From the NCBI GenBank assembly GCA_027214385.1, contig JAPVXR010000013.1, positions 62,001 through 126,000 of the forward strand: a DNA stretch of 64,000 nucleotides. The letters run 5' to 3'. Source of the DNA: Cryomorphaceae bacterium 1068. GTDB lineage: Bacteria; Bacteroidota; Bacteroidia; Flavobacteriales_D; Cryomorphaceae. Positions 1 to 64,000 of this stretch are shown here, piece by piece (position 1 is the first letter of the stretch; each line of letters begins with the position of its first letter). The translations under genes were made by a program, and so were the position numbers. A model generated the notes under the pieces. It ran no database searches. It was given only the letters and a program-made list of their open reading frames with translations, and had not been told where the DNA came from.

Positions 1-3000
1 AAGAAGCATCTTACTTATTAGACCAACAAGTTAGGTCGTTGGGGATACAAACTTGGGGGTGTGCATTCAATATTTATGGGGAAGAAGATTCTACCGAATG
101 GTTCGGAAATGAGGCCGGTGTATTGCACACTTATACCGTGCCACGGAAAGGCATATTCAAAGAGTATTATGACAAAGGGCAGAAAGGTGAATCATTAGTG
201 ATAAACGAATTTTCAGGAAAAGCATGTGTAGATCATTATGAATATATGAGCAAACTTCCTGTTTTAGGAGATGTATTAAAAATACTTAAAGAAACCAACG
301 ACGGTTTTCCAACCTATCAAATAGACCATGTGGTTTATTTTAAATATGGTTATCTATTATTTATAACCAGAGAAGATGTCCCGGAAGCTCATGACATTTT
401 TAAACGGTTCGCTAAAGTTTTTGAGCAGACCTATACCCGTTTCCTCGAGCTTCAAAAAGCAGAGGCCCAGGCACGTGAAGCACAAATCGAGGTGGCGTTG
501 GAAAGAGTAAGAAGTAAGGCAATGGCCATGCATAGCTCGGATGATCTTGCCCAAACTGTAGATGTATTCTTTCATGAAATAAAAAGTCTAAATGTCTCTC
601 CAAGAAGATGCGGGGTGACGCTAATCAATAAAGAATCCACCTTAGCAAATGTTGCGCTTACCTCGGCAACTGATAATGGTGACGATGTTAAACTCATTGG
701 TCAGTTCGACTTATCAGGGCACCCGGTATTCGATGAAGTGTATCGGCATTGGCAAATTCAAGAGGAATATCATCCTATTCTGAAAGGAGAAGAATTACGT
801 GATTATTACCAATTCATGAACCCTCAACTGGAATACCCAATTTTTCCAGATGATAAAGTTCAGTTTGGACATTATTTATATTTCGAAGAAGGGGTAGTTT
901 TTGCCTGGACAGATCAAGAGTTTTCCAATGAAGATCTAGAGATCTTTAGAAAATTCAAATCAGTACTTAGTCTGACATATAGGCGCTTTCTCGATTTGCA
1001 AAAAGCGGAAGATCAAGCTAGCGAAGCCAAGGTTCAATTGGCTCTAGAGCGAGTGAGGGCGCGAATAATGGCTATGCACGAAAGTGATGAGCTATCAGAT
1101 GCCGCTGCTGAAATGTTTCAGCAAATGGCAGACCTAAGTGTAACGCCCGAGCGATTGAATATCTGCTTCTTTAAAGAAGAAGAAAGAACACTTGAAGTCT
1201 GGCCCACCGACGAAAGTGGACTGGCAACCAACAAGCAATTTACTGCCAGCCTTGACGAACCAACCACCATTTTCAAAGCCTTCACAGCATGGAAGGAAAA
1301 AAAGAAATCAATCATCATAGACTTACACGGCCAGGAACTCGAAGAATGGGTGGCTTATGTGCGTGAGGCATTGGGATTGACAATAAAAGAAGAAACGCTC
1401 AATAACCGCAGGATTCATTCCATGGCTTTCTTTTCACATGGCTTGTTGATGACTACTTCTTCTCAACCTATTCCTGACAAGTCCCTGCAATTGTTGGAGC
1501 GATTTACCCAAGTTTTTGATCAAGCTTACATTCGGTTCCTCGACCTTCAAAAAGCAGAAGCGCAAGCTCGCGAAGCACAAATCGAAAACGCATTAGAAAA
1601 AGTCCGCTCCCGATCATTGGCCATGCAAAGTCCCGATGAACTTATTGAAGTGGCTGAGCTGCTCCGTGAAGAAATGGGAGCTTTAGGCGTGGAAGAATTG
1701 GAAACCAGCTCTATCTACATTCACGATCATAGCACCAACCTAACGCAATGCTGGTTTACCATCAAGGATGCGGAAAATCCCGAAAAGTCGGTTTCTGACC
1801 GAATGACCATGGACCTGGCTGAGACAGCAGTCGGACAGCAGATGACTGCCTTTTACCTCTCGCCCCAGGAAAAAGCATCCATCCTGATGAAAGGCGAAGA
1901 TCGAGTGGAATGGATACGCTACTGCGAGGACAAGTCCGACCTGTTTGGTACCAGCGAGTTTTATGGGAAAACCATTCCCGAACGCACTTATCATCTCTAT
2001 AAATTCTCCAATGGCTTTATCGGTGCAGCCTCTCCTGGTGAAATATCCGACGAAAGTTGGGATTTGTTGCGAAGAGCTACGTCTGTTTTCTCATTTGCTT
2101 ACACCCGTTTCATGGATCTTAAGAAAGCCAAAGAGCAAACACGCGAAGCACAGATTGAACTCTCGCTTGAGCGCATTCGGGCCCAAGTCACAGGAATGCA
2201 AGAATCTTCTGACCTGCTTGACATTGTAGTGACCATGCGCACTGAGTTCGTGAACTTGGATCACGAAGCACACTATTTCTGGCACATGCGTTGGCTCCCT
2301 GAGACCTATGAGAAAGCCATGACCTCGGGTGATGGAACCAAGATCGGGATGGTGATGACGCTACCCCGACATATCCACGGAGATATTGCGACCGTCGCCG
2401 CTTGGGAAAGAACCAAAGATCCGTTCCATGTTTTAGCAATGGATGTTGATGTCGCCGTAGACTACATTGACAAGATGATCTCTCTCGGAGATTTCGAACG
2501 GGTTGATCCGCAGGCCCCATCGCTCGATGACATTCGCCACATCGGCGGGCTCACCTTTGTGATGGCCAGAACCACCCACGGGGAAATAGGCTTCAGTTTG
2601 CCCGGAGTCGTTCCCAATCCGCCTGAAGATGCGGTGGATACCCTTGTGCGTTTTGCAGGAGTTTTTGATTTGGCTTATCGACGATTCGAAGACCTCAAAA
2701 AAGCAGAAGCACAGATGCGAGAAAATCGGATTGAGCTCTCACTGGAGCGGATCCGCGGTCAAGTCACAGCCATGCAGGAGTCTTCCGATCTATTTGATAT
2801 CGTGGTAGGGATGAGGAAAGAATTCATTTCATTGGGGCACGAATCAGATTACTTCTGGCACATGCGCTGGTTGCCTGAAGTGTACGAAATGTCCATGACC
2901 TCAGAAGATGGAAATCGATTGGGTATGGTCATTCAAGTGCCAAAAGTTGTGCACGATCAAATAGATGTGCTGGCTGAATGGGAGAAAAGTGATGACCCGA

Positions 3001-4142
3001 TTTTTGTATTGCCGCTCAATGCCAAGGATGCATGGGACTATCTGGAAAACATGAATACCTATGGCCACTATGAGAAGGCAGACCCCAATGCACCTACTCA
3101 GGAAGATATTGAGCACATCGGTGGGTTAACATTTATCATAGCCCGCACCACCCACGGGGAAATCGGCTACAGTCTCCCGGGAATGGTACCCAATCCACCC
3201 AAAGAAGCACTGGATACGCTTATGCGTTTTGCTACTGTTTTTGACTTGGCTTACAAGCGCTTTGAAGATTTAAAAACCGCTGAGAAAGATTTGATTGAAA
3301 TCAAAAGAGCTAGACAAAAAGCGGAGGATGCTCTTATCGAACTCAAAGCCACCCAAACCCAGCTCGTGCAGCAGGAAAAGCTAGCCAGTTTGGGACAACT
3401 CACGGCAGGCATCGCCCACGAAATCAAGAACCCTCTCAACTTCGTCAACAATTTTTCGGAAGTCTCGGTAGAGCTGATCGATGAAGCGCTGGAGGAAATT
3501 GAAAAACTGGATGATTCAGACGTGAAAGAGGAGATCGTCGAGATTCTGAATGATGTAAAAGGGAATTTAGTCAAAGTTCATACGCACGGCACACGGGCTG
3601 ACTCCATTGTAAAGTCCATGCTCCAACACAGTCGCGGCGGTAGTGGGAAAATGGAACCGACTGATCTCAATGCCTTGATCAAAGAGTATGTGAATTTGTC
3701 TTTTCATGGGATGCGCGCAGGAAAGAATCCCATCAATGTCGACATCCAACTCGATCTCGACGAGGATATCGGACAAGTAAACCTAATCGGAGAAGATTTT
3801 AGCCGGGTACTACTTAACCTGAGCAATAATGCCTTCGACGCCATGCGAGAAAAAGCGAAAACGGCAACGGACTACCTCCCCGCCCTTTCAGTTAAAACCC
3901 AACGAACTCCGAACGACGAGCTCCGAATTACGATTTCCGATAACGGCCCTGGTATTCCAGAAGCTAATAAGGATAAAATCCTTCAGCCATTTTTCACCAC
4001 CAAGAAGGGTACGGAAGGAACGGGATTGGGTCTGAGCATTACCAACGATATCGTGAAGGCCCATGGAGGAGAGATTACCATCGATTCAAGTCAGGGAAAA
4101 GGGACAACTTTTTCGATTCACCTACCAACAAAGGGATTATGA
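1..4142 (+). CDS. Multi-module soluble sensor histidine kinase (5' partial)
   Basis: The reading frame is open to the window edge (first full codon at 3), so the gene begins upstream; the TTG at 39 is only the first possible internal start. Numbering from that TTG, five full sensor modules of about 182-192 residues begin at 152, 334, 517, 708 and 900, after a partial one. Each opens with a motif like LERVRSKAMAMHSSDDL and closes with FxxVFxxAYxRFxDLxKAE. The last two are the most alike, which suggests recent duplication. A coiled coil leads into HisKA (phospho-acceptor H1127 in AHEIKNPLNF) and HATPase_c (DNGPGIP and GTGLGLSI motifs). No signal peptide or membrane segment is visible, so it is probably cytosolic. 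The kinase module is of the same subtype as the 31978-33303 kinase (HGTRADSIVKSML) and differs from the ten between them. It overlaps the next gene by ATGA, implying translational coupling. The ligand is unknown. Confidence 0.9.
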   Translation, partial: EASYLLDQQVRSLGIQTWGCAFNIYGEEDSTEWFGNEAGVLHTYTVPRKGIFKEYYDKGQKGESLVINEFSGKACVDHYEYMSKLPVLGDVLKILKETNDGFPTYQIDHVVYFKYGYLLFITREDVPEAHDIFKRFAKVFEQTYTRFLELQKAEAQAREAQIEVALERVRSKAMAMHSSDDLAQTVDVFFHEIKSLNVSPRRCGVTLINKESTLANVALTSATDNGDDVKLIGQFDLSGHPVFDEVYRHWQIQEEYHPILKGEELRDYYQFMNPQLEYPIFPDDKVQFGHYLYFEEGVVFAWTDQEFSNEDLEIFRKFKSVLSLTYRRFLDLQKAEDQASEAKVQLALERVRARIMAMHESDELSDAAAEMFQQMADLSVTPERLNICFFKEEERTLEVWPTDESGLATNKQFTASLDEPTTIFKAFTAWKEKKKSIIIDLHGQELEEWVAYVREALGLTIKEETLNNRRIHSMAFFSHGLLMTTSSQPIPDKSLQLLERFTQVFDQAYIRFLDLQKAEAQAREAQIENALEKVRSRSLAMQSPDELIEVAELLREEMGALGVEELETSSIYIHDHSTNLTQCWFTIKDAENPEKSVSDRMTMDLAETAVGQQMTAFYLSPQEKASILMKGEDRVEWIRYCEDKSDLFGTSEFYGKTIPERTYHLYKFSNGFIGAASPGEISDESWDLLRRATSVFSFAYTRFMDLKKAKEQTREAQIELSLERIRAQVTGMQESSDLLDIVVTMRTEFVNLDHEAHYFWHMRWLPETYEKAMTSGDGTKIGMVMTLPRHIHGDIATVAAWERTKDPFHVLAMDVDVAVDYIDKMISLGDFERVDPQAPSLDDIRHIGGLTFVMARTTHGEIGFSLPGVVPNPPEDAVDTLVRFAGVFDLAYRRFEDLKKAEAQMRENRIELSLERIRGQVTAMQESSDLFDIVVGMRKEFISLGHESDYFWHMRWLPEVYEMSMTSEDGNRLGMVIQVPKVVHDQIDVLAEWEKSDDPIFVLPLNAKDAWDYLENMNTYGHYEKADPNAPTQEDIEHIGGLTFIIARTTHGEIGYSLPGMVPNPPKEALDTLMRFATVFDLAYKRFEDLKTAEKDLIEIKRARQKAEDALIELKATQTQLVQQEKLASLGQLTAGIAHEIKNPLNFVNNFSEVSVELIDEALEEIEKLDDSDVKEEIVEILNDVKGNLVKVHTHGTRADSIVKSMLQHSRGGSGKMEPTDLNALIKEYVNLSFHGMRAGKNPINVDIQLDLDEDIGQVNLIGEDFSRVLLNLSNNAFDAMREKAKTATDYLPALSVKTQRTPNDELRITISDNGPGIPEANKDKILQPFFTTKKGTEGTGLGLSITNDIVKAHGGEITIDSSQGKGTTFSIHLPTKGL
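3903..3932 (+). repeat. Period-7 tandem repeat in kinase 1 ATPase domain
   Basis: Four 7-bp units follow one another: CGAACTC, CGAACGA, CGAGCTC, CGAATTA, then CG. They encode the strand just before the DNGPGIP motif. The same position carries period-7 units in ten other kinases of the array. Confidence 0.75.
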
Positions 4143-6343
4143 AATTCAGATACCTTCTGATTGTTTTGGCCACGGTGCTCAGCTGCATCAACCTCTCTGC
4201 ACAACGGGAAGCTGTGACGCTCTCCACCGAAATGTTCCAACCGCATCAGCGCCTTTTCCTCGCTCCTCTCGATGGCTGGGTATTTCGAAAGGGCCATAAC
4301 CCCCATTGGGCAGATCCTGATTTGGATGTATCCGATTGGAAGGCCTTCAACCCAACTCAAATCAGTCCGGAATTAGAAGATGTCTCAGGTCGTATCGAAG
4401 GCTGGTTTCGAATAAAAGTGAAGTTGGATGAAAGCTTTGAAGGTATGGACTTGGCTATTGGCCGACAGCTCTGGGCGGCCACCGAAGTATATATCAACGG
4501 CAAACTTTTTCACCGTTTTGGAAACACAGGAAGCCCGTACGAGGCATTTAATCCCATCCTGAAATATCCAGTCCCTGTTGATCTTTTGTCTGGTCAGGAA
4601 TACACCATTGCCGTGCATTTCGTCGATTACGAAAGCACCTTTACCCAAAGGGAAATACGCCTAAAGTCCGAAAATCTTCAGAACTTTCTCAACCTAACGG
4701 GACCAGATTATGAAGCATGGGTGACTCGAGATCATAAACAGACCCATATTTATGTTACGCTTTCTTTAGGCGTATCCTTTCTGTTGTTTTTCCTCTATTG
4801 GTTTCTGGTTTACCTCAATCCCGATCAAAGAGTATTTCGAATCATTGCGTGGTATACGACGGTCGTCCTCATTGGAACTGTGGTGATATTCGGAAACACC
4901 TATTTTGAAATGTCTTATGGTATGGAGAAGATCAGGTTCGTGCTCTTTATAACATTCCAAGCCATTATGACCCTTTTTGGACTTTTTATCCTGGAATGGG
5001 TGCTCACTCAAAAAATCTCGAAGCTCTCATGGGTACTTTTTGCCTTATTGCTTGTCTTGAACATTCCGGCACATATATTCTCCATCTCTCAACCATTTGC
5101 AGTAGCTTTTGTATTGATGCTGGTTCATTTTGGACGAAAGCTCTTTGCGCATCGTGGTGCAATCAAAGGTGCGAATTGGGCTATTGTGGCGGCCGTAGTC
5201 ATACCTACCGCGGCTATCATTATACAGATCGTTCTCCACAAATACTCGCTAGATCTTTACAACGAATACGATAAGCTTCTGCTATCGCTTAATATCCTCA
5301 GTCCTCCGCTGTTTTACCTCGCCTATATTTCCGTTCGGTATAAAGAAACCTTAGTTGCGGTTCGTGTTGAAAGCCAAAAGCTATTGCAAGTCACCGAAGA
5401 GAAGCGTGAAATATTGGCCAACCAGAATGCTTTACTTGAAGCGCAGGTGGAAGAGAGAACACGTGAATTGAAGGAGTCACTGGAAACGCTCAAGTCGACA
5501 CAAGCCCAACTCATCCAATCCGAGAAAATGGCTAGCCTCGGAGAACTCACATCGGGCATCGCCCATGAGATCCAGAACCCGCTCAACTTCGTCAATAACT
5601 TCTCGGAGGTGTCTTCTGAGCTGGTGGATGAGACTATTGAAGAGGTGGTGGCAGTAAAGACAAGGCATGCCTTGTCTCAACAGCAAGACTCGTCTCAACA
5701 AAAAGACTCGTCTGAAGACAAAGAAAGCTTGACTGATATCACAGAACTACTCGGAGACGTCAAACAAAACCTCGAAAAAATCACCCACCACGGCAAGCGC
5801 GCCGATGCCATCGTAAAAGGAATGCTTGCTCACAGCCGCAGCGGAAAAGGAGAAAAGTCACCCACCGATCTCAATGCCCTGGCCGAAGAATACCTCAAGC
5901 TATCTTACCACGGTATTCGAGCCAAAGACAATACCTTCAACGTCGATTTCAAAACCGACTTTGAGCCGAATTTGCCAAAGGTGAATGTCGTGCCGCAAGA
6001 CATTGGTCGGGTTCTGCTCAACTTGATTAACAATGCCTTTCAGGCAGTGGCCGCCGAAGCCTTGGCGAAGGAGGGCGGTGACTATAACCCTTTAGTCACC
6101 GTCAAAACCGAACGAGCTACGAACGACGAGCTACGAATCACGGTCACCGACAACGGTCCCGGCATCCCCTCCGACATCAAAGACAAAATCTTCCAGCCCT
6201 TTTTCACTACCAAGCCCACTGGCGAAGGAACGGGATTGGGACTGAGCTTGAGTTATGATATTGTGAAGGCTAATGGCGGAGATCTAACTGCAGATAGCAA
6301 ACTAGGTTTAGGAACGGCCTTCAAGGTTGAAATACCTCTATAA
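4139..6343 (+). CDS. 7TMR-DISM sensor histidine kinase (kinase 2)
   Basis: Signal peptide at residues 1-22 (ending LSAQ), then a periplasmic beta-sandwich of the DISM-extracellular type (EGWFRIKV, then a strand with [13 protein letters not shown]). A block of about seven membrane helices follows between residues 203 and 398, then a coiled coil and HisKA with H476 in [13 protein letters not shown], and HATPase_c ([26 protein letters not shown]). This architecture is known for membrane sensors that bind carbohydrate-like or other small ligands; the ligand here is unknown. The start overlaps the preceding stop by ATGA. The dimerisation domain carries an extra stretch ([16 protein letters not shown]..) encoded by a palindromic DNA insertion. 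No response regulator is adjacent; the closest receivers are at 33309-34734. Confidence 0.92.
5658..5713 (+). repeat. In-frame palindromic insertion in kinase 2 HisKA domain
   Basis: A perfect 20-bp palindrome, AGACAAGGCATGCCTTGTCT (5658-5677), is followed by two copies of AAGACTCGTCT (5685-5695 and 5703-5713) spaced 18 bp apart. It keeps the reading frame and lengthens the loop between the two HisKA helices. Seven inner kinases lack it; the copies at 24968 and 31214 are related. Confidence 0.85.
6113..6142 (+). repeat. Period-7 tandem repeat in kinase 2 ATPase domain
   Basis: Units CGAGCTA, CGAACGA, CGAGCTA, CGAATCA, then CG. Same alignment position as in the other kinases. Confidence 0.8.
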
Positions 6344-6345
6344 AA

Positions 6346-8598
6346 ATGAATCAAATGAAAATTCGCTTTACAGGAAAAATCATACTGATTATAATCATTC
6401 TTAGCTGTCCATTTAAGGCTATGCATGGGCAAACCAGTCGCGTAGATTCGGTACTTCAAATGCTTCCGGAAGTGAGGCAGGAAAATGGAATTGACACATC
6501 GAAATTTGTCCAAGCCACTTCTCTCATTGATGAGCTTACTTTAGCCGATGATGATATCAGTCAGATAGAAGAGTTTGCTCGCGAATTGGATCGCAAAGAC
6601 GACAGATTTTTGGAATATATCGTTCGACACTCCATCCTATTAAGCTTAGTTGGTAATGACAACGATAAGGCAATTTCCTACGGCCAGTCATGTTTAGATG
6701 AGCTAGAACAAGAAAAATGGCCTTACTCAAACTGGATGCGAAGTGCTTACTTAAAAACACTGCGTCTGCCTTTCAGAAATTCTGATCGAATTAACGACGG
6801 ATTCACCTACTTTTCCGAGAAGCTGGTTGATGCTAAATCCGAAAATGACAGCGTAACCTTGGCTGCTTGTCATTATGTATTGGGCGGTTTTTACTCGATT
6901 ATCTCCTTACAAGATCAGGCCATCTACAATATGCAAAAATCCATTAGCTACATGGATACAACTATTGTTTCGAGACATTACTTCTTCAGGTCAAGCCCCA
7001 TTGGCAGGAGTACATACATGAATAATAGTCACGTTCTTGGTTTATTCTATCAACAGGCCAAGGATTACCAAAAGGCCTTAGATCAATTTTCTTTTGTGAT
7101 CAGCATGTGCGATAGCACATTCGACATGGAACCCGTTTCATCAAAAGGCGCAGCTGAAACTTATTTAGAAATGGATTCCCTTGCGCCTGTACCGGAATTG
7201 CTCGAGATAGCACGGTCTCGTTTTCCCGGTGACTTGACCGGCTCGTTTCCGGTCGTTTTAAATCAGATTGAAGCCGAGTATTGCATCAAAAAGGGAGACT
7301 TCGAAAGAGCTGATTCTTTGCTCCAAGCAGCGTGGGAGGAGGTGCGCAGAGAAAATATCCCTCCTTCTCCGTTTTCAGGTACCGTAAACCCCGACTATTA
7401 TTTAGCTCTTTCCCATCAGGCGAGAAGCCAGTACGCAAAGGCCATTGAATTTGTTGAAAAGGACATAAAGCGTGTGATCAATTTGAGGGGGCAACTGCTT
7501 GTAGACTACAAGCTCTTGGCAGAGTTGAATCTACAAGTAGGAGATGGAGCAAAAGCAGCCCAAGCGTATAGAACCTATATCGATATTCAAGATGATATTC
7601 TAACCGAACAAGCAGCATTTAGAAAAAGCAGCTTTGAGCTAGAACAAGAAATGAATGAACGCGAAATTTCTATAGCGAATCTTGAGAATGAAAACGAGGT
7701 AGCCGGTTTAACAAGGAATTTCACGATCGGCTTGGCGGTATTATTGTTCATACTTGCTCTGGTGGTTTACAACCGCTACCGCACCAAGCAAAGAGACAAC
7801 AATAAGCTCTCAGAAACACTGTCAAGTCTTAAATCCACCCAATCCCAACTCATTCAATCCGAGAAAATGGCCAGTCTCGGGGAGCTCACGGCAGGCATAG
7901 CGCACGAGATTCAAAACCCGCTCAATTTCGTCAACAACTTTTCAGAGGTAAGTCGAGAATTGATTGATGAAATGGAAGAAGAAATTTCCAATGGCAATAT
8001 GGAGGAGGTGAAAGAATTGTCGAAAGACATCGATGCAAACCTCGAAAAAATTACCCACCACGGCAAGCGGGCCGATGCCATCGTAAAAGGAATGCTCGCC
8101 CATAGCCGAAGCGGAAAAGGTGAAAAGAAACCAACAGACCTTAATCGATTGGCTGAGGAATACCTCAAACTCTCTTATCACGGAATTCGAGCCAAAGACA
8201 AGAGCTTTAACGCCGATTTCAAAACCGATTTTGATGACAATCTCCCGAAAGTAAACGTCGTGCCGCAGGACATCGGTCGCGTTTTGCTCAACTTGATCAA
8301 CAATGCCTTTCAGGCGGTCAATGGTGTTTCAAACCCCACCGTCACTGTCAAAACCAAGCGAACGACGAACGACGAGCTACGAATCACGATCACCGACAAC
8401 GGCCCCGGCATTCCTCCCGACATCAAAGACAAAATCTTCCAGCCTTTTTTTACCACGAAACCAACTGGTCAAGGAACCGGATTGGGACTCAGCTTGAGCT
8501 ACGATATTGTGAAGGCGCACGGCGGGGAATTGACAGTAGAAACGGAAGAAGGCAAAGGAACATCCTTCCTTATTCGATTGCCGAATCAATCAGTATAG
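6346..8598 (+). CDS. TPR-type sensor histidine kinase (kinase 3)
   Basis: Signal peptide at residues 1-29 (ending MHGQ), then a mostly helical periplasmic sensor of about 420 residues with TPR-like segments (for example YQKALDQFSFVISMCD). One membrane helix lies near 458-478, followed by a short coiled coil, HisKA with H520 ([13 protein letters not shown]) and HATPase_c. It follows kinase 2 after 2 nt, so it is certainly co-transcribed; an alternative ATG lies three codons downstream at 6355. The module has the standard short HisKA loop (SNGNMEEVKELSKDID), without the palindromic insertion. Its 3' half is close at the DNA level to kinases 8 and 9, including the stretch encoding [14 protein letters not shown]. 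Sensor ligand unknown. Confidence 0.9.
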   Translation: MNQMKIRFTGKIILIIIILSCPFKAMHGQTSRVDSVLQMLPEVRQENGIDTSKFVQATSLIDELTLADDDISQIEEFARELDRKDDRFLEYIVRHSILLSLVGNDNDKAISYGQSCLDELEQEKWPYSNWMRSAYLKTLRLPFRNSDRINDGFTYFSEKLVDAKSENDSVTLAACHYVLGGFYSIISLQDQAIYNMQKSISYMDTTIVSRHYFFRSSPIGRSTYMNNSHVLGLFYQQAKDYQKALDQFSFVISMCDSTFDMEPVSSKGAAETYLEMDSLAPVPELLEIARSRFPGDLTGSFPVVLNQIEAEYCIKKGDFERADSLLQAAWEEVRRENIPPSPFSGTVNPDYYLALSHQARSQYAKAIEFVEKDIKRVINLRGQLLVDYKLLAELNLQVGDGAKAAQAYRTYIDIQDDILTEQAAFRKSSFELEQEMNEREISIANLENENEVAGLTRNFTIGLAVLLFILALVVYNRYRTKQRDNNKLSETLSSLKSTQSQLIQSEKMASLGELTAGIAHEIQNPLNFVNNFSEVSRELIDEMEEEISNGNMEEVKELSKDIDANLEKITHHGKRADAIVKGMLAHSRSGKGEKKPTDLNRLAEEYLKLSYHGIRAKDKSFNADFKTDFDDNLPKVNVVPQDIGRVLLNLINNAFQAVNGVSNPTVTVKTKRTTNDELRITITDNGPGIPPDIKDKIFQPFFTTKPTGQGTGLGLSLSYDIVKAHGGELTVETEEGKGTSFLIRLPNQSV
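8359..8388 (+). repeat. Period-7 tandem repeat in kinase 3 ATPase domain
   Basis: Units CGAACGA, CGAACGA, CGAGCTA, CGAATCA, then CG: the cleanest CGAACGA copy in the array. Confidence 0.85.
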
Positions 8599-8602
8599 CA
8601 CG

Positions 8603-11600
8603 ATGAAAATGAAAACTGGAAAGAAAATCTCTTCGGCCATTGCCCTTTTGTACGGCATTCTTTTGGGAATCGTAAACCCCGTATTTGCTCAGCCCGATAA
8701 AATCCCTTTCGAAAAATACGGCGTTACCGAAGGGCTTCCCGAAGAATTTGCGATTGAGCTTTTGCAGGATGACAAAGGTTTTATGTGGTGCGCCACCCAA
8801 AACGGATTGGTAAAGTACGACGGCTACAATTTTAAAGTCTATAAAGCGACAGACGATCCGAAGGATACCACTCAACTGCAATTGAGAAATCTGTTTGGCG
8901 GAATGCTAAAAGCCAAAGATGGTAAAATCTGGATGGGTGGTTCGATGAAAAATGACAGAGAACGCGGAATCTCTTGCTTTGATCCTGAAACCGAAAGATT
9001 TAAAAATTACACACCGAAAGTCGGCAATACTTCTGTACAATCCTTTTTAGAACTTTTACTCGAAGACGAGGAAAGGAATATATGGTTCAGAGTGACCACC
9101 AATTCGAGAGAGGAGACAACAATCTGCCGTCTGAATCCCCAAACAGGTGCTATTTCCAAATATACGGTTCCCGAAAGTCGCGCTCATCGATGGAGACATG
9201 GCAATATTGCTGAGGCTGCTCATCAGGTTTGGCTGCTGGATACACTAGGACAATTACAAAAATGGAATCCCGACTACGATGCTTTTGATGTGGCATTATC
9301 CACCGGCACTATATCTTCTTCAGCGGGGCAAGCAGATACCTTAAGAAGCCTTTTTAATGGCAAGGATGACCGTTTGCTTTTGACCGGAGATCATGGGCTG
9401 TACATATTTGATGCAAAGACCGAAAAGGTCGTGCGACAGTACGTTTCAACTCCCGATGAATCAAATGGTTTATCGGACAAGAAAACGGTGAGTGCCATAG
9501 AAGATTCGACCGGTCAGTTTTGGGTATTCCATGAAGGTGCAACTATTTCCATGATCAATCCCGATCAAAACACCATCACCGTACTGACCTATGGAAGCGG
9601 GCCCTTGTTATTTGATCAGTCGCCGGATTATTTGAGGCTAAACGAAAAGCACCATTTCCAAGAAAGCTTTCAGGATAAGGAAGGTATTTGGCTGCAACCA
9701 ATAAATCCGGATAGTTATTTTATCGAGCAATTCTCTATGCATTACAGTTTTGCAACCAAGGAATTCCGATTCTACGATGCGCAATTTAATGTAGAAAACA
9801 ACCGCATGAATTTTTGGACTACGTCATACGGCTTTATGGAAGATCAAACCGGGCTCCTTTGGCTAAACACCAGACCTGGATTTTACAAACAGGCGCCCAA
9901 AAAACAGCAAATGGATCTGTTTCTCCGCAAGGAATCAGAGGCCGATGGCTTGCCATCAGATACCATCAACTTCCTGTTTGAAGACAGTAAGCAGCGACTT
10001 TGGGTAGGTACTGAAAATGGTTTGGCCTTATTCCAACCTGCGAATGATAATTTTCTTGTTTTCCAAAACGATGTGTCAAATGCAGGCTCGTTGAGCGATG
10101 ACCGTGTTCAATTTATTACCGAAGACGTCGATGGAGGTATTTGGGTATGCACCAGGAACGGATTGAATAAATTACAGGAAAGCACCACTACTTTCGAGCG
10201 TTTCTTTTTCAATAATGAAGAGCCAAACCTATGCGCATTCTTGCACCCTGATACCAAAGGTCGGTTGTGGCTTTCTATTTCTGATAAAGGGGTTTTTGTT
10301 TTGGATCATACGTCAGGAGCTATCCTTAAGAGTTTCGTATCAGATCCTACAAACCCAGCTTCACTAACCAGCCAACGAATCAGTTCTTTTTATCAGGATT
10401 CAAGAGGGAATATCTGGCTGAGTGATGCTGATGGTGGGGAAAAAGAAAGTGGCCTCTTTCGACTGAATGAATCTGAAGATGGGTTCACGCGCTACCAGCC
10501 TGTTGCCGAAGACAGCACGTCAATTGCTGACACTCGGGTCTTCTTTGTTGTTGAGGATGAGCAAAAACAACTTTTGATCGCTCAAAATAATGGCCTCGAC
10601 ATTTTTGACTATGAGCACGACGAGTTTATCCATAAGGGCAACTGGTGTACTGTCGGATATGCGATTGATCTCAATGGCAATTTTCACTTTGGTACATACA
10701 GTGGAGACGGATTAGCCGCAATCGATAAGACATCTGGCGAAGTAACCTTTTATGGTGAAGAACAAGGTTTGTTGCACAATGACATAGTCGGTAGCCGCAA
10801 TTATCATAATTACGCTATGGACCATACAGGCAAGATATGGTTACCCAACCAAAGAGGACTATCCGTATTTGACCCCGAGAAAAAATCTTTTACCAGTTAT
10901 TTTGAAAAAGATGGATTTCAACCAAACGGCAGGAGATATTGTGAAATTACCACCGCCAATGGAGATGTCTGGATTGGTGGTTCGAACGGACTGAACCGTA
11001 TCGTCCCTGCAGACTTGTTGAAAAAGGATCCTTCTGTACCCGCCGTGGTTATTACAAAAGTGAGCGTAGACAACCGCATTTACTCTATCCCTGACGGCGA
11101 AATATTTAAAAAGGCCGTTGCTTATACTGATGCCATCAGCTTGGAGCATTGGCAAAAAGACGTTGGTTTTGAATTTGTGGCCTTGCACTACCTGCGGTCT
11201 GAGGACAATCAATATTCGTGGAAACTGGAAAATTACGATAATGACTGGAGCCTACCTTCAAAGGCAAGAAGCGCATCCTATACCAACCTTTCGCCTGGCA
11301 AGTACACCTTTCGGGTAAAGGCTTCCAATGCCGATGGGGTGTGGAATGAAGAAGGAGAATCCATCATCATTACCATAAATCCGCCTTGGTGGCTCACTTG
11401 GTGGGCTTACTCCATTTATGGGTTGCTGTTTCTGGCTGGGTTGAGAATATTCAGCAAATGGCGTGAGAGAAATTTGCGCATGGAAAAAGAGAAATTGGAA
11501 CTAAGCGTAGCAGAACGGACTACCGAACTAGAAGCGTCGCTGGAAACCGTAAGATCAACCCAAGCCCAGCTCATCCAAGCAGAGAAAATGGCCAGCCTCG

Positions 11601-12322
11601 GTGAGCTCACGGCAGGTATCGCCCACGAGATTCAAAACCCGCTGAACTTCGTCAATAACTTCTCGGAAGTGAGCAATGAGCTCATAGACGAAATGGCCGA
11701 AGAGATGGCCAAGGGTGATGTGGAAGAAGCCGCAGCCCTCGCCGCCGATATCAAGGCCAACCTTGAGAAGATAACCCACCACGGCAAGCGTGCCGATGCC
11801 ATCGTAAAAGGAATGCTCGCCCATAGCCGCAGCGGCAAAGGCGAAAAAACTCCGACCAACCTCAACGCCCTGGCCGAAGAATACCTCAAGCTCTCCTACC
11901 ACGGACTGCGCGCCAAGGACAAATCCTTCAACGCCGATTTCAAAACCGATTTTGATCCCGAATTGCCCAAGGTGAATGTGGTACCGCAAGACATTGGAAG
12001 GGTTCTACTCAACTTAATCAACAACGCGTTTCAGGCTTGCGCTCAATCAGGAACGGAAAACCCAATAGTAACCGTCACCACCAAACGAACTACGAGCGAC
12101 GCGCTACGCATATCGATTTCCGACAACGGCCCCGGCATCCCTCCCGACATCAAAGACAAAATCTTCCAGCCTTTCTTCACCACTAAGCCTACAGGTCAAG
12201 GAACTGGACTGGGGTTAAGCCTGAGCTACGATATTGTGAAGGCGCATGGCGGCGAAATTAAAATATCAAATAACGAAGGTGGAGGTGCTGATTTTTGCAT
12301 CACATTGCCGACTAATGCATAA
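8603..12322 (+). CDS. Two-component propeller/Y_Y_Y sensor histidine kinase (kinase 4)
   Basis: Signal peptide at residues 1-30 (ending VFAQ). A large periplasmic beta-propeller region of Reg_prop-type repeats follows (DSKQRLWVGTENGLALF, DGGIWVCTRNGLNKL, and others), then a Y_Y_Y domain (YSWKLENYDNDWS...SPGKYTFRVKASN). A membrane helix after PPWWLTWWAY near residue 935 leads to HisKA (H1008) and HATPase_c. The family is usually seen as hybrid HTCS regulators next to SusCD loci; here the receiver and AraC domain are absent and the protein ends at the kinase. It starts 4 nt after kinase 3. The four propeller kinases of the array probably sense different extracellular molecules, but nothing in the sequence names them. 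Confidence 0.92.
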   Translation: MKMKTGKKISSAIALLYGILLGIVNPVFAQPDKIPFEKYGVTEGLPEEFAIELLQDDKGFMWCATQNGLVKYDGYNFKVYKATDDPKDTTQLQLRNLFGGMLKAKDGKIWMGGSMKNDRERGISCFDPETERFKNYTPKVGNTSVQSFLELLLEDEERNIWFRVTTNSREETTICRLNPQTGAISKYTVPESRAHRWRHGNIAEAAHQVWLLDTLGQLQKWNPDYDAFDVALSTGTISSSAGQADTLRSLFNGKDDRLLLTGDHGLYIFDAKTEKVVRQYVSTPDESNGLSDKKTVSAIEDSTGQFWVFHEGATISMINPDQNTITVLTYGSGPLLFDQSPDYLRLNEKHHFQESFQDKEGIWLQPINPDSYFIEQFSMHYSFATKEFRFYDAQFNVENNRMNFWTTSYGFMEDQTGLLWLNTRPGFYKQAPKKQQMDLFLRKESEADGLPSDTINFLFEDSKQRLWVGTENGLALFQPANDNFLVFQNDVSNAGSLSDDRVQFITEDVDGGIWVCTRNGLNKLQESTTTFERFFFNNEEPNLCAFLHPDTKGRLWLSISDKGVFVLDHTSGAILKSFVSDPTNPASLTSQRISSFYQDSRGNIWLSDADGGEKESGLFRLNESEDGFTRYQPVAEDSTSIADTRVFFVVEDEQKQLLIAQNNGLDIFDYEHDEFIHKGNWCTVGYAIDLNGNFHFGTYSGDGLAAIDKTSGEVTFYGEEQGLLHNDIVGSRNYHNYAMDHTGKIWLPNQRGLSVFDPEKKSFTSYFEKDGFQPNGRRYCEITTANGDVWIGGSNGLNRIVPADLLKKDPSVPAVVITKVSVDNRIYSIPDGEIFKKAVAYTDAISLEHWQKDVGFEFVALHYLRSEDNQYSWKLENYDNDWSLPSKARSASYTNLSPGKYTFRVKASNADGVWNEEGESIIITINPPWWLTWWAYSIYGLLFLAGLRIFSKWRERNLRMEKEKLELSVAERTTELEASLETVRSTQAQLIQAEKMASLGELTAGIAHEIQNPLNFVNNFSEVSNELIDEMAEEMAKGDVEEAAALAADIKANLEKITHHGKRADAIVKGMLAHSRSGKGEKTPTNLNALAEEYLKLSYHGLRAKDKSFNADFKTDFDPELPKVNVVPQDIGRVLLNLINNAFQACAQSGTENPIVTVTTKRTTSDALRISISDNGPGIPPDIKDKIFQPFFTTKPTGQGTGLGLSLSYDIVKAHGGEIKISNNEGGGADFCITLPTNA
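12086..12115 (+). repeat. Period-7 tandem repeat in kinase 4 ATPase domain
   Basis: Units CGAACTA, CGAGCGA, CGCGCTA, CGCATAT, then CG, at the shared position. Confidence 0.75.
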
Positions 12323-12350
12323 ATGGCTTCAAATATTAATTTGACAAACT

Positions 12351-14348
12351 ATGAATAAGCTTTATTCTGCTCTCATTTTTCTTTGTGTTTCATCATTGGC
12401 TCTAGCCCAAAGACCAACGGTTGACAGTTTGAACAACCTTCTGTCAGGGGCGCAAAATGATACGGCAAGGATGAATTTGTATTACAATTTGGGACAGGCC
12501 TACGCCCGCGTAAATATGGACAGCTCAATTTTGTCACTCAATCAAGCTCTTGAATACGCGCAAGAATTGCAATTGAAAGGCTCAGAAGTCTCCATTTCTG
12601 ATTGGCTTGGATATGTAAATCTGTCCGTCAAGGATTACCCCAATACCCTCACCGCACTCACTAAGGGTATTGAAATAGCCGAGGACAGTTCAGCTGTAAA
12701 ATATACTAGCGGAGGAGTTCTTTCGGAAAGAGAAAGGATAAGCAGATTGGCCGTGATGTACCATCGCTTAGGCAATTTGTACTATTATATTGGGAATACC
12801 AATGAGCAGAGGAAGTATTATCTGAAGGCGAGGGAAATGGCCATTCAATCGCTTGATTCGGGAACAATTCGATTCTCGGAGGCAATGTTGGCGGACTATT
12901 ATTTGCAAGTAGAAAAACCAGACTCAGCGCTTATCTATGCGCAGAATGCACTTTACATTTCTAACAAGATCGATTCAGGTGAAACTTGGACTTTTGCATT
13001 GCTCGGAAGAATCTATCTCCAAAAAGGGGAACTTCTTAAGTCCAGGTCATACCTCCAAAAAGCTCTTGTAGAAGGCGAGTTTGAAGTTGGTTATCAGGGT
13101 GGCATATTCTTAACACTAGCCGAATTGACCTACACCACTCTTGATTTGGACTCAGCCCTCACTTACGCGAAAAAAGCTGCTACTATCTTTAAAAATAGAC
13201 GCTTGCAAAATGAAAGGGAAGAATCTTACACACTGATCTCTAAAATATATGATAAAATGGGTATGCCTGATAGTGCCTTGGTATACTTACGGCGTAGCGC
13301 AGTACTTAAGGACAGCTTGATAACGGAGGAGAAGAAGAACTTAATGGCTTTCCAAAATATAGGGTTTGGTCAAAAATATAAGGTCCAGGAGCTTGAAAAG
13401 GAAAAAATTGAGACAAAAGCCGAGATCAGAACGTATTCACTCGGTGCAGGGATCGCCGTTTTTTTGATCGTCGCTTTACTATTATTTCGAAACAATCAGG
13501 TCAGAAGAAAAGCCAACGCCGTCTTGGGAGAGCAAAAAAAGAATGTGGAAGAAACGTTAGTTGAGCTAAAGTCCACCCAATCCCAACTCATCCAAGCCGA
13601 GAAAATGGCCAGCCTTGGAGAGCTCACCGCGGGCATCGCCCACGAGATTCAGAATCCGCTAAATTTCGTCAATAACTTCTCGGAAGTGAGTAATGAGTTA
13701 ATAGATGAGATGAAGGATGAAATGAGTAATGGCGACGTGGATGAAGCCAAGGAACTGGCTAATGACATCAAACAAAACCTCGAAAAAATCACCCACCACG
13801 GCAAGCGCGCCGATGCTATCGTAAAAGGAATGCTCGCCCATAGCCGCAGCGGAAAAGGTGAGAAGGTCCTTACCAACCTTAACGCGCTAGCTGAAGAGTA
13901 CCTGAAACTCGCTTACCACGGGCTAAGAGCCAAGGACAAATCCTTCAATGCCGATTTCAAAACCGATTTTGATCCCGATTTGCCAAAAGTGAACGTGGTG
14001 CCACAAGACATCGGTCGTGTACTATTAAATCTGATCAACAACGCTTTCCAGGCCTGTGCTGACCGAAGTCAACGTGCTGAGCACGAATATAAACCAACCG
14101 TTACAATCAAAACCGAGCTAACAGCTAACGGCCAGCAGCTAATAGCTATTTCCGACAACGGCCCGGGCATCCCTCCCGACATCAAAGACAAAATCTTCCA
14201 GCCCTTCTTTACCACTAAGCCAACTGGTCAAGGAACCGGATTGGGACTCAGCTTGAGTTACGACATTGTGAAGGCGCATGGCGGGAAATTGGAAGTAGAA
14301 TCCGAACTCGGAAAAGGCAGCACATTTTTTATCACTCTACCAACATGA
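12351..14348 (+). CDS. TPR-type sensor histidine kinase (kinase 5)
   Basis: Signal peptide at residues 1-20 (ending LALAQ), TPR repeats over roughly 40-320 (YHRLGNLYYYIGNTNEQRKYY, and DKMGMPDSALVYLRRS), a membrane helix near 363-382, a coiled coil, HisKA with H431 and HATPase_c ending in LPT. A 28-nt gap separates it from kinase 4, with no clear promoter. It overlaps kinase 6 by ATGA. In the ATPase domain the usual ERTTNDELRI segment is replaced by ELTANGQQLIA, shared only with kinase 11. This reflects a different heptamer family in the DNA and suggests exchange between these two genes. Ligand unknown. Confidence 0.9.
   Translation: MNKLYSALIFLCVSSLALAQRPTVDSLNNLLSGAQNDTARMNLYYNLGQAYARVNMDSSILSLNQALEYAQELQLKGSEVSISDWLGYVNLSVKDYPNTLTALTKGIEIAEDSSAVKYTSGGVLSERERISRLAVMYHRLGNLYYYIGNTNEQRKYYLKAREMAIQSLDSGTIRFSEAMLADYYLQVEKPDSALIYAQNALYISNKIDSGETWTFALLGRIYLQKGELLKSRSYLQKALVEGEFEVGYQGGIFLTLAELTYTTLDLDSALTYAKKAATIFKNRRLQNEREESYTLISKIYDKMGMPDSALVYLRRSAVLKDSLITEEKKNLMAFQNIGFGQKYKVQELEKEKIETKAEIRTYSLGAGIAVFLIVALLLFRNNQVRRKANAVLGEQKKNVEETLVELKSTQSQLIQAEKMASLGELTAGIAHEIQNPLNFVNNFSEVSNELIDEMKDEMSNGDVDEAKELANDIKQNLEKITHHGKRADAIVKGMLAHSRSGKGEKVLTNLNALAEEYLKLAYHGLRAKDKSFNADFKTDFDPDLPKVNVVPQDIGRVLLNLINNAFQACADRSQRAEHEYKPTVTIKTELTANGQQLIAISDNGPGIPPDIKDKIFQPFFTTKPTGQGTGLGLSLSYDIVKAHGGKLEVESELGKGSTFFITLPT
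14116..14150 (+). repeat. Period-7 tandem repeat, AGCTAAC family, in kinase 5
   Basis: Five units: AGCTAAC, AGCTAAC, GGCCAGC, AGCTAAT, AGCTATT. Same protein position as the CGAACTA family of the other kinases, but with a different unit sequence. Confidence 0.88.
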
Positions 14349-17300
14349 AAGAGAACATGAACTTCAGATCAACACAAATATTCGCGTTTTTTCTAATCGC
14401 GTCTGCATTGGCTCTTACATCTTGTGATAAGAAGGGCGAAGCCATTCCTTTCCCGCCTGAAAAAACGGAACTATTGCCGCCATCAAGCGAACCGCTGCGC
14501 TTTAGTGAACCCAAAAAATTTGAGTGGCAAATCAACGATTCGGTCACATTTGAAAAGCCTTTTCCTCTAAGGGTGGATTTGACATCTGTTCCAACGAAAC
14601 CATTTTACCCCGATGGTTTTATCCCCCTGGAAGAACCTTTAAAAGAGATCGAATTGGTGATAAAACAAGATACCGTAATCGACCTCAAGGGAATGCCATC
14701 AGAGCCTATCAAGTTTACTATCTCAATCTTGGAAGCCCCCGTCAAAGTAAGAGCCCGCTTACCAAAACTAAACAAGGATGCCTCGGTCGGCATTTTTGAA
14801 TTCGGAGAAGACCAAGGTCTACCCGGTAGTTTTATTTCTGCTCTTATGGAAGACAGTCACGGCATGATGTGGATCGCAACTGATTATGGAATTTGTCGAT
14901 TTGACGGCGAGTACATCGAAATCTACGATATCCTTGATGAGCGATTCACGGGATCACAAACCGCCGTTCTGAGCATGGTGGAAGATGAGAATGAATGCAT
15001 CTGGGTGTATACGGCAGATATGGGATTTTACGTAATTGACCTCCGTGCCGGAATAGTTCGAAAGGCTTTTCTCATAGAGGAGAGTTTGCGTCTCAATGTG
15101 GGAAGAGCGATGACCATGGATAGCAAGGGTATGTTATGGTTCGGTACGGGGCGAGGTGGAGTGTTTATAGTAGATCCATACAATTACACTGTCAAATCCC
15201 TAGACGGTCTGGCGTCTATTAGCACGGTGAGTGCCTTGGCAGAAGATGGAAATGAAAACATGTGGATTGGTTCTGACTCTAGCCTCTTCGTTGTGAATAT
15301 TCATTCCGGCCAAATTCAGTCAATACTGGATCAGCCGACATTTTCCTTTCGCAATGCAAGTGGCTTATTCTGCGACAGCCAAAACAACATTTGGGTAGGG
15401 AACGCTGAAAGAGGAGTTGCAAGAATTAGCCACAGCAGAGAGACCTATCAGTTTTTAGGAGAAGCTCATGGAGTGAATAATCCCGTGAGGCATTTTAACA
15501 AAGGGTCAGATAATAAGATATGGATGTCTTCAAATAGCGGAGGTGTTTATGTTTATGATCCGAGAAGAGAATCTTTGAAACACTTAAGTGAAGAGAATGC
15601 GCTTATTGATGACCAAGTATTCAATTCCTTATTGGACAGTCATGGTCAAATGTGGATCGCTACTTCAAAAGGCCTTAACCTGATGGACACCGAAGGGTTG
15701 ATGCCGAATTTTCTGACCCAAGAGGATGGGCTGAGCTGGCCAAATATATGGTCGTTTATGGAGGACAAGAAAGGAGATTTATGGCTGGGTGGATGGCAGC
15801 GCATGGACATTTACGATTCAAAAAGCAACACGATCAAAAGAGTGGATCTTGCGCTTCAGCTTGAGAAAAGTATAAACATTCCTTTCGAGCCAAAGCGCAT
15901 GCCTTCGGGGAATTATTTGATTAAGGCCCCTTCCATTGGGTTTGGTGTATTTGATCCTGACGAAGAAACCATAACCAAAGTCACTCCTCGAAACGGGTTG
16001 AAAAACATCTACCACTCAGCTTGTTTTGTAGACCGATCGGGAAAAATTTGGACAGGTACTTTTCGATTTGGACTTATAGAAGTCTACGACCCAAAAACGA
16101 ATGGAGTTAAGCGTCTCACTAATGAAGAAGGCATAATCGGAGATATCGTGTGGGGAATCCAAGAAGATGCCGCAGGACAAATTTGGGTTGGTACGGACAT
16201 GGGAGTGAACATTATAAATGTGGAAGAAAATACCATCCGCCATCTTAAAGAAGGAAAAAATCCGGCGAAGAGAAATTTCGGAGCATTTCTAATTGATGAA
16301 CAGGATCGATTATGGATGGGTACCAGAACGGGAATTTTGATAGCCGATCAAAGTAATGAACTGTTGACCAAAATTCAACCCGAAAACGGATTGATATCAG
16401 AAGAAGTATATACCCTTTATCAGCACGATGGGATCATGTATGCCGGAACGGAAGATGGCTTGACTACCTTTAAGGCACCCGTGAATTTCACCGGCGATCA
16501 ATCAGTTTTTGACATTAAGTCATACGCCGAGGAGCAAGGTCTTATCTTCAATAATTTTAATGCCGATGCGGCCATCGCTTACGACGATAAACTTTGGTGG
16601 GGAATAGAAACAGAAGTGCTCACCGTTACCGATTTTCCTTCAAGAGATACCGTGCCGGGCAAAACGTTTATTTCAGGGATAGAGATTTCCGATCAAGTCC
16701 GAAATTTTTACGACTACGAGCTCGCTCGCGAGACATATACTGAACTGGATACCCTGTTTAGTGCTGAAAAGGACACTTTCTACCTGAAAGAGCAGCGTCC
16801 CGAAGAGTCGGGCTGGCTGAACGAAAATGACATCCAATGGGATGGGTTAGAAGGAATCTATAACCTGCCTGTTAACCTAAAAATTCCTTTCGAGCAAAAC
16901 TATGTGAGTTTTCAGTTTACGGGAACCCAATTGAAGAACAGAAACAAAACCCGATACAGCTATTATCTGGAAGGGTTTGATGAAGAATGGAGTGACCTTT
17001 CGGCTGATCCTTACAGCAAAAACTACAGAAATCTCCCAGCGGGGAATTATACCTTCAACGTCCGTAGTCGCACGTTTGATGGAGTTTGGAGTGAGCCCGC
17101 AACCTTTAGCTTTACGATTTTACCGCACTGGACAAATACTTGGTGGGCTTGGTTGCTATACATTTTCACATTCATAATGGTTGTTGGCGCCATTGTCCAA
17201 TACCGTGCTCGCGCACTACAGAAGGAGAATGCCCTTTTGGAAGAAAAAGTAAACCATCGAACGGCTCAGCTGAAGAAGTCGGTCGAGGATTTGAAGTCGA

Positions 17301-18061
17301 CACAGTCTCAACTTATCCAATCCGAAAAGATGGCCAGCCTCGGTGAGCTCACCGCAGGTATCGCCCATGAGATTCAAAACCCACTCAACTTCGTCAATAA
17401 TTTCTCGGAGGTCAGCAATGAGCTCATTGACGAAATGAACGAAGAACTCGACAAAGGTGATGTGGAGGAAGCCAAGTCTCTTTCGTCAGATATAAAGCAA
17501 AACCTCGAAAAAATCACCCACCACGGCAAGCGGGCCGACGCCATCGTAAAAGGCATGCTGGCCCACAGCCGCAGCGGAAAAGGCGAAAAGTCGACCACCG
17601 ACCTCAACGCCCTCGCGGAAGAGTACCTGAAGCTTTCCTACCACGGCCTCCGCGCCAGAGACAAAACCTTCAACGCCGATTTCAAAACCGATTTTGATCC
17701 CAATTTGCCGAAGGTGAATGTGGTTCCGCAAGACATTGGACGTGTACTACTCAACCTTATCAACAACGCTTTTCAAGCCTGCGCACAATCAGGTACGACA
17801 AACCCACTAGTCACTATCAAAACCCAACTATCGACTAGCGACCAAATACTAGTGACTATAACAGACAACGGCCCTGGCATCTCCGATTCCATCAAAGACA
17901 AAATCTTCCAGCCCTTTTTTACCACCAAGCCCACAGGCGAGGGAACGGGATTGGGCTTGAGCTTGAGCTATGACATTGTGAAGGCGCATGGAGGAGATTT
18001 GAGTGTTGTGAGCAAAGAAAATGAAGGAAGCGAGTTTGTTATTTCATTGCCTACGGACTAA
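14345..18061 (+). CDS. Lipoprotein propeller/Y_Y_Y sensor histidine kinase (kinase 6)
   Basis: The N-terminus is a lipoprotein signal with a lipobox ending LTSC (followed by DKKGE), so the mature protein should be lipidated as well as membrane-spanning. A proline-rich region of about 110 residues is followed by Reg_prop propeller repeats ([34 protein letters not shown]), Y_Y_Y ([15 protein letters not shown]), a membrane helix after TWWAWLLY near 934-955, HisKA with H1008 and HATPase_c. Start by ATGA overlap with kinase 5; a second ATG at 14357 would keep the lipobox. The overall plan, including the [14 protein letters not shown]-type insertion before Y_Y_Y, is shared with kinase 8, so these two form a sub-pair. 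Ligand unknown. Confidence 0.9.
17824..17858 (+). repeat. Period-7 tandem repeat, xxxACTA family, in kinase 6
   Basis: Units CCAACTA, TCGACTA, GCGACCA, AATACTA, GTGACTA. This is a third unit family at the same protein position, encoding [11 protein letters not shown] in place of [11 protein letters not shown]. Confidence 0.75.
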
Positions 18062-18142
18062 CGGTGCAGTGCATTTTTAATCAAACAAGAATGAAATACA
18101 CCATAATTGAAATGAACCGACTTCACATAAGATAGCAGTATT

Positions 18143-21100
18143 ATGAAAAATAAATCAGTAAGATTATTAAGTAGTATCAGCATATTCTCCATGCTCTTTT
18201 TAATAGCGGGAAAGGTTGATGCTCAGGAGGAATATTTCTTCGAAAAGCTAACTGTATCGGACGGATTGTCTAATTCTACGGTGTTTAGAACGTATCAGGA
18301 TCACCTCGGTTTTCTTTGGGTTAGCACTGGAGACGGATTAAATCGATATGATGGATACGATTTTAAAACCTATAAAAATGTGCCCGGTGATTCCACGAGT
18401 CTTCCTATTAATTTCACTCAAGCAATTTACGAGGATCGCAATAACAATGTTTGGGTCGGCTCATTTGGTACCGTCTCCAAATACAATCGGCAAAAGGATA
18501 ATTTCATCTCTTACGAATTGGATAAAGGACCGAATGTAACGATTGCTCTGGTAAACCAAATTTTTGAAGATCAAAAAAACAGGCTGTGGGTGGCTACAAG
18601 TCAAAATGGCGTGCAGCTGTTTGACCCTTCCACCAATAGGTTCAATGGAATTGATCTTATCGACTACGCAGGTGATACCATTGCTCACTACAGCGAAGTA
18701 AATTTTCAATCGATAGCTGAATTAAAAAACGGGAATATAATCGCTGCGAGTCCTGAATTTGGTGTTTTCATTTACAATGCTGCAGTGAATAATTTTCAGC
18801 CCTATTTCCCAAACTCCGAACTAAATAAAAAAGAGATTTGGAACCTCTACGAAGATCGCAGCGGTAAACTCTGGCTCGGAGGCCAGGACAATATTTTCAT
18901 TTACGATCCGGCTTCATTTACCATGCGGACCATTGATTTACAAGATGTCTTTCCGAATCAACGCGCTAATAGTAGGTATGGCCCATTTTACGAAGAAGGT
19001 CAAGATAGAATGATAATCGGATCCTCTTTTGGAATTGTAGAATCAGATAGTAAAGCCACTGCTTTTTCCCTGCTCTCTAAGGAGATGGATAACACAATAG
19101 TCCTAAATTTATTCAGGGATGATTTTGGGATCTATTGGATCTCTACCCGCGGCACCGGGTTGTATAAACTTGATCCTACAAAAAAACCCTTTCAGTTTTT
19201 TCAGATTGATCAAAATGGCTCTTCTGAAAAAATATCCAATGCCGTAATTGATATTACTCAGAATACTGAGAAAAGGGATGAACTCATCCTTTCATTATTC
19301 GACCGGGATATTTACACGTATAGTCAAAACGCTAATTCATTCTCCAAAATCCAAAATGAGAAAGGAAAAAACTTAGAATCCGATAAGAACGATGACTTAT
19401 GGTTTACAGCCGATCGTTCACTAAACAAACGAAACCTAGAGACTGGAAATAAAAAGTCATTCCCATTTCCAAATTTCACTTATACGAGAGAATTTGATAT
19501 TAATAATCTGAAATTTGGTCCTGACCAAAAGCTATGGATTGCAGGTTTTAGAGGTATCGAGACCTTTGACCCCGAAACGGGGGAGTTCGGACAACTCCCA
19601 TCGCTCATGAATAAGAAAGCGAGCCCCGATTTAATTTCAGCCATAAAGAATATTGCTACGACCAAGCAGCCACTTTCTTCCATTCTTAAAGTTGGCGAGG
19701 GAGCCAATCTATCGAAGGAATTCACTCTTAATAAATCCACAAAAATTTTAGTCTTAACCTTGGGCGAAGGCAGACTCCAGAACATTATCCCCAATATGTT
19801 TGATTTTGGTACGATTGAAAACGCAAAGGGTGAGACGATCTGGGCATCCGACAGTACCCAAAACACTTTTCACTACGGAGGCGGATATAAAAACAGAATT
19901 TCCATGGGGGCGCTTGATTTACCGTCAGGTACCTATAAAATTACTTTCAAAACCGATATCGGACATAGCTTTGGCGCATTCAATGTGGCGCCGCCTTTAG
20001 ATTCAACTTGGTACGGCATTCAGATTTTTCAACTGGATGAGAATGATCACGCCTATTTAGATAAACAGGTTGAAAAAGAACTGGACAACACCTATTACCC
20101 TCCCTTTGAAATCATCAATGACATTGAATTTAGCGAAAAATACGTCCGCTCGGCATGGGTTGCTACCAATGGAGTCGGTTTGGTTAAACTCAATCTTAGC
20201 GATAACTCATATGAGCGTTATTCTTTCGGAGATGAAGGTGGCAAGGTTGTAAACCTTTCAAATAGAGCACAAGATGTTCTGGAAGATAAAGATGGTATCG
20301 TTTGGGTAAGCACGTTAGGTGGCCTGGTACGGTTTGACCCTGAAACGGAAACTTTCAAAATTATTGAAGGCTTACCAAGTAATCAGGTTGCATTTATGAA
20401 GGAAGATCTAAATGGAAATCTATGGTTTGGCACCCCGGGAGGTATCTCCATGCTGGATAAAACAAATAATGACTCTCCGTTAAGCTTCATTAATTATGAC
20501 AATACCGACGGCATAAATAGTTTACCACTCAATACCTCTGTGGTCATGACCGATGAAGGGAAAATCTTTTACGGAGGGATCGGGGGAGTAAATGCGTTCT
20601 TTCCCGGAAGCTCCAATAAAACACTTCCTAAACCTGTGCTAACCAATTTGATCGTCTCGGAGAAAACCTTCAACGATATTGCCGATGAAATAGGGTTGGA
20701 TACCAATATCAGTGAAGCCAGCTCCGTTACCCTTCCCTACGACTACAACAGCCTTTCGTTTGAGTTTGCCTCCATTCACTTTTCTCGACCTGCAAAAAAT
20801 AAACTGGCTTTTATGCTTAAGGGAATTGATGCAGACTGGAATTACTCTAACCGAAGGTTTGCATCCTACTCTAATTTACCGCCTGGTAATTATGAGTTTT
20901 TGATAAAAGGCGCAAATGGAGATGGTATTTGGAACCCTGAGATTTCTTCATTGAAAATTTCCATTACTCCACCCTGGTGGAGAACCTGGTGGGCCTATTG
21001 CGTATATGGAATACTCGTGCTTGTCGTTTTACGGCAATTGCATAGCTTTCAAAAGGCGCGAACAATCAGGATCGAGCGACAAAAGACACAGCAGAAAGAA

Positions 21101-21925
21101 TTGGAGCAGGCCAAGGAAGTAGAGAAGGCTTACTCAGAATTAAAATTTACGCAAGCCCAACTCATCCAATCCGAGAAAATGGCTTCCCTCGGGGAGCTCA
21201 CCGCGGGCATCGCCCACGAGATCCAAAACCCGCTCAATTTCGTCAATAATTTCTCAGAGGTCTCTGTAGAACTGCTGGAAGAAATGGCCAATGAGATTGA
21301 AAAAGGTGATATGGAGGAAGTGAAAGATTTGTCGAAAAACATCAGCGCCAACCTCCAAAAAATCACCCACCACGGCAAGCGTGCCGATGCCATTGTAAAA
21401 GGGATGCTCGCCCATAGCCGCAGCGGAAAAGGAGAAAAGGTACCTACCGACCTCAACGCCCTAGCCGAAGAATACCTCAAGCTCTCCTACCACGGCCTGC
21501 GAGCGAAAGACAAAAGCTTTAACGCCGATTTCAAAACCGACTTTGATCCTAATTTACCAAAGGTGAACGTGGTACCTCAGGACATCGGGCGAGTCCTTCT
21601 AAACTTAATCAACAATGCCTTTCAGGCTTGTTCGCAATCAGAAACTGAAAATCCTCTAGTCACCGTCAAAACTGAACGAGCTATGAACGACGAGCTACGA
21701 ATCACGGTCACCGATAACGGCCCCGGCATCCCTTCCGACATCAAAGACAAAATATTCCAACCCTTTTTCACCACCAAACCTACTGGTCAGGGAACGGGAC
21801 TGGGCTTGAGTCTGAGCTACGATATTGTGAAGGCGCATGGAGGAGAGATAAGGGTAGAAAGTGAAGAAGGTGAGGGAACAACCTTTACTATTGCCTTACC
21901 TTTTAAAATTAATCACGTATCATGA
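18143..21925 (+). CDS. Propeller/Y_Y_Y sensor histidine kinase with inserted domain (kinase 7)
   Basis: Signal peptide at residues 1-28 (ending KVDAQ), then Reg_prop propeller repeats (DHLGFLWVSTGDGLNRYDG and others). The propeller is interrupted at about 492-640 by a beta-rich insertion (LSKEFTLNKSTKILVLTLGEG.., LPSGTYKITFKT), which looks like a separate sandwich domain. The second propeller half follows, then Y_Y_Y, a membrane helix near 950-968, HisKA with H1025 and HATPase_c. The 81-nt gap before it is the largest between kinases 1 and 11 and could hold a promoter, but I see no clean TAnnTTTG element there. It overlaps kinase 8 by ATGA. Confidence 0.91.
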   Translation: MKNKSVRLLSSISIFSMLFLIAGKVDAQEEYFFEKLTVSDGLSNSTVFRTYQDHLGFLWVSTGDGLNRYDGYDFKTYKNVPGDSTSLPINFTQAIYEDRNNNVWVGSFGTVSKYNRQKDNFISYELDKGPNVTIALVNQIFEDQKNRLWVATSQNGVQLFDPSTNRFNGIDLIDYAGDTIAHYSEVNFQSIAELKNGNIIAASPEFGVFIYNAAVNNFQPYFPNSELNKKEIWNLYEDRSGKLWLGGQDNIFIYDPASFTMRTIDLQDVFPNQRANSRYGPFYEEGQDRMIIGSSFGIVESDSKATAFSLLSKEMDNTIVLNLFRDDFGIYWISTRGTGLYKLDPTKKPFQFFQIDQNGSSEKISNAVIDITQNTEKRDELILSLFDRDIYTYSQNANSFSKIQNEKGKNLESDKNDDLWFTADRSLNKRNLETGNKKSFPFPNFTYTREFDINNLKFGPDQKLWIAGFRGIETFDPETGEFGQLPSLMNKKASPDLISAIKNIATTKQPLSSILKVGEGANLSKEFTLNKSTKILVLTLGEGRLQNIIPNMFDFGTIENAKGETIWASDSTQNTFHYGGGYKNRISMGALDLPSGTYKITFKTDIGHSFGAFNVAPPLDSTWYGIQIFQLDENDHAYLDKQVEKELDNTYYPPFEIINDIEFSEKYVRSAWVATNGVGLVKLNLSDNSYERYSFGDEGGKVVNLSNRAQDVLEDKDGIVWVSTLGGLVRFDPETETFKIIEGLPSNQVAFMKEDLNGNLWFGTPGGISMLDKTNNDSPLSFINYDNTDGINSLPLNTSVVMTDEGKIFYGGIGGVNAFFPGSSNKTLPKPVLTNLIVSEKTFNDIADEIGLDTNISEASSVTLPYDYNSLSFEFASIHFSRPAKNKLAFMLKGIDADWNYSNRRFASYSNLPPGNYEFLIKGANGDGIWNPEISSLKISITPPWWRTWWAYCVYGILVLVVLRQLHSFQKARTIRIERQKTQQKELEQAKEVEKAYSELKFTQAQLIQSEKMASLGELTAGIAHEIQNPLNFVNNFSEVSVELLEEMANEIEKGDMEEVKDLSKNISANLQKITHHGKRADAIVKGMLAHSRSGKGEKVPTDLNALAEEYLKLSYHGLRAKDKSFNADFKTDFDPNLPKVNVVPQDIGRVLLNLINNAFQACSQSETENPLVTVKTERAMNDELRITVTDNGPGIPSDIKDKIFQPFFTTKPTGQGTGLGLSLSYDIVKAHGGEIRVESEEGEGTTFTIALPFKINHVS
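21677..21706 (+). repeat. Period-7 tandem repeat in kinase 7 ATPase domain
   Basis: Units CGAGCTA, TGAACGA, CGAGCTA, CGAATCA, then CG; nearly identical to the kinase 2 copy. Confidence 0.8.
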
Positions 21926-24900
21926 TAGCGAAAACGAAAACCATCCTATTCCTTTCCATCCTTACAGCCGTTTTTGCCGTATCCTGCAATGATGATGAAG
22001 CTGAAAAAAGGGCTCTTGACCCGACAGCTTTCAGAGCGCCTGTAACCAGCACCTTTAAACTGACAGAACCTATACCCATCGAATGGCAAGTCATTGACCC
22101 GGATAGTATTGACCCTCCTCAAACATACCCGTTGGACATTGACAAAATACCTTCTCAGCCATTCAGCATCAATGAGTTCAAATCTCTAAAGTCTCCAATG
22201 GAGGAATCTCCCTTGGATTGGGATCCCAATGATCGGATCAAGCTGGAGTTTGACACCATTCCGATAGAAAAGAAAATTTCCATCCTTCCCACGCCTGTTG
22301 TCACCCGAATGGACAGACCGCAGACGCTCGAAGGTACTACATCCGTCCTGTTACAGCTTTCGAGAAATCAGGGGCTGCCTTCGAACGACATCCGAAAAAT
22401 CATTCAGAACGATGACGACACGTATTGGATCGCCACCTTCGATGGAGGACTATGTCTCTACAACGGGAATGAGTTATATACTTATAATGTTTTGCGAATC
22501 TGGGATCTCGAAAAAGACCGGGATGGCAAACTCTGGGTGGCCGCGGAAAATGGGATCTACGTTCTTGACTTCAAGAAAAAAACCCAAACCCATTTCCTGA
22601 AAATGCAGGTAATGCTTTCTCTTCTTTGTGATCATCAAAATCAAATATGGATGACCCATTGGGAAAATGCCACCTATGTCATGGATAGTGAAATGGAGTA
22701 TTTACGTCGAATCTCCAATCCCGGATTTCTAGGTATTCGTCCTAATTATCCATTAATGGAGGACAGGAATCACAATATTTGGCTATTAAGTCAAAGTGGG
22801 GATCAAACCGTAACCAGTATCATCGGTAAAGACAGACAGGACTATACAAACATCCCGCTTAGTGGTGGCTATCATTTTTTGGATCGTGACAATAGGATGT
22901 GGATGACTTCCGTAAGTGGCACCTTTGGCATTTCTTTAGACGATAGAACGGTCCGTACTCTTAATAAAAAGAATGCATTTAATGAAAAAGCGCAATTTTG
23001 GGAAGAAGCGCAATTTTATGAGGAAGACAATCAGGGAAGATTATGGATGATAAATAGTGATAGTATCCATGTACTCAATAAAGAGTACACTAAAATGAAA
23101 TCAATTGCGACCAACAGTCCTGTAAGATTTGGAAGTACGGTAAAAGATAAAAGAGGCGTCATCTGGATTGGCACTGCTACGAAAGGAATCCTTCTGGTGG
23201 ATCCGAATGGACCCTTTGCGGAGCTCCTGGACGAATCTGATGGGCTGATGGATGGTCAAATCAGGAGTATGGAGGAAGACCATCGCGGGGATGTCTGGCT
23301 CGGAACACAAGACGGAATCAATATTTATAGCCCTTCCACCAAGACCCTCAAAGCGATCGATGATGCAACGCTACAAAACCCAAATTCAAGAAATATTTTT
23401 TTCATCAAAGAATTTGAAAAAGATAACTTATTCGTTGATGGAGATCAGCAGGGTTTTCTCATCATAAATCGCAAGGAAAAAGTACTCACCCGGTATCTTA
23501 CAACGCAAGACATTGCACAACGGATTTTCGGCGCTCTCAAAGATGAAGAGGGCAGCTATTGGTTAGGCAGCAGTAATGGACTCGCGGTATATAATCCGGT
23601 ATCAAATGAATTAAAGACCATCCCGGAGGAGTCTCCCCAATTAGATGCTGATTGGGTAAGCTGTATTCTCGATGATGGATCAGGTCTTTACTGGCTGGGC
23701 ACGAACAATGGATTGGTTATCATAGACCCTGATAAAAATACGATCCAATATTTACGGGAATCGGAAGGATTGTGCCATAACTCCGTCACGAAGGTCATAA
23801 AGAGGGAGGATGGCACATTGTGGGTGGCAACAGTAGAAGGCATTTCGATTATTGATCCTATCAATCAAACCATCACCAATCTGGGAGAAGCAGAAGGACT
23901 CGTTCCGGACGCCGTGTACAACTTACAGGAAAAAGATGGCACCATATACATAGGGAGTGTAGATGGTCTCCTACTGGTAAAACCTCCCGCTGATCCAAAC
24001 ACGCCCTGGAATTTTTTCAACTATAGCGCGGCTCAAGGTTTTCTCTCAAATGACTATAATCGATCAGCAGGTGTGCTCCTGGCTAACGGACAACTTTGGT
24101 TTGGTAGTGGGCCTATTTGGAAATTGACCATTCTGACACAAGATCCCGTGATTGACACTGTGCCCTGTCCGGTTTTCATCACCGGCCTGACTATCATGGA
24201 TGAGAAACGCTCTTTTGATCGTATGGCAGATTTACGGCCCTCTGTTGAAACGAGCGATACCCTTTGGTCCGGCGATGGCAAGCAACTATTCACGAAAAAT
24301 ACGCTGCCGCAAGATTCGGGATATGTTTTTGAACACAATATCCAATGGGACAGCCTTTCAAGTCCTTACCAATTGCCCATCGGGCTGCAACTGCCTTATG
24401 ATCAAAATTACCTGCGGTTCAGTTTTGCCAATCTGTGTGCCTTGAATAGGGATAAAATCTCATTCAGATATATGTTGGCAGGCGCTGACGATCGCTGGAT
24501 CTATGCAGGCCTGGAACCTCAAAGCAAAAATTACTTTAATCTCACACCCGGTGCCTACACCTTTCGCGTCGCAACCAGAGGAATCAACGGCCAATGGGGT
24601 ACCCCTGCTGAATTCAGTTTTCGCATTTCACCGCCCTGGTGGCGGACCTGGTGGGCATACCTGGCTTATGCAACCCTAGCCTTCGGAGGCATTTGGTTAA
24701 TAGTGCAATACCGGTCGAGGCGATTAAAGAAGGAAAACCGTTTGCTCGAAGAAAAAGTAACCCAAAGAACCGATGAACTTCGGGAGACCATTAGCAACCT
24801 CAAATCCACCCAATCTCAACTCGTCCAATCCGAGAAAATGGCATCGCTCGGGGAGCTTACCGCAGGCATTGCCCACGAAATTCAAAACCCGCTCAACTTC

Positions 24901-25617
24901 GTCAATAATTTCTCAGAAGTCAGCAATGAGCTTATTGACGAAATGGCTGAAGAAGTCGAGGCAGTAAAGACAAGGCATGCCTTGTCTCAACAACAAGACT
25001 CGTCTCAAGACAAAGAAAGCTTGACCGAAATCACAGACCTACTAAGCGACGTTAAATCAAACCTGGAGAAAATCACCCACCACGGCAAGCGCGCCGATGC
25101 CATTGTAAAAGGGATGCTCGCCCACAGCCGTAGCGGTAAAGGCGAAAAGTCCTCGACCAACCTGAACGCCTTAGCCGAAGAATACCTCAAGCTCTCGTAT
25201 CACGGCCTTCGAGCCAAAGACAAGACCTTCAACGCCGATTTCAAAACCGATTTTGATCCCGATCTCCCGAAAGTAAATGTCGTGCCGCAGGACATCGGAC
25301 GTGTTTTACTCAACTTGATCAACAATGCCTTTCAGGCAGTCAATGGTGTTTCAAACCCCACCGTCACCGTCAAAACCGAACGCACTACGAGCAACGAGCT
25401 ACGCATATCCATCACCGACAACGGTCCTGGTATTCCCGATGAGATCAAGGACAAAATCTTCCAGCCCTTTTTTACCACCAAGCCTACGGGCGAAGGAACG
25501 GGATTGGGATTGAGCCTGAGTTATGATATTGTGAAGGCGCACGGTGGAGGTATTCAAGTGGAGAGTTCGGAGATCAAAGGCACTAGATTTTCCATTCAAA
25601 TTCCTCTAGAAAACTAA
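21922..25617 (+). CDS. Lipoprotein propeller/Y_Y_Y sensor histidine kinase (kinase 8)
   Basis: Lipoprotein signal with lipobox AVSC (mature start CNDDEAEK), a proline-rich spacer, Reg_prop propeller repeats ([34 protein letters not shown]), Y_Y_Y ([15 protein letters not shown]), a membrane helix near 911-932 after TWWAYLAY, HisKA with H985 and HATPase_c. Start by ATGA overlap with kinase 7. It carries the palindromic HisKA insertion ([21 protein letters not shown]). An 89-nt tract after the palindrome is identical to kinase 11, and the 3' ATPase coding part is close to kinases 3 and 9, so this gene looks like a mosaic. Architecture matches kinase 6. Confidence 0.91.
24968..24987 (+). repeat. 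In-frame palindromic insertion in kinase 8 HisKA domain
   Basis: The perfect 20-bp palindrome AGACAAGGCATGCCTTGTCT is followed by one AAGACTCGTCT copy. It sits at the same codon position as in kinases 2 and 11. Confidence 0.85.
24997..25085 (+). repeat. 89-nt tract identical to kinase 11
   Basis: Reading base by base, 24997-25085 matches 31261-31349 without a difference, including third codon positions; both flanks diverge at once. This is the mark of a recent exchange between two genes more than 6 kb apart. Confidence 0.8.
25381..25408 (+). repeat. Period-7 tandem repeat in kinase 8 ATPase domain
   Basis: Units CGCACTA, CGAGCAA, CGAGCTA, CGCATAT. Confidence 0.75.
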
Positions 25618-25623
25618 GCACTC

Positions 25624-27732
25624 ATGAAAAGGTATATCTCTCTTTTTCTAGTCTGGCTACCATTAATTGTAATGAGCCAATCCAATGAAGTTCAATTATT
25701 GGACGAAAGTCTGAATGAAGGCTGGATCTCTCTGACCGAAGACTGGAAATACCGCATAGGAGATGAGCTAAATTGGGCTCGACTAGAATATGATGACAGT
25801 ACTTGGAGAGAGGCCGTTGCCGAATACAACAATATCAATTCTACAGGTGATACAGCTATTGCCGGAGAAGGTGAAATTATCTGGTTCCGTAAAAAAATCA
25901 AGTTAGCTGGAAGTGTACGAGAACCAATAATTTTTAATATCAATCAAGTAGGTGCTTCCGAGATTTACCTGGACGGAGAACTTCTTCAAACTCTTGGTGT
26001 GGTGAGCACTAATCCTGAGGTTTTTGAACGTAAAAGTCAAGTGGATGATATCTATTTACTCCCTCTCCAGACTGGTAAAGAGCAAGTTCTCGCCATTCGT
26101 TACGCAACGGGTAATCAAGATTATCCCTTGTTAAGTGAAAGCCCTTCTCTGATTGAGATCAAGCTTACTACCCTAAATGTTTTAAACAGCAATGATTCCT
26201 CAATAAATACTGGATTGGCTCTGATACCGGTAGGTTTTGACACCTTCCTCATTAGCCTGGGCGCTACTTCGCTGATATCGATTCTCTTCTTAACACTCTT
26301 CCTCTTTTTCCCTAAGGAAAGAATCAATGGATACTTTGCTCTATCCACCTTGTTCATGTCTTTTTTCTTGATTTTTATTTACATCGTCTTTTCTGTAGAG
26401 GGATCCAGTTTTTGGCATCTTACTGCTGCAACTATCTGCCTGTATTCGGGAATTCTATTGATGCTTTTTTGCATCTATCGCATCTTAGATCGCAAAGTGG
26501 GGTTTTGGTTTTGGACACTTACTACCTTATTCTTAATCGATATAATTTTAAAAATAGTATACCCCATTGTTGATCTAGGCTTAAGTCAAATTCTATTTAT
26601 TGGTACGGCTATCATCCTTAGTATACGTTCACTTAAAACGAATAAAGTTGCCGCACTCATTTTCTTGTGCTGTATCGGATTAATATTTATTTATTTTCTT
26701 TCAATAATGATTACAAATATGCTGGGAATTGATAATTCCAGCTATGGACGGACCTTTGGCGGTCTTTCATTTATGCTAATGCCATTGAGCATCGCGATCT
26801 ATTTAGGGTATAGCTTTAGCCAGCGTAGCAGGTCTCTCGAGCTACAGCTCCAAGCGGTAAAAAAACTATCTTCTGAAAACACTAGAATTCTTTCAGACCA
26901 AAAGAGCATCTTGGAAAAGCAAGTCACCGAGCGCACATCGGCACTGAACGAATCTTTAGATAACCTAAAGGCAGCGCAATCGCAACTGGTCCAATCCGAG
27001 AAAATGGCTTCACTAGGGGAGCTAACAGCAGGGATAGCACACGAAATTCAAAACCCACTCAACTTCGTCAACAACTTCTCTGAATTAAACAAAGAGCTGG
27101 TAGAAGAAGCCGTTGAAGAATTGGAAAAGGGTGACATTGAAGAAACCAAATCTCTCTTGAACGATTTAGGTGAGAATTCTGAAAAAATAACCCACCATGG
27201 AAAGCGTGCCGATGCCATCGTAAAAGGAATGCTCGCCCATAGCCGAAGCGGAAAGGGTGAAAAAAAACCAACCGACCTCAATCGACTGGCTGAGGAATAC
27301 CTCAAGCTATCTTATCACGGAATTCGAGCCAAAGACAAAAGCTTCAACGCCGACTTCAAAACCGATTTTGATCACAATCTCCCGAAAGTAAATGTCGTGC
27401 CGCAGGACATCGGTCGCGTTTTACTCAACTTGATCAACAATGCCTTTCAGGCGGTCAATGGTGTTTCAAACCCCACCGTCACCGTCAAAACCGAACACAC
27501 TACGAGCAACGAGCTAGGCATATCCATCACTGACAACGGCCCTGGCATTCCCGATGACATCAAGGAAAAAATCTTCCAGCCCTTCTTTACCACCAAACCA
27601 ACTGGCCAGGGAACGGGGTTGGGATTGAGTTTGAGTTATGACATTGTGAAGGCGCACGGAGGAGAGTTGGATTTGGAATCTAAATCCGGAAAGAAAACCA
27701 CATTTACCATTTTATTGCCACTAACAACTTGA
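25624..27732 (+). CDS. 7TMR-DISM sensor histidine kinase (kinase 9)
   Basis: Signal peptide at residues 1-19 (ending VMSQ), then a periplasmic jelly-roll-like domain (WFRKKIKL.., [15 protein letters not shown]). About seven membrane helices follow between 205 and 400, then a coiled coil, HisKA with H473 and HATPase_c. It starts 6 nt after kinase 8. The HisKA second helix is the most divergent of the inner ten ([20 protein letters not shown] in place of ..[13 protein letters not shown]). The ATPase motif has [14 protein letters not shown], where the usual Arg of ELRI is Gly: a small change next to the nucleotide-binding loop that may or may not matter. Ligand unknown. Confidence 0.91.
27496..27523 (+). 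repeat. Period-7 tandem repeat in kinase 9 ATPase domain
   Basis: Units CACACTA, CGAGCAA, CGAGCTA, GGCATAT; closest to the kinase 8 copy, with three changes. Confidence 0.68.
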
Positions 27733-27736
27733 GATT

Positions 27737-29851
27737 ATGAGAGTACTATTAAACGTTTTTGGTTTTTTCTTTTTAACGCTTGGATCATTGACGGCGGCTC
27801 ATGGCCAAGACTCTCTATTTGTTTTGAAGTCTTCAGATGTAAATGAAACAGGCTATTTGAATGCCAGCAGTATCACTGAATGGGAATTTAAAAAAGGGCA
27901 TGATCTATCTTGGAAAGATTCTTCTACAGACGATAAGAGTTGGTCGAAACTTGATTCTTCAGAAATAGCTCGGTTAGACTATGATGATGAAGGGAAATTT
28001 GAAGGCTGGTTCCGTTTTAGATTCAAAATGGAAGATGAGTTTGAAGCACTACCATTATTTCTATTAAGTATCAATTCCGCAGCACAAGACATTTATTTAG
28101 ATGGCCGGCTAATGGGATCATTTGGGAAAATTAGTGAAAGCTCAATTGAATATAGAATGAATTCAATGGACAGGCATGTCTTCCTCCCGCTCATTGCCGG
28201 AGAAACCTACCAACTTTCCGTTCACTTTGTAAAGAAGGAAGGCTTTCAAGAGTTTGCCTTAGGAAGCTCCCCTCTTCTTTCGGAAAAAGGGTTCCTATAT
28301 TTTACCGATTATGAAACAGCCAGTGAACGAGAGATAAAATTTGAAAGGACCAAATCCATAGTGAGTATTCCTCTTACTTTGTCCACCTTGATTCTCTTGG
28401 TAGCCTTTTTGGTTACTTATTTAAATAGGTCAGAGAAGCATCTCAGGTATATCGCCTTTTCTATGCTTTTCATTTGGTTCTATGTGCTCAACATTTATTT
28501 TAGTTTTCACTTCTCTAGTCCGTACTCGCGGCCGATTTCCTCCACAATAAGTGCGTTGTCCTTATTAGGACTGTTCGTGATACTTCCCATTTTGGCTGCT
28601 CAGATTTTTTACGGTCGTATACTCAAGTGGATTAAAATTGTCAGTATAATTACTACCCTCTTGTTTATAGGTTATCGATTCGGCAATGATTTACCAAACG
28701 TTACTCCTGTAGCGGCAATTGGTAGCTGCATCTACATTATTTTTAAATCCCGTAAATCCATTAGCAATCAAAAGTGGGCCATTGTGGCAGGTATTATTGG
28801 TACACCTTTGTGCCTTCTGATCACCTTTTTGGTGAATCTATTTGAGTTAATTGACAACTATAGTATTGGCTATTTCTATGTGTTTTCGATTTCTGTTTTC
28901 CCGGTAAGTTTGTTAGCCTTTATTGTCTTATGGTTGAGAGATTCCATTAACAATGAAAAAGAGAAAGCATCTCAAGTGATTGCGCTTACCAAGGAAAAAC
29001 AAACTTTTTTGGAAGACCAAAATGTAAAATTGGAGCAGCAGGTTTCTAAACGCACCCAAGAATTAAATGACTCATTACACGATCTAAAATCCACCCAATC
29101 TCAACTCATCCAAGCCGAGAAAATGGCCAGCCTTGGGGAGCTCACCGCTGGAATCGCCCATGAGATCCAAAACCCGCTCAACTTCGTCAATAACTTCTCA
29201 GAGGTCTCTACTGAATTGCTGGAAGAAATGGCAGAGGAGATCGAAAAAGGCGATATGGAGGAAGTCAAAGATTTGTCGAAAGACATTAGCGCCAATTTGA
29301 AAAAAATCACCCACCACGGCAAGCGTGCCGACGCCATCGTAAAGGGAATGCTCGCCCATAGCCGCAGCGGCAAAGGCGAAAAGACACCAACCAATCTCAA
29401 CGCCCTAGCCGAAGAATACCTCAAACTCTCCTTCCACGGCTTGAGGGCGAAAGACAAAAGCTTCATCGCTGACTTTAAAACAGATTTTGATCCCGACCTA
29501 CCGAAAGTAAACGTCGTTCCGCAAGACATCGGACGGGTACTTTTGAATTTAATCAACAACGCCTTTCAGGCTTGTGCGCAATCAGCTACTGAAAACCCGC
29601 TGGTCACCGTCGCTACCCAACGATCGGCAAACGACGAAATACGCATTACGGTTACCGACAATGGCCCTGGCATCCCTCGAGATATTCAAGACAAAATCTT
29701 CCAACCCTTTTTTACCACCAAACCGACTGGACAAGGAACAGGCCTCGGACTGAGCCTTAGCTATGATCTTGTGAAAGCCCACGGTGGGAAGCTCACTTTG
29801 GATTCAACTGAAGGCAGGCCGACTGCATTTAACATCCATTTGCCTGTATGA
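27737..29851 (+). CDS. 7TMR-DISM sensor histidine kinase (kinase 10)
   Basis: Signal peptide at residues 1-24 (ending AHGQ), a periplasmic beta-sandwich (EGWFRFRFKMEDEFEALPLFLLS.. with IYLDGRLMGSFGKIS), and a seven-helix membrane block from about residue 205 to 400. A coiled coil follows, then HisKA with H475 and HATPase_c. The sensor resembles kinase 2 (EFKKGHDLSWKDSS against [13 protein letters not shown]), so these are likely paralogues with related ligands. It starts 4 nt after kinase 9 and overlaps kinase 11 by ATGA. No insertion in HisKA; the loop is EKGDMEEVKDLSKDIS, nearly as in kinase 7. Confidence 0.92.
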   Translation: MRVLLNVFGFFFLTLGSLTAAHGQDSLFVLKSSDVNETGYLNASSITEWEFKKGHDLSWKDSSTDDKSWSKLDSSEIARLDYDDEGKFEGWFRFRFKMEDEFEALPLFLLSINSAAQDIYLDGRLMGSFGKISESSIEYRMNSMDRHVFLPLIAGETYQLSVHFVKKEGFQEFALGSSPLLSEKGFLYFTDYETASEREIKFERTKSIVSIPLTLSTLILLVAFLVTYLNRSEKHLRYIAFSMLFIWFYVLNIYFSFHFSSPYSRPISSTISALSLLGLFVILPILAAQIFYGRILKWIKIVSIITTLLFIGYRFGNDLPNVTPVAAIGSCIYIIFKSRKSISNQKWAIVAGIIGTPLCLLITFLVNLFELIDNYSIGYFYVFSISVFPVSLLAFIVLWLRDSINNEKEKASQVIALTKEKQTFLEDQNVKLEQQVSKRTQELNDSLHDLKSTQSQLIQAEKMASLGELTAGIAHEIQNPLNFVNNFSEVSTELLEEMAEEIEKGDMEEVKDLSKDISANLKKITHHGKRADAIVKGMLAHSRSGKGEKTPTNLNALAEEYLKLSFHGLRAKDKSFIADFKTDFDPDLPKVNVVPQDIGRVLLNLINNAFQACAQSATENPLVTVATQRSANDEIRITVTDNGPGIPRDIQDKIFQPFFTTKPTGQGTGLGLSLSYDLVKAHGGKLTLDSTEGRPTAFNIHLPV
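29621..29650 (+). repeat. Degenerate period-7 repeat in kinase 10 ATPase domain
   Basis: Units CGATCGG, CAAACGA, CGAAATA, CGCATTA, then CG. It is the most decayed copy in the array, but the phase is kept. Confidence 0.5.
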
Positions 29852-31902
29852 TAAAAGCAATGAAACAAATTCTCTATATTCTTATCGGATTGATCATTTC
29901 AATCCATTCATTCTCACAGAGTAGTGCAGGGCAAATAGATAGTTTGCGCCAAGTCTACCATTCAGCAAAACCTGATACAAACAAAGTCAAAGCAGGAATA
30001 GCTTTGGTTTACGCCTATGTGCACCTCGATATCGATTCGTCTATTAACTACGCATTAGAAACTTCTGAACTGGCCAATTCAATAGGTGATAAACGGTTCG
30101 AAATTATAGCTAAGTATGCTCAGGCAAGAGCACTATCTGAAAGGGATATTCCAACAAGCATGCAGCTTTACTTCGAAATCCTCGACCTCAGCCGTGAAGG
30201 AGGCGATAAGACCGGTATGGCGCAATGCTATAATTCTATTGGACTAGTGTATCTCTACTCAGGGAGTCCCGAGAAATACATAGATTATCTGAATAAAGCA
30301 CGTAAGATTTATGAAGAGTTGGGAATGACCTCACAGATCAACCATTGCTTGGCTGAAATAGGAGGTGTTTATGCTAACATTAACAGAGATTCTGCCTTGT
30401 ACTATTTAAATCTTGCAGGGGTTGATTCTTCAAGATGGAAATCACAATACTTTCAATACTATTGGGGAGTCACAGAATCAACGGAAAATCCGGATAAAGC
30501 GAGAACACACTTTTTAAAAAGCTTGGAAATATCCCTGGAAAGAAACGATCTGAGATGCTACAGTCTGGCTTCGCGTTGGTATTGCATTTTTCTGCAAGAA
30601 GAGAATGAAATTGACTCAGCCATCACGGTGGGTAAAGGTGGTTTGAAAGCAGCACGTCAACTGGGCTTTTTAAGGGGGCTTCGGAATAATGCCGAGCAAT
30701 TACATAAGATCTACGATAATCTGAATCAGATTGATAGTGCCTACAAATACTTGACCATTCAAATTGATGCGCAAAACGAGCTCTTGAGCCAGGAAAAGAT
30801 AGATCAGATTCAACAGACTTCAATAAGGGAGCAGAGAAGAGCTCAGCAATTGCAGGCCGAAAAGGACCAAATTCAGGCAGAAATTAGGTTGTATGGGGCT
30901 GCCGGGGCGGCCATTGTTTTTCTTGCTTTTACAATCTTCTTTTACCGCAATCAGCGCAAAACAAAAAGATCCAACCAACTCCTACGGAAACAAGCGCAAG
31001 AAATTGAAGAAAAAAATATTGAGTTGAAAGATTCTTACGATAATCTCAAATCCACCCAATCTCAACTTATCCAAGCCGAGAAAATGGCCAGCCTCGGGGA
31101 GCTCACCGCGGGTATTGCCCATGAGATTCAGAACCCGCTCAACTTCGTCAATAACTTCTCGGAGGTATCATCTGAGCTATTGGATGAGACTATTGAAGAG
31201 GTGGAGGCAGTAAAGACAAGGCATGCCTTGTCTCAACGGCATGCCTTGTCTCAACAACAGGACTCGTCTCAAGACAAAGAAAGCTTGACCGAAATCACAG
31301 ACCTACTAAGCGACGTTAAATCAAACCTGGAGAAAATCACCCACCACGGAAAGCGGGCCGATGCTATCGTAAAGGGGATGCTAGCCCACAGCCGCAGCGG
31401 AAAAGGAGAAAAGCTACCGACCGACCTCAACGCCCTCGCCGAGGAGTACCTCAAACTATCCTACCACGGCTTGCGTGCTAAGGACAAAAGCTTCAACGCC
31501 GACTTCAAAACCGACTTTGACCCCAACTTGCCAAAGGTGAATGTCGTACCACAAGACATCGGACGAGTGTTACTCAACTTGATCAACAATGCCTTTCAAG
31601 CAGTAAACGAAAGAAGCAAACGAGAAGAGCCGGAATATAAACCTACTATTACTCTCAAGACTGAGCTAACAGCTAACGGCCAACAGCTAATAGCTATTTC
31701 CGACAACGGCCCCGGTATCCCCTCCGATATCAAAGACAAAATTTTCCAGCCTTTCTTTACCACCAAACCAACGGGCCAAGGAACGGGATTAGGCTTGAGT
31801 TTGAGTTACGATATTGTGAAGGCGCATGGGGGGGAGCTCACTTGCGAATCAAAAGAAGGAAAGGGAACCGAATTTATCGTTAAATTGCCTCAGAATTTAT
31901 GA
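29848..31902 (+). CDS. TPR-type sensor histidine kinase (kinase 11)
   Basis: Signal peptide at residues 1-24 (ending SFSQ), TPR-like helical sensor to about residue 320 (CYNSIGLVYLYSGSPEKYIDY..), membrane helix near 348-367, coiled coil, HisKA with H425 and HATPase_c. Start by ATGA overlap with kinase 10. It carries the longest version of the HisKA insertion (RHALSQ twice, then [10 protein letters not shown]). The ATPase domain has the ELTANGQQLIA variant shared with kinase 5, while the HisKA tract is identical in DNA to kinase 8, so this gene combines segments related to two different paralogues. It is the last of the ten near-identical kinase modules. Confidence 0.92.
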   Translation: MIKAMKQILYILIGLIISIHSFSQSSAGQIDSLRQVYHSAKPDTNKVKAGIALVYAYVHLDIDSSINYALETSELANSIGDKRFEIIAKYAQARALSERDIPTSMQLYFEILDLSREGGDKTGMAQCYNSIGLVYLYSGSPEKYIDYLNKARKIYEELGMTSQINHCLAEIGGVYANINRDSALYYLNLAGVDSSRWKSQYFQYYWGVTESTENPDKARTHFLKSLEISLERNDLRCYSLASRWYCIFLQEENEIDSAITVGKGGLKAARQLGFLRGLRNNAEQLHKIYDNLNQIDSAYKYLTIQIDAQNELLSQEKIDQIQQTSIREQRRAQQLQAEKDQIQAEIRLYGAAGAAIVFLAFTIFFYRNQRKTKRSNQLLRKQAQEIEEKNIELKDSYDNLKSTQSQLIQAEKMASLGELTAGIAHEIQNPLNFVNNFSEVSSELLDETIEEVEAVKTRHALSQRHALSQQQDSSQDKESLTEITDLLSDVKSNLEKITHHGKRADAIVKGMLAHSRSGKGEKLPTDLNALAEEYLKLSYHGLRAKDKSFNADFKTDFDPNLPKVNVVPQDIGRVLLNLINNAFQAVNERSKREEPEYKPTITLKTELTANGQQLIAISDNGPGIPSDIKDKIFQPFFTTKPTGQGTGLGLSLSYDIVKAHGGELTCESKEGKGTEFIVKLPQNL
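31214..31251 (+). repeat. In-frame palindromic insertion in kinase 11 HisKA domain, partly duplicated
   Basis: The 20-bp palindrome AGACAAGGCATGCCTTGTCT (31214-31233) is followed by an 18-bp partial tandem copy of its right half, so RHALSQ is encoded twice. The frame is preserved. Confidence 0.83.
31261..31349 (+). repeat. 89-nt tract identical to kinase 8
   Basis: Partner of 24997-25085; identical at every position I compared, while the flanks differ. Confidence 0.8.
31664..31698 (+). repeat. Period-7 tandem repeat, AGCTAAC family, in kinase 11
   Basis: Units AGCTAAC, AGCTAAC, GGCCAAC, AGCTAAT, AGCTATT; one base different from the kinase 5 copy. Confidence 0.88.
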
Positions 31903-31977
31903 CAGTCAAAGAACCCACATTTTTCGTCGACCTATTGCAGAGCCAAACGCCAAATCTAGCCGCTATCCTTTCTTGAT

Positions 31978-33303
31978 ATGACCTCTAAAGGAGATACAAA
32001 AATAGAATCAGAGCTGGATAAAGCCTATGAAACATTCTTGAAAGTGGGTTTTATGGAAATGGATGTAGAGCTTCTGGATGAGGTGATAACTCCTAATATT
32101 TTTGGTTTCGGAACCACCATTGACGAGAAAATCAATAATGCCGATGAAATCAAAGCATTGATCAAAAAGCAAATCAAAGAAGGAGAAAACGGCAAATTTA
32201 GCTATGATAGACTCCAACATAGGAAGCACCTTTTAGCAGGTGGCCACTCAGCCATTATGGTTGAAGAAGGTGAGATAAAAATAGAGATGCCAGAAGGCTC
32301 GATTCAATTCCCTTTTCGCGTCTCCACTATACTTGATCAAATAGACGGAAAGTGGAAAGTCGTCCACTGGCACGGTTCTACCCCTGTGATGAGCGAAGAC
32401 GATACGTATCACATCAACGACTGGAAAAAGAAAAACGACGAACTCCAAGCCAAGGTGGTCGAAAAAACGGCAGAACTGGCCGCTTCCCTAGATGAGCTCA
32501 AGGCTACCCAGACCCAACTCATCGTTCAGGAAAAACTTGCAGCCTTGGGTCAGCTCGCGGCTGGAATAGCCCACGAGATCAAAAACCCGATGAACTTCAT
32601 CAACAACTTTTCGGAGCTTAATCTCGAGTACGTCGAGGAGATTACCGAAATGGTAGACGAGTTGGAGAAATGCGATTCCACCGAAGAAATCAAGGAAGTC
32701 CTCAACGATATGGCGGACAACCTGAAGAAAATACACCAGCATGGCACCCGTGCAGATAGCATCGTGAAATCCATGCTCTTGCATTCGCGCGGCGGCAGCG
32801 GCCAGTTGGAACCTACCGACCTCAATGAACTCGTTAGCGAGTACGTCAACTTGGCGTTTCACGGTATGCGGGCAGGGAAAAATCCGATCAATGTAAAAAT
32901 CGACTACGACTTTGACGATGCGATAGGGATGGTGCCCGTATTCCCCGAAGACTTTAGTAGGGTAGTGCTCAACCTTTGTAAGAACGCCTTTGACGCAATG
33001 CGCGGAAAGGTAGAAGCAGGGTCGAACGGCGACTACCTTCCTGCACTCCATATCACTACCGCTAAGGAAGGCGATAATGTGAAAATCATATTTAAAGACA
33101 ATGGCCCGGGGATACCCGACGGAATTCAACAGAAACTTTTCGAGCCTTTCTTCACCACCAAAAAAGGTACGGAAGGAACGGGGCTCGGTCTCAGTATTAC
33201 CCACGACATTATAAAAAACCACAAGGGACAGATCGTGATTGAATCGGAGCTAGGTGCTCACACCAGATTCATCATCGATTTACCCATCACCAATCAAAAC
33301 TAA
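31978..33303 (+). CDS. SnoaL/NTF2-like sensor histidine kinase (kinase 12)
   Basis: No signal peptide or membrane helix. Residues 1-140 look like an NTF2/SnoaL-like (DUF4440-type) fold, with an initial helix pair followed by strands ending GKWKVVHWHGS, a hallmark of that fold. A coiled coil leads to HisKA with H199 (AGIAHEIKNPMNF) and HATPase_c ([20 protein letters not shown]). The kinase module matches the first kinase of the array (HGTRADSIVKSML, FHGMRAGKNPINV) and not the ten between. A 75-nt gap precedes it, and the REC protein follows after 5 nt, so this kinase is the most likely direct partner of the two receivers. It probably senses a cytosolic small molecule. Confidence 0.9.
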   Translation: MTSKGDTKIESELDKAYETFLKVGFMEMDVELLDEVITPNIFGFGTTIDEKINNADEIKALIKKQIKEGENGKFSYDRLQHRKHLLAGGHSAIMVEEGEIKIEMPEGSIQFPFRVSTILDQIDGKWKVVHWHGSTPVMSEDDTYHINDWKKKNDELQAKVVEKTAELAASLDELKATQTQLIVQEKLAALGQLAAGIAHEIKNPMNFINNFSELNLEYVEEITEMVDELEKCDSTEEIKEVLNDMADNLKKIHQHGTRADSIVKSMLLHSRGGSGQLEPTDLNELVSEYVNLAFHGMRAGKNPINVKIDYDFDDAIGMVPVFPEDFSRVVLNLCKNAFDAMRGKVEAGSNGDYLPALHITTAKEGDNVKIIFKDNGPGIPDGIQQKLFEPFFTTKKGTEGTGLGLSITHDIIKNHKGQIVIESELGAHTRFIIDLPITNQN

Positions 33304-33308
33304 CCGGC

Positions 33309-33683
33309 ATGAAGATATTAATTGTAGATGACGAGCGAGATGTAGAAATGCTTTTCCGTCAGAAATTCAGAAAAGAAATCAAGCGCGGAGAGATAGAAAT
33401 GGTTTTTGCCTTTTCGGGGCAGGAAGCCTTAGATCTTCTCGATAAAAGCAAGCCGCCCGAAGTGATGTATGTATTTTCGGACATCAATATGCCGGGCATG
33501 ACAGGGCTAGAGCTACTGGATAAAGTAAAGGAGCGCTTTCCATCGATTAATGTAAGCATGATATCTGCTTACGGCGACACCGAAAACTACAACAAGGCTA
33601 AAGAATCGGGTGCGAAAGAGTTCTTTACCAAACCGATCGATTTCAATTCGCTAAAAGAAGAAATAGGCGGCTTGATTAAATAA
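33309..33683 (+). CDS. Single-domain response regulator (REC only)
   Basis: A 124-residue CheY-like receiver with acidic pocket DD at residues 7-8, phospho-acceptor D58 (FSDINMPG) and conserved K108 (FTKPI). No output domain follows. It lies 5 nt after kinase 12 and 10 nt before the REC-cyclase. Its first 45 residues resemble that protein (RQKFRKEIKRGE against KQRFRQKIRQNE), so the two receivers are paralogues. It may act as a phosphate carrier or sink, or by binding a partner protein; with twelve kinases nearby it is a good candidate for a shared phospho-acceptor. Confidence 0.93.
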   Translation: MKILIVDDERDVEMLFRQKFRKEIKRGEIEMVFAFSGQEALDLLDKSKPPEVMYVFSDINMPGMTGLELLDKVKERFPSINVSMISAYGDTENYNKAKESGAKEFFTKPIDFNSLKEEIGGLIK

Positions 33684-33693
33684 CAAGACAGTT

Positions 33694-34734
33694 ATGACCA
33701 AAATACTTGTGGTAGACGACGAGGAGGATTTGAAAGTATTGATCAAGCAGCGCTTTCGTCAAAAAATACGTCAGAACGAGTACGATTTTATTTTCGCTGA
33801 AAACGGTCGGCACGCATTGGAGCAGATACTTGCTCATCCCGATGTGGATTTGGTATTGAGCGATATCAATATGCCCGAAATGGACGGGCTGACCCTACTG
33901 ACAAAGCTCAGTGAGCAAAACTCCTTGCTCAAGTCTGTTATCGTATCGGCTTACGGCGATATGGAAAACATTCGCACCGCGATGAATCGCGGTGCATTCG
34001 ACTTTATCACAAAACCCATCGATTTCAAAGATCTCGAAATTACCATCGAGAAAACCATAGTACATGTGGCAGCGCTGAAGAAAACCTTACAGGCGGTCAA
34101 AGAGAACAACATCCTTCGCATGTACGTGGACGAAACCGTGCTCAACTTTATGGGTGGAAAAGAAGCTGAGACTGCCCTCTTTGAAAATGAAACCATAGAA
34201 GGTACCGCGGCCTTTATTGACATTTGCGGTTTTACTGCCATTAGCGAAACCGAGCCTGCCGATAAGGTGGTAAAGATGCTCAATGCCTACTTTGACATTA
34301 TCGTGCATGAGATCATCAAAGAAGAAGGTACGGTGGACAAGTTTCTCGGAGATGCGGTCATGGCTACCTTCCGTGGCGATTACCATGTTGATCGTGCAAT
34401 AGATGCATGCCTATCCATACGCAACGCCATTGAAAACGCCGACATCGGTATTGGCGAAGACTCTTATAAACCCGACGTTTCCATAGGGATAAACAGTGGC
34501 GAAATGGTGTGGGGAAACATCGGTTCGGCTGCTCTGCGTAGACTGGACTACACCGTAATTGGCGATGCGGTAAACGTAGCTGCGCGACTGCAAGCCGCAG
34601 CCGATAAAGGTCAGATTGTGATCGGGGAATCCAACTACTTAAAAGTGAAGGAGTCTTTTGAGTGCAAAGAAATTGGCGAGATTAATATGAAGAACAAGAA
34701 GTTGCCTCTAAAGGTATACGAAGTGCTGAAGTAA
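33694..34734 (+). CDS. Response regulator with class III adenylate cyclase output
   Basis: REC domain with D57 (LSDINMPE) and K107, a helical linker (about 117-160), then a class III nucleotide cyclase domain at about 168-346. Metal-binding Asp are D176 (FIDICGFT) and D220 (KFLGDAV). K216 and D285 fit adenine recognition, and N294 and R298 in DAVNVAARL fit transition-state stabilisation, so all catalytic residues are present and ATP is the expected substrate. It should make cAMP under control of phosphorylation. It is the last gene of the + strand array and the only enzymatic output in it. The convergent radical SAM gene ends 19 nt away with no visible terminator. Confidence 0.93.
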   Translation: MTKILVVDDEEDLKVLIKQRFRQKIRQNEYDFIFAENGRHALEQILAHPDVDLVLSDINMPEMDGLTLLTKLSEQNSLLKSVIVSAYGDMENIRTAMNRGAFDFITKPIDFKDLEITIEKTIVHVAALKKTLQAVKENNILRMYVDETVLNFMGGKEAETALFENETIEGTAAFIDICGFTAISETEPADKVVKMLNAYFDIIVHEIIKEEGTVDKFLGDAVMATFRGDYHVDRAIDACLSIRNAIENADIGIGEDSYKPDVSIGINSGEMVWGNIGSAALRRLDYTVIGDAVNVAARLQAAADKGQIVIGESNYLKVKESFECKEIGEINMKNKKLPLKVYEVLK

Positions 34735-34753
34735 GCCTCGTTCCTCTTTTTCA

Positions 34754-36946
34754 TTACACAGTCAGCAAGCCGAACTCTCTGAGCTCTTGTATGGGTTTGG
34801 AATACCAAAACAGTTCAAAATTTTCAAATTGTGTTTCGTAGTCGGCTTTAACCTGCCCGAATGTCAACAGCCTTTCTTGGGTTGGCGACAGCTTAGGAAA
34901 GGTATTCATCAACCATTCCCCTTTGTCTTTGTCCAGTTTGATTTGAAAAGATTCCCGCTTATCGTGAAACGTGAGCCGAAGGATCTCCCAAGTCTTGCCT
35001 TTTTTTGTTTTGGATTGAGCTTTCGCGAAAGGCACCCCACCCAGCCATACGACTTTGGCAGCAGCCTGCACACTGATGTAAGGCTCCGATTCTAAGCAAG
35101 TGAGGATATAATCTTGCCTGACTTTGGTCTTAGGGATTTTAAAATCAAACCATTCTTGAAGTGGCAATTCAAAACCGAGGCCGTGCATAAAATTGAAGAG
35201 CGACTTCTTTAAGCCAAAGCTGAATTGGCCGTGATCGATGCCCGTTTGGTCAGTAAAGTCTACATCGTTATTGGCGAAGGTGATCTCTTTGTAAATGGGT
35301 TCAATGCCGTAATCTGAGGGATTTAATCCAACGGGACTGTGCGCCGTGAGCGCAAACTGATGCCAGAATCCCGATTGCAGAACGCCCTGCTCAAAAAGCT
35401 GTCGCACCATTTCCAAGCTATCTATCGTTTCCTGCACGGTTTGCGTTGGATAGCCGTACATCAGGTAGGAGTGCACCATGATATTGGCCTGGGTGAAGTT
35501 GCGCGTCACGCGAGCCACTTGCTCTACCGTCACGCCTTTGTCTATCAATGCCAAAAGACGGTCAGAAGCCACTTCCAGTCCGCCCGAAACGGCGATGCAG
35601 CCCGATGCCTTCAGCAGGTAGCAGAGGTCTTGGGTGAAGTTTTTCTCAAATCGGATGTTGGTCCACCAGGTCAGGGAGAGCTCCCGCTTGATGATCTCCA
35701 AAGCAAGGGCTTTCATCAGGGCGGGAGGTGCGGCCTCATCTACAAAGTGAAAACCCGTTTCGCCCGTTTGTGCAATCAATTCTTCCATCCGATCTACCAA
35801 GAGCTTGGCAGCGATGGGCTCGTAGAGCTTGATGTAATCCAGCGATATATCGCAAAAGGTGCACTTGCCCCAGTAGCAGCCGTGGGCCATGGTGAGCTTG
35901 TTCCACCGCCCGTCGCTCCATAGGCTGTGCATGGGGTTGGCGATTTCAATTACGGAGATGTATTGATCGAGCTTGAGGTCCGAGTAGTCGGGAGTGCCTA
36001 CTTCACTCTGCTTGTAATCCCGCCGCGTAGTATTGTTCTTGTGAACCACTTCTCCGTTCTCTATGAGAAAGGTGCGCTTGTATTCAACCCCTGTGTCGTC
36101 TTTCGCGGAAGCGTGCTGAGCCAGCAGTTCTATGGGCAGTTCGCCATCATCCAGAGTGATGTAATCAAAATAGGAAAAGACCCGCACGTCTTTCAGCGAG
36201 CGCAATTCGGTATTGGGGAATCCGCCGCCCATGGCCACTTTCACTTCAGGATAATGGGCCTTGATGAACTGAGCGCAGCGGAAGGCACTGTACAGGTTTC
36301 CCGGAAAGGGAACCGAAAAGCAAACCAATTTGGGATTGATGGCTTTTAGCTGCTTATCGAGAATCTTCAGCGTGATGCCATCGATGTGGGTCAATTCGCC
36401 TTGGAGGGTATCGTGCAATTCGTCAAAGGAATTGGCGCTTCGTCCCAGACGTTCGGCATATCGGCTAAAGCCAAAGTTGGGGTCGACGCATTCCACGATA
36501 AAATCAGAGAGATCTTCGAGGAATAAGGTGGCCAAGTGCTTGGCCTTGTCTTGAATGCCCATGGCGCCAAAGGCCCAATCCATATCGTCGAGCGCATCAA
36601 AGCGAGATGCCTCAGGCAAGAAATTCTCGGTACAAATTTGCCGTGCAAAGGTTTGGTTCTTTCCCTGAAGGAAGGCTACAACTTCGTCAATGACCAATAA
36701 GTAGTGGGCTCTTAAGGCGTATATCCTGTGGCCATTATCTGAGCTTACTCTGCGCTGCTTGTGCGCTTCAGCGAAAAGGAACTCAAAGCTCTTTTTGGAA
36801 AACAACTCCAGAATGACTTCAATGCCGAGATCCATTTGATACGCACCGATACCTTTCGTATTCAGAAAACCCTTGAGATAGGCCGTAGCAGGGTAGGGCG
36901 TATTCAATTGTGTAAACGGAGGAGTGATGAGCAGAAGGTCTTTCAA
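34754..36946 (-). CDS. B12-binding-type radical SAM protein
   Basis: A 730-residue protein starting LLLITPPFTQLNTPYPATAYL, as in B12-dependent radical SAM enzymes, with a Rossmann-like N-terminal half (KLVCFSVPFPGNLYSAFRCA.., VAMGGGFPNTEL). The iron-sulfur cluster motif is C357-YWGK-C362-TF-C365, that is CX4CX2C rather than the textbook CX3CX2C; this spacing occurs in a subset of the family. GGLEVASDRLL and the following strands fit a radical SAM barrel. The start is a TTG at 36946, two codons after an in-frame stop. A well-formed promoter lies just upstream, giving a leader of about 20 nt. The substrate is unknown and no biosynthetic neighbours are seen. Confidence 0.85.
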   Translation of the reverse strand: MKDLLLITPPFTQLNTPYPATAYLKGFLNTKGIGAYQMDLGIEVILELFSKKSFEFLFAEAHKQRRVSSDNGHRIYALRAHYLLVIDEVVAFLQGKNQTFARQICTENFLPEASRFDALDDMDWAFGAMGIQDKAKHLATLFLEDLSDFIVECVDPNFGFSRYAERLGRSANSFDELHDTLQGELTHIDGITLKILDKQLKAINPKLVCFSVPFPGNLYSAFRCAQFIKAHYPEVKVAMGGGFPNTELRSLKDVRVFSYFDYITLDDGELPIELLAQHASAKDDTGVEYKRTFLIENGEVVHKNNTTRRDYKQSEVGTPDYSDLKLDQYISVIEIANPMHSLWSDGRWNKLTMAHGCYWGKCTFCDISLDYIKLYEPIAAKLLVDRMEELIAQTGETGFHFVDEAAPPALMKALALEIIKRELSLTWWTNIRFEKNFTQDLCYLLKASGCIAVSGGLEVASDRLLALIDKGVTVEQVARVTRNFTQANIMVHSYLMYGYPTQTVQETIDSLEMVRQLFEQGVLQSGFWHQFALTAHSPVGLNPSDYGIEPIYKEITFANNDVDFTDQTGIDHGQFSFGLKKSLFNFMHGLGFELPLQEWFDFKIPKTKVRQDYILTCLESEPYISVQAAAKVVWLGGVPFAKAQSKTKKGKTWEILRLTFHDKRESFQIKLDKDKGEWLMNTFPKLSPTQERLLTFGQVKADYETQFENFELFWYSKPIQELREFGLLTV

Positions 36947-36970
36947 AAGTCAAATTTGGACTGGTGGCCG

Positions 36971-36999
36971 CAAAGATAGATGGAAAAGTGACTGGCAAA
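36971..36999 (-). promoter_or_regulatory. Bacteroidota-type promoter for the radical SAM gene
   Basis: On the - strand a TTTG (36996-36999) is followed after 17 bp by TATCTTTG (36971-36978), matching the -33 TTTG/TTG and -7 TAnnTTTG consensus of the phylum. The TTG start codon lies about 25 nt downstream. Confidence 0.7.
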
Positions 37000-37158
37000 T
37001 CTAAAGACAAAACAACTTCTTGCCTCTGTGTCCCTTTCTCTTGCTCTGTCGCAAATGCGCAGTATCGGGTAAAAACAAAACACTGATTTGCCGCATTTCT
37101 CAATCACAACTGCTTAGGCAACATTTCATCATCTATCAATGCCCGAATTCATTTTGTC

Positions 37159-37166
37159 TAAATTTG
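37159..37166 (+). promoter_or_regulatory. Probable -7 element for the TPR lipoprotein gene
   Basis: TAAATTTG matches TAnnTTTG and lies 23 nt before the ATG at 37189. No convincing TTTG/TTG at the expected upstream distance, so the call rests on the -7 box alone. Confidence 0.5.
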
Positions 37167-37188
37167 AGCCATCTATATATGTACACCA

Positions 37189-38730
37189 ATGACACGAACT
37201 CTTTTTCTCTTTCTGGCAATTGCCTTATTTGCCTGTAATTCTACTCCAAAGCAATCGGGCGATTTGGGTGTAGTGAATTTGGAGGTGCAGGGCTCACCGG
37301 AAGCGGTTGAAGCCTTTAACCGAGGACTGCTACTACTCCATAGCTTCGAATACGAAGACGCTCGTGAATCCTTTCGAACGGCTACCGAAATAGACTCGGC
37401 CATGGCCATGGCCTACTGGGGCGAGGCGATGACGTTTAACCATCCCATCTGGCATCGGCAAAAGCCGGACAGTGCACGAGCTGTTTTAAACCGGTACACA
37501 ATGGCAGGTGCTGAGCCTGAGTCAGACTTAGAAGCCGATTTTTTGGAATCTCTGGAAGTTCTTTATAATGAGGAGTTTGAGAAGGACCAGCGTGACGACA
37601 ACTATTTGGAATTTTATACCGAGATGGCCGAGCGCTATCCGAAAAATCACGAAGTGCAATCCTTCTATGCGCTGGCCCTTTTGGGTTCGGTAGAAGATGG
37701 ACGTGATGTGGAAGTTTATGGAGAAGCAGGAAAGATCGCTGCGCAAATCGTCAAAGAAAATCCACAACATCCGGGTGCCTTGCATTACCTTATTCATGCC
37801 TACGACGACCCTGGGCATGCCACACTCGCCATGGAGGCGGCAGAAACCTATGCTCAGGTAGCACCATCGGCTAGCCACGCCCTGCACATGCCATCGCATA
37901 TCTTTGTAGCTAAAGGAATGTGGGATGCCGTCATTGCTTCAAATATCGACTCTTATCAAGCAAGCGTAGACAGGATGGTGGCAAAAGACTTGGACGATGA
38001 TGCCCGAGGCTATCACGCTTATCACTGGCTCGAATACGGTTACCTTCAGAATGGTGAAATGGATAAAGCAGCAGTTTTACTTGATAGTATGATGATCCAT
38101 GCAGAGGACACACCTTCCAAAAGAGGGCGCTCCCACCTGATTTATTTGCAAGGGACCTATTTGGCAGAGACGGGAGATTGGAACAGTCCCTACGCTGAAA
38201 TGGCGATAGATGCGTCTGATCTCAGCATCACCGTAAAAGCAAAGCAGTACTTCATAAATGCCATGCGATCTTATTCTAAAGGCGATGCGGACTCGCTTAG
38301 AGCGACCCAAGAGCTGCTGGAAGCATTGATACGCAGAGAGTCTCTCTTTGCCGATACATTGGATTTCAAACTGTGTATTCCCAGCGATATAAGCAAAGCC
38401 AGGCCCAGCGATATCGTAGCAGCTAAAGCGATATTGTATCAAGTCTACGCACTTGGTTATATGCTTTCGGGTGATGATGAATTGGCAGAAGAATATCTGG
38501 TGAAGTCCACGGAACTGGAAGATTCGGGAGATTACAGTTACGGGCCTCCCGTGATTCAAAAACCCACACACGAGTTGTACGCCGATTGGCTATTGTCAAA
38601 AGAACGCTACGCAGAAGCCTTGGCTGAATACGAGATAGTACTTCATCGAGCACCGGGTAGAAGATTGGCGACCATTGGGGTTGAAGAGGCAAGGGCTCAG
38701 ATCGGTAAAGACCAAACCGCGGCGATTTAG
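37189..38730 (+). CDS. TPR-repeat lipoprotein
   Basis: The N-terminal signal ends in lipobox LFAC (mature start CNSTPK), so this is probably an envelope lipoprotein. The rest is helical TPR-like repeats: EAFNRGLLLLHSFEYEDARESF, then a histidine-rich middle (HPGALHYLIHAYDDPGHA, SHALHMPSHIF), and ELYADWLLSKERYAEALAEYE near the end. This pattern is that of a widespread family of about 500-600 residue TPR proteins of unknown function. The conserved His residues in the middle could bind a metal, which is only a guess. It is divergent from the radical SAM gene and 74 nt before the cupin gene. Confidence 0.82.
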   Translation: MTRTLFLFLAIALFACNSTPKQSGDLGVVNLEVQGSPEAVEAFNRGLLLLHSFEYEDARESFRTATEIDSAMAMAYWGEAMTFNHPIWHRQKPDSARAVLNRYTMAGAEPESDLEADFLESLEVLYNEEFEKDQRDDNYLEFYTEMAERYPKNHEVQSFYALALLGSVEDGRDVEVYGEAGKIAAQIVKENPQHPGALHYLIHAYDDPGHATLAMEAAETYAQVAPSASHALHMPSHIFVAKGMWDAVIASNIDSYQASVDRMVAKDLDDDARGYHAYHWLEYGYLQNGEMDKAAVLLDSMMIHAEDTPSKRGRSHLIYLQGTYLAETGDWNSPYAEMAIDASDLSITVKAKQYFINAMRSYSKGDADSLRATQELLEALIRRESLFADTLDFKLCIPSDISKARPSDIVAAKAILYQVYALGYMLSGDDELAEEYLVKSTELEDSGDYSYGPPVIQKPTHELYADWLLSKERYAEALAEYEIVLHRAPGRRLATIGVEEARAQIGKDQTAAI

Positions 38731-38804
38731 TGGTTCATAGATCGTAACCGAGTCGTTTGCTTGATAAGCAATGAGCATCCAATCAGCGTTATTTAAAATT
38801 CAAT

Positions 38805-39239
38805 ATGGAATCAAAAGAACTTATTCGAAAAGGTGAAGGTGAGAATTACAATTACGCTCAAGACCATTGCTTTGTGAAACTTTCGTCGCGCGATACAGAC
38901 GGCGAATTATGTATAGTGGAAGATACTTTGAAGCAGGGGTTTCATCTAAAGCGTCACCATCACAAGGTCATGACAGAGGTATTCTACATGTTGGTTGGGG
39001 AGCTAGAGCTCATTTTCGATGACGAAACAATTGTTCTGAAAGAAGGAGACACTATAACGGTTCCGCCAAATGTTTGGCACGAAGCTAAATCAGCGGAAGG
39101 CGGAAAGATGCTTACGATATTCAAAAACGGTGCGTTTGACATTTTCTTAGAGCAACTCTCCACAATGACCGAAGATGACTTTTCAGATGCGAAGCTAATG
39201 AAGGCCGTCTCTGCCAAATTTGATATTTACGAGGAGTAA
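38805..39239 (+). CDS. Cupin-domain protein
   Basis: A 144-residue single-cupin protein. The two cupin motifs are visible: GFHLKRHHHKVMTEVFYMLVGELEL (metal ligand candidates in HHHK and the Glu of EVFY) and GDTITVPPNVWHEAKS (the last His). The fold usually binds a metal and a small molecule or sugar; the reaction cannot be named from this sequence. It has no signal peptide. It may share the transcript of the TPR lipoprotein gene (74-nt gap, no promoter seen). It converges with the PQQ-propeller gene, with a hairpin between them. Confidence 0.85.
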   Translation: MESKELIRKGEGENYNYAQDHCFVKLSSRDTDGELCIVEDTLKQGFHLKRHHHKVMTEVFYMLVGELELIFDDETIVLKEGDTITVPPNVWHEAKSAEGGKMLTIFKNGAFDIFLEQLSTMTEDDFSDAKLMKAVSAKFDIYEE

Positions 39240-39241
39240 TG

Positions 39242-39273
39242 CAAAAAAAGAAACCCTTCCACGACGGGAAGGG
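39242..39273 (-). terminator. Intrinsic terminator for the 39309-42710 operon
   Basis: CCCTTCC (39254-39260) and GGAAGGG (39267-39273) form a 7-bp stem with a 6-nt loop. On the - strand it is followed by TTTCTTTTTTT, a good U-tract; the + strand side lacks one, although the hairpin may also help end the cupin transcript. Confidence 0.8.
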
Positions 39274-39308
39274 CTCTTTGAGGTTTGGTTGCAAAAACAA
39301 CAGTCTTG

Positions 39309-40952
39309 TTATTTTGCTGTGGTCAATAGCCGCGTTACGTCCTTTTTCTCGTAAACATATACGTGCTTTCCATCGGTGGTAAGGGAATTTCCAGCCCCTT
39401 TCTTGGCATTGAAAGCCCAGTACTTACAACCGTCTTTGATGTCAAAAGCAGCGATGTCATTCTTTGGTGTTTCCAGAATCAGAATGTTTTCGTGGAAGTC
39501 AACCACAGAAGCTCTTTTGTATTTATTGGCGGCGACTAAACTCCCGTCAGCAGAATTAAAAGTTGAAACTCCTTTTTCTCCAACTACTACAATCATTTCC
39601 TCATAGGGCAAGATCACCACGGCATTTCCGACTCCGCCGTTTTTCACCTCAACTTGGTAGTTTACATCTCCACCATGAATCTTTAAGCTGTACAGTTCCT
39701 TTCCCGAGCACACCACAAGGTTTTCACCATAGACGAGCATATTGGTAATACCCTTTTTGAATTTTTCGGAATCCCAGATGAGTCTGCCGTCTTCGTCGCT
39801 GTACGCCTGCACACCGCATGGCTTGATGTTTTGATCGTATACTTTCTTGGTGTAAGTAATATTTCCGTCGGCATCTTTTTCTCTAAACACCCCCTGAATT
39901 TCTACCACGCCACCTATTTGAAGCAGGAGTTTCCCATCTTCCAAGTACATGTTTGGAACCACTTTTGCGCCACCACCTATCTCTTGTGATTGCCAAACCA
40001 AACGGCCTGTGCTTCTTTCGTATTTGTTGATGTGCTGACCTTTTTTGCCTTCCATATCAAGCACATACACAAACTCATCTGTAATGATAGGATCGGGAAG
40101 TGCACCGTAAACGCCAAAGGCAGTTGCATTGCCGGGTGCTTTAACGGGAATTTTGTAATCAAACGCAGCACTCCACTTTTCTGCTCCCGTTTTGTAGTCA
40201 TACACCTGCAGTCCGCCCAAGTGAAGAATTACATTTCCATCTATCACATCAATGCCATATAGCCAGTCGCCTGTTACCACTTTCTTACTCGCTCTACCTA
40301 TGTAGGTATTCTCCCAAACGAGCTCCCCTGTTTTCATGTTGATTTTGGCAATCTGATTTTTAAATCCTGAAAACATCGCTATCAATCCCGATGGAATAAA
40401 GTTTACGGTAGTAAGGAATCCGTCTTCGTAGTAATACTTTCCAACTTTTCCTTTGAATTTGGCGGTGCTCCAGAGTTCTTCGCCCGTGTCGGCGTTTACG
40501 AAAAGGTTCACATCTTTAAACGTAAACAGAAAGCCATTTTCCTCCTCAATGAAGGAAATCATCTCTTCTTGCTTCAGCTTGTATCGATCAGATTCCCACA
40601 ATAAGTCGCCTGTTACCATGTCAATAACGGCTACTTGCTCTTTTCCCATTTTTAGATCGAGGAGAAAGATTTTTTTCGCCTCCCAAACGGGAATGATCCC
40701 ATCTACTTTTTTGAGTCGTTGAGAGATGTCCGTAAAGTCCTTTGTCCACACCACCTTGCCGGTTTCATTTTCGTAAACGGATATATCCTTATTCGAGGCA
40801 GTATATCCGTAGCCTACCCAGCCACCGTTGTCGCAGCCAAAGAAGTCTATCTGGTGGTCGAGTCGGGTTGACCACATTTCGGGCATATCGTCTTGCGCAC
40901 TGATTGACAAAGCCAAAAACAAGCCCGTAATAAAAATTGATATTGCTTTCAT
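39309..40952 (-). CDS. Secreted PQQ-like beta-propeller protein
   Basis: Signal peptide at residues 1-20 (ending SISAQ). The protein is a run of blade motifs with paired Trp, such as GKVVWTKDF, GDLLWESDRYK, GELVWENTYI, GAEKWSAAFD, GRLVWQSQEI, GRLIWDSEKF and CKYWAFNAKK, typical of PQQ_2/BamB-like propellers of seven or eight blades. No lipobox, so it is probably periplasmic or exported, and probably acts as a scaffold rather than an enzyme. It is the last gene of the operon headed by the stand-alone HTH gene, 18 nt after its upstream neighbour, and ends at a clear terminator. Confidence 0.85.
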   Translation of the reverse strand: MKAISIFITGLFLALSISAQDDMPEMWSTRLDHQIDFFGCDNGGWVGYGYTASNKDISVYENETGKVVWTKDFTDISQRLKKVDGIIPVWEAKKIFLLDLKMGKEQVAVIDMVTGDLLWESDRYKLKQEEMISFIEEENGFLFTFKDVNLFVNADTGEELWSTAKFKGKVGKYYYEDGFLTTVNFIPSGLIAMFSGFKNQIAKINMKTGELVWENTYIGRASKKVVTGDWLYGIDVIDGNVILHLGGLQVYDYKTGAEKWSAAFDYKIPVKAPGNATAFGVYGALPDPIITDEFVYVLDMEGKKGQHINKYERSTGRLVWQSQEIGGGAKVVPNMYLEDGKLLLQIGGVVEIQGVFREKDADGNITYTKKVYDQNIKPCGVQAYSDEDGRLIWDSEKFKKGITNMLVYGENLVVCSGKELYSLKIHGGDVNYQVEVKNGGVGNAVVILPYEEMIVVVGEKGVSTFNSADGSLVAANKYKRASVVDFHENILILETPKNDIAAFDIKDGCKYWAFNAKKGAGNSLTTDGKHVYVYEKKDVTRLLTTAK

Positions 40953-40970
40953 TTTAGTTGATTTTAATAG

Positions 40971-41342
40971 TTATGGAATTATAAATGTGTATTGAAAATT
41001 ATAGAGGTTTCCTTTGGGTATTTTGAAATCAAATTTGTGGTGCCTTACCAAATCATTTAAGGTGTTTTGTCCGTGGATGGAGGCGTCTTCTGATCGCTCC
41101 AAAGAGCGCATATGGGTTATTTTCCCCTTGTCGCCCACGGTTATTTGATAGGTGTAGCTCCCGTGTATTTCTTCTTTTTCCATGCCTTTCAGGAATTTTT
41201 CATCTTGGACGAGTTCGTCGAGATTCTTGGTGGCAAGTTCTGCAAACTCGTCACTCGTTTCTACGAATGGTCGTTGTGCTGAAAGCTCAGCACCTGTGAG
41301 CAGAATTGCGAACACAAGTAGTATTTTGAGGTTAGTTTTCAT
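40971..41342 (-). CDS. Small secreted protein, TonB-C-like
   Basis: Signal peptide at residues 1-22 (ending LSAQ), then about 100 residues. The second half (YTYQITVGDKGKITHMRSLE...HHKFDFKIPKG..NFQYTFIIP) has the strand-helix-strand pattern of the C-terminal domain of TonB-like energy transducers. There is no membrane anchor, so it is not a full TonB. The start overlaps the end of the upstream WD40-like gene by 11 nt, which implies tight co-expression. Function unknown. Confidence 0.72.
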   Translation of the reverse strand: MKTNLKILLVFAILLTGAELSAQRPFVETSDEFAELATKNLDELVQDEKFLKGMEKEEIHGSYTYQITVGDKGKITHMRSLERSEDASIHGQNTLNDLVRHHKFDFKIPKGNLYNFQYTFIIP

Positions 41343-42489
41343 ATGGTATTTCCCATTTAAAGATTAGAGATCCGTTGGTTATCAGAAGGTGGCTGTCATC
41401 AGCAGAAAATGCGATTCCTACGCGTCCGTCATCGGCAGGAAACTGCCCCTTCGTGTGACTTCCAAACATTCGCTTAGCCAATTCAAATCGAGCTATTATG
41501 CTTGCGTCATCGTACCTGCACACCCATACTTCAGGGAAGCGACCTTTGTTGATAGTCACCAGTGCGAAATACTCTTGGCTATTGCTGAATTCGAAGTCGG
41601 GCTCGTAGATGGAATTTGAAACGAAGCCACGGGGTAAGGTTTCTCCGTTTTCGACATTGATTACCGAGATGTACCTGGTACCCGTCATCCCCGTTTTTGC
41701 GACCACCTTGGTATGCGGTACCGAGTAGCAGAGTAGGGTAGAGCCTTCCGGCGAAAACTCCAGCGCGTAGGGAATGTCAAACATTTCATCAACGGTGTAT
41801 AGCCTTGTGTAGTTTTCCGTTTCGTAGACGGAAATGCACTGCCGGTACTTCTTGAAGATTTTGTAGTTGTCTTTTTGCTTCTTCTTGGTGATGTAAGAAT
41901 TGAGGTATTCATCTTCCACATGATGAGAGATGGCCACCTGGGAACCATCGGGAGAAAAGGCCATGCAATTGGTCGCGTCAGGGGTAGGGAGGAGTACTTT
42001 CTTTCCTTTGCCCGAAAGGCTATAGCTATACAGGTTGTCACCTTCAAGCACGATCAACTCCTCATTGTTGGGGTGAAAGTCGGCATCGTGGCCTGCATCG
42101 ATGGTCAGCACCTCTTTTCCCGTGGCAGCTTCTACCACTTCAAACTTTACCTCGCGGTCTTTATTGGGAGCGTAATCCAAGTATTTGAGCTGCTGAAGCA
42201 AAATGTACCTGCCATCGCTCGAAAGATTGACTCGAGAACCGCCGTACCAATTGCCCACATCGTAAGTCGACTTGATATTGAGATCTTGGTCTACCACATA
42301 TAGCGGAAAGCTCTGCGTGGCTGAGATGATGTAATCTTCCGTTCCAGGAATGATGTCAATGTCTGAATGCAGAAATTTATAAGGGGCAGGCGAGACATCT
42401 ATTTTCTCAAAGACCATATTCGTGCTTTGCCCCAATAGTTGCAGTGAACAAAAGAATATCGAAAGAATAGTTATGCTTTTTGCCTTCAT
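41332..42489 (-). CDS. Secreted WD40-like propeller protein
   Basis: Signal peptide at residues 1-21 (ending LLGQ), followed by TolB/WD40-like blades: SDGRYILLQQLKYLDYA, FHPNNEELIVLEGDNLYSY, FSPDGSQVAISHHVED, FSPEGSTLLCYS, FSADDSHLLITNGSLIFKWEI. It is probably periplasmic and acts by protein binding. It starts with a TAATG one-base overlap with the upstream HTH gene, so translation is coupled. It forms one operon with a regulator, a TonB-C-like protein and a PQQ-type propeller. Confidence 0.78.
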   Translation of the reverse strand: MKAKSITILSIFFCSLQLLGQSTNMVFEKIDVSPAPYKFLHSDIDIIPGTEDYIISATQSFPLYVVDQDLNIKSTYDVGNWYGGSRVNLSSDGRYILLQQLKYLDYAPNKDREVKFEVVEAATGKEVLTIDAGHDADFHPNNEELIVLEGDNLYSYSLSGKGKKVLLPTPDATNCMAFSPDGSQVAISHHVEDEYLNSYITKKKQKDNYKIFKKYRQCISVYETENYTRLYTVDEMFDIPYALEFSPEGSTLLCYSVPHTKVVAKTGMTGTRYISVINVENGETLPRGFVSNSIYEPDFEFSNSQEYFALVTINKGRFPEVWVCRYDDASIIARFELAKRMFGSHTKGQFPADDGRVGIAFSADDSHLLITNGSLIFKWEIPYEN

Positions 42490-42710
42490 TAGTCTATAAG
42501 TTTCATTTTTATCGCATGCCGAATCATCCCGGCAACGTTCTTTACTTGGAGTTTGGTTCTGATGCTTTTTCTATGACTGGCTACCGTTCCCTCATCGATA
42601 TTTAGCAGAAGAGCAATTTTTTTGCTGGTGAAGCCTTTGGCAATAAGCGCCAGTACTTCTTTTTCTCTTCCGGAAAGTGGATGTGTGTAGAATGATGAAT
42701 CGGCTGTCAT
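42489..42710 (-). CDS. Stand-alone LuxR/GerE-type HTH regulator
   Basis: About 73 residues, almost wholly a GerE helix-turn-helix domain (LSGREKEVLALIAKGFTSKKIALLLNIDEGTVASHRKSIRTKL...). It has no receiver or ligand-binding domain. I chose the ATG at 42710; a longer frame from TTG at 42734 would start inside a TTTG promoter-like element and has no clear merit. The HTH is related to that of the NarL-type regulator encoded just upstream, so it could compete for, or share, its sites in the 70-bp gap. The stop and the next start overlap as TAATG. Confidence 0.82.
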   Translation of the reverse strand: MTADSSFYTHPLSGREKEVLALIAKGFTSKKIALLLNIDEGTVASHRKSIRTKLQVKNVAGMIRHAIKMKLID

Positions 42711-42731
42711 ATTCAGTTGATTAGAACAGGA

Positions 42732-42739
42732 CAAAGATT
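42732..42739 (-). promoter_or_regulatory. Possible -7 element before the HTH operon
   Basis: AATCTTTG on the - strand matches TAnnTTTG at seven... of its six fixed bases all but the first T fit. It lies 21 nt before the ATG at 42710. No TTG/TTTG sits at the -33 distance; the half-site array begins about 24 bp upstream instead, as expected for an activator-dependent promoter. Confidence 0.45.
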
Positions 42740-42762
42740 CCTAAAGCACGTTGGGTAATAAA

Positions 42763-42800
42763 TAGGGAGAAAGCCCTAATCGTATAGGGTAAATACCCTA
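42763..42800. promoter_or_regulatory. Operator-like array: TAGGG-N6-CCCTA twice
   Basis: Half-sites TAGGG (42763-42767), CCCTA (42774-42778), TAGGG (42785-42789) and CCCTA (42796-42800) start exactly 11 bp apart, so all face one side of the helix. The inner part of the second pair extends to TAGGGTA-AA-TACCCTA, a 7-2-7 inverted repeat. NarL-family HTH proteins are known to bind heptamers in a 7-2-7 arrangement. The array lies between a NarL-type regulator gene and the HTH operon. Confidence 0.7.
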
Positions 42801-42804
42801 ATTC

Positions 42805-43452
42805 TTAAACTAGACCGTTGGAAGCGGCCAGTTTTACAAGAGCTGCTGAATTGTGAACCTGCAGTTTTTTCATGAGGTTCGTTCGGTGGGAATCTACCGT
42901 GCGGTGAGAGATGAATAGTTCTTCTCCAATTTCTTTATTGGACATTCCTTGAGCGATGAGTTTGAGGATTTCCCGTTCTCGCTCGCTGAGTTTTGAAAAG
43001 AGTAGGGCGTCCGTTCCTACGGTAAAATTACCCGGAGTTACATTCTCTCCTGTAATGACCGCACGCGCCGCATCGCCGCTGAAGTAGGTTTTTCCTTCGG
43101 CCACCCGTTTCAACGCGGTTTCAAATTCAGAGCGATCTGAATTTTTCAGTAGAAAACCACTGGCACCGATTTCCATCATGCGTTTGATGAGAGACGGGTC
43201 GCCGTGCATGGTGAGTATGATAACCTTTGTTTCAGGACTCCGCTTTTTCAGTTCGATGGTCGCTTCCAAGCCATTCATTACGGGCATATCTACATCCATA
43301 AGTACAATGTCGGGCTTCAGCATATCTGTAAATTCCAGCGCCTCTTTTCCGTTTTCGGCTCCTCCTACTACCTCAAAGCCGCCCAAGCTATTCACGAGCT
43401 CGCTTATTCCGCTTTGCACCAGGGTATGATCATCGACAATCAATATGCGCAT
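42805..43452 (-). CDS. NarL/FixJ-type response regulator
   Basis: REC domain at residues 1-120 with DD at 7-8, phospho-acceptor D53 (LMDVDMPVMNG) and the switch Thr in IILTMHG, then a GerE HTH at about 150-212 (LSEREREILKLIAQGMSNKEIGEELFISHRTVDSHR). It starts by a TGATG one-base overlap with the upstream sensor kinase gene, so the two are a cognate pair. The 70-bp gap after it carries regularly spaced inverted half-sites, making the downstream HTH/propeller operon its most likely target. Confidence 0.94.
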   Translation of the reverse strand: MRILIVDDHTLVQSGISELVNSLGGFEVVGGAENGKEALEFTDMLKPDIVLMDVDMPVMNGLEATIELKKRSPETKVIILTMHGDPSLIKRMMEIGASGFLLKNSDRSEFETALKRVAEGKTYFSGDAARAVITGENVTPGNFTVGTDALLFSKLSEREREILKLIAQGMSNKEIGEELFISHRTVDSHRTNLMKKLQVHNSAALVKLAASNGLV

Positions 43453-45374
43453 CAGGAGAGGGGAGTTTTAATGGTGGTTTCGGTTCCGCCTTCTTCGGGA
43501 AAATCAAAGCTAAGAGAGGCATTGATTTGCTGAAGGCGCGATTTGATGTTGAGGAGGCCATGGCCCTCATCTTTTGTCGGGTTAAAGCCTTTTCCATTGT
43601 CTTTCACGGCCAGCACCAGCGTTTCGTTTTCCTTTAAAAGATCGATAGAGACGCGATCGGCTCCAGAGTGCTTGAGAATGTTGTTGATCAATTCCTGTGA
43701 CACGCGGTACATGTTTACCTCCACTTGGTCGGCGAAGCGGTTGCCTTCTGTATCGTCGTGAAAGTGGTACCTGATATTATTGAGGCCCAAGCTTTTTTCT
43801 AATGAATCTTTGATCGCCGCGCCGAGCCCCAGCTCGCTCAGCGATTTTGGCATCATTCTATGTGAGAGCTCTCTCACATCTTGCGCCGATTCATCTACCA
43901 CTTTCTCAATCAACTGAAATTTGGTTTGATTCTCTTCGCCTTGGTCCTTCATCTGATTGGACATATTGGCGAGCCCGAGTTTAATGCTGGAAAGCTGCTG
44001 ACCGATGCCATCGTGCAGTTCTCTGGCCATTCTCCTTTTTTCCTGTTCGGTGGCGTTTATTACTGCATCAAGTTGGTTTTTCTGCTCAGCTGCAATGGCT
44101 CGTTGTAGCTCTGCCTCTTTTTTGGATTTAATAAAGCGGTACCCCAGAATTCCCGATACCAATGCCAACAAGAGAATTCCCGATAGCCCCAGAAGCATAT
44201 TGTTCCTAGCTTGAATTTTAAGATCGGCTTCTTCCAGTTCGAGTCCTTGAATTTTAATCTGTTGCTCTTTTTCCTTCGTTTGGTATTGCGTCTCCAGCTC
44301 CTGAACGATCTCTTGTTGGTTTTCGCCAAGAACCGAATCATGAACTGCCAAGTACTGCACATGGTATTCCAAAGCCTTTTCAAAATTGCCTAAGTTCTTG
44401 TACGAACTGGCCAAATTGGCGAGGGAAATCTCACGGTCGTGCTTCGAGTCAATTTCGTTGGCCATGCGCAGGCACTTCTCTAGCGTTTGGATCGCTTGGC
44501 GCGGGTTGCCCATTTCATTCTTCATCTCTGCAATGTTCGAGAGGGTACTGATCTGTCCGCGAATGTCGCCAAGGGTGCTGTCTATTCGATAGGATTCGCG
44601 GAATTGATCGATAGCACTCTCCATATCGCCCATGTAGTAATACACGGCGCCAATATTGTTGATGCTTTCAGACATTCCCTGAAGGTTATTGAGCTCCTTC
44701 TCTATTCCGTAAGACCTTTCGAAGTATGTGAGCGCAGAATCAAGCACACCCTGATTGGCATAAACTATTGCGTAGTTATTGTAAATATTGGCAATCTCTT
44801 TTCGGTTGTTCTCTTCGGTTTGGATGTCCAGAGCCTCATCATAATAGGATAGAGCCTTGTCGTAGTCTTCCATATACATAAACATCACACCCACATTATT
44901 CAGTACCGTGCCGACATCTGTATTTTGATTCGCCTCTTTGTGCAGGTCGATGGCTTTTTGGTAGGATTTGAGTGCCTCTTCGTATTCTCCCTTATACCTG
45001 TAGCAAACACCTTTGTTGGAATGGATGGCTGCTTTGAGCGATACGGCCTCCGTTCCATCTAGATAGCCGAGAGCGCTGTCCGCATAAAGCAGTGCCTCAT
45101 TGTAATATCCTTGAAATCTGTAGGCTACTGAGAGTTTGTGCATGGCATCCGCAGATCCGTAAGCATATTTGAGTTCGACTGATTTTTCAGCCGCTTCTTC
45201 CGCCATTTCCTTGGCACGATTTGGGTCTGATTGAGCAATGGTAAAACTCAGCTCGTTGAGTTTGTCTACCAAGGCTTGATTTTTCAGCCCTATGAGCTTT
45301 TGATCTAAGCTATCGACTTGCGCATACAAGCTGTTTAAGGAAATGATTAAACAGAACAAAAAGACTCTTTTCAT
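43452..45374 (-). CDS. TPR sensor histidine kinase of the NarX/HisKA_3 class
   Basis: Start taken at the ATG at 45374, which gives a proper signal peptide (MKRVFLFCLIISLNSLYAQ); a GTG at 45425 would add 17 residues without a signal. TPR repeats cover about 60-370 (YNEALLYADSALGYLD, YEEALKSYQKAIDLH, YDKALSYYDEALDIQ). A membrane helix (LLGLSGILLLALVSGILGY) and coiled coil follow, then HisKA_3 with H454 in RRMARELHDGIGQQLSSIK, and a HATPase_c with DNGKGFNPTKDEGHGLLNI. The class pairs with NarL-type regulators, and the next gene is one. Signal unknown; repeated TPRs suggest a peptide or protein input. Confidence 0.92.
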   Translation of the reverse strand: MKRVFLFCLIISLNSLYAQVDSLDQKLIGLKNQALVDKLNELSFTIAQSDPNRAKEMAEEAAEKSVELKYAYGSADAMHKLSVAYRFQGYYNEALLYADSALGYLDGTEAVSLKAAIHSNKGVCYRYKGEYEEALKSYQKAIDLHKEANQNTDVGTVLNNVGVMFMYMEDYDKALSYYDEALDIQTEENNRKEIANIYNNYAIVYANQGVLDSALTYFERSYGIEKELNNLQGMSESINNIGAVYYYMGDMESAIDQFRESYRIDSTLGDIRGQISTLSNIAEMKNEMGNPRQAIQTLEKCLRMANEIDSKHDREISLANLASSYKNLGNFEKALEYHVQYLAVHDSVLGENQQEIVQELETQYQTKEKEQQIKIQGLELEEADLKIQARNNMLLGLSGILLLALVSGILGYRFIKSKKEAELQRAIAAEQKNQLDAVINATEQEKRRMARELHDGIGQQLSSIKLGLANMSNQMKDQGEENQTKFQLIEKVVDESAQDVRELSHRMMPKSLSELGLGAAIKDSLEKSLGLNNIRYHFHDDTEGNRFADQVEVNMYRVSQELINNILKHSGADRVSIDLLKENETLVLAVKDNGKGFNPTKDEGHGLLNIKSRLQQINASLSFDFPEEGGTETTIKTPLS

Positions 45375-45736
45375 ATGATTAGTGTAACCAAAACGAATAT
45401 ATACCTCTTCTTTTAATTGTTCCACTTTTCATGAAAAATGAAGAGTAGATTAGACTCATTCTAGGTACTTTGACGGGTATGGTTTTGAGTGAATCGGTTT
45501 TTTATGGTAATGAGAAAAAAAGCTTATTTCTTAGGTTTCTATAAGAGGTGAATCTGTTTAAACTCGATTTTAACGACTAATAAAATGTTGTGTATCAAAA
45601 GCTAGGAGGAGTTAGATTTTTCACTGTAACCCGAGGCATAACTTCCTCTTTTGGGACATGTGAAAAAAACGTACTGCAACATTTTCCATCTCAATAGGAT
45701 TAATGTAGATTGGCCACACGTGAAAAGATACTATTA
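45375..45736. other. Intergenic region between divergent genes
   Basis: About 360 nt between the starts of the sensor kinase (-) and the PLP enzyme (+). It is AT-rich and should hold the promoters of both genes, but I could not find a full TTTG...TAnnTTTG pair on either strand. The + strand TTG at 45710 is an alternative start for the PLP enzyme. No tRNA, repeat or convincing small ORF was seen. Confidence 0.5.
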
Positions 45737-47584
45737 ATGGAAAACAGTAAAGTAATCAACCAGCTCAGAGTCGTGTTAAAAAACTTACCGAATGACTGGT
45801 TGGGCTTAACTACACACAGGCTGGATATTTACAATGAAGCTAAAGCCAAGACACAATTCTTGGATGAGTTTGAAGACTTATTGTCTAATGAGAGGGTCGA
45901 TGCCACTGCGCTCAATGCTTTGCCCACGGCTTACGACTACATTCGTTTGGGGCATCCTTTGTCCTGTGTTTTGGAATGGGCTATTGCCAATTTGAATCAC
46001 CTGAACTTTGAGAATGTTATTGGTTTTTCATCTATAACGGCTCCTGTTTTGGCGGTTCTTAGAAAGAACTTGTTTGAAGGTGAAAACACGCGGCTAGCTT
46101 ATACCGGTGAATTGCCTGGCTTTTTTGATGCCGGCTTGGTTCGACGCGTTTATGGATATCAATTTGAGCTGACACAAGTTGCTCAAGAAGAGGATATTTC
46201 ACAATTTGATGGAACCACCATTTTCCTTTCTCAAGGTGGTGAGTTGGGTAAATTCGAAACTAATCCCAATGTTGACTTTCGTATCAATGTCCATTCTGAG
46301 CTAGGGAGTATCCTGATCGTAAACGGCAAGAAGAATGAAAGTGCGATTTCAGAAATTCAGCACGTTCGAAGAAGAGAGACCATAGCTATGACACCTGCCG
46401 ATTGTCTTACCGCCATAGAGATGCTGATAGGAGAGTCTTCTGACAGAAATAAGAATCAGGTTGACTCCGATAAAACCAAGGTTTTGAATTCCATTCAGGC
46501 TATTACCGGTGCACCGACAAAGCCATTGGTTGGTTCCAGCGGGCTATCTATTCAATATGCTATCATGATGGGGTTAATTGATGATGCTCTGGAGAAGCAT
46601 CCCGGGAAAGCCATCAAATTTATCGTTCCTCCTAATTGTTATGGTGGGACAAACGACCAGGCAAGGAGAGTTGCCGCATGTCTTGACAATGTGGAGATCG
46701 TAGACTTACCGGTTGACGGCGAAAACGATATGGTACAGAGCATTCATGATGTTTTGGATCGAGTAGCGAAAGAGGATGCCGTTCCATATATCATCGCTGA
46801 GATTCCCACCAATCCAAGGGTAGAAGTTCCCGATCTTGATCAATTGAAAGCTGCGCTCGGCTCTAATCGAAAGACACAAAACGGTGAGGATGCAATTGAT
46901 CCTGTTTTCATTTTAGACCAAACCTTCTGTCCGAATTTTCAGTTTTTGGGTGAAGGCAAAATTCTCTCAACGGTGCGTACGATATCTTATGCCAGCGGAT
47001 CAAAATTTCCAAGTGGTGGAAAATGCACTGCAGGCTACTGTGTTGGAAATACGAAAGCTTTGGCCTTGATGGGCTCTATAGAAAGGCATCTTGAACTTTG
47101 TGATAATGAAGCTACCGATCTTCAGATGGAAATATTGGCGCAGCAATTGCCTTCAATGAATCAACGCATTACTGATGCCTATGAGAATACACGTGAATTT
47201 GTAGAGTTCATTAAAGAGAATTTGCCTTCGGCAAAAATCAATTTTGTATCAGAAGAATTGGCAAGTGAAGGATTTACACCATCGGTTTTTTCTTTGGATC
47301 TGCCTGCGGAAGGGCGCACACATGATGAGATAGAAGCCAATAAAAAAGTCTTGAACAACAGATTGATTCACATGATGATCACCGAAATTCCCAACGAAAG
47401 CAAGTACTGTGTGAGCTACGGGCAGCTAAAGGGATGCTATTGGACCATACCCGCTACATCCACTCAAGGCACTACGAAGGAGGGAGACAAAGACTACATC
47501 GTTCGGGCATCACTTTCGCCTGATATGGATCTTGAACGACACAAAAAAGTATTTTTAGATTTTGTAGCCACTATCCAATCATAA
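45737..47584 (+). CDS. PLP-dependent Cys/Met-metabolism-type transferase
   Basis: About 615 residues from the ATG at 45737 (a TTG at 45710 would add nine). The C-terminal two thirds is a fold-type I PLP enzyme of the cystathionine gamma-synthase-like group: CYGGT motif near residue 303, cofactor-contacting Asp in LDQTF (D394), and the Schiff-base Lys in YASGSKFPSGGKC (K423). It is longer than typical trans-sulfuration enzymes because of an N-terminal extension of about 240 residues that I cannot assign. The likely chemistry is gamma- or beta-elimination/replacement on sulfur amino acids, but the substrate is open. It is followed after 5 nt by the S4 protein gene. Confidence 0.8.
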   Translation: MENSKVINQLRVVLKNLPNDWLGLTTHRLDIYNEAKAKTQFLDEFEDLLSNERVDATALNALPTAYDYIRLGHPLSCVLEWAIANLNHLNFENVIGFSSITAPVLAVLRKNLFEGENTRLAYTGELPGFFDAGLVRRVYGYQFELTQVAQEEDISQFDGTTIFLSQGGELGKFETNPNVDFRINVHSELGSILIVNGKKNESAISEIQHVRRRETIAMTPADCLTAIEMLIGESSDRNKNQVDSDKTKVLNSIQAITGAPTKPLVGSSGLSIQYAIMMGLIDDALEKHPGKAIKFIVPPNCYGGTNDQARRVAACLDNVEIVDLPVDGENDMVQSIHDVLDRVAKEDAVPYIIAEIPTNPRVEVPDLDQLKAALGSNRKTQNGEDAIDPVFILDQTFCPNFQFLGEGKILSTVRTISYASGSKFPSGGKCTAGYCVGNTKALALMGSIERHLELCDNEATDLQMEILAQQLPSMNQRITDAYENTREFVEFIKENLPSAKINFVSEELASEGFTPSVFSLDLPAEGRTHDEIEANKKVLNNRLIHMMITEIPNESKYCVSYGQLKGCYWTIPATSTQGTTKEGDKDYIVRASLSPDMDLERHKKVFLDFVATIQS

Positions 47585-47589
47585 CAACC

Positions 47590-47811
47590 ATGACGCAACT
47601 TAAATTCAACCTTACTGATGGCAAAGAGTACATCGCTCTTGATAAGCTACTGAAGCTGATGCGGGTAGTAGGCTCCGGAGGTGAAGCCCACGCTGTAATT
47701 CAAGAAGGAATGGTGCTGGTAAACGGTGTTGCCGAAACTCAGAAGCGCAAGAAAATGCGCGTTGGTGACAAAGCCGAGTTTAATGGACAGGTGATAGAAG
47801 TGGAATCATGA
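47590..47811 (+). CDS. S4-domain RNA-binding protein (YbcJ-like)
   Basis: A 73-residue protein consisting of one S4 RNA-binding domain: IALDKLLKLMRVVGSGGEAHAVIQEGMVLVNGVAETQKRKKMRVGDKAEFNG is the characteristic helix-loop-strand order with basic residues on the RNA face. Small stand-alone S4 proteins of this sort probably bind structured RNA or the ribosome. It overlaps the next gene by ATGA and follows the PLP gene after 5 nt. Confidence 0.87.
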   Translation: MTQLKFNLTDGKEYIALDKLLKLMRVVGSGGEAHAVIQEGMVLVNGVAETQKRKKMRVGDKAEFNGQVIEVES

Positions 47812-47999
47812 ATGGAACACAAAGAGCAGCTATCTCTATCGGATCGGCAGTAGAAATCGTTCTAAAAAAAGATCAGAGAACAGGCGCGTTGACCGCTGGA
47901 ATTGTAGCAAGTATTCTGACCAAATCCCCAACTCATCCCCATGGAATAAAGGTGCGTTTGGAAGACGGGCAGGTAGGCAGAGTAAAGAAGGTATTATAA
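47808..47999 (+). CDS. YwbE family protein
   Basis: A 63-residue protein of the YwbE/DUF2196 family, recognised from VEIVLKKDQRTGALTAG and the conserved tail ILTKSPTHPHGIKVRLEDGQVGRVK. It is a small beta-barrel-like protein whose function has not been settled. Translation is coupled to the S4 protein by an ATGA overlap, an association that suggests a shared RNA-related role, by inference only. Confidence 0.92.
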   Translation: MNGTQRAAISIGSAVEIVLKKDQRTGALTAGIVASILTKSPTHPHGIKVRLEDGQVGRVKKVL

Positions 48000-48092
48000 C
48001 GTTGATTTCCCGGTGGTGTGCAAGCCTGTAGTTACAAGATGCCTAATAAGACTGCACCGAGCTTGTTCGATGTTTCTCATTTTAGCTTCTCC

Positions 48093-48821
48093 ATGAAAAT
48101 CAAAGTTTTGAAGAACAAAATCAAGGCTATAAGCTCGTCACTTTTTTGTTTTTTCCTTTTGTCGTTCAGTTATGGACAGTTTCCCCTAGACAAAAATTTT
48201 GAAGGACTGAAAGCTTCGCCACGTATAATGAGCGAGACCATAGAAATGGTTTCTGAAGGGATCAAGTTCAGGCAAGTTTATCATTTCGATGTTTCGGGAC
48301 ATCTCATGAAAATTGAAAACTACAATGACTATCACCTAGATGAAGATTCACTCCATCTTGGCGAGATTACCTATTTTGAATACACAACGGGCAATAGTCG
48401 AAGTAGTTTTACGCTGTCCGCAGATAAGAGCGACACAGTAAAGGTGACTCATTACGAGTTTTTTGGTGAGAATAACATTAAGGTCTATACTGAAAATTAC
48501 AGCAATTCATATTTTACAGAAATCATTCAAACTCTCGATGAGAAGGGAAGGATTGTGGTCACTCATGGATTTATTTCAGATCGAGATAACGAAGAGATCT
48601 ACACGGCCTCTATCACAAGATTCATCTACGATCATGATAAATTACTGAAGCTGATTGTAGTCAATGATCGTACAGGAGCCGAAGGTAAAGAGGTATATTG
48701 CCACAGCAGGAAGTATGATGAAGTGGGTAATCTGACTCACATGGAATACCAAGACGAGGATGGAGTGATTGTGAGTATTGTCGACAAATCGTATGAGTAC
48801 TATGGCGCCGAAGTTAAGTAG
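48093..48821 (+). CDS. Secreted hypothetical protein
   Basis: Start taken at ATG 48093, which gives a signal peptide ending LSFSYGQ; the frame extends back to a GTG at 48018 without adding recognisable sequence. The mature part of about 210 residues is strand-rich, with repeats resembling short RHS/YD-type or MORN-like lines (RQVYHFDVSGHLMKIENYN, KYDEVGNLTHMEYQDEDG). No catalytic motif seen. Probably a periplasmic or surface protein of unknown role. Confidence 0.72.
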   Translation: MKIKVLKNKIKAISSSLFCFFLLSFSYGQFPLDKNFEGLKASPRIMSETIEMVSEGIKFRQVYHFDVSGHLMKIENYNDYHLDEDSLHLGEITYFEYTTGNSRSSFTLSADKSDTVKVTHYEFFGENNIKVYTENYSNSYFTEIIQTLDEKGRIVVTHGFISDRDNEEIYTASITRFIYDHDKLLKLIVVNDRTGAEGKEVYCHSRKYDEVGNLTHMEYQDEDGVIVSIVDKSYEYYGAEVK

Positions 48822-48915
48822 CGCAAGTTAACTCAGAATGGCCGGGTCGATTTAAATGAAGTGATGATGGAGTGATTGGTGCTATCAAAAACATCAAAAC
48901 TATTTTGAAAGTAGA

Positions 48916-49656
48916 ATGAAAGTATGCGTTGCACAAGTAGAGCCTAGGAAAGGGGATATTCAAGAGAATATCAAAATCCACATGACTTGTGTAGAAATGG
49001 CCATTGCTGAGAATGTAGACTTTATTGCTTTTCCTGAACTTTCACTTACAGGCTATGAACGTGAACTCGCACAAGAATTGGCAATGGAGATAGATGACTC
49101 CAGGTTGGATGAGTTTCAAAATGCAAGCAACATCAATCATATCACAATAGGAGTAGGGATGCCCCTCAAATCAGAATTGGGAACGCATATCAGCATGATG
49201 TTCTTTCAGCCTCATCAAGCTCGAAAGATCTATTCCAAGCAAAAACTACACGCTGATGAAATCCCATTCTTTGTTGAAGGTCACGAACAGCTGATACTGA
49301 CGGTTGGCAGCACTGAGATTGCCCCCTCCATTTGCTATGAATCCACGTTTGATGAACACTCTGAGAACGCCAAAAAACTCGGAGCTGATGTTTACTTGGC
49401 TAGTGTAGCCAAACCCAAGGGCGACATTGATAAGGCCTACAATCATTATCAGAGAGTGGCTGAAGAATTAGGTTTGACAGTGATCCTATCAAATAGTATC
49501 GGGCCTTGCGATAATTTTCTGAGTGCTGGAGGATCAGCAATTTGGGACTCGACCGGAGTTCTACAAGGGTCAATAAAATCACAAAGCGAAGGAATTCTAA
49601 TTTTCGATACAATTGCTAAGGAGGCAATTGAAATATCGATAGCGCCTGTCGATTAA
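48916..49656 (+). CDS. Carbon-nitrogen hydrolase (nitrilase superfamily)
   Basis: A 246-residue single-domain hydrolase with the full Glu-Lys-Cys triad: E41 (FPELSLTGYE), K110 (YSKQKLHADE) and C140 (PSICYE). Family members cleave amides, nitriles or carbamoyl groups through a cysteine thioester; the substrate cannot be told from sequence alone. It has no signal peptide, so acts in the cytoplasm. The downstream membrane-protein gene starts 22 nt later and may be co-transcribed. Confidence 0.9.
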   Translation: MKVCVAQVEPRKGDIQENIKIHMTCVEMAIAENVDFIAFPELSLTGYERELAQELAMEIDDSRLDEFQNASNINHITIGVGMPLKSELGTHISMMFFQPHQARKIYSKQKLHADEIPFFVEGHEQLILTVGSTEIAPSICYESTFDEHSENAKKLGADVYLASVAKPKGDIDKAYNHYQRVAEELGLTVILSNSIGPCDNFLSAGGSAIWDSTGVLQGSIKSQSEGILIFDTIAKEAIEISIAPVD

Positions 49657-49678
49657 TTCAAAGGAAATTTATGCAATT

Positions 49679-50113
49679 ATGCACCAAGGGAAGGATGATA
49701 TGGACGAGCTAATCAAAATTGGAAAGAGGAAGACAATCTTGATATCTATTGGTATTCTACTTGTATCTATCCATACCATCTATTTTTACCATGCCGTGAG
49801 ACCCGAAATAGAAACGAAGAAATTAATACAGCAGATAATTCGATTTCTTCTGACAGTGGGCCTTTTGATGGTTACGTACAAAGGAAAAAAATGGGCGAGA
49901 ATACTCTCCATTATTCTATTTTCTCTGGGAATGGTTGGGGGATTGATCGGACTAGTTGCATTAGACAGTGCCTCGTTTATCAATAAGTTGCCTTTGCTGG
50001 TGATGACTTTTGTATACTCTATAGCTGTTTATCACTTTGCCATTACGAAAAGCTTTAAGGCATATTTTGATCAACTCAATGGCAAGGAGGTAGAGCTCGA
50101 AGAAGAATTTTAG
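49679..50113 (+). CDS. Four-helix membrane protein of unknown function
   Basis: A 144-residue protein with four hydrophobic segments (ILISIGILLVSIHTIYFYHAV; RFLLTVGLLMVTY; ILSIILFSLGMVGGLIGLVAL; PLLVMTFVYSIAVYHFAI) and charged ends (KKW, VELEEEF). No family recognised. ATG 49679 is used; ATG 49700 (MDELIKIGKRK) is an equally good start. It lies just after the nitrilase-family gene. Confidence 0.7.
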   Translation: MHQGKDDMDELIKIGKRKTILISIGILLVSIHTIYFYHAVRPEIETKKLIQQIIRFLLTVGLLMVTYKGKKWARILSIILFSLGMVGGLIGLVALDSASFINKLPLLVMTFVYSIAVYHFAITKSFKAYFDQLNGKEVELEEEF

Positions 50114-50183
50114 AAATCGCTTAAAGTCCCCCGGTACATTCAATCAGGGTACCTGAGTCATTGAGATTTTTTACTTTCGGTGA

Positions 50184-51014
50184 ATGGATCATTGCCATTG
50201 CAAAAAGGCGACAATGAACCCAGAGAAAACGCATATGCACCATCCCGATTCCATTCGACTAAATAAAGCGATCAGCGATAGCGGTTATTGTTCTCGACGC
50301 CAGGCTGATAAGCTGATTGAGCAGGGTAGGGTGCGCCTGAACGGCAATAAGGTAAAACTTGGCGACCGCTCTATGCCGGGCGATAAGATTGAAGTAAACG
50401 GTGAGCTGATTACGGGCAACGATAACCTAGTGTACATTGCTTTGAACAAGCCTGTGGGCATTACCTGCACTACGGATCAGCGGGTAAAGGGAAATGTGGT
50501 AGATTTTATAGGGCACAGCGAGCGAATCTTCCATATCGGTAGATTGGATAAGCCCAGTGAAGGTCTCCTGTTAATGACTAACGACGGAGATATCGTAAAC
50601 AAGATTCTCCGTGCGGGAAACGAGCACGAAAAGGAGTATATCGTCAAGGTGCACAAGCCCATATCGGAAGAGTTTATTGAAAGAATGGGAAATGGTGTTC
50701 GCCTCCACGAACTGAAGGTGACGACCAAAAAGTGCGAGGTGAAACGACTGAATCGGTTTACTTTTAAGATCATTTTGGTGCAAGGGCTCAATCGCCAAAT
50801 CAGGCGAATGTGCGAACACCTGGGTTACGATGTAATGGAACTCAAACGAATCAGGATCATGAACATCGAATTGGGAAATCTCCCTCTTGGGGCTTGGCGC
50901 GATCTGACTTCTCAAGAATTGAAGGGCTTAAAAGCTTCGATTAAGGAATCAGATAATAGTTCATATGTCGATTCGCTTGAACAAGGTAAAGGACAGCATA
51001 AGTCCAACAAATGA
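50184..51014 (+). CDS. rluF: 23S rRNA pseudouridine synthase RluF
   Basis: An S4 domain at the N-terminus ([31 protein letters not shown]) is followed by the pseudouridine synthase domain, with catalytic D122 in [20 protein letters not shown]. The sequence [18 protein letters not shown] and [19 protein letters not shown] are close to RluF, which modifies uridine 2604 in the peptidyl-transferase region of 23S rRNA. The start is uncertain: ATGs at 50184, 50214 and 50235 are all in frame, and homologues begin close to the S4 domain, which favours the later two. The last 30 residues are a low-complexity polar tail. Confidence 0.92.
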
Positions 51015-51051
51015 ACATGAACCGAATCGATAACTTTCAAAAACGCATTGA

Positions 51052-51753
51052 ATGACTTTTAAAATAGCTTTCTCATTCCTTCGTCAGTTATTGTTATTAA
51101 TGGCAATAGGTATGATCTCTGCAGAAAACCTCATGGCTCAAGAGGTAGATAGCCAGAGTGATAGAGACATCGCAAGGGCGCATATTACAGCTTTGAAAGG
51201 AGGGGCACTGTTGGTTCGGCTACAAACCAGAGCTCAGTCTTTGGAAACCCTCAAAGAGAGAGGATTGACCGATAAAGCGGAAGAGTTGGAGAGAAGACAA
51301 GTCGAGGAGAATCTCGAATATGTTAAAGCCTTTATCTCTGAATTTGATTTTGCTCCCGTTTACTTCTTTAGAAGCGAAGACTCCAAGCTGGTCAAAGAAG
51401 GCAGGCTGAGTGAGGTGGTTTTTTTAAACGATGATCTAGTAGCTGATAGCAGTATCACCGTAGAGGAGCGAAGTATCTATACCGCTGAATTTGGTAATGT
51501 TGCCCCTGACGATGAGAAAATGCGCCAAGATTACAGGCTTGACAAAGACAGTACCGGTGTCAAACAAAAGGCAACTTATTACGGCTCTGCTGATATGGGC
51601 TTCGAAGCATTGGTCATAATGGATGATCAATTCATCCAGTTGCGCAATCCATTTCCCTATTACGTGCGCACTTATGACAAGAAAGGTATCATAACTCGAA
51701 GTGCTGAAAAGGCCGTTCGGAAATTGAATCAAAAGTTGCACCAGTTCTACTGA
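51052..51753 (+). CDS. Secreted hypothetical protein
   Basis: Signal peptide at residues 1-30 (ending ENLMAQ). The mature protein of about 200 residues has a helical, charged first half (LVRLQTRAQSLETLKERGLTDKAEELERRQVEENLEYVKAF) and a strand-rich second half (FDFAPVYFFRSEDSKLV.., YYGSADMGFEALVIMDDQFIQLRNPFPYYV). I do not recognise the family; it looks like an exported protein common in this phylum. It follows rluF by 37 nt, with a weak TAACTTTC element at 51031-51038. Confidence 0.72.
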   Translation: MTFKIAFSFLRQLLLLMAIGMISAENLMAQEVDSQSDRDIARAHITALKGGALLVRLQTRAQSLETLKERGLTDKAEELERRQVEENLEYVKAFISEFDFAPVYFFRSEDSKLVKEGRLSEVVFLNDDLVADSSITVEERSIYTAEFGNVAPDDEKMRQDYRLDKDSTGVKQKATYYGSADMGFEALVIMDDQFIQLRNPFPYYVRTYDKKGIITRSAEKAVRKLNQKLHQFY

Positions 51754-51898
51754 CAAGAGAAGCCAATCAGGCCCATCCAAGATGGCGTGATTTTCAATCA
51801 ATCAACCACAATGAATTTCATCCCTAATGGGAAAAGCCGTTTACATGAAATCAGAAAGGTTTTGTCCTAGTCTTTCTTTTTTCTCCAGGTTGAATGAT

Positions 51899-52519
51899 TT
51901 ATCTGGAAATCGTGCTTAAATACTTATGACTCAGATTTGCTCCACAAGATGGAGGACAAGGATTTTCTCCCTTTACTACCTTCGGTGAAATACTTTTTAC
52001 CACTGTATTTCCGGACAATTTAGCGGAAGTTAATAAAAATGTAGGGCTACCATTTTGTGTTGTTGCTCTGGTTACCTCAATTCCTGTGCAGCCCTCGGCC
52101 TTCAATAGCGCATTGATTTCATTATTGCTAATGGTCACGGCAAATCTGACACCATTTACATTTCGAACAGCTTTTGCTGCCTGATCTTTTGAGAGTTGAT
52201 TTGTAGAAGGGGTTCCGTTTTGAATTCCTGAAAACAGGCGATATTTTGTTGAGGAGGAACTCATGACCTTCATATCAGCTCCTGAAGAAACACAAACAGC
52301 AAGCACGGATTCAGATCCGTTCGAATTAGGTTTTGCACTGTAAAACCGAATGGCTTCACAGTTTGTTCGTCCCATCATTTCATAGAGCAAGTTTGAAGAA
52401 AAAAACACGCCTCCGTTGGATTGATCCAATAAATCTGAAGAGGATTTATCTATTGAAATGAAGCCAAATGATATGGAAGCAATTAGTAAGATTGCTAAGG
52501 GAAAAAACTTGAATCTCAT
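51899..52519 (-). CDS. Secreted hypothetical protein
   Basis: A hydrophobic N-terminus (residues 1-22) suggests a signal peptide. The mature part of about 180 residues includes LAVCVSSGADMKV, KYRLFSG and a C-terminal CPPSCG motif that may form a disulfide. No family recognised. It is convergent with the previous gene, with a 145-nt gap that shows no terminator. A TACCCTA-containing 13-mer lies about 70 bp upstream of its start. Confidence 0.68.
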   Translation of the reverse strand: MRFKFFPLAILLIASISFGFISIDKSSSDLLDQSNGGVFFSSNLLYEMMGRTNCEAIRFYSAKPNSNGSESVLAVCVSSGADMKVMSSSSTKYRLFSGIQNGTPSTNQLSKDQAAKAVRNVNGVRFAVTISNNEINALLKAEGCTGIEVTRATTQNGSPTFLLTSAKLSGNTVVKSISPKVVKGENPCPPSCGANLSHKYLSTISR

Positions 52520-52866
52520 GACAGGTTAAATTACTTGGTTAGTTTAAGGAGACAGAACTTTCATTTGAGGGAAACTCTGCCAGTCTTGACGAAAATAGGG
52601 TAAAAATCTTAATCAAGGGATATTCATAAAATTCTAAAACCATAGGTTTTCCCGGAGTTCATCGAATCAAATTATCAAGCCATCCTCTTGCTCGTGCAAG
52701 GGGAGTCAATGCTTAGAAAGAGATGAAGCGAAAATAGGGTAGAGCCATTCCTTTGAATCCTACTTGCCCTAATTTGCTTTAAGTCTTTTAACAAAAAAGC
52801 CTGCTCATCAAAGTGAGCAGGCCTGCATTGTTATAAAAATCAGCTTTAAGCCGACAGGATTAATAC
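52520..52866. other. Intergenic region with a repeated 13-mer and a terminator
   Basis: These 347 nt between two - strand genes hold no gene I can support. CGAAAATAGGGTA occurs twice (52590-52602 and 52729-52741), and a further CCCTA lies at 52767-52771. The TAGGGTA core is the half-site of the operator-like array at 42763-42800. A terminator for the upstream Cys-rich gene is at 52793-52822. Confidence 0.6.
52793..52822 (-). terminator. Intrinsic terminator of the Cys-rich protein gene
   Basis: GCCTGCTCA (52799-52807) pairs with TGAGCAGGC (52814-52822) around a 6-nt loop. On the - strand a run of six T follows (52793-52798), 45-70 nt after the stop codon. Confidence 0.85.
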
Positions 52867-53220
52867 TTATCCTTTTTTAGTAGCCTCTTTCTTGGATTCG
52901 GCTTTCATTTTTTCAGCTTTCTTATCGCAGCAAGCTTTGCCTTCTTTCGCTTCGGCCATATTGCTGCAACATGCTTTTTCCGAACCTGCTGATGCTTTTT
53001 CGCCACCTTTCTTGCAACATCCTTTAGACATTTCCTTGCAACTCGATGCTTTGGCAACTTTAGCGGTTACTTCCTTATCAGCCGATGTGGCTTTCTGAGT
53101 AGTTTCAACTTTTTGAGTCGCTTCTACCTTGGTATCAGTTGATTTTGTTTCTGTCGTTTGCGCATTTGCAATTCCCGCCATGGCGAAAACGAGTGCGAAC
53201 AATAAAATGTATTTTTTCAT
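52867..53220 (-). CDS. Small exported Cys/Lys-rich protein
   Basis: Signal peptide at residues 1-21 (ending IANAQ), a Thr/Lys-rich low-complexity linker, then a Cys-rich region with SCKEMSKGCCKKGG, KACCSN and KACCDKK, that is three CC pairs within about 50 residues, and a Lys-rich tail. The spacing suggests binding of metal ions, but no known metallothionein or zinc motif fits exactly. A promoter-like pair lies upstream and a terminator downstream, so it is probably monocistronic and well expressed. Confidence 0.75.
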   Translation of the reverse strand: MKKYILLFALVFAMAGIANAQTTETKSTDTKVEATQKVETTQKATSADKEVTAKVAKASSCKEMSKGCCKKGGEKASAGSEKACCSNMAEAKEGKACCDKKAEKMKAESKKEATKKG

Positions 53221-53239
53221 ATTGATAGGTTATTTGAGA

Positions 53240-53271
53240 TAAAGATAAGTACTTTTTGATCAGTGCATCAA
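53240..53271 (-). promoter_or_regulatory. Probable promoter of the Cys-rich protein gene
   Basis: On the - strand TTG (53269-53271) is followed after 21 bp by TATCTTTA (53240-53247), which differs from TAnnTTTG only in the last base. The ATG is 20 nt downstream. Confidence 0.5.
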
Positions 53272-53346
53272 CACTGAAGGTTATTTTACCATTTATTGGT
53301 ACAATACGAATGAGCGTAAAAAGTGTTCGTAAACCGAGAGAATAGT

Positions 53347-54516
53347 TTATTTCCAAGTAAAATTCTGAATTCCTTCCTTTTCGCCTTGTTGAAGCAGAAC
53401 ACCCGAGCCAAAGCTAAAAGTGTTGTAATCTGAGAATTCCGTAATTCCTGAAACCGGGTTGATCCCGGTTGCACATCGTACTTTCCACTGGAAGCTTCCT
53501 CCACCGCCAAGTTGATTGCCTGAAACGAAGTAATTATCAGGTGAGGAGTTTACCACAGTGATACTGCGCGGGTCATTCCCCCCAAGGACACCACCACGTA
53601 TTTCGCAGCCAACGGCTCCATCAGGAGCAGTCCAAGTAAGTAGAACACCATTAGGGAAAACCTGTGATTCAAGAGCAAAATCGAAAGTGGTGAGTCCCCA
53701 AGTATCTTCAGCCTCGGGGCCTCCCCAAATTAAAGTGGCCAAAATGGGATTGTCTATAAACGGATTCCTATTGCCTTGTCTGATTTGAGCGATCTCATTT
53801 TTCTGAATTTCAATTTCAGAAACAGGATCTTCAGCATTCCATTCCAAAAAGATAAGAGGCACGTTGATATCACTTGCTATGGTTGGACCCAGACCCGAAG
53901 AGGATGGAAGGCAAAGGGTTTGAGATGAAGAGGTTCCATTTCCATCATATCGCAAGTACATGTAGAGGATGATACGCGCTACGTCTCCTTTCCATTCATC
54001 ACCGGGATACCATCCTGATCCAACGTATCCTGCATTTCCACTTCCGTCTACGAACGGGGAATTGCTTCGATTTTGGTTTGTTTGCTCATCACATGGTCGC
54101 AAGTTGAGAATGTCGGTGCCGGGTCCCGGATTGTCAACCGTGAGATTTGGAAGTGCCAACGATCGGGCAAAAACATGTTCTCGGTTCCAGTCGCCGCCAG
54201 ATCCGCCATAGTCATCTATTCCTCTTTCTCGGTCATTGATTAGCGTTCCATCTTGTCCACTTTCCCAACCATAAAGCAGAAGAACTTCATTGGTATTGTC
54301 TGGATTTTGATCGCCATCTTGAAGAGCATCCCAAGTGTCGAAGCTCGACGACGTGTAGTTGAGAAAAGAAACTCCGGAGCTTATCTTATCAGAAAGTTCA
54401 TCCTGTAAAGCGGTTCCCGTTAACTCCAAATCTACATTGTTGTAATACGATGGAATCTGAGCTTGAACCGTTATTGCCAAAAGGCAAAAGGTCCATAAGG
54501 TGATGTGTGATTTCAT
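53347..54516 (-). CDS. Secreted endonuclease I-type nuclease
   Basis: Signal peptide at residues 1-20 (ending VQAQ). The domain at about 30-270 has the endonuclease I signature: catalytic H114 in DWNREHVFARSL, then DILNLRPCDEQTNQNRSN with the metal-binding Asn. This His-Me finger family cuts DNA or RNA non-specifically outside the cytoplasm. Residues 280-389 look like an Fn3-like beta domain (FPNGVLLTWTAPDGA.., FQWKVRCATG). I see no clear type IX secretion tail at the C-terminus. Role is probably nucleic-acid scavenging. Confidence 0.88.
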   Translation of the reverse strand: MKSHITLWTFCLLAITVQAQIPSYYNNVDLELTGTALQDELSDKISSGVSFLNYTSSSFDTWDALQDGDQNPDNTNEVLLLYGWESGQDGTLINDRERGIDDYGGSGGDWNREHVFARSLALPNLTVDNPGPGTDILNLRPCDEQTNQNRSNSPFVDGSGNAGYVGSGWYPGDEWKGDVARIILYMYLRYDGNGTSSSQTLCLPSSSGLGPTIASDINVPLIFLEWNAEDPVSEIEIQKNEIAQIRQGNRNPFIDNPILATLIWGGPEAEDTWGLTTFDFALESQVFPNGVLLTWTAPDGAVGCEIRGGVLGGNDPRSITVVNSSPDNYFVSGNQLGGGGSFQWKVRCATGINPVSGITEFSDYNTFSFGSGVLLQQGEKEGIQNFTWK

Positions 54517-54630
54517 TTCGCTAATTTAAACTGAAATTGGGTCCGACTCAATGGTCTCTGCTCAATGTGAAGCTTCGCCAAACCCTACCGATTCAATAAT
54601 TAGATAAGTAGGACACTCTGAAAACTATAC

Positions 54631-55701
54631 TTAGTAGCGGTAGCAGATGGCATTGATGTTCATACCTGCACCTACCGAAGCAAAAAGCAGAATATCACCT
54701 TTCTTCAGGCTATGTCCTTCTTTCTCGCCGCGATTCACTACATCGTAAAGGGTAGGGACAGTTGCTACAGAACTGTTTCCCCATTCATGAACGCTCATTG
54801 GAAGAACTGAATCAGAATATTCGCGCTGTCCGTATAATTTGTACAAGCGACTGATGACCGCCTCATCTAACTTTTCGTTCGCTTGATGGATGAATATTTT
54901 CTTCACTTGGCTGATGTCAACTTTGGCCTTATCGAGGCACTGCTTCATAGCTGCCGGCACTTTTCTTAAAGCAAATTCATAAACCTTTCTCCCCTTCATT
55001 TTCATATACATCACACTGTCATCAGCTTCAGGCTCGTAAGACTTATCCATGAAAAGGTAGTCAACTTCCTCTTCAGCGAAGGTAGCTGATGCAGTACTCA
55101 AAATCCCGGCATCATTGTCTGTGTCTTTGTACTCCAAAATTGTGGCGCCTGCTCCATCAGAAAAGAGCATGCTGTCGCGATCATAAGCATCAATTACTCG
55201 TGAAAGTGTTTCTGACCCAATAACCAAGACCTTTTTTGCCATACCTGCTCTGAAGTAAGCTTCTGTCTGAATAACGCCCTGCACCCAGCCGGGACAGCCA
55301 AATAAAATATCGTAGCCTATGCAGTTCGGGTTTACAATACCTAGCTTATTCTTAACCCTTGCGGCAATGGAGGGTACCGCTTCTGACTGAATGGTGCCTG
55401 CTTTGATGTCTCCAAAGTTGTGAGCGACAATAATCTGATCGAGCGTTTCAGGATCGATACCTGAATCTTCGATAGCGCGAACGGCAGCTTGATAGGCTAG
55501 GTCCGAAGAAGTCATTGAGTCATCCGCCCATCTTCTATTTCGAATACCGGTGATCTCTTGAAACTTCTTGGAAATGATTTCAGGTGGGTTGTCTATTTTG
55601 ACAGACTCTTCCGTATAAAATGTTTGGCCGTGAAAATCTTCATTCGACAAAATTCTCTTAGGCACGAAACTTCCTGATCCTGTGATTACTGTTCTTGGCA
55701 T
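54631..55701 (-). CDS. FabH-like 3-oxoacyl-ACP synthase III
   Basis: A thiolase-fold ketoacyl synthase with the complete triad: C136 (DILFGCPGWVQG), H272 (FIHQANEKL) and N309 (HEWGNSSVATVPTLYD). Length of 356 residues suits the KAS III class. It is a divergent member (start MPRTVITGSGSFVPKR), so it may prime branched or special acyl chains rather than being the main fabH; no plsX or fabD neighbour is seen. A 10-bp-spaced direct repeat of ATATCCGA lies just upstream. Confidence 0.88.
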   Translation of the reverse strand: MPRTVITGSGSFVPKRILSNEDFHGQTFYTEESVKIDNPPEIISKKFQEITGIRNRRWADDSMTSSDLAYQAAVRAIEDSGIDPETLDQIIVAHNFGDIKAGTIQSEAVPSIAARVKNKLGIVNPNCIGYDILFGCPGWVQGVIQTEAYFRAGMAKKVLVIGSETLSRVIDAYDRDSMLFSDGAGATILEYKDTDNDAGILSTASATFAEEEVDYLFMDKSYEPEADDSVMYMKMKGRKVYEFALRKVPAAMKQCLDKAKVDISQVKKIFIHQANEKLDEAVISRLYKLYGQREYSDSVLPMSVHEWGNSSVATVPTLYDVVNRGEKEGHSLKKGDILLFASVGAGMNINAICYRY

Positions 55702-55724
55702 TAGTGTTGGGTGTTATGGCGCGA

Positions 55725-55742
55725 ATATCCGAATATATCCGA
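55725..55742. promoter_or_regulatory. Tandem ATATCCGA repeat upstream of the FabH-like gene
   Basis: ATATCCGA occurs at 55725-55732 and 55735-55742, one helical turn apart, 24-41 nt before the start codon of the - strand gene. Position and spacing suit a regulator site, but no family can be named. Confidence 0.4.
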
Positions 55743-55784
55743 CGTGACACAAGACCTGTGAGTCTAATTGTCCGAAACACACGC

Positions 55785-57125
55785 TTAATTGAAATTTAGT
55801 GATTCCTTGTAAAGGTGTTTGAATTGAGCGTCAGCATCATGCCTTATGTAAAAGGCATTGCCATTGTATATTTTGAGTTTTTCAGGAAAAGGAAAAGCTA
55901 CTTTCATAGGGGTGCTAAGAGCCCCTGTTTTCGGGTCGAGTTCCCGAATAAAATAAACTCCTTTTTTCTGGTGTATTGCATAGAGTTTTTCATTCACTTG
56001 GTCTTGTTCTATGCGCCACAATTCTTCGCCCGGAAGTTCTATTTGAAAATAAACGGAATCCAAAGTTTCTCCCCTTTGATCATGTCGGTAAATCCATTGA
56101 TTCATCGCATCTAAGATCAGTACATCACCGTCTTTTTTATACACAGGCGTATATGGGGGCCTGAGATCCCGATCTACTCCCGTGGCATAAGGTTGTTGAG
56201 AGCGAAAGTTTGGCTGCCTGTTATTGGCTCTGATATAGCTCGCGTATAGCTCTTTGTCAAAGCCCTGGGCTTCGCTCAAAGCAGCAGCCAATGCTCTTTG
56301 TTCCGGATCGAGCATGGTGTAATCCAAAAATGTTTTCGAGAAATAAGCTCTGTTTCGAGCGGTTCTGATTACTTCATGGGATTCAAGCTTAGTTTGATAG
56401 CAATAGTGTACGACTTGTGGGATTTCCCGAACGATCTGAACACTAAACGCTGAGCTCGAAAGTGCAACGGTATAAGGTACCACTTTGGTTCTGTATTCCT
56501 TTAAGTCAAACTCCTCAACGCTTAGCTTTCCTTCGTCTTCATTTACAAGAAGAGCAAAATCCAACCCTTGAACAAATAGTTCATCAAATGCACTTCTTCG
56601 CAGCCTCTGAGGATAATCAGGAATAAGAACACGGTGGCTCATTTCTCCATTATCAAACAAAGTCAAGGCGCAATTCTTCAAAGATGAGCCATTGTCAGGG
56701 TCGCTGATGTTTCTGTTGAGGTATGAGCCTACAACTAATAGATTATCAATGAATTCAAAATCAAATAAGTATTCAAATTCGGGCTCGTAAACTCCCATTG
56801 CTTTTTCTGATATTTCTAACCCCTTAGCCTTAGGTTTGGGAACCAGGTAGACTGCCACATCAGTGCTCTTCACCATATCGTATGGATTGCGATCATGGTC
56901 GTGGTATCCTGATGCCGAGACCTCCAGGCTTTTTCCTTCTTTGAAAGGAACTGCGAACCCACCTCGTGCATCTGTCCGAACGTTTCGGTTACCCATTCTT
57001 ACAGTAGCATTTGACAGTGGTTTTTTAGTATCTCCGTCGTATACCACACCGCTGATCGCCTCTTGGCTAAAAAGTGAGGTAGAAATGGCTATCCACAAAA
57101 AGAAGATGAAAAAGGATTTTGACAT
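55785..57125 (-). CDS. Secreted protein with carboxypeptidase-regulatory-like domain
   Basis: Start taken at ATG 57125, giving a signal peptide ending TSLFSQ; the frame is open to 57203 without a better start. Residues 21-110 are a CarboxypepD_reg-like beta-sandwich (ISGVVYDGDTKKPLSNATVRMGNRNVRTDARGGFAVPF). The rest, about 330 residues, reads like propeller strands (FDFEFIDNLLVVGSYL, GDVLILDAMNQWIYRHD, VNEKLYAIHQKKGVYFIREL). It is an exported protein of unknown function, divergent from the barrel-type transporter gene 51 nt away. Confidence 0.78.
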   Translation of the reverse strand: MSKSFFIFFLWIAISTSLFSQEAISGVVYDGDTKKPLSNATVRMGNRNVRTDARGGFAVPFKEGKSLEVSASGYHDHDRNPYDMVKSTDVAVYLVPKPKAKGLEISEKAMGVYEPEFEYLFDFEFIDNLLVVGSYLNRNISDPDNGSSLKNCALTLFDNGEMSHRVLIPDYPQRLRRSAFDELFVQGLDFALLVNEDEGKLSVEEFDLKEYRTKVVPYTVALSSSAFSVQIVREIPQVVHYCYQTKLESHEVIRTARNRAYFSKTFLDYTMLDPEQRALAAALSEAQGFDKELYASYIRANNRQPNFRSQQPYATGVDRDLRPPYTPVYKKDGDVLILDAMNQWIYRHDQRGETLDSVYFQIELPGEELWRIEQDQVNEKLYAIHQKKGVYFIRELDPKTGALSTPMKVAFPFPEKLKIYNGNAFYIRHDADAQFKHLYKESLNFN

Positions 57126-57164
57126 GGTCTCATTACTAAACGAGATGAAATTAGTAATTCTTTC

Positions 57165-57172
57165 TAGTTTTG
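57165..57172 (+). promoter_or_regulatory. Possible -7 element just before 57177
   Basis: TAGTTTTG fits TAnnTTTG but ends only 4 nt before the ATG, so if real it would give a leaderless mRNA. No -33 element is evident. Confidence 0.3.
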
Positions 57173-57176
57173 AGGA

Positions 57177-58010
57177 ATGAGTCCAAGAAGAGTGAATAAG
57201 CATGTGTGGTTATTTCTGATTCTTTTGTCGAGCATCAAAGTTTATGCCCAAGAAGTAGAATCTCTAAAGCCACTGTATACAGATAGGCCCGGACAGAGTA
57301 TCAACCCATATACAGTAGGTGATAAAGCGCTGCAAATTCAAGGCGGATATGGTTTTTTTCGGGAGAAATCGTCTTTAGCAGACATAGACCTTCACAACGT
57401 TGATGTGAATACCAAATTTGGAATTACTGACCGGTTCGAATTTTCGGTTTTGTTTCAAGCTTCCTCACTACTGGTAGATCGGAAGAGCTTCCTGTTTCCG
57501 TCCGATGTCGAAGAAGATCCTGAAAATGGGCTATCCACCTTCTCTTTTGCCGTGCGCGGAACGATAATGAAAGGTGAAGGGTTGAAGCCCGCCATTGGCT
57601 TGGAAGCAACTTACTTAGCCACCGGAACGCCGGGCGAGGAATTAGATAATTCCAACGGACGCTTCATTCTTACCCTTCAAAACCAACTTTTGGAAAGACT
57701 CTCTTTTACGGGAAATGTAGTCTACTATACCAATGATCGAACGGAGTTCACGGCAAATCTAGGTTTTGCCCTTACCGAGGAACTCGGTGTGTTTGCCGAG
57801 TATTGGCCTATTTTTGAAGCTCGCTTCGACGGTGAATCAGGTTTAAGGTTTCTCGATGCGTACATGAATACAGGTGTATTTTGGCAATTGGGAGATAACT
57901 TTATGGTAGATATGGCAGGTGGTTTTCGTGCATTTGCCCCTGAATATATTGATGACAGCGCAGAGTCTTTTTACTTTCAAGTAGGACTTACGAAGCGCTT
58001 TTGGCTTTAA
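57177..58010 (+). CDS. Outer-membrane beta-barrel protein, MetA-like transporter family
   Basis: Signal peptide at residues 1-25 (ending KVYAQ), then alternating strands typical of the Phenol_MetA_deg transporter group: LYTDRPGQSINPYTVGDKALQIQGGYGF near the start, repeated short amphipathic strands, and a terminal aromatic strand (FYFQVGLTKRFWL) as in outer-membrane barrels. The family name is historical; the transported compound is unknown. It converges with the ABC permease gene (19-nt gap). Confidence 0.78.
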   Translation: MSPRRVNKHVWLFLILLSSIKVYAQEVESLKPLYTDRPGQSINPYTVGDKALQIQGGYGFFREKSSLADIDLHNVDVNTKFGITDRFEFSVLFQASSLLVDRKSFLFPSDVEEDPENGLSTFSFAVRGTIMKGEGLKPAIGLEATYLATGTPGEELDNSNGRFILTLQNQLLERLSFTGNVVYYTNDRTEFTANLGFALTEELGVFAEYWPIFEARFDGESGLRFLDAYMNTGVFWQLGDNFMVDMAGGFRAFAPEYIDDSAESFYFQVGLTKRFWL

Positions 58011-58029
58011 GCCTTGAAATCTGAAGGTT

Positions 58030-59463
58030 CTAAGTTTTCGGCTGAAGCCGCTTTTCAACGATACCCATTCCCCAATCGGCTATCAATGCCAGTAGAGCTG
58101 CCGGTATAGCTCCTTGAAGGATAATTGAATTGTCGTTCAGATTGATTCCCGTTATAATCGATTCGCCCAATCCACCGGCACCAATAAAGGCGGCCAGCGT
58201 TGCTGTTCCGATATTGATGGTAAGTGCTGTTCTGATTCCCGCCATGATGAAAGAAGCCGCGAGAGGCAACCGGACCATTTTCAAAATTTGCCACCTGGTC
58301 ATTCCCAATGCTTTTCCCGCTTCGATGAGAATCGGGTCGGTGTTTTGAAGCCCCGCATACGTATTTCGAACAATCGGTAGCAAAGCGTACAGAAACAATG
58401 CGATAATGGCAGGTGTAAATCCGATACCGAAAAGCGGAATCATAAAGCCCAATAAGGCAAGGCTTGGTATCGTTTGTATAATTCCCGTACCGGCCAGTAT
58501 GGTATTGGCCATTTTTGGTTTGTACGAAATGGTTATACCCAGTGGCACGGCAATGAGGATGGCAATGAGTGTGGCCAAAAGTGTGAGCTGCAAATGCTCA
58601 ATAGTCTGAGAGATGACGGGGTGGCGAGGGGATGGACGAGAGCCTTCAGACACCAGCTTCATCTCCCATAGGAAGTCATAAGCTACTTCTTCAAGCGGCT
58701 TTTTTTCGACATCTACGAGGTAGTTCAGTTCCCGCATTTTTTTCTCGCTGATAGTAATTCGATTCAGCACATCCATCATTTCGGGATGGCTTTCAACCGC
58801 AGCAGTCCTCATCAAGGGTAAGGCCAAGTATTCGGGAAAGAAATGACCGTCATCTTCCAAGTATTTAAACCCAAACTCTTGCAGTTTCCCATCGGTACTG
58901 TAAGCGTCCGTGATGTCGATCTGCCCTTCGGCCAAAGCCCGATAGGCCAAGCCGTGGTCCATCCCTTTTGGCTCAGGTAGGTTCAGTTGGTAATACTCAT
59001 TCAATGCAGGAAATCCGTCGCCTCGTTTGACGAATTCGTTTGAGAAGCCCAAGCACAAATCGGTTTGACTTTTGAGATCCGAGATCTTTGTGAGTTCCGT
59101 ATTCTCTCGGGCGACTATAATGTAGGAGTTGCTGAAGCCAAAAGACTTGCCTGACGTGATGCCCAGAGCATTCAGATCATCTTCGAAATCATCTCCGGAA
59201 TCTTTTAGAATAGCCTCAGTTATCGTACCCGTATATTCCGGGTAAAGATCTATTTCGCCTGTTTTTAATGCTTCGAATGCGATAAGAGAACCGCCAAGGC
59301 CGAATTTTCGCTCAACGGTTAGGTCGGTCTGACTCTCGATGGCTTGGGCCATGATCTCACCCAGCAATCGAGATTCCGAGAAGTTTTTAGATCCGATACC
59401 TACTTCTTGAGCTCCAATGGATCCATAGATGAAGAAGAGCAGAAAGAATAGGCCTCTATGCAT
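58030..59463 (-). CDS. Glycine betaine/choline-type ABC binding-protein/permease fusion
   Basis: Signal sequence at residues 1-18, then an OpuAC/OsmF-like substrate-binding domain at about 19-265 (VGIGSKNFSESRLLGEIMAQAIE, EIDLYPEYTGTITEAIL). A permease domain with five or six membrane helices follows from about 285 (the BPD signature is visible around LGMTRWQILKMVRLPLA). Fusions are known in this family, often with the permease first; here the binding domain comes first, so it is translocated as an N-terminal periplasmic domain. The start lies inside the end of the ATPase gene (8-nt overlap). Likely imports a compatible solute. Confidence 0.88.
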   Translation of the reverse strand: MHRGLFFLLFFIYGSIGAQEVGIGSKNFSESRLLGEIMAQAIESQTDLTVERKFGLGGSLIAFEALKTGEIDLYPEYTGTITEAILKDSGDDFEDDLNALGITSGKSFGFSNSYIIVARENTELTKISDLKSQTDLCLGFSNEFVKRGDGFPALNEYYQLNLPEPKGMDHGLAYRALAEGQIDITDAYSTDGKLQEFGFKYLEDDGHFFPEYLALPLMRTAAVESHPEMMDVLNRITISEKKMRELNYLVDVEKKPLEEVAYDFLWEMKLVSEGSRPSPRHPVISQTIEHLQLTLLATLIAILIAVPLGITISYKPKMANTILAGTGIIQTIPSLALLGFMIPLFGIGFTPAIIALFLYALLPIVRNTYAGLQNTDPILIEAGKALGMTRWQILKMVRLPLAASFIMAGIRTALTINIGTATLAAFIGAGGLGESIITGINLNDNSIILQGAIPAALLALIADWGMGIVEKRLQPKT

Positions 59464-60181
59464 TGGTGCGGTCGATAAAGCGTTCTACAAAAGCATCAGC
59501 AGGGCGGGCTTGGATTTCTTGGGGAGTGCCCTTTTGAACCACTCTTCCTTCATTTAGAATGACGATGGTATCTCCTAATTTAAACGCCTCCTGAATATCG
59601 TGCGTGACGAAAACCGCTGTCTTGTGAAGCGTTTGCTTCAATCTCAACACTTCATCCTGCAAGTCTGAACGTGTAATGGGGTCGAGCGCACTGAATGGTT
59701 CGTCAAACAAGATCAAGTCAGGATCTGCCGCCAGGGCGCGGGCTATGGCCACCCGCTGTTGTTGACCTCCGCTGAGTTGAGAGGGGTAGCGGTCCATCAA
59801 ATCGTTTGAATTCAACGCCATTAACTGCAATAGTTCCGCGGTTCTGGCAGCGCATTTGTCTTCTTTCCAGCCGAGTAGCTTTGGCACTACCTCCATATTC
59901 TGCTTTACGGTGTAATGTGGGAAGAGTGCGGCTTGTTGAAGCACAAATCCTATGTGCCTTCTTAATTGCACACCATCTGCAGAGGCTACATCACTGCCTA
60001 GCACCTCTATTTTTCCTGAGTCAGGTTTTAGGAGCCCATTGATTAATTTCAGTATAGTTGATTTCCCGCTGCCCGATGGGCCGATTAAGCATAGGGTTTC
60101 CCCTTCTTTTGCCTCGAAGGTAATATCGGTAAGAACTTCATTGCCCGAAAAGGACTTGGATATGTGGCGGAGGGAGATGAT
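59456..60181 (-). CDS. ABC transporter ATP-binding protein (no canonical start codon)
   Basis: The frame encodes Walker A (GPSGSGKST, before 60061), Q-loop (FVLQQAALFPHY), signature LSGGQQQR, Walker B LILFDEP and the H-loop (VFVTHD), so the ATPase is complete. Yet between the in-frame stop at 60248-60250 and Walker A there is no ATG, GTG or TTG. The protein most naturally begins at ATC 60181 or 60178 (IISLRHISKSFSGNEV..). A GTG at 60004 would cut off Walker A. A sequencing error, an upstream frameshift, or use of a rare start codon are all possible. It pairs with the binding-protein/permease gene for compatible-solute uptake. Confidence 0.82.
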   Translation of the reverse strand: MISLRHISKSFSGNEVLTDITFEAKEGETLCLIGPSGSGKSTILKLINGLLKPDSGKIEVLGSDVASADGVQLRRHIGFVLQQAALFPHYTVKQNMEVVPKLLGWKEDKCAARTAELLQLMALNSNDLMDRYPSQLSGGQQQRVAIARALAADPDLILFDEPFSALDPITRSDLQDEVLRLKQTLHKTAVFVTHDIQEAFKLGDTIVILNEGRVVQKGTPQEIQARPADAFVERFIDRTNA

Positions 60182-60468
60182 GTGGTAAAGATAAAAGGAG
60201 GGGGGAGAAGTTTGGATGAATTGAGAGGATTTAGAAGGATTGCAAATTCAATAGGGCTGCCCGATCGAAGGAACGAGCTTTAAGGTGGATGAATTTTTGG
60301 AGGTGTGTTGGGAGCTGCGGGTAAGGGAAGCCTTTCGTCCAAGTATGTTCAGTGAAGTGTGTTTGATCTATTAACCTCACAATTATCTGTGTGACTTCTT
60401 TAATTGAGTCATATCTATTAATTTGCTCACTTTAACGAGACCGCAGGATTGTAAAAACAATAGAGTAG

Positions 60469-62955
60469 ATGACTGACTTAGAATTAATTCAAGAAATAGA
60501 AAGAAAGTACAATCTATCATTTTATTATGAAGATTATCAGGAATTTGACTTTAAAACGGTTTATCATGGATCCAGTTATAGTAAGATTTATGATAGCACC
60601 TTATCATTAGCCAGATACCGGAAATATACAGATCACTTCCAGAATAAGATTGGCGATGGCACAATCAACAAATTAGGTTGGGAGAACATCAACAACATGA
60701 AATTTAGTCAACTTTATGACTTCTCTGAGTTGGAATCTGGACTCAAGAAATTTAAAATTAGTTCCTTTTTAGGGCAAATACCTTTTTATTCAAAGAATGA
60801 TTCTGGTGAGGTGCTAGAACTGGTAATAAGGTTCCAAAAATTTGACCAAATCCCATCTGAGATTTTCAGACTTAAAAAACTCAAATATTTATGTCTAAGA
60901 GAATGTTGCCTAACATCTGTAAGTGAAGAAATTTGCAACCTTACAAATATTAGAAATTTAGACATTAGTAATAACCCACTTGCTAGTCTAAGTTATTTAA
61001 GAAAAGGGCTGCCCAATCTAGAAATTTTTTGCGCTGAATCTATTGATTTGAATGAACTTAACGTAGATGATATAAATCTGTGTTCCCAGTTAAACTCTCT
61101 CTTTCTGCAGGATAATCCTATTGAAATAATTCCTTCCAGAGTTTTTGATCACAAAAGTTTGTGGAAGGGCTGGGACAAAATGAACGAAATTATTCTTGAA
61201 AAGAATAAAGTTGTGAAATCTCAGAAATATGAAGAGGCAGCGCGCTTGAGAGATAAAGAACGTGAGCTCCAATCAAAGCATGGATTCGGCCTGGTAATAG
61301 ATAAGGACAATCTAATAATGCCTCCAGAAATTCAATGGAATAAGAAATTAAAGGATTTAAAGCTCTTTATTCGAAAATTTGAGGGCGATAGTGTACCAAT
61401 AAACGAAGTCAAACTAAATGTGATAGGTGAGGGCGCTTCTGGAAAGACATCGCTAGTAAAAAGATTATTTGAGGAAGATTTTGATGCCAATGAACCACAG
61501 ACTCACGGAATTCGAATCAGTAAACTGAATATTGTGCAAGCTAAGGATGAGGTTAGTGTAAATATTTGGGACTTTGGAGGCCAAGACATTATGCACGCAA
61601 CTCACCAATTTTTTCTTTCAAAAAGAAGTTTGTACATAATTGTTTTGGACTCAAGAAAAGACGAAAGTGTCGAATACTGGCTTAATCATATATTGAGTTT
61701 CGGTGGAGATAGTCCAGTTCTCGTAGTAATAAATAAAATTGACGAAAATCCTGGATATGATTTGAATCGTAAGTTTTTAAAAGAAAAGTATCCGAACATT
61801 CTCGATTTTTTTCGAGTTAGTTGCTCGGATGGAGAAGGCATTAGTGAGTTAAAGAATGGAATTATAAGGGGCCTAGAAAATGTAGAACATTTAAAAATGC
61901 CTTGGACCAAGAAATGGCTTGAGACCAAATCTCACTTAGAGCTAAAAGATGGAAATTACTTAGAATTCACGGAATATATCGATTTATGTAAGCAAAATGG
62001 GATTCGCCAAAATGAGGCTCGTGTTTTATTGGAGTATTTACATGATCTTGGTTCGGTTGTGTTTTTTACCGATATAGGACTAAAAACTACAAGTGTTATC
62101 AATCCAGAATGGATAACTAATGGCGTATACGCCATTATCAATCATCCATTGTTAGCTGAGAATAATGGTGAACTCGAGCTTTCATTATTAGATAATATCT
62201 TGGACAAAGAAGTTTACCCCTCTGAAAAGCATAACTATATTATTGCTTTGATGGTGAAGTTTGAATTATGTTACAAAGTATCTGAGAGAAAAATATTGAT
62301 CCCCGACTTGTTACCCGTCGAGCAACCAGATGATCTGCCAGAGGAGGAATTAGTAATCGAATTAACTTACAGGTTTATTCCAAAATCAATAATTGCGAAT
62401 ATTATCGTTAGATTTAAGAACGATATCTACGAGAATCAGGCATGGCGAACAGGTGTTGTTTTATTTAGTGAACGCCTGAATACGCGCATTTCCGTAATAT
62501 TAGATTATCGAGAAAGACTTATTCGAGTGACCGCCGAGGGGACAAATAAACGTGATTATCTTTCAATTGTGCGTTATCAATTGCATGAAATAAATGGTTC
62601 ATTTTTAAACTTAGGCTGGAAAGAAAAGTTGGTTTTACCAGATAATAATGAAGTATCTATAAGTCTTGCTCATTTACATACTCTAGAAAGTGCTGGTGAA
62701 AAATGGGTTTTTCCTGAAAACGCTCAAAAGCGCTACGATATTCGCACACTTCTAGGATCAGTGGGACAACCAAAAGAAGAGGTTTTAGAAGAGATAGTTC
62801 AAATGTTGTCAGAACTTAAAGTTGAAATACGGAATATAAAGGATCTTGAAAAGCAAATGCATCATGTATTAGAACTAAAACCAAATTTTTTTGGAATCGG
62901 AGTTAATTTAAATGAAATTTTGGATAGGTTTAATTCTGCGTTTGACAAAAAGTGA
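60469..62955 (+). CDS. LRR-UVR-Roc-COR (ROCO-family) GTPase
   Basis: An 828-residue protein. Residues 1-110 are unassigned; about 115-225 are leucine-rich repeats (IPSEIFRLKKLKYLCLREC, LTNIRNLDISNNPL); 236-270 match a UVR motif (KYEEAARLRDKERELQ). The Roc GTPase follows at about 312-475 with G1 GEGASGKTS (320-328), G3 DFGGQ (368-372) and G4 NKID (422-425), then a COR-like dimerisation region to about 715 and a C-terminal coiled coil. Bacterial ROCO proteins cycle between monomer and dimer with GTP; biological roles are mostly unknown. The gene is clearly more AT-rich than the region to its left, suggesting transfer. Confidence 0.88.
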   Translation: MTDLELIQEIERKYNLSFYYEDYQEFDFKTVYHGSSYSKIYDSTLSLARYRKYTDHFQNKIGDGTINKLGWENINNMKFSQLYDFSELESGLKKFKISSFLGQIPFYSKNDSGEVLELVIRFQKFDQIPSEIFRLKKLKYLCLRECCLTSVSEEICNLTNIRNLDISNNPLASLSYLRKGLPNLEIFCAESIDLNELNVDDINLCSQLNSLFLQDNPIEIIPSRVFDHKSLWKGWDKMNEIILEKNKVVKSQKYEEAARLRDKERELQSKHGFGLVIDKDNLIMPPEIQWNKKLKDLKLFIRKFEGDSVPINEVKLNVIGEGASGKTSLVKRLFEEDFDANEPQTHGIRISKLNIVQAKDEVSVNIWDFGGQDIMHATHQFFLSKRSLYIIVLDSRKDESVEYWLNHILSFGGDSPVLVVINKIDENPGYDLNRKFLKEKYPNILDFFRVSCSDGEGISELKNGIIRGLENVEHLKMPWTKKWLETKSHLELKDGNYLEFTEYIDLCKQNGIRQNEARVLLEYLHDLGSVVFFTDIGLKTTSVINPEWITNGVYAIINHPLLAENNGELELSLLDNILDKEVYPSEKHNYIIALMVKFELCYKVSERKILIPDLLPVEQPDDLPEEELVIELTYRFIPKSIIANIIVRFKNDIYENQAWRTGVVLFSERLNTRISVILDYRERLIRVTAEGTNKRDYLSIVRYQLHEINGSFLNLGWKEKLVLPDNNEVSISLAHLHTLESAGEKWVFPENAQKRYDIRTLLGSVGQPKEEVLEEIVQMLSELKVEIRNIKDLEKQMHHVLELKPNFFGIGVNLNEILDRFNSAFDKK

Positions 62956-63108
62956 TAAGACTAAACAATTCTCTTCGCTACTGAATATCTTAAGCCCTCT
63001 GTTTCTTATATTAGTATTACGGGATGGCAAATTATGCTGGGCACATGATTAAAATTCGCCTATTTCTTCAATTGTGGTTTGAGCAAAAGGTCTTTTGTCA
63101 ATTTGCAT

Positions 63109-63135
63109 TTCCGCTGGGTTGTGAACCCAGCGGAA
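63109..63135. repeat. Perfect 12-bp inverted repeat with 3-nt loop
   Basis: TTCCGCTGGGTT (63109-63120) and AACCCAGCGGAA (63124-63135) form a strong hairpin between convergent genes. Neither side has a T-run, so it could be a U-tract-poor terminator or another structured element. Confidence 0.6.
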
Positions 63136-63149
63136 CGAGTATTCAATTA

Positions 63150-64000
63150 CTACCGATCAACAGAAATTAATCTCATGGTATTAAGGTAATTTTCAATCTC
63201 ACTATCATATTTATTTACGCGTTTCCACTGCACCATTCCACCTTTAGGTTTACCAAGATGAGAAAAACCGAATGTCCCTCCCATTTTAGGTGCTTTACGG
63301 AAATCTTTAGTTTTTACACGTGCTACTGTTTTTAGATTTAAAAACCTATTAACAAAATAAGCGGGAAACGCATAGTTTATTCCACCAGGGCCTTCTACAC
63401 TCTCGTACGAAATAAAGGCCTTTAACTGTGAAATGTCGTAGAGAAGATCATGAGAAAGAACAGAGGAGAAAATATGTTTTTTCGGAGAAGCAAAAATTGA
63501 AATTAATTTTCTCCAAACTTTTCTAAAGACCTCATAATCTTTCTCTGTATGCAATTCGAACATTTTTCTCATATTCTTCTGGATTAGATCCCAGTATGGC
63601 TGCGTCGTTAGAAAAGGTATCATAAAATACTCAACATTGTTCTCCATTTTCCATTCGGAAAGAAATACATATTCGGAGCACATGTGCTTATTCCAAGTGA
63701 AATATTCGTTGAAGGCAGTTGTGAAATGTGCAGAAGTGTATAATACAGGATGTTGTGGAATGTTACATCGGTTTGTCTGGACCAAGTATTTAGGAGGATG
63801 AGAAAAACTTTGGACTAAAGAAGGGTTCAAATTAGGATATTGACTAACTCTCCAAAAAGATTGTTTTTGAAATTTGGAGCCACCACTTATGGGAATATAT
63901 AATCTTGGGTTTGGAATATCTTGAAATAGCTTCTTACGCAATTCGTACGAATATCTAATTGGGTCGAGCTGCAATCGAACTTGATGTAGTGTGATATTGA
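63150..64000 (-). CDS. RES-domain-like protein (5' partial)
   Basis: The frame stays open to the window edge (codons beyond the TTG at 63974 read ..NITLHQVRL), so the start is outside. At about residues 40-95 of the visible part FWRVSQ.., then TNRCNIPQHPVLYTSAHFTTAFNEY, fit the RES fold: an Arg, then R..N, LY.S and TA..E. RES proteins are NAD-degrading toxins in several known toxin-antitoxin pairs, usually with an Xre-like antitoxin; none is visible in the window, and this protein is longer than typical toxins. Other parts (KVARVKTKDFRKAPKMGGTFGFSHLG) are unassigned. It converges with the ROCO gene. Confidence 0.5.
   Translation of the reverse strand, partial: NITLHQVRLQLDPIRYSYELRKKLFQDIPNPRLYIPISGGSKFQKQSFWRVSQYPNLNPSLVQSFSHPPKYLVQTNRCNIPQHPVLYTSAHFTTAFNEYFTWNKHMCSEYVFLSEWKMENNVEYFMIPFLTTQPYWDLIQKNMRKMFELHTEKDYEVFRKVWRKLISIFASPKKHIFSSVLSHDLLYDISQLKAFISYESVEGPGGINYAFPAYFVNRFLNLKTVARVKTKDFRKAPKMGGTFGFSHLGKPKGGMVQWKRVNKYDSEIENYLNTMRLISVDR

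Follow-up and report, generated by a model that had tools for sequence, protein, structure and literature searches.

A phased four-half-site array beside a NarL-type response regulator gene of a Cryomorphaceae bacterium is probably the regulator's own two-dimer operator

The 64,000-nucleotide stretch of Cryomorphaceae bacterium 1068 DNA analysed here (the window) contains, within a 70-bp gap separating the gene for a NarL-type response regulator (RR) from that for a lone LuxR-type helix-turn-helix (HTH) protein, four regularly spaced half-sites. Which protein reads these half-sites, and with what effect on the operon that follows? The reading that we favour, with a probability of about 0.83, is that the array is the operator of the RR encoded directly upstream, which would bind it as two dimers and activate the lone-HTH/propeller operon in a class-II-type manner. 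The features concerned, in window coordinates, are the following.

43452–45425, minus strand: TPR-containing histidine kinase (HisKA_3 and HATPase_c, by Pfam)
42805–43452, minus strand: NarL/FixJ-type RR, receiver plus GerE HTH (by Pfam), recognition helix RTVDSHRTN; putative operator binder
42785–42800, no strand: promoter-distal 7-2-7 dimer site, TAGGGTA-AA-TACCCTA; its 22–23 bp spacing is kept in relatives
42763–42778, no strand: promoter-proximal 7-2-7 dimer site, TAGGG-AGAAAG-CCCTA; orthologous site in G002
42732–42739, minus strand: -7-type element AATCTTTG, with its TTTG at 42735–42732
42489–42710, minus strand: lone LuxR-type HTH protein (73 aa, counted from ATG 42710), heading the target operon
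41332–42489, minus strand: exported 385-aa protein, the "propeller" of the initial annotation, no Pfam match; second gene
40971–41342, minus strand: exported 123-aa protein; third gene, overlapping the second
39309–40952, minus strand: PQQ_2/BamB-type beta-propeller protein (by Pfam); probable last gene

The order of genes is as the initial annotation described it, with the array between a NarL-type regulator and an operon headed by a lone LuxR-type HTH gene. The RR matches Response_reg (5e-30) and GerE (3e-23) in Pfam, the domain pair of the NarL/FixJ type, and its profile matches the VraR and NarL chains over their full length. The last base of the histidine kinase open reading frame is the first base of that of the RR, and the kinase is likely to be its partner.

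On the plus strand, the array reads TAGGG-AGAAAG-CCCTA-ATCGTA-TAGGG-TAAATA-CCCTA (42763–42800) and is placed 4 bp past the RR stop codon. Its half-sites (42763–42767, 42774–42778, 42785–42789 and 42796–42800) follow one another in steps of 11 bp, so the exact phasing claimed at the outset holds for all four, and the centres of the two 16-bp dimer sites are 22 bp apart. The 7-2-7 inverted repeat reported with it is present at 42785–42800 and has the hallmarks of a NarL-type site, i.e., inverted heptamers, a 2-bp spacer, a length of 16 bp and outer TA ends. When the 4.32-Mb genome was scanned for TAGGG-N6-CCCTA, as the initial annotation had proposed, exactly two palindromes were found, both within the array, and the array was still the sole match to TASGG-N6-CCSTA-N6-TASGG-N6-CCSTA with up to three mismatches. 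A loose three-half-site pattern with three mismatches returned only background, the source genome (G000) giving fewer matches than the reversed control. Judged by its letters and its relatives, the array is a real, conserved element. Chance assembly of short palindromes, although some three single TAGGG-N6-CCCTA palindromes are expected in a genome of this size, is thus very improbable, since the exact four-half-site array is expected only 2e-6 times and its geometry is kept in relatives.

Downstream of the array, the predicted promoter has the shape that had been proposed, a -7-like sequence without a -33 element. Exactly 27 bp separate the last half-site from the TTTG of AATCTTTG (42739–42732), an interval in which no -33 element of the TTG type is seen. 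The consensus for Bacteroidota primary-sigma promoters is TTTG at -33 and TAnnTTTG at -7 (PMC7366714); the promoter here shares the TTTG of the -7 element, which is invariant across nine aligned promoters, while it shows no -33 and its operator ends near -35. The missing -33 is weak evidence alone because, in work that PMC7366714 cites, Flavobacterium johnsoniae likewise yielded no global -33 motif. The TTG start that the ORF finder assigns to the lone HTH gene (42734; 42732–42734 in the window) falls inside the -7 element. The gene probably starts instead at ATG 42710, where its orthologue in G002 begins, which would leave a leader of ~18 nt.

Scans of a contig database found no orthologues of the propeller gene, and phylogenetic footprinting relied instead on a search of relatives' genomes, 399 in all from the order. 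For the 385-aa exported protein, the only close orthologue among ~400 genomes of the order is in G002. In G002, which belongs to another genus of the same family, the gene order is the same as in the source genome, with identities of 63% for the second operon gene, 64% for the RR and 55% for the lone HTH protein. Its array, TACGT-N6-CCGTA-N6-TACGA-N6-CCCTA in promoter orientation, has strongly diverged half-sites, whose phase is nevertheless unchanged. In G005, the RR gene is on a different contig and the array still precedes the lone HTH gene. The pattern search uncovered further arrays in family f9 (G091, G149 and G214). The array of G091, from another family, is identical to that of G002 at 33 of 38 bases when compared by eye, and that of G149 lies directly 3' of a kinase–RR pair. 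Dimer centres are 22 bp apart in G000, G002 (two loci), G005, G091, G149, G214 and G231, and 23 bp apart in G063, G318 and G193, which would place neighbouring dimers two helical turns apart, as for BvgA. TTTG, too, keeps its distance from the last half-site, at exactly 27 bp in G000, G002, G005 and G091; in G149 it is 26 bp. That dimer spacing and operator-to--7 distance are both kept across genera and families lends good support to the earlier suggestion of side-by-side dimers before a promoter without a -33.

A composite pattern that includes the promoter distance gave 12 matches in 11 of the 399 genomes (two of them in G214), against 4 for the reversed control, and its three matches with zero mismatches are in G000, G002 and G091. 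Most matches lie in the correct orientation, 81–149 bp 5' of the start codon (ATG) of a gene for an exported protein. Homology links the G091 target to that of G214 (C197), at 35% identity (E 3e-31), and likewise the propeller-type genes that follow the operators of G149 and of the G002 paralogue. T9SS sorting domains are present in operator targets and, together with the -7 element, are the grounds for calling the order Bacteroidota-type. Some matches, among them those in G349, G117 (C15), G247 and G004, are probably due to chance or belong to other regulators; the G349 match was rejected as an operator, being inside a coding region on the opposite strand. Close relatives of the RR were found by profile scans in operator-bearing G000, G002, G005, G149, G091, G214 and G117, and the presence of this subfamily is associated with that of the operator (p 4e-7; p 0.004 without the four genomes from which the profile was built). 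The profile scans found no close RR homologue in G108, G141, G152 and G223, whose pattern matches are likewise probably due to chance or the sites of other regulators, although in G108, G141 and G152 the sequence resembles that of a real promoter. Two of these promoters (L065 and L066, at 1501–1569), from G141 and G108, two genomes of one genus, share a TACGT array with TAGTTTTG placed 27 bp away, and each precedes a member of a homologous pair of exported-protein genes; the frame may serve a different regulator there.

The position of operators relative to RR genes was surveyed with a matrix at 116 distinct RR loci, for which 60 regions were fetched solely for this test. Two-dimer sites were found within 370 bp 3' of the RR stop at 14 of the 116 loci (99.9% level in shuffles, 11.6) and at none of the 116 upstream regions (Fisher p 4e-5 for downstream versus upstream; the matrix was trained on part of the tested set, and p is 4e-4 without the three training loci). 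Further arrays lie directly 3' of RR stops in the G002 paralogue, G063, G318, G193, G231 and G017, while G016 and G032 have a single perfect dimer there (TACGGTATTTACCGTA and TACGGGATTTACCGTA). For most of the 116 RR homologues, no adjoining operator could be recognised; theirs may lie elsewhere or have diverged. A matrix-free scan for TAS-N10-STA sites 3' of RR stops, which takes in RRs beyond the close subfamily, with differing half-sites, found TTTG at 26–27 bp in 13 cases versus 0.35 in shuffles. A second bump at 49 bp (27+22) corresponds to the upstream dimer. Likewise, TAC-N10-GTA sites downstream of RRs numbered 32, versus 8.5 in shuffles. The site thus stands at a fixed distance of 26–27 bp from TTTG, where it would abut or replace the -33/-35 element, as expected of a class-II-type activator.

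Recognition helix and half-site should co-vary if it is the neighbouring RR that reads the site, and this is what we found. Adjoining RRs with TVDxHR(T/V)N helices (RTVD(S/T)HR(T/V)N) pair with TASG half-sites. By contrast, the TVNTHRKNA/TINTHRKNA helices of L165, L172 and L183 pair with sites beginning TACACC, 27 bp from TTTG, and would form a second specificity class, while the T(V/I)ETHRKN helices of L171, L087 and L083 pair with NarL-like TACC sites (TACCGATCGATCGGTA, TACCCGATTACGGGTA), 26–27 bp from TTTG, and would form a third. A G at position 4 of the half-site accompanies 6 of 6 D-type helices and 1 of 7 of the E and N types (p 0.004), a contrast drawn from few cases, with one exception (L102), and in which one of the six D-type cases (L162) was typed through its sister L134, its own HTH region being broken. 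In L162 itself (G032), the RR frame is interrupted in the HTH region by a stop or ambiguous bases, and the downstream single dimer and promoter look perfect.

The protein that binds the operator is most likely the NarL-type RR rather than the lone HTH protein, because genomes without a lone HTH gene still have operators after homologous RR genes and because a different RR recognition helix comes with a different half-site. The alternative, that the lone HTH protein binds the array and autoregulates its own operon with the adjoining RR uninvolved, draws on the array of G005, which stays with the lone HTH gene when the RR gene is elsewhere, and on the co-occurrence of lone HTH, close RR orthologue and operator in the same 3 of 8 genomes of the family. 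Short lone-HTH genes of this family were found, among the genomes scanned, only in G000, G002 and G005, plus a 77-aa one in G017 that follows the RR and operator; in all four the gene itself is downstream of the operator, so autoregulation would be possible there. However, operators of the same geometry stand beside RR genes or elsewhere in G091, G149 and G214, which have no lone HTH of this family, and the lone HTH recognition helices vary among themselves, none with the TVD signature that accompanies TASG. On these grounds we reject the lone HTH protein as the general binder, and consider exclusive control by it improbable.

Similarly improbable is that the RR binds the array but acts as a repressor, obstructing the promoter or stopping read-through out of its own operon. 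Repression by NarL family regulators does exist, as when NarL acts on frdA through sites close to the start (PMC4549865), but the array overlaps neither the -7 element nor the start, and a fixed spacing of 26–27 bp without a -33 motif is the pattern of activator contact. Far less probable still is a role at the RNA level, in which the palindromes would form a terminator or attenuator hairpin ending the kinase–RR transcript. While TAGGGCTTTCTCCCTA-TTTATTACCC resembles a terminator by the criteria of a simple scan, the array folds no better than shuffles (z -0.66) and has no Rfam match, the tail TTTATTACCC is not a T run, and in the proximal site of G002 the hairpin pairing is gone while half-site ends and spacing are kept. 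Without a stable hairpin followed by a T run, this role was rejected.

Under the two-dimer activation model, the TPR histidine kinase would pass its signal to the RR, which, once phosphorylated, would bind each 16-bp 7-2-7 palindrome with one dimer, two in all, with one monomer per 11-bp helical turn and all monomers on the same side of the helix. With TTTG set at -7 to -4, an assumption from which the exact numbering follows, the operator would span ~-35 to -72. The proximal dimer, centred near -42.5, would end ~35 bp before the transcription start, substitute for the -33 contact of the sigma factor and activate the lone-HTH/propeller operon in a class-II-type manner, while the distal dimer, centred near -64.5, would add cooperativity. 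RR binding, its dependence on phosphorylation and the start site are what we infer from the sequence, and activation rather than repression is read from position only.

Precedents in NarL (PMC4549865) and BvgA (PMC7250471) suggest, by analogy, this two-dimer class-II-type reading. At the Bordetella fha promoter, BvgA binds as head-to-head dimers that line one face of the DNA at a centre-to-centre distance of 22 bp; the strong site is an inverted heptad, and the dimer nearest the promoter adjoins the -35 region (PMC7250471). Our RR is of the same domain family, with the same 22-bp dimer centres, its binding being predicted from sequence. However, the fha array comprises three dimers, one on a strong site, whereas here there are usually two near-consensus sites, with a Bacteroidota-type -7, a TASG sequence and a position right after the RR gene. 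Escherichia coli NarL activates napF and yeaR from 7-2-7 sites near -43 to -45 (PMC4549865), a position like that predicted here for the proximal dimer. These sites, and the engineered site TACCCCTAAAGGGGTA, share the 16-bp inverted heptamers, two-base spacer and TA ends, while the E. coli promoters differ in having one named 7-2-7 site, other central bases, a nitrate signal and a sigma-70 promoter. The nearest solved full-length structures by profile are VraR, NarL and DesR, all with a receiver and a GerE-type HTH; these are distant relatives, likened to the RR by protein profile and not by their operators.

We found no description of this module in the open literature (most subscription papers were outside coverage), which, as far as searched, also leaves the targets of NarL-type two-component systems in this group largely undescribed. 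We give about even odds to the broader proposition that many NarL-type RRs of this Bacteroidota-type order carry their own operator 3' of the gene in a fixed promoter frame (a 7-2-7 dimer, an optional second dimer 22–23 bp upstream and 26–27 bp to TTTG), making their recognition code readable from sequence. If true, TVD helices would read TASG, TVN/TIN helices TACACC and TVE/TIE helices TACC, and the DNA recognition of large numbers of uncharacterised regulators could be deduced from genome sequence alone. A frame beside the regulator gene would offer a direct route to predicting operators, targets and recognition-helix specificity, the targets here being exported propeller-type, lipoprotein-like and T9SS-tailed proteins, plus a lone HTH regulator. 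It also suggests a way for an activator to stand in for the -33 contact of the Bacteroidota sigma factor, which is itself poorly defined. In G024 (L154, at 2314), the array after one RR gene precedes a second, RR-like gene (209 aa), which suggests a regulator cascade comparable to that with the lone HTH.
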